From contig CALMLK010000319.1 of assembly GCA_937868035.1 (NCBI GenBank), positions 1 to 11,633 of the forward strand: a stretch of 11,633 nt of DNA, in the 5' to 3' direction. Of the stretch, positions 1 through 11,633 are shown in pieces. Every line of letters begins with the position of its first letter. Position 1 is the first letter of the stretch. Made by a program: the position numbers and the translations under genes. This stretch comes from an uncultured Alphaproteobacteria bacterium (GTDB lineage: Bacteria; Pseudomonadota; Alphaproteobacteria; Rhizobiales; Aestuariivirgaceae). The notes below the pieces were generated by a model that was not told the origin of the DNA, ran no database searches, and was given only the letters and a program-made list of their open reading frames with translations.

Positions 1-56
1 TCTGGAAAGGCATTACGCAGCCGAAGGGCGTGGAGCGGATCGAGGTGACGCCGTGA
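1..56 (+). CDS. 3' end of an unidentified gene (partial)
   Basis: Only the last 17 codons are visible. The frame that begins at base 3 reads WKGITQPKGVERIEVTP and ends with a TGA at 54-56. The codon choice is ordinary for this region. The stop codon overlaps the GTG start of the next gene in the string GTGA (53-56), which suggests translational coupling and membership of the same operon. The tail is too short to assign to a family, and I do not propose a function. Confidence 0.55.
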   Translation, partial: WKGITQPKGVERIEVTP

Positions 57-349
57 TCCGCCATGCCGCGATTTTCAGGCTGAAACATCCCAAGGGTTCG
101 ACGCAGGAGCGGTCGTTCCTCGATGCCCTCAATGGCTTGCAGAAGATTCCCGGCGTTCGGGATTTTGCGATTTCGCGGGAGACGAGTCCGAAGAATGATT
201 TCGACTATGCCGTCTCCATGACCTTCGCCGACCAGGACGCCTATCACGGCTACAACATCCATCCCGACCACGTGGCATTTGTGGAATCGCGCTGGGTGCC
301 GGAGGTCGTGGCGTTCATGGAGCACGACACAGAGGTGATGACGTTCTAG
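53..349 (+). CDS. Dabb-family (stress-responsive A/B barrel) small protein
   Basis: This 98-residue protein has the pattern of Dabb-domain proteins (dimeric ferredoxin-like alpha/beta barrel). It opens with IRHAAIFRL as the first strand, has PGVRDFAISRE near residues 33-43, and carries FDYAVSMTFADQDAY followed by HPDH (residues 70-73), the signature segment of the family. Length is typical (about 95-110 residues). The GTG start at 53 is chosen because the family begins with M-I-R-H and because it overlaps the preceding stop, so it is probably translated by coupling. Dabb proteins are soluble; some bacterial members sit in sugar or aromatic catabolic operons, but most have no known reaction. 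A link to rhamnose is possible given the neighbours but unproven. It is not the L-rhamnose mutarotase RhaM, which shares the fold but has different motifs. Confidence 0.85.
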   Translation: MIRHAAIFRLKHPKGSTQERSFLDALNGLQKIPGVRDFAISRETSPKNDFDYAVSMTFADQDAYHGYNIHPDHVAFVESRWVPEVVAFMEHDTEVMTF

Positions 350-375
350 GTCAGGTGGAGAAGACGTTCATCGCC

Positions 376-822
376 TCAGCGCTCCAGCCAGTCGTGTTCG
401 AGGGTGCGCATCTTGCTCATCATGGAAATGAGGAAGGCGGTGGACCAGCCGAAGAGGATGAGGCCGTTGGCGCCTTCGATGGCGCTCATGATGCGCCAGT
501 CAGGTCCCAGCACAATGTCGCCGTAGCCCAGGGTGGTGAAGCTGACGGTGGAGAAATAGAGCGCCGGCTCGAACTCGGTGATGGCGCCCAGCGTGAGGTA
601 GACCAGCGCATAGGACCAGATTTCCGCCGTGTGCAGGGCGACGATGCCGAGCACGGCGAAGATCAGCAGCGAGATCTGCCGCATCACCTCGGACATGTGG
701 GCGACGCGGTGGCTGTGACGGGTGAGGAGCCGCAGCAGGAAGACGATGCCGAAGAAATGGATGCCCACCGTCCAGGTCATCATGACCGTGGCGAGGACGA
801 GATTGAGGATGAGGGCGTGCAT
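376..822 (-). CDS. Small potassium-channel-like membrane protein (Ion_trans_2 pore)
   Basis: The 148-residue protein carries the K+ selectivity-filter signature TTLGYGD at residues 96-102, preceded by a pore helix (about 84-95). Hydrophobic segments lie at about 4-32, 49-80 and 112-135, so the pore loop is flanked by the last two membrane helices and an extra helix precedes them. There is no cytosolic RCK/KTN or cyclic-nucleotide domain, so nothing visible would gate it. It would act in the inner membrane as a tetramer, conducting K+ or a related cation. The start lies 39 bases downstream of the rhaR-like stop on the same strand, so the two may share a transcript. Its 3' end faces the Dabb gene across 26 bases. 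The filter makes the channel assignment firm; ion specificity and role are inferred. Confidence 0.88.
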   Translation of the reverse strand: MHALILNLVLATVMMTWTVGIHFFGIVFLLRLLTRHSHRVAHMSEVMRQISLLIFAVLGIVALHTAEIWSYALVYLTLGAITEFEPALYFSTVSFTTLGYGDIVLGPDWRIMSAIEGANGLILFGWSTAFLISMMSKMRTLEHDWLER

Positions 823-824
823 GG

Positions 825-854
825 GCGGAGGTTACAGGACGTGCTGCCTCACGC
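825..854 (-). other. Intergenic hairpin between rhaR-like gene and channel gene
   Basis: Bases 825-831 (GCGGAGG) pair with 847-854 (CCTCACGC) with a single bulged A at 851. Inside, 835-837 (CAG) pair with 844-846 (CTG). No T-tract follows on either strand, so it is not a standard intrinsic terminator. It could be an RNA processing or stability element in a rhaR-channel transcript, or chance. Confidence 0.3.
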
Positions 855-861
855 AAACCGC

Positions 862-1665
862 TCAGGCGGCGGTGCGCGAATTGGCCTCGCTGCCGTCGCG
901 GGCGATGACCACGTTGACGCCGCGAGCCCGCATCATGTCGAGCATGGCGGGGGGCGCGTCCTCATCGGTGATGAGGGTGTGGACCTGCGCCAACTGGCAC
1001 AGAACCATGGAGCCCCGTGTTTCGAACTTGGTGGAATCGGCCAGCACCACCAGCTGCTCGGCGCGGGTGAGGAGCTTCGCCTCGGCGCGGGCAATGAGGG
1101 GATCGCCCTCGATCACGCCCATCTGGCTGATGGCGTGGCAGCTCATGAACATGCGGGAGGCGGTGAAATGCTGGATCGCATCCTCGTCGAAAGGCGAGAG
1201 GATGATGCCCTGCTCACGATAGACCTCGCCGCCGGGCAGCACGATGCGGTTGCCGCTGGTGCCGATCAGCTCCTGGGCGATGGGAAAGGAATTGGTGAGA
1301 ATCTGCAGGCGGCGCTCGCGCAGGTATTCGGCCATGTACCAGGTGGTGGAACCGGCATTGATGATGATCGATTCGCCGTCGCGGCACATGTTGGCGGCTT
1401 CGCGCGCCAGCGCCCGCTTCTTGGCGGAGTTCATGCCCTGGGCAATGCCGAAGGGCCTGGCGCTGAGGTGCGACTGCTGGAACGACTCCACCACTTCGAT
1501 GCCACCGTGGATGCGCCTGATCTGGCCCAGCTCTTCCAACTTGGTCACATCGCGGCGCAGGGTGGCGGGCGAGGCCCCCGTCATGGCACCCAATTCGCGC
1601 AGCCGCATGACGCCACGGCTGCGGATGTGGGTGAGGATCAACTGCCAGCGCTCGCGTTCATGCAT
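862..1665 (-). CDS. rhaR: DeoR-family transcriptional repressor, probable rhamnose regulator RhaR
   Basis: This 267-residue protein is a full-length DeoR regulator. The N-terminal winged helix-turn-helix spans about residues 5-57 (RLRELGAMTGASPATLRRDV at 21-40, then LEELGQIRRIHGG). The sugar-phosphate sensor domain spans about 78-235, with NAGSTTWYMAEYL, LTNSFPIAQEL, VLPGGEVYREQG and VVLADSTKFE as typical motifs. The gene diverges from rhaD across a short shared control region, the arrangement described for Rhizobium leguminosarum, where a DeoR-type RhaR negatively controls rhamnose genes. The likely inducer is a rhamnose pathway intermediate, but this is inferred. Unlike that locus, no ABC transporter or kinase genes follow it; the next gene on the strand is a K+ channel. 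No clear Shine-Dalgarno precedes the ATG at 1665. The DeoR assignment is firm and the rhamnose role rests on context. Confidence 0.87.
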   Translation of the reverse strand: MHERERWQLILTHIRSRGVMRLRELGAMTGASPATLRRDVTKLEELGQIRRIHGGIEVVESFQQSHLSARPFGIAQGMNSAKKRALAREAANMCRDGESIIINAGSTTWYMAEYLRERRLQILTNSFPIAQELIGTSGNRIVLPGGEVYREQGIILSPFDEDAIQHFTASRMFMSCHAISQMGVIEGDPLIARAEAKLLTRAEQLVVLADSTKFETRGSMVLCQLAQVHTLITDEDAPPAMLDMMRARGVNVVIARDGSEANSRTAA

Positions 1666-1714
1666 GAGCGGACGCTAATCAAAATCGCTCACAGAGGTCA
1701 ATGTCGTTTCACTC

Positions 1715-1749
1715 ATATTGCATCGCAAAACGTCATTGCAGTGCAATAT
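1715..1749. promoter_or_regulatory. Candidate operator(s) in the divergent rhaR-rhaD control region
   Basis: Two structures are visible. One is a perfect 13-base palindrome, ATTGCA-G-TGCAAT, at 1735-1747. The other is a wider perfect inverted repeat, ATATTGCA at 1715-1722 and TGCAATAT at 1742-1749, separated by 19 bases. The shared TGCAAT half-site thus occurs three times in 35 bases, in an otherwise G+C-rich region that turns A+T-rich here. Position between divergent rhaR-like and rhaD genes makes it the best candidate for the regulator's binding site and for overlapping promoters. Weak -35/-10 pairs can be drawn on both strands (for example TTGCAT at 1718 with TGCAAT at 1742), but I do not trust a single assignment. 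Confidence 0.5.
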
Positions 1750-1810
1750 CGCACATGCAGTGATGATTTCTGATTGACCCTGAGCGAATGCCTTGCCTAT
1801 GGTTTGCACC

Positions 1811-3877
1811 ATGAGCAACATCCTCCTGACGTCCCTGTGGGACGATAAGCACGCCGCCAGCCTCGATGAGCCGGGCAAACTTCTCTATCGCTCCAACCTG
1901 CTGGGGGCCGATCTCCGCATCACCAACTTCGGCGGCGGCAACACCTCCGCCAAGGTGACGCACAAGGATCCGCTGACGGGCCAGGATGTGACCGTGCTGT
2001 GGGTGAAGGGCTCGGGCGGCGACCTCGGCTCCATGAAGCTCGACGGATTTGCCACGCTCTACATGGACAAGCTGGAATCGCTGAAGTCCCTCTACAAGAG
2101 CCTCGACCAGGAAGACGCGATGGTGCACGCGCTCAATCATTGCATCTTCAACCTCAATCCACGCGCACCGTCGATCGACACCTGCCTCCATGGCTATGTG
2201 CCGTGGACCCATGTGGACCACGTGCATTCGGACGCGGTGATCGCCATTGCGGCCTCGGCCGATTCCGAGAAGCTGACCAGGGAGATCTTCGGCGACGAGA
2301 TGGGCTACCTGCCGTGGCAGCGCCCGGGCATCGACCTCGGCATCAAGCTCGGCGCCTTGGCGGCGGCCAATCCGAAGCTCGTGGGCGTGGTGCTGGGTGC
2401 CCATGGCCTGTTCACCTGGGGCAAGACCGCCAAGGAGAGCTACGAGACGACGCTCCGCATCATCAACAAGGCTGCGGTGTGGCTCGACAAGAATGTGAAG
2501 CGCCCCGTGTTTGGCGGCGAGGCCGTGGCATCGCTTCCGGCGGAGGAGCGAAAGGCGGTGGCGCGCCGCCTGATGCCGGATATTCGCGGACGCATCAGCA
2601 AGGGCGAGCACAAGGCGGGCCACTTCACCGATGTTCCCGAGGTGCTGGACTTCGTCAATTCAAAGCAGCTCAGCGCGCTGGCTCCGCTCGGCACCTCATG
2701 CCCGGACCATTTCCTGCGCACCAAGATCAAGCCGCTGATCGTGCCGCATGATGCGGACGGTCCCGCCCTCGATGCGCTGCTCGACGGCTACCGCAAGGAC
2801 TATGCGGCCTATTACGCGCGCTGCAAGCATGCGGATTCGCCCGCGCTGCGCGACGCCAATGCCGTGATCTATCTCGTGCCGCGCGTGGGGCTCATCTCCT
2901 TTGCCAAGGACAAGGCCACGGCGCGCATCGCCTCGGAATTCTATGTGAACGCCATCAACGTGATGCGTGGCGCCAACGGCGTGTCGCAGTATCGCGGCCT
3001 TCCCGAGCAGGAGGCCTTCAACATCGAATATTGGCTGCTGGAAGAGGCGAAGCTGCAGCGCATGCCGAAGCCCAAGGCCCTGCAGGGGCGCGTGGCGCTC
3101 GTCACGGGTGGTGCTAGCGGCATCGGGCTTGCGATCGTCGAAAAGCTGCTCTCGGAAGGCGCCTGTGTCACCATCGCCGACATCAATGACGACGGCATGA
3201 AAGAGGTGAGCGCGGCACTGGGCAAGCGCTTCGGCAGGGACAATGTCTTCACCGTCAACATGGACGTGACGAAGGAAGAGGCCGTGGTGAAGGGTTTCGA
3301 CGAAACGGCGCTGCGCTTCGGCGGCCTCGACATCGTCGTCAACAATGCGGGCATTGCCATTCCCATGCCGGCGGATGAGACGACGCTCGATGTGTGGAAC
3401 AAGCAGATGGCCATCCTTGGCACGGGCTATTTCCTGGTCGGCCGCGAAGGCTTCCGACTGCTGAAGCGGCAGAACAACGCAGGCTCAATGATCTACATCG
3501 CCTCGAAGAACGGCATGGTGGCCTCGCCCGGCACCTCGGCCTATGGCGCGATGAAGGCGGCGGAAATCCATCTGGCGCGCGTGCTGGCGGCGGAAGGTGC
3601 GCCGCTTGGCATCCGCGTCAACACGGTGAACCCGGATGCGGTGCTGCGTGGTTCGAAGATCATGTCGGAAGGTTTCCGCATGAGCCGCGCCCAGAGTCTC
3701 GGCATCAAGCCCGATGAACTGGACGACCACTATCGCAAGCGTTCGCTGCTGCAGCGTTCCGTCTATCCCGAGGACATTGCCGAAGCGGTCTACTGGTTTG
3801 CTTCCGATGCATCCAACAAGTCCACGGGCAACATCCTCAACGTGGATGCGGGTCATCTCGCCTCCTTCACACGGTAA
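1811..3877 (+). CDS. rhaD: Bifunctional rhamnulose-1-phosphate aldolase / short-chain (lactaldehyde) dehydrogenase
   Basis: The 688-residue fusion splits rhamnulose-1-phosphate into DHAP and L-lactaldehyde and then acts on the aldehyde. The class II aldolase half (about 1-410) has ITNFGGGNTSAK (37-48), the zinc-type histidines H137 and H139 in HVDHVHS, and a third, H198, in GAHGLF. The short-chain dehydrogenase half (about 425-688) has TGGASGIG (432-439), D457 after the second strand (suggesting NAD over NADP), NNAG (511-514), catalytic-type S565 and Y578-K582. I start at ATG 1811 (MSNILLTSLWDD) because relatives begin this way; an in-frame ATG at 1799 is possible, and the ribosome site is weak in both cases. 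Length matches the roughly 690-700 residue rhizobial enzymes. Related fusions are called RhaEW elsewhere. Whether the dehydrogenase yields lactate or propanediol cannot be told from sequence. Confidence 0.93.
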   Translation: MSNILLTSLWDDKHAASLDEPGKLLYRSNLLGADLRITNFGGGNTSAKVTHKDPLTGQDVTVLWVKGSGGDLGSMKLDGFATLYMDKLESLKSLYKSLDQEDAMVHALNHCIFNLNPRAPSIDTCLHGYVPWTHVDHVHSDAVIAIAASADSEKLTREIFGDEMGYLPWQRPGIDLGIKLGALAAANPKLVGVVLGAHGLFTWGKTAKESYETTLRIINKAAVWLDKNVKRPVFGGEAVASLPAEERKAVARRLMPDIRGRISKGEHKAGHFTDVPEVLDFVNSKQLSALAPLGTSCPDHFLRTKIKPLIVPHDADGPALDALLDGYRKDYAAYYARCKHADSPALRDANAVIYLVPRVGLISFAKDKATARIASEFYVNAINVMRGANGVSQYRGLPEQEAFNIEYWLLEEAKLQRMPKPKALQGRVALVTGGASGIGLAIVEKLLSEGACVTIADINDDGMKEVSAALGKRFGRDNVFTVNMDVTKEEAVVKGFDETALRFGGLDIVVNNAGIAIPMPADETTLDVWNKQMAILGTGYFLVGREGFRLLKRQNNAGSMIYIASKNGMVASPGTSAYGAMKAAEIHLARVLAAEGAPLGIRVNTVNPDAVLRGSKIMSEGFRMSRAQSLGIKPDELDDHYRKRSLLQRSVYPEDIAEAVYWFASDASNKSTGNILNVDAGHLASFTR

Positions 3878-3883
3878 GGGCCC

Positions 3884-5176
3884 ATGAGCTTCGCGATTTC
3901 AGGTGACTTCATTGCAGGTGAGAACGCGAAGTCTCTCATCGCCCACACGGATGACTATGCCCATCTCGGGCAGCAGTTGCAGCGGCGCGGGATTTCGATC
4001 GAAGACCTGACACGGCGGGCCATGGACTATCAGGTGGCCGTGCCCACCTGGGGCGTGGGCACCGGGGGCACGCGCTTCGCCCGCTTTCCGGGGCCGGGTG
4101 AACCACGCCACGTTCACGACAAGCTGGAAGATTGTGGCGTCATCAATCAGTTGACGCGCGCCACGGGAACCGTGTCGCCGCATTTCCCGTGGGACAAGGT
4201 CTCCGACTACAACGCGCTCCGCCAGGAGGCGGCGCAATATGCGCTTGGCTTCGATGCAGTCAATTCCAACACCTTCCAGGACCAGAAGGGCCAGTCGCTG
4301 TCCTACAAGCATGGCTCCCTGTCGCATGCCGACAAGGGGACGCGCCAGCAGGCGGTGGAACATAATCTGGAATGCATCGAGATCGGCCAGAAGCTGGGAT
4401 CGACGGCGCTGACGGTATGGATCGCCGACGGCACCAACTTCCCCGGGCAGCAGAACCTGACGCGGATGTTCGAGAACTATCTGTCGGCCTGCGAGCAGAT
4501 CTACGCCGGCCTGCCGAAGAACTGGCTGCTCTTCCTCGAACACAAGATGTATGAGCCCGCCTTCTATTCCACGGTGATCTCTGACTGGGGTTCCAGCCTC
4601 ATGGCGGCGCAGCACCTGGGGCCGCAGGCGAAGTGCCTCGTTGATCTGGGCCACCATGCGCCCAATACCAATATCGAGCAGATCGTCGCGCGGCTCATTC
4701 ACGTGGGACGGCTTGCGGGCTTTCACTTCAATGATTCGAAGTATGGCGACGACGATCTTGATGCGGGCGCCATCGAACCGTTTCGCCTGTTCCTTGTGTT
4801 CAACGAACTGGTCGACGCCGAATTGCGCAAGGCCAAGGACTTCGCGCCGGCTTACATGATTGACCAATCGCACAACGTCACGGACCCGATCGAGAGTCTG
4901 ATGTCGTCGGCCACGGAAATCCTGCGGAGTTTCGTGCAGGCCTCGCTGGTGAACCGCAAGGGGCTCGCTGCCGCGCAGGAATCCAATGATGTGATGGCGG
5001 CGCACCGCATGCTGAAGCTCGCCTATACCACGGATGTGTCACCGATCCTGGCCGAAGCGCGGCTGCGCAAGGGAGGCGCTCTGGCGCCCGTCGAGACCTA
5101 CCGTGCCTCCGGCTATCGTGCCCGCAAGACGGCCGAACGTCCCGCCGTTGCAGGCTCGTCGTCCGGCATCGTCTGA
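3884..5176 (+). CDS. rhaI: L-rhamnose isomerase (Pseudomonas stutzeri type)
   Basis: The 430-residue TIM-barrel enzyme interconverts L-rhamnose and L-rhamnulose in the cytoplasm, the first pathway step. All expected metal ligands are visible: E219 (LFLEHKMYEP), D254 and H257 (CLVDLGHHAP), H281, D289 and D291 (HFNDSKYGDDD), and D327 (MIDQSHN). From memory, length and ligand numbering coincide with the characterised P. stutzeri enzyme, which is distinct from the E. coli RhaA family and known for relaxed aldose/ketose specificity. The ATG lies six bases after the rhaD stop, with the TAAGGG at 3875-3880 as a close, suboptimal ribosome site, so the two genes are almost certainly one operon and coupled. 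The last 30 residues are low-complexity (Ala/Ser/Gly-rich) and probably flexible. Other ketose/aldose pairs could also be substrates; the rhamnose role is supported by rhaD and the regulator. Confidence 0.94.
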   Translation: MSFAISGDFIAGENAKSLIAHTDDYAHLGQQLQRRGISIEDLTRRAMDYQVAVPTWGVGTGGTRFARFPGPGEPRHVHDKLEDCGVINQLTRATGTVSPHFPWDKVSDYNALRQEAAQYALGFDAVNSNTFQDQKGQSLSYKHGSLSHADKGTRQQAVEHNLECIEIGQKLGSTALTVWIADGTNFPGQQNLTRMFENYLSACEQIYAGLPKNWLLFLEHKMYEPAFYSTVISDWGSSLMAAQHLGPQAKCLVDLGHHAPNTNIEQIVARLIHVGRLAGFHFNDSKYGDDDLDAGAIEPFRLFLVFNELVDAELRKAKDFAPAYMIDQSHNVTDPIESLMSSATEILRSFVQASLVNRKGLAAAQESNDVMAAHRMLKLAYTTDVSPILAEARLRKGGALAPVETYRASGYRARKTAERPAVAGSSSGIV

Positions 5177-5188
5177 CGCACGCCACGG

Positions 5189-5207
5189 CGCGGCTTGGCA
5201 AGCTGCG
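5189..5207 (+). other. Hairpin in the rhaI - DUF4432 gap
   Basis: CGCGGCTT (5189-5196) pairs with AAGCTGCG (5200-5207) around a GGC loop: eight pairs including one G-T wobble. It lies 12 bases past the rhaI stop. No T-run follows, so it does not look like a complete terminator. It may protect or separate the upstream rhaDI message, or may cause partial attenuation before the DUF4432 gene. Confidence 0.4.
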
Positions 5208-5258
5208 GCGGCCATGTCAAAACTTGCGCCACGCAACGTCGTTTCAAGGATATTTCCC

Positions 5259-6335
5259 ATGCCTGTGCGCATTGATCTTTCCGCGGTCCAGTTTGGCGAG
5301 AAGGAAAAGCCGCTGGCGGAAGCCGCAGGCTTCACGCTCTCGACCTTCCGCTACGACAGTGGCATCGCCGCGTTGCGGGTACGGAACAGGCGGGGTGAGA
5401 TCATCGTGCTGCCTTTCAAGGGGCATCAGATCTGGCGCTGCATCTTCGATGGCCGCGACCTCACGATGAAGTCGATGTTCGAGCAACCGGTGCCGGATGT
5501 GCCCTATCTCGAAACCTACGGTGCATTCTTCATCCACTGCGGCGCCACCGCCATCGGTGCGCCCGGTCCCACCGACCGCCATCCCCTGCATGGCGAGCTT
5601 CCCAATGCGCCTTACCAGAAGGGCTGGGTCGTCCTGGATGAGCAGAAGGGCACATGCGCCATTGTTGGCACCTATGAATACACGGTGGCCTTCTCGTACC
5701 ACTTCCTCGCAACGTCGACCCATGTGATGGGCGCGGATTCGACCCTGCTTGATATTTCACTTTCGGTCGAGAACCTGAAGAAGACGCCCATGGACCTGAT
5801 GTATCTGGCCCATGCCAACTTCCGGCCCGTGGACAATGGCGAACTGGTCTATAGCGCACCGGCCACCGCCAAGGCCGTGCGGGTGCGCAAGTCCATTCCA
5901 GCCCACATTACCCCGACCGCGGCGTACAAGGATTTCCTGGAGAAACTGGCCGCTGATCCCAAACTGCATCATGTTCTGAAACCGGGCCTCGCCTTTGATC
6001 CGGAAGTGGCAATGACCATCGACATGACGGCAGGACCTGACGGGTTCGCGCATGCCCTGTTGCGGCGACCGGATGGATCATCGGACTATATGCGCTACCG
6101 CCCCGAGCAGTGCGGACAATGCATCCGCTGGATCTGCCGCACGCCTGACCAGGATGCCATTGGCGTTGCGTTCCCTTCGACGTCGGAAGTGGAAGGCTAT
6201 TCGGCGGAAAAGAAGAAGGGTCTCTATGTGAACCTGGGTGGCGGCGAGACATGGCGCGTGGACATGCGGGTGGGAACGCTGGATGCGGAAGACACCACCC
6301 GTGTTGCCAGGGAGATCGCAGAGATCAACGGGTGA
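5259..6335 (+). CDS. DUF4432 family, aldose 1-epimerase (galactose mutarotase)-like protein
   Basis: The 358-residue protein looks like a galactose-mutarotase-fold protein of the DUF4432 group. Beta-rich segments alternate throughout. LPFKGHQIW lies at about 51-59, HPLHGELPNAPYQKGW at 108-123 recalls the HG...W segment of mutarotases, and YLAHANFRP at 182-190 recalls their second conserved histidine segment. The ATG at 5259 is chosen over upstream in-frame codons because AAGGA (5246-5250) sits eight bases ahead and because longer starts would run into the rhaI 3' end. It lies 82 bases after rhaI on the same strand and is probably in the same operon. A role in interconverting sugar anomers for rhamnose use is a reasonable inference, since no RhaM/RhaU-type mutarotase is present in the window. 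The substrate is unknown. Confidence 0.8.
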   Translation: MPVRIDLSAVQFGEKEKPLAEAAGFTLSTFRYDSGIAALRVRNRRGEIIVLPFKGHQIWRCIFDGRDLTMKSMFEQPVPDVPYLETYGAFFIHCGATAIGAPGPTDRHPLHGELPNAPYQKGWVVLDEQKGTCAIVGTYEYTVAFSYHFLATSTHVMGADSTLLDISLSVENLKKTPMDLMYLAHANFRPVDNGELVYSAPATAKAVRVRKSIPAHITPTAAYKDFLEKLAADPKLHHVLKPGLAFDPEVAMTIDMTAGPDGFAHALLRRPDGSSDYMRYRPEQCGQCIRWICRTPDQDAIGVAFPSTSEVEGYSAEKKKGLYVNLGGGETWRVDMRVGTLDAEDTTRVAREIAEING

Positions 6336-6338
6336 TTG

Positions 6339-7040
6339 ATGTCAGGGCTTCGGCTTTCTCCCGCACATGTGGCGCTGTGCCACCGCGAGGTGGCGGATGC
6401 CGGGCCCTTGCCGTCGGTCGAGTTGCTGGGGGAAGAAGATTTCCTGCCGCTCGCGACTTCGATCCTGTCCGGCCGTGGTGACGGGCCGGTCTGGCTTTTC
6501 GCCTATGGGTCTCTGATCTGGAAACCGGAAGTGCCGCATGAGGAGATGCGGCGTGCCGTGGCGCAGGGGTGGCACCGCGCCTTTTCCATGCAGATCCGGC
6601 GCCACCGTGGCACCATCGAGCAACCTGGCTACATGATGTGCCTTGATCCCGGCGGCCGTTGCGAGGGCGTTGTCTTGCGCTTGCCGGAGAGCAACCTGCT
6701 CAGTACCGTGGAAAAACTGATCCGGCGTGAATTGACCCGCCGTGGCGCAGTCGAGGCGGTGCGCTGGATTGACGTGGAGACGCCGCAAGGGCTGCTCAAG
6801 GCGTTGGCCTTCTATGCCGGGCCGTCACGTCTGGACAACTATATGGCGGGGCGCCCGCTGGCGGACGTGGCTCACGGCCTGGCGCGTGCCTGCGGGCACT
6901 GGGGGTCGGGCGCGGAATATCTCTACAATACGGTCTCTCACCTGGAAGCGCTGGGCATCCACGACGAAGGGTTGTGGCGCTTGCAGGAGAAGGTGGCGGC
7001 GGAGATCGAGACGCTTTACGGGAAGCCCATGCCGCTCTGA
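6339..7040 (+). CDS. chaC: ChaC-type glutathione-specific gamma-glutamylcyclotransferase
   Basis: The 233-residue protein has the ChaC signature VWLFAYGSLIWKP (YGSLIW at residues 56-61, the gamma-glutamyl binding loop). It also has a glutamate at 131 (IRREL) at the position of the catalytic acid in the ChaC family. ChaC enzymes release 5-oxoproline from reduced glutathione, leaving Cys-Gly, in the cytosol. The N-terminal 50 residues are an extension common in bacterial members. ATG 6339 follows the DUF4432 stop by three bases, so the gene is probably co-transcribed with the rhamnose genes; whether that is functional or accidental is unclear. A TTG three bases earlier is possible but less likely. 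The 3' end overlaps the opposing cytochrome gene by 25 bases. Family assignment is firm; the physiological role here is inferred. Confidence 0.9.
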   Translation: MSGLRLSPAHVALCHREVADAGPLPSVELLGEEDFLPLATSILSGRGDGPVWLFAYGSLIWKPEVPHEEMRRAVAQGWHRAFSMQIRRHRGTIEQPGYMMCLDPGGRCEGVVLRLPESNLLSTVEKLIRRELTRRGAVEAVRWIDVETPQGLLKALAFYAGPSRLDNYMAGRPLADVAHGLARACGHWGSGAEYLYNTVSHLEALGIHDEGLWRLQEKVAAEIETLYGKPMPL

Positions 7041-7411
7041 GGGGCCGTCTCGAGATCGCTCTTCTTTGCGCCGGCGAATGACAGGCTCATGATGTAGGCG
7101 GCGAGCGCCTCGGCCTGTTCTGGTGACATTTGCCAGTCCGGCATTGCGGGATGGTCAGTGGCCACGCCTTCATTGAAGGCATCCTCAAGGTCGGCAAAGT
7201 CATAGCTGACAGCAATGTCGCGGAACTTCGGTGCGATCACGAGAGGGCTGTCACCTGTCGCATAGATCGCATGGCAGATGGCGCAGTTGGATTCAGCCAG
7301 ACGCTTGCCGTGGTCGATCTTGGCCTGGTCATCCTGTGCCGCGGCGGCCAATGTGAATGCAAGCGCTGCTAAACATGCAGCGGCAATGCCAATGGCGGTA
7401 CGCTTCATCAT
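7016..7411 (-). CDS. Exported monohaem cytochrome c (class I-like), second of a pair
   Basis: The 131-residue precursor has a signal peptide (MMKR, then a hydrophobic stretch to about residue 22 and an AAAAQ cleavage region near 25-26). It has one haem-binding motif CAICH at 43-47 and a likely distal ligand M90 in HPAMPDW. The mature protein is about 105 residues with a short polar C-terminal tail. It would be a periplasmic electron carrier or a subunit of an oxidoreductase. ATG 7411 overlaps the stop of the upstream cytochrome in the string ATGA, so the two are translationally coupled. The 3' end runs 25 bases into chaC on the other strand. Longer in-frame openings upstream lie inside the first cytochrome gene and lack a signal peptide. 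The specific electron partner cannot be named. Confidence 0.9.
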   Translation of the reverse strand: MMKRTAIGIAAACLAALAFTLAAAAQDDQAKIDHGKRLAESNCAICHAIYATGDSPLVIAPKFRDIAVSYDFADLEDAFNEGVATDHPAMPDWQMSPEQAEALAAYIMSLSFAGAKKSDLETAPQSGMGFP

Positions 7412-7731
7412 GGCTTGGCTTCCAATGTGTGGAGGTAGGCAACGATGGCACCCACCTGTTCGGGCGGAAAGACAAACTCTGGCATCTCGGGATGGCCGGT
7501 GATGAGACCTTCGCCCAAGGCCTCCTCCAGGGAATCCGCGCCGTAAATCTTCATAACCGTCCGGAAAGGCGGAGCGATGGGGAGTGGGCTCTCGCCTTCC
7601 GCACCGACGGCATGACACCGGCTGCAATTGTCCTGCAGCAGTTTCTGGCCCTCTGCCACGGGATCACCGGCGAAGGCCGGTGAAACCCCGAAGAGGACGC
7701 CCAACACCACTGCACATGCACGGATGCTCAT
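7408..7731 (-). CDS. Exported monohaem cytochrome c (class I-like), first of a pair
   Basis: The 107-residue precursor has a signal peptide (MSIRACAVVLGVLFGVSPAF with an AFAG cleavage region near 21). It has a haem motif CSRCH at 36-40 and a probable axial methionine M83 in HPEMPEF. It resembles its downstream partner: both have SPL-IAP-F after the haem site and HP-MP before the C-terminal helix, so they are likely ancient duplicates or two halves of an electron-transfer unit. It is the first gene of the pair and lies 34 bases from an FNR/FixK-type box, suggesting expression at low oxygen. No strong ribosome site is visible (AAGAA is the nearest). No oxidase, reductase or quinol-oxidising genes are present in the window to tell what it serves. 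Confidence 0.9.
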   Translation of the reverse strand: MSIRACAVVLGVLFGVSPAFAGDPVAEGQKLLQDNCSRCHAVGAEGESPLPIAPPFRTVMKIYGADSLEEALGEGLITGHPEMPEFVFPPEQVGAIVAYLHTLEAKP

Positions 7732-7765
7732 GGTTCTTGGCTAGCACGAACAACGACAACTGACC

Positions 7766-7779
7766 TTGATGCAGGTCAA
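7766..7779 (-). promoter_or_regulatory. FNR/FixK-type binding site upstream of the cytochrome pair
   Basis: The sequence TTGATGCAGGTCAA on the plus strand (TTGACCTGCATCAA on the minus strand) matches the FNR/FixK/ANR consensus TTGAT-N4-ATCAA at nine of ten defined positions. It is centred 41.5 bases upstream of the A of the first cytochrome's ATG. It lies between the two minus-strand units, 9 bases past the end of the hydrolase gene, so the cytochrome pair is the only sensible target. Such sites mark promoters switched on at low oxygen by FNR, FixK or Dnr-type regulators. Which of these acts here cannot be seen. Confidence 0.75.
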
Positions 7780-7788
7780 CGGCGGGTT

Positions 7789-8463
7789 TCAGCTGCCGAG
7801 ATGGGTTTTCCAGAAGGCCAGCATGCGCTTCCAGGCCAATTCGGCGGCCGCACGGTCATGCACGCCGCGCTGTTCATTCATGAAGGCGTGGTCGGCGTCG
7901 TAGCTGAAGATTTCGACCGCCGGACGCACGGATGCGAGGGACTGGGAAAGATTCGCAACCAGTTCTGGGGTGCACCAGTCGTCACTGCTGGCAAAATGAC
8001 CCTGAAACGGGATGTGGATCTCTTCGGGATGCGCCGCGGCGCGGGGCGGAATGCCGTAGAAGCAACAGGCGGCAGCAATTTCCGGGAGACGGACGGCTCC
8101 CAGGATGGTGACAGCCCCGCCCAGGCAGAAGCCGGTGAGGCCGACCTTGGCGCCACTGCGTGACAAGTACTGGGCGGCCCCGCGCACGATGTTGTCGGTG
8201 GCATCGAGAAAGTCCAGCGAGGCCATCTCTTGATTGGCGCGTTCCGTGTCGTGGTAGGGCACGGTGGTTCCGGCATAGAGGTCGGGAGCAAGCGCTTCGT
8301 ATCCGGCGCGGGCCAGGCGGTCGCAGATGCCCTTGATCTGATCCTGCAGGCCCCACCATTCCTGGATCACGATGACGCCAGGGGCATGGTCACGCCCCGG
8401 TTTGGCGAGATAGCCTGCGGTTTCCTTGCCGTCATGGCGTTTGAAGGTGATTGCTGTGCCCAT
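7789..8463 (-). CDS. Dienelactone hydrolase family protein
   Basis: The 224-residue alpha/beta hydrolase has the features of dienelactone hydrolases. The nucleophile is a cysteine, C113, in GFCLGG; D161 or D162 lies in ASSDDWCTPE; H192 lies in DADHAFMNE; and E35 in VIVIQEWWGL corresponds to the glutamate that controls the cysteine. No signal peptide is seen, so it is cytoplasmic. A good ribosome site, GGGAGG, precedes the ATG at 8463. It has its own probable promoter and an inverted repeat upstream. No chlorocatechol or other aromatic ring-cleavage genes lie nearby, so true dienelactone is not supported as substrate. Many paralogues act on other esters or lactones. The family is firm; the substrate is unknown. 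Confidence 0.9.
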   Translation of the reverse strand: MGTAITFKRHDGKETAGYLAKPGRDHAPGVIVIQEWWGLQDQIKGICDRLARAGYEALAPDLYAGTTVPYHDTERANQEMASLDFLDATDNIVRGAAQYLSRSGAKVGLTGFCLGGAVTILGAVRLPEIAAACCFYGIPPRAAAHPEEIHIPFQGHFASSDDWCTPELVANLSQSLASVRPAVEIFSYDADHAFMNEQRGVHDRAAAELAWKRMLAFWKTHLGS

Positions 8464-8475
8464 GGTCCTGCCTCC

Positions 8476-8516
8476 CTTTGCAGTGCAAGTGTCGCAAAGC
8501 GGTTGGCGCGTGACAA
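8476..8516 (-). promoter_or_regulatory. Probable promoter and inverted repeat upstream of the hydrolase gene
   Basis: On the minus strand, TTGTCA (8516-8511) is followed after 17 bases by GACACT (8493-8488), a plausible -35/-10 pair for the hydrolase gene. A perfect inverted repeat, CTTTGC (8476-8481) with GCAAAG (8494-8499), brackets the -10 and the expected start site with a 12-base spacer. That is a position where a repressor would block transcription. Both are small enough to arise by chance. Confidence 0.35.
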
Positions 8517-8569
8517 GGGACCAGCCACCACCCTTGCGCGGCGGCCTCCATCATGAAACAAGGTGCGCC

Positions 8570-8809
8570 ATGTCATTCGGATCAACCGACCATCCCTTCT
8601 ACCGTCCCCTGTGGCGGCGCCTTGCCATCATCGCCGTGACGGCGGTGTGGGCAGCGCTTGAGATCTTCCGTGGCGGTGAGCCGATGTGGATAGTGATCGC
8701 GGGCGGAGCCTTTGCCTATTCGCTGTGGACGTTCCTGATCACCTGGAAAGATCCTGTCCAAACCGAACCGGTCAAGCCCGCGCCACCTTCTCCGCCAGAT
8801 CAGAATTGA
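8570..8809 (+). CDS. Small two-helix membrane protein of unknown function
   Basis: The 79-residue protein begins MSFGSTDHPFYRPLWRR, then has two hydrophobic segments at about residues 18-32 and 38-56, and ends in a proline-rich polar tail (PVKPAPPSPP). The HPFYRPLWRR entry motif followed by two short helices is familiar from small conserved alphaproteobacterial membrane proteins, some of which I believe are labelled DUF3329, but I am not sure of that name. ATG 8570 is chosen because AAGGTG precedes it and because a longer in-frame opening would cross the divergent hydrolase start. It would sit in the inner membrane with the tail in the cytoplasm or periplasm (not decidable). Its last 38 bases overlap the 3' end of the opposing Popeye-like gene. 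No function is proposed. Confidence 0.7.
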   Translation: MSFGSTDHPFYRPLWRRLAIIAVTAVWAALEIFRGGEPMWIVIAGGAFAYSLWTFLITWKDPVQTEPVKPAPPSPPDQN

Positions 8810-9422
8810 GCAGCGTCAAAAGCGCGTTCTTCAACTCGCCATCCTTGTCGCAGGCACGGCGCAATTCGGCATGGGCCCATGACACCAGCACGGCACGGGG
8901 CTTGACCGTGACAGTCGCTGTTGCCGGCCTGTCCCGCAGGTAGGCCAGTTCGCCGATGAAGACGGCGGGATCGACGTCGATGGCGCGGCCCGACTTGTTG
9001 ACCTCGACGCCGCCGTCCAGAACATAGTAGAGGCGATCAAGGAGTTGGCCTTCCTTGGTGATCGCGCGGCCTTCTTCCAACTGTTCCCACCGGCCCAGTT
9101 TCATCAGCCGGCGGAACTGGCCCGGTGTCAGACCACGCAAATTCTGAAACAGTGTCATTTCGTGGTCACTCAGCGACGTCATCCGGCGGTCGCGCAGGAT
9201 GAGCGCAATCATCACAATATTGATGCCCATGTTGGGGATGATCCAGAAGATTGCTTCCCACAGGGGGCTGGAAGATGCGCTGTAGTAATAGGCCATGTAG
9301 GCGAAGTCGCCGGCGATGGCGAAGGTGCGAAGCGCTATCTGGTCACGGAACAGAAAGCAGATCAGATAGAGCACGGCACCGACATGAATCAGGTGCTGTG
9401 CCATGGCCTCGAAGCCCGGCAT
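8772..9422 (-). CDS. Popeye-like membrane protein with cyclic-nucleotide-binding-like domain, copy 1
   Basis: The 216-residue protein has three predicted membrane helices (about 8-25, 31-48, 54-77), then a connector EMTLFQNLRGLTPGQFRRL (88-106) and a beta-roll domain to the end. The roll contains LYYVLDGGVEV (131-141) and FIGELAYLRDRPATATVTV (155-173), the counterpart of the phosphate-binding cassette of CAP/PKA-type domains. After it come LVSWAHAELRR (179-189) and a final helix. The order of three helices plus a cyclic-nucleotide-type roll, with SW before the last helices, matches the animal Popeye-domain proteins (POPDC), which bind cAMP. The canonical arginine of the cassette is an alanine here (A167). 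GGGAG lies nine bases ahead of the ATG. It sits 89 bases downstream of its paralogue and aligns with it without gaps. Ligand and partner are unknown. Confidence 0.85.
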   Translation of the reverse strand: MPGFEAMAQHLIHVGAVLYLICFLFRDQIALRTFAIAGDFAYMAYYYSASSSPLWEAIFWIIPNMGINIVMIALILRDRRMTSLSDHEMTLFQNLRGLTPGQFRRLMKLGRWEQLEEGRAITKEGQLLDRLYYVLDGGVEVNKSGRAIDVDPAVFIGELAYLRDRPATATVTVKPRAVLVSWAHAELRRACDKDGELKNALLTLLNSDLAEKVARA

Positions 9423-9485
9423 TGTCGTTCACTCCCATTGTCCCGCCATGAGGCTGGACGGCGCGCGGCCTTCTTGTCTAGAGGG

Positions 9486-9509
9486 AAAAATTCCGACTTT
9501 GTGGTCCGG
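9486..9509 (-). terminator. Possible intrinsic terminator after Popeye-like copy 2
   Basis: On the minus strand, just past the stop codon of copy 2, CCGGAC pairs with GTCGG (one bulged G) around a CACAAA loop and is followed by AATTTTT. The stem is short and imperfect, so termination may be partial and copy 1 may still be read from the upstream gene. Confidence 0.4.
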
Positions 9510-9511
9510 GT

Positions 9512-10156
9512 CTAGGCGGCGGCCACCTTGTCGGCCATGTCGGCGGAAAGAAGGGCCTGCATGGCGTTCTTCAGGTCATCGTTTTTTTTCAGAAGTGTGC
9601 GCAACTCCGCCTGGTCCCACGACACATAAAGCGATTTCTCCGCCGTCGTCACCGTGGCGCTGGCGGCCTTGTCGCGCAGGAAGGCGATCTCGCCGATGAA
9701 CAGGCGCGGGTCGCGCTCCATCACGCGGCCCTGTTTGCCGATCGTCACCTTGCCATCCAGCACGTAGTAGAGCTTGTCGAGCATCGCGCCCTCCTCGGTG
9801 AGCCGTGCCGGCTCTTCGCCCTCGTGCCATGTTGCCAATTTCAGCAGTTTGCGGAACTGACCGGGATTGAGCGTTTCGAGGCAGCGGAACAACGTCATCT
9901 CGTTGTCGGTCAGCAGTGACATGCGGTGTTCGCGCAGCAGGATGGCGATCATGGTCACATTGATGGCGACATTGGCGATGCTCCAGACCAGCGGGTTCCA
10001 GAGCGGATCAGCAAAGGCAAAATAGTAATAAGCCGACAGCAGGCTGTCGCCGATGGCCGCGAAGATGCGGAGCTTGATCTGGTCGCGAAACATGTAGCAG
10101 ACCAGTGTGGCGATGGCCGCAAGATGGACCAGATAGTCAGGCGAAAAGGCTGGCAT
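9512..10156 (-). CDS. Popeye-like membrane protein with cyclic-nucleotide-binding-like domain, copy 2
   Basis: The 214-residue paralogue of the downstream gene aligns with it end to end at a constant two-residue offset. By eye about half the positions are identical, including RDQI, AYYY, PLW, EMTLF, PGQFR, LYYVLDG, GE-A-LRD and SW-AEL. It has three membrane helices at about 8-22, 29-46 and 52-75, then a cyclic-nucleotide-type roll. Its cassette is FIGEIAFLRDKAASATVTT (153-171), again with alanine (A165) in place of the usual arginine. The WNPLVWSIANVAIN segment (53-66) resembles the third helix of POPDC proteins. The coding strand has a run of eight A's near codons 190-192. It is the first gene of the tandem pair and diverges from the aldo/keto reductase across 105 bases. 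No clear ribosome site precedes the ATG. Confidence 0.85.
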   Translation of the reverse strand: MPAFSPDYLVHLAAIATLVCYMFRDQIKLRIFAAIGDSLLSAYYYFAFADPLWNPLVWSIANVAINVTMIAILLREHRMSLLTDNEMTLFRCLETLNPGQFRKLLKLATWHEGEEPARLTEEGAMLDKLYYVLDGKVTIGKQGRVMERDPRLFIGEIAFLRDKAASATVTTAEKSLYVSWDQAELRTLLKKNDDLKNAMQALLSADMADKVAAA

Positions 10157-10261
10157 AAATATTCACACGTTTGGCGCCGCGCATTCTGCATCTGCACGAA
10201 ACGCAGTTGATTATCGCCCCCGTCCATGGCGTGATAGCGCAAAACGCGGGAGGATCAACTG
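10157..10261. promoter_or_regulatory. Divergent intergenic region between Popeye-like copy 2 and the aldo/keto reductase
   Basis: These 105 bases must hold promoters for both neighbours. On the plus strand TTGATT (10207-10212) and TGATAG (10232-10237) are a poorly spaced (19 base) candidate. On the minus strand GATAAT (10217-10212) is a good -10 without a clear -35. The reductase has a strong ribosome site GGGAGGA at 10248-10254, seven bases before its ATG. No convincing operator was found. Confidence 0.35.
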
Positions 10262-11326
10262 ATGGAATACCGTTCTCTGGGCCGCTCCGGCCTCAAGATT
10301 TCGCTGCACACGCTGGGAACCATGAATTTCGCAGGCGAGGGCTTCTTCGACAAGATTGGCGGGATCACTCCGCAGGAATGCAAGCGTCTGGTGGATGTGG
10401 CGGTCGACCACGGCGTCAACCTCATTGATACGGCCAATGTCTACACCACGGGCAAATCGGAAGAAGCGCTGGGGGCTGCCATCAAGGGCCGTTCCAACCA
10501 GCTGATGGTGGGCACCAAGGTGCGTTTCCCCATGGGCCAGGGACCCAACGAGCAGGGTAATTCGCGCTGGCACATCATCAACGAATGCGAAGCCAGCCTG
10601 AAGCGGCTCGGACGTGATCACATCGACATCTACTACTTGCATGAATGGGACGGGATGACGCCGGTGGAGGAATCCATGGCGGCATTGGACCTGCTCGTGA
10701 AGCAGGGCAAGGTGCGCTACATCGGCTGCTCGAATTTCTCCGGTTGGCACATCATGAAATGCATGATGGCGGCCGACCGCCACAACTTCGAGAAATTCGT
10801 GGTGCAGCAGATCCACTACACGCTGGAATCGCGCGATGCCGAGTTCGAACTGATTCCGCTGGCGATCGACCAGGGCATCGGCGTGCAGGTGTGGAGCCCC
10901 ATCGCGGGCGGACTGCTCTCCGGCAAGTTCCGCAAGGGCGTGACGCCCGACGTGACGCGGCACAACAACAACTGGGGTGAGCCACCGATCCGCGATGAAG
11001 CGCGTCTCTTTGAGATCATGGACGTGCTGGCCAAGGTCGCGGACGGACGCGGCGTATCCGGTGCCCAGGTGGCGCTGGCCTGGCTGGCGGGCCGTGCAGG
11101 CATCTGCTCGCTCGTTCTCGGCGCGCGCAATGAGGCCCAGTTGAAGGACAATCTCGCCTCCGCCTCGCTCGTCCTCACCGCGGAAGAACGCGCCATGCTG
11201 GATGATGTGAGCCTGCTGCAACTCCTTTATCCCTACTGGCACCAGCTCAATGCGGCGCCGCGCCTCGGCGCTGCCGACCTTTCGCTGATGGCACCACATG
11301 TGGCCCGGATGAAGCCGCGTCTGTGA
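10262..11326 (+). CDS. Aldo/keto reductase
   Basis: The 354-residue NADPH-type TIM-barrel oxidoreductase has the full catalytic tetrad: D56 in LIDTANVY, Y61, K86 in GTKVRFP and H127 in YYLHEWD. The CSNFSGW segment and the cofactor-binding VLGAR region near the C-terminus (about 282-286) are also typical. Length is slightly above the common 310-340, as in the YajO/Tas-like branch. It would reduce aldehydes or ketones, possibly sugar-derived, in the cytosol. The start is clear (GGGAGGA, seven bases, ATG), and relatives begin MEYR-LG-SGL-VS. It is a single-gene unit, with a divergent neighbour upstream and a strong terminator ten bases downstream. The substrate cannot be read from sequence. A role in handling lactaldehyde or other rhamnose products is conceivable but not supported, as the rhamnose genes are 4 kb away. 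Confidence 0.92.
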   Translation: MEYRSLGRSGLKISLHTLGTMNFAGEGFFDKIGGITPQECKRLVDVAVDHGVNLIDTANVYTTGKSEEALGAAIKGRSNQLMVGTKVRFPMGQGPNEQGNSRWHIINECEASLKRLGRDHIDIYYLHEWDGMTPVEESMAALDLLVKQGKVRYIGCSNFSGWHIMKCMMAADRHNFEKFVVQQIHYTLESRDAEFELIPLAIDQGIGVQVWSPIAGGLLSGKFRKGVTPDVTRHNNNWGEPPIRDEARLFEIMDVLAKVADGRGVSGAQVALAWLAGRAGICSLVLGARNEAQLKDNLASASLVLTAEERAMLDDVSLLQLLYPYWHQLNAAPRLGAADLSLMAPHVARMKPRL

Positions 11327-11335
11327 TCATCTGGC

Positions 11336-11370
11336 ACGGGGAGGCGGCTTTCGCTGTCTCCCTGTTTGCT
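11336..11370 (+). terminator. Intrinsic terminator after the aldo/keto reductase
   Basis: ACGGGGAGGCGGC (11336-11348) pairs along its full length with GCTGTCTCCCTGT (11353-11365), with three G-T wobbles, around a TTTC loop. The 3' arm runs into TGTTTGCT, a short T-rich tail. It starts nine bases past the reductase stop. The stem is strong, the T-tract only moderate. Confidence 0.72.
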
Positions 11371-11399
11371 CATGCGGCATCGCCACGCTTCTGCGGGGC

Positions 11400-11450
11400 T
11401 TGACGCCGGGGCGGGTCCCGCGCCTAATCTTGACCAAACGTTCAAAGATT
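11400..11450 (+). promoter_or_regulatory. Candidate promoter and inverted repeat upstream of the M20 hydrolase
   Basis: TTGACG (11400-11405) with CCTAAT (11423-11428, 17-base spacing) is a plausible promoter. An imperfect inverted repeat, AATCTTGA (11426-11433) with TCAAAGATT (11442-11450), differing by one extra A, overlaps the -10 and start region and may be an operator. Both calls are tentative. Confidence 0.35.
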
Positions 11451-11463
11451 GGGAACCGCACAC

Positions 11464-11633
11464 ATGGCCACGCCGAAGACCAACCTCACCATCAATCCAC
11501 AGCGGCTGTGGGACACACTGATGGAAACAGCGGCCTTTGGCGGCACGCCCAAGGGCGGCATCAAGCGGCTTACCGTATCGGATGAAGACAAGAAGGTGCG
11601 CGACTGGTTCAAGGCCCAGTGCGAGGCGCTGGG
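11464..11633 (+). CDS. M20-family Zn hydrolase, N-carbamoyl-L-amino acid hydrolase / allantoate amidohydrolase type (partial, 5' end)
   Basis: Fifty-six codons are visible from ATG 11464 to the window edge. The N-terminus contains INPQRLWDTLMETAAFGGTP, then KGGIKRLTVSDEDKKVRDWF and CEAL. This is the opening pattern of the hydantoinase/carbamoylase branch of M20 peptidases (N-carbamoyl amino acid hydrolases, beta-ureidopropionase, allantoate amidohydrolase): I-N--RLW--LM, a G-TP-GG--RL stretch, then D---R-WF. These cytoplasmic, binuclear metal enzymes release ammonia and CO2 from ureido compounds in pyrimidine, hydantoin or purine breakdown. The catalytic residues lie beyond the window, so the subclass cannot be fixed. 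The gene starts a new unit behind the reductase terminator. No strong ribosome site is visible; GGGAAC is 8 bases upstream. Confidence 0.8.
   Translation, partial: MATPKTNLTINPQRLWDTLMETAAFGGTPKGGIKRLTVSDEDKKVRDWFKAQCEAL

Follow-up and report, generated by a model that had tools for sequence, protein, structure and literature searches.

The two adjacent genes described here, A and B, encode a bacterial branch of the wider POPDC (Popeye) family and are not POPDC in the strict animal sense. The genes lie in a stretch of 11,633 nucleotides from an uncultured alphaproteobacterium, which as a whole is called the window (Table 1). Each protein has three helices followed by a cyclic-nucleotide-binding roll, according to the AlphaFold2 models and, for the order of the parts, also to hhalign. 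Profile comparison supports a relationship with POPDC over the full length. The reading adopted, in which A and B would be membrane-anchored second-messenger adaptors of an alphaproteobacterial Popeye family with a putative ligand, dimer and partner, has about an even chance of being right. The POPDC proteins of animals are tied to heart and muscle disease.

Table 1. Features of the A/B region, in positions of the window.
Feature	Position	Strand	Description	Basis
Gene A	9512..10156	(-)	bacterial Popeye protein, 214 aa	ORF, Pfam, AlphaFold2, hhalign
A helix 1	10097..10138	(-)	residues 7-20, predicted membrane helix	AlphaFold2
A helix 2	10019..10081	(-)	residues 26-46, contains R30	AlphaFold2
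A helix 3	9914..10000	(-)	residues 53-81, contains W58 and N66	AlphaFold2, hydropathy
A phosphate-binding-cassette equivalent	9650..9700	(-)	FIGEIAFLRDKAASATV, residues 153-169; Glu156 retained, Ala165 in place of the canonical Arg	
A C-terminal helix (alpha-C, lid/dimer)	9518..9580	(-)	residues 193-213, D206-M207-A-D-K210	
A-B spacer	9423..9511	(-)	89 nt	
Gene B	8772..9422	(-)	216-aa bacterial Popeye protein, paralogous to A	ORF, Pfam, AlphaFold2
B helix 1	9357..9419	(-)	residues 2-22	AlphaFold2
B helix 2	9279..9341	(-)	residues 28-48	AlphaFold2
B helix 3	9186..9260	(-)	residues 55-79	AlphaFold2, hydropathy
B phosphate-binding-cassette equivalent	8910..8960	(-)	FIGELAYLRDRPATATV, residues 155-171; Glu158 retained, Ala167 in place of the Arg	
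B C-terminal helix	8778..8840	(-)	residues 195-215, D208-L209-A-E-K212	
Aldo-keto reductase	10262-11326	(+)	flank of the A/B pair	
Small ORF	8426-8809	(+)	unassigned; flank of the A/B pair	

In the accessible portions of the literature, the origin of POPDC is placed early in animals, with examples in protozoa but in neither plants nor fungi (PMC4918794, PMC5872366), the proteins are described as like no non-POPDC protein (PMC4973886) and an independent origin is proposed (PMC5872366). Several POPDC reviews, in the sections available, name CRP/CAP as the nearest non-POPDC kin. No POPDC structure has been solved according to the available text of PMC6952887 and PMC8706714, and none is present among the PDB matches listed by Foldseek, VIA-align and sequence searches. 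Bacterial Popeye proteins go unmentioned in the accessible parts of seven reviews (PMC6562197, PMC6952887, PMC4918794, PMC4973886, PMC8706714, PMC6726836, PMC5872366). A phrase search, and a wider search by title or abstract start among the matches listed, found no literature on bacterial or prokaryotic Popeye, most subscription papers and all bioRxiv preprints being outside the coverage. The database label "Popeye protein conserved region" is carried by 7 of 120 matches listed. The first-pass annotation had stated that distant bacterial relatives have been noted, which holds for these database labels and not for the POPDC reviews, as far as their accessible text goes.

The tandem arrangement of two three-helix proteins with a roll, as first described, is borne out by the open reading frames, by the identity between A and B (51% over the full length) and by the AlphaFold2 models. 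Both genes recur in the same order in G007, a species of the same genus, with identities of 85% (A) and 80% (B) and dN/dS ratios of about 0.09 and 0.13, respectively. A and B are real genes under purifying selection. No sigma-70-like promoter was found in positions 8600-10400, and Rfam gave no match at gathering score across the window. Further flanking genes encode a dienelactone hydrolase and two cytochromes c, together with a ChaC-like gene, and the neighbours that match Pfam are metabolic, regulatory or redox genes and one channel. The region of A, B and the aldo-keto reductase is syntenic in the sister species and is not an island. The channel gene (Ion_trans_2, 376-822) is conserved in L062, a locus that preserves the window's gene order, and turned up in none of the other loci compared. 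A functional tie of this gene to A and B was rejected, the distance being about 8 kb.

The predicted helices suggest the membrane topology of both proteins, and hydropathy gives a clear signal only for helix 3 and for helix 1 of B. Residue conservation was counted in 298 unique, full-length family members (66 from the loci and 232 from protein searches, vertebrate entries excluded), to which 387 hits were reduced once duplicates and partial hits had been dropped. R30 is Arg in all 298 and N66 is Asn in 295. The equivalents in POPDC1, by alignment, are R70 for R30, W96 for W58, N104 for N66 and W230 for W180, and both R70 and N104 are invariant in POPDC1. The connector P-x-x-F-R is present in A, in B and in about half of the family, and the residue that closes the roll (W180 in A) is W in 164 and F in 132 of the 298 members. 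A and B thus share with animal POPDC1-3/BVES (PF04831) the three N-terminal helices with a Popeye domain of CNBD fold, the W closing the roll, the P-x-x-F-R connector, the tandem arrangement of paralogues and the link of one family branch to adenylyl cyclase. They differ in being bacterial and in having no long C-terminal tail.

Against the Pfam model POPDC1-3 (PF04831), A scores 34.2 bits and B 30.1 bits, both above the gathering score of 28.1; in a six-frame scan of the genome the same genes reach 23.2 and 22.9 bits, under the gathering score. The model cNMP_binding (PF00027, cut-off 27.5) gives 36.3 bits for A and 40.0 bits for B. Since these values exceed the POPDC1-3 scores of the same proteins, the roll alone shows no Popeye preference by Pfam. 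Diverse family members match both models at E 0.01 or better in 22 of 22 cases. Two bacterial alignments, one of a diverse Popeye set (A5) and one centred on A (A3), were compared by hhalign with vertebrate POPDC1 (alignment A6, ten POPDC1 entries out of 120 listed). Over the full length, A5 matches POPDC1 with 98.8% and E 4.3e-17 over 222 columns, and A3 with 96.5% and E 8e-10 over 196 columns. Taken alone, the helices of A5 give 95.9% (E 6.5e-9, 82 columns) and the roll of A5 gives 94.8% (E 5e-8, 137 columns). A3 split in the same way is weaker, with 62.5% (E 7e-5) for the helices and 59.3% (E 9e-5) for the roll. A control of bacterial CNBD proteins, thin with its six sequences, reaches 4.3% (E 0.0095) against POPDC1, and a second control of 12 CNBD-only ORFs reaches 12.5% (E 0.0023). 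The six-protein control aligns well to A3 (96.7%, E 4e-10), which places the bacterial Popeye roll near ordinary CNBDs as well as near POPDC.

The proposal of the first-pass annotation that the pair is prokaryotic kin of Popeye has therefore held, the POPDC1-3 gathering score being passed and the hhalign matches covering helices and roll, also as separate halves, which the CNBD controls do not reproduce. The outcome that it had set against this proposal, a roll lying within ordinary CNBD families with no preference for Popeye, was found only in part: by Pfam the roll scores slightly higher with cNMP_binding (36.3 and 40.0 bits) than with POPDC1-3, whereas the full length prefers Popeye. A second account of the same likeness, which appears quite improbable, is an independent fusion in bacteria of a CRP-like CNBD with three membrane helices, the resemblance to POPDC being convergent. 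The higher cNMP_binding scores of A and B fit such a fusion, as do the separate origin proposed for POPDC in the available text of PMC5872366 and a tree with 38 bacterial rows, in which POPDC1 stands outside all of them on a long branch of 2.68 changes per column (midpoint root; vertebrate POPDC1 only). On the other hand, the helices and the roll of A5 each match POPDC1 alone and in the same order, the CNBD controls align poorly with POPDC1, and the polar residues R30 and N66 coincide with the invariant R70 and N104. As to the direction in which the family moved between bacteria and animals, the POPDC1 tree could not tell.

The pocket separates the bacterial proteins from both of the known types. 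Canonical cassettes carry a Glu and an Arg (PMC8706714, PMC2246266), and the canonical cAMP switch depends on Arg209 (Kannan et al. 2007, PMC2246266), according to the accessible sections of these papers. In the available text on animal POPDC, the motifs DSPE and FQVT occur with no canonical cassette, yet cAMP is bound (PMC4918794, PMC8706714), with an affinity of about 120 nM (PMC4918794, PMC9724675). The bacterial family keeps the canonical Glu and Gly in 297 of 298 members. At the position of the phosphate-binding Arg, 294 members have Ala, two Thr, one Pro and one Gly, and none has Arg; among 12 CNBD-only ORFs of the same loci, five carry Arg at this position, six His and one Ala. The V of the animal FQVT is kept in 287 of 298 members. 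DSPE is absent in A and B, which carry GEIA and GELA instead (GE-x-A with the Arg lost in their family, in contrast to the animal motif), and for this reason they are not filed as strict animal POPDC. Judged by its residues, the bacterial Popeye pocket is of neither the canonical nor the animal type and is half-canonical. The word Popeye is absent from a survey that sorts CNB domains into 30 families (PMC2246266), and no such cassette occurs in the available portions of its table. A and B carry the same pocket motif, which lends no support to the sensing of two ligands that had been suggested for the pair.

Because the phosphate-binding Arg is Ala in both A and B, their binding of cAMP appears doubtful by the canonical rule. 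The strongest rival of the adaptor reading is built on this replacement. In it, the roll has lost nucleotide binding with the change of Arg to Ala and is a ligand-free scaffold for dimerisation or docking only, which we regard as unlikely, if to be taken seriously. Other CNBD-fold domains exist that bind no cyclic nucleotide. The lack of the canonical Arg throughout the family agrees with a scaffold, as does the part that Arg209 plays in the canonical cAMP switch (Kannan et al. 2007, PMC2246266, accessible portion). However, Glu and Gly are kept more strictly than an inactive pocket would require, the lack of a canonical cassette does not keep animal POPDC from binding cAMP (PMC4918794, PMC8706714, in the text available), and a sister subfamily adjoins a cyclase.

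The C-terminal helix offers a candidate surface for pairing. The sequence D206-M207-x-x-K210 of A aligns with D256-I257-x-x-K260 of POPDC1, and this D-phi-x-x-K of the lid helix is found in 268 of the 298 family members. The VIA alignment places A 79-214 against HCN2 501-636, by which K210 would come near R632 of HCN2, a cAMP contact. In animals, POPDC1 and POPDC2 form heteromers through the alpha-C helix with F249, I253 and I257 as the interface (PMC9830914, accessible portion), and the bacterial equivalents 199, 203 and 207 are hydrophobic in nearly all of the 298 members. The bacterial alpha-C helix therefore resembles that of POPDC1 in its hydrophobic i, i+4, i+8 positions and in D-phi-x-x-K, and from this pattern we infer that A and B may dimerise.

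With respect to the canonical CNBDs (PKA-R, CRP/CAP, HCN, MloK1; PF00027), A and B agree in the profile and in the fold of the roll, and differ in the Ala that replaces the phosphate-binding Arg and in having no DNA-binding, kinase-inhibitor or channel part. Another member of the family (P0177) bears the database name Crp/Fnr regulator, and the CNBD sequence is near the PKA, channel and CRP domains. A membrane-tethered transcription regulator of the Crp/Fnr type, which would accord with this automatic naming, is nevertheless scarcely credible, as A and B end after the C-terminal helix and no helix-turn-helix appears in Pfam or in the models. The CRP/Fnr identity was rejected on the missing helix-turn-helix.

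A tree of 69 Popeye proteins places A and B together in a clade of 11 (support 98/96), far from the clade linked to cyclases. Within it, A groups with its G007 counterpart and a single gene from G032 (100/100), and B with its G007 counterpart and a single gene from G015 (97/81). The genome G032 (100% complete) has four Popeye genes, including one of the A type, and no B, and G015 (95% complete) has the B type with A absent. The two genes are thus found apart and the pair is not obligate, so that an obligate A-B heterodimer is unlikely and the heterodimer put forward in the first reading loses ground. Another tandem pair occurs in G004 (L024 5876 and 6650), whose two proteins are sisters to each other.

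The genomes of the genus contain from zero to six Popeye genes (E 1e-20). PF04831 matched, with the own genome included, 19 of 61 relatives; in wider samples it matched 22 of 297 genomes from the order, 13 of 385 from the class and 4 of 398 from the phylum. These samples overlap and miss some members. All four matching genomes of the phylum sample belong to the same class. The Popeye proteins of G008, G022 and G036 were missed by PF04831 and caught by the family profile. Of a set of 13 loci, one (L027), from an Opitutaceae MAG that may be mis-binned, carries a name that puts it outside Proteobacteria.

The sister subfamily stands in a different neighbourhood, in which the Popeye gene adjoins genes for DUF3307, FecR and a CHASE2-adenylate cyclase (neighbour clustering, Pfam). 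It lies beside the cyclase in 13 of 37 genomes of the genus; ten of these cyclases are whole ORFs and three, cut by the contig end (L055, L059, L167), were assigned by adjacency. FecR was not called in L120 and DUF3307 not in L167 among these 13 linked loci, and in G010 and G021 the contig ends inside FecR. Popeye genes of the linked clade with no cyclase in reach are found in G005 (20 kb) and, on short or ragged contigs, in G023 and G030. CHASE2-cyclases outside the linked clade have no adjoining Popeye (L115, L117, L118, L119, L122, L123, L125, L126), nor do the atypical CHASE2-cyclase loci L130 and L131; the loci L132, L133, L134 and L169, truncated at contig ends, are uninformative on Popeye linkage. 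In a tree of 21 cyclases, the ten Popeye-linked enzymes and two contig-end enzymes lie on one side of a branch with support 88/99, under the star mark of the tool. A Fisher test of cyclase clade against Popeye clade in the 37 genomes (13 with both, 2 with the cyclase only, 3 with the Popeye only, 19 with neither) gives p 2e-5, a crude value from a hand-tallied table that ignores kinship and includes three of the 13 cyclases by adjacency.

In seven linked loci (21 pairs) the cyclases are 49-62% and the Popeye proteins 52-72% identical, from which it follows that the neighbourhood has outlived much divergence. Counted from L051, and among the loci that reach that far, Popeye is present in 11 of 11, DUF3307 and FecR each in 11 of 12, and the cyclase, a phosphoribosyltransferase and a hybrid histidine kinase each in 9 of 9. 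For the genes that lie up to 6 kb from Popeye in the opposite direction, the count ranges from 0 of 11 to 6 of 10. As the conserved block also holds the hybrid histidine kinase and the phosphoribosyltransferase, shared synteny may explain part of the linkage. Outside the genus, no cyclase was found near Popeye in 30 loci of 3-20 kb each (three under 6 kb). Three single arrangements were also seen: a cyclase about 14 kb from Popeye on the same contig in G205, a genome from the same order; a different type of cyclase (1108 aa) about 4 kb from Popeye in L031 (G002, same genus); and, at a contig end in L064 (G035), a FecR gene of the linked kind (144 bits) next to a Popeye that belongs to another clade. 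The FecR-CHASE2 adenylate cyclase loci of the genus are related to the present system in that the sister Popeye subfamily sits within them, and L117 and L123 carry CNBD proteins (a CNBD-SpoIIE phosphatase; a small CNBD). The difference is that A and B lie outside any such locus. No cyclase was found beside A and B among ten window proteins scanned, and neither a class III cyclase nor a CHASE2 match turned up in the genome of the window (79% complete). Coupling of A and B themselves to a cyclase could be proposed only by analogy with the sister subfamily.

In animals, the adenylyl cyclase AC9 binds POPDC1, probably more strongly via the transmembrane region, and an AC9-POPDC1-TREK-1 complex is described (PMC9724675, in the part available). 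With a sister group encoded beside an adenylate cyclase gene in bacteria, Popeye may have been linked to cyclic AMP signalling long before animals arose.

A and B could also be compared with Pycsar, an anti-phage system in which a class III cyclase makes the nucleotide; they would then be membrane effectors triggered by a phage-induced pyrimidine cyclic nucleotide. A Pycsar-like role is very improbable. The likeness to PycTIR and other Pycsar effectors is confined to the CNBD half, which alone matches the effector models, and on this ground the effector identity was rejected. A and B have no TIR domain and no defence neighbourhood was seen around them, the neighbours being those described above in a syntenic region. 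The cyclase linked to the sister group, a CHASE2 enzyme of 700 aa accompanied by FecR, is not a small PycC, although its catalytic part does match PycC models, and no cognate cyclase came to light in the ten window proteins or in the incomplete genome.

The adaptor reading, preferred over these alternatives, can be put as a sequence of events. A and B would be small inner-membrane proteins, in which the three helices hold a cytoplasmic roll of CNBD fold against the membrane. Pairing would proceed via the C-terminal helix, as in CAP and POPDC1/2. The roll would bind a small ligand, probably a nucleotide from a class III cyclase. Subsequently, the ligand would shift the C-terminal helix, and this shift would alter a membrane partner or the dimer.

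Three aspects are surprising: that the kinship with POPDC spans the full length, set against the published animal origin; that the pocket is half-canonical; and that the sister subfamily has a cyclase in its neighbourhood. A broader proposal is tentative, and possible more than probable. Alphaproteobacteria would hold a prokaryotic Popeye branch with an intermediate pocket (Glu kept, Arg lost), the partnership of Popeye and adenylate cyclase known from the heart would already be bacterial, and POPDC would be neither born in animals nor independently evolved. Neither the origin in early animals nor the absence of non-POPDC kin, as these are given in the accessible portions of PMC4918794, PMC5872366 and PMC4973886, would survive a bacterial family whose pocket is intermediate. 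The bacterial relatives, of about 215 residues, would be tractable for structure determination and in vitro cyclase tests, and the cyclase-linked subfamily offers a simple system for testing the partnership of Popeye and cyclase.

Among the compared loci, the ion-channel family gene (Ion_trans_2) of the window is present only in the window itself and in the syntenic locus L062, and it has no match to a cyclic-nucleotide-binding domain (CNBD). The small ORF facing B, one of the two paralogous Popeye genes A and B, belongs to a group with 85-aa relatives that adjoin the A-type Popeyes of L023 and L024. A Pfam scan of two members of this group returned zero matches.

Features in the window and in compared loci
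Feature	Locus	Position	Strand	Remarks
Ion_trans_2 gene	Window	376-822	-	148 aa; Pfam
Ion_trans_2 counterpart	L062	584-1030		
Small ORF	Window	8426-8809	+	Convergent with B; overlap 38 nt
Tandem Popeye pair, second	L024	5876-7336		
TIR-TPR protein	L066	6098-8917		939 aa
CHASE2-cyclase locus, no Popeye	L117	4287-6912		CNBD proteins present
CHASE2-cyclase locus, no Popeye	L123	12998-15623		CNBD proteins present
Conserved block	L051	3604-10566		Hybrid histidine kinase, phosphoribosyltransferase, CHASE2 cyclase, FecR, DUF3307, Popeye
Popeye, Opitutaceae (Verrucomicrobiota) MAG	L027	347-988		

The tandem Popeyes of L024 are each other's sisters in the Popeye tree and are preceded by what we take, from its N-terminal letters, to be a LacI-like regulator. 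In L066, a Popeye gene lies approximately 0.6 kb from the TIR-TPR gene.

The block that joins the CHASE2 cyclase to Popeye is kept within one genus. Of the CHASE2-cyclase loci without Popeye, L117 encodes two proteins with a CNBD by Pfam, one of them small and the other a 433-aa CNBD-SpoIIE phosphatase, and L123 has two ORFs with the sizes of this pair (profile match).

The Popeye-family protein P0177 carries the database name 'Crp/Fnr family transcriptional regulator', though its relatives A and B match no HTH family in Pfam. The A/B clade of the Alphaproteobacteria (support 98/96) also takes in the Popeye of the Opitutaceae MAG, whose position within the clade is weakly supported (87/37); transfer or mis-binning may account for its presence there.
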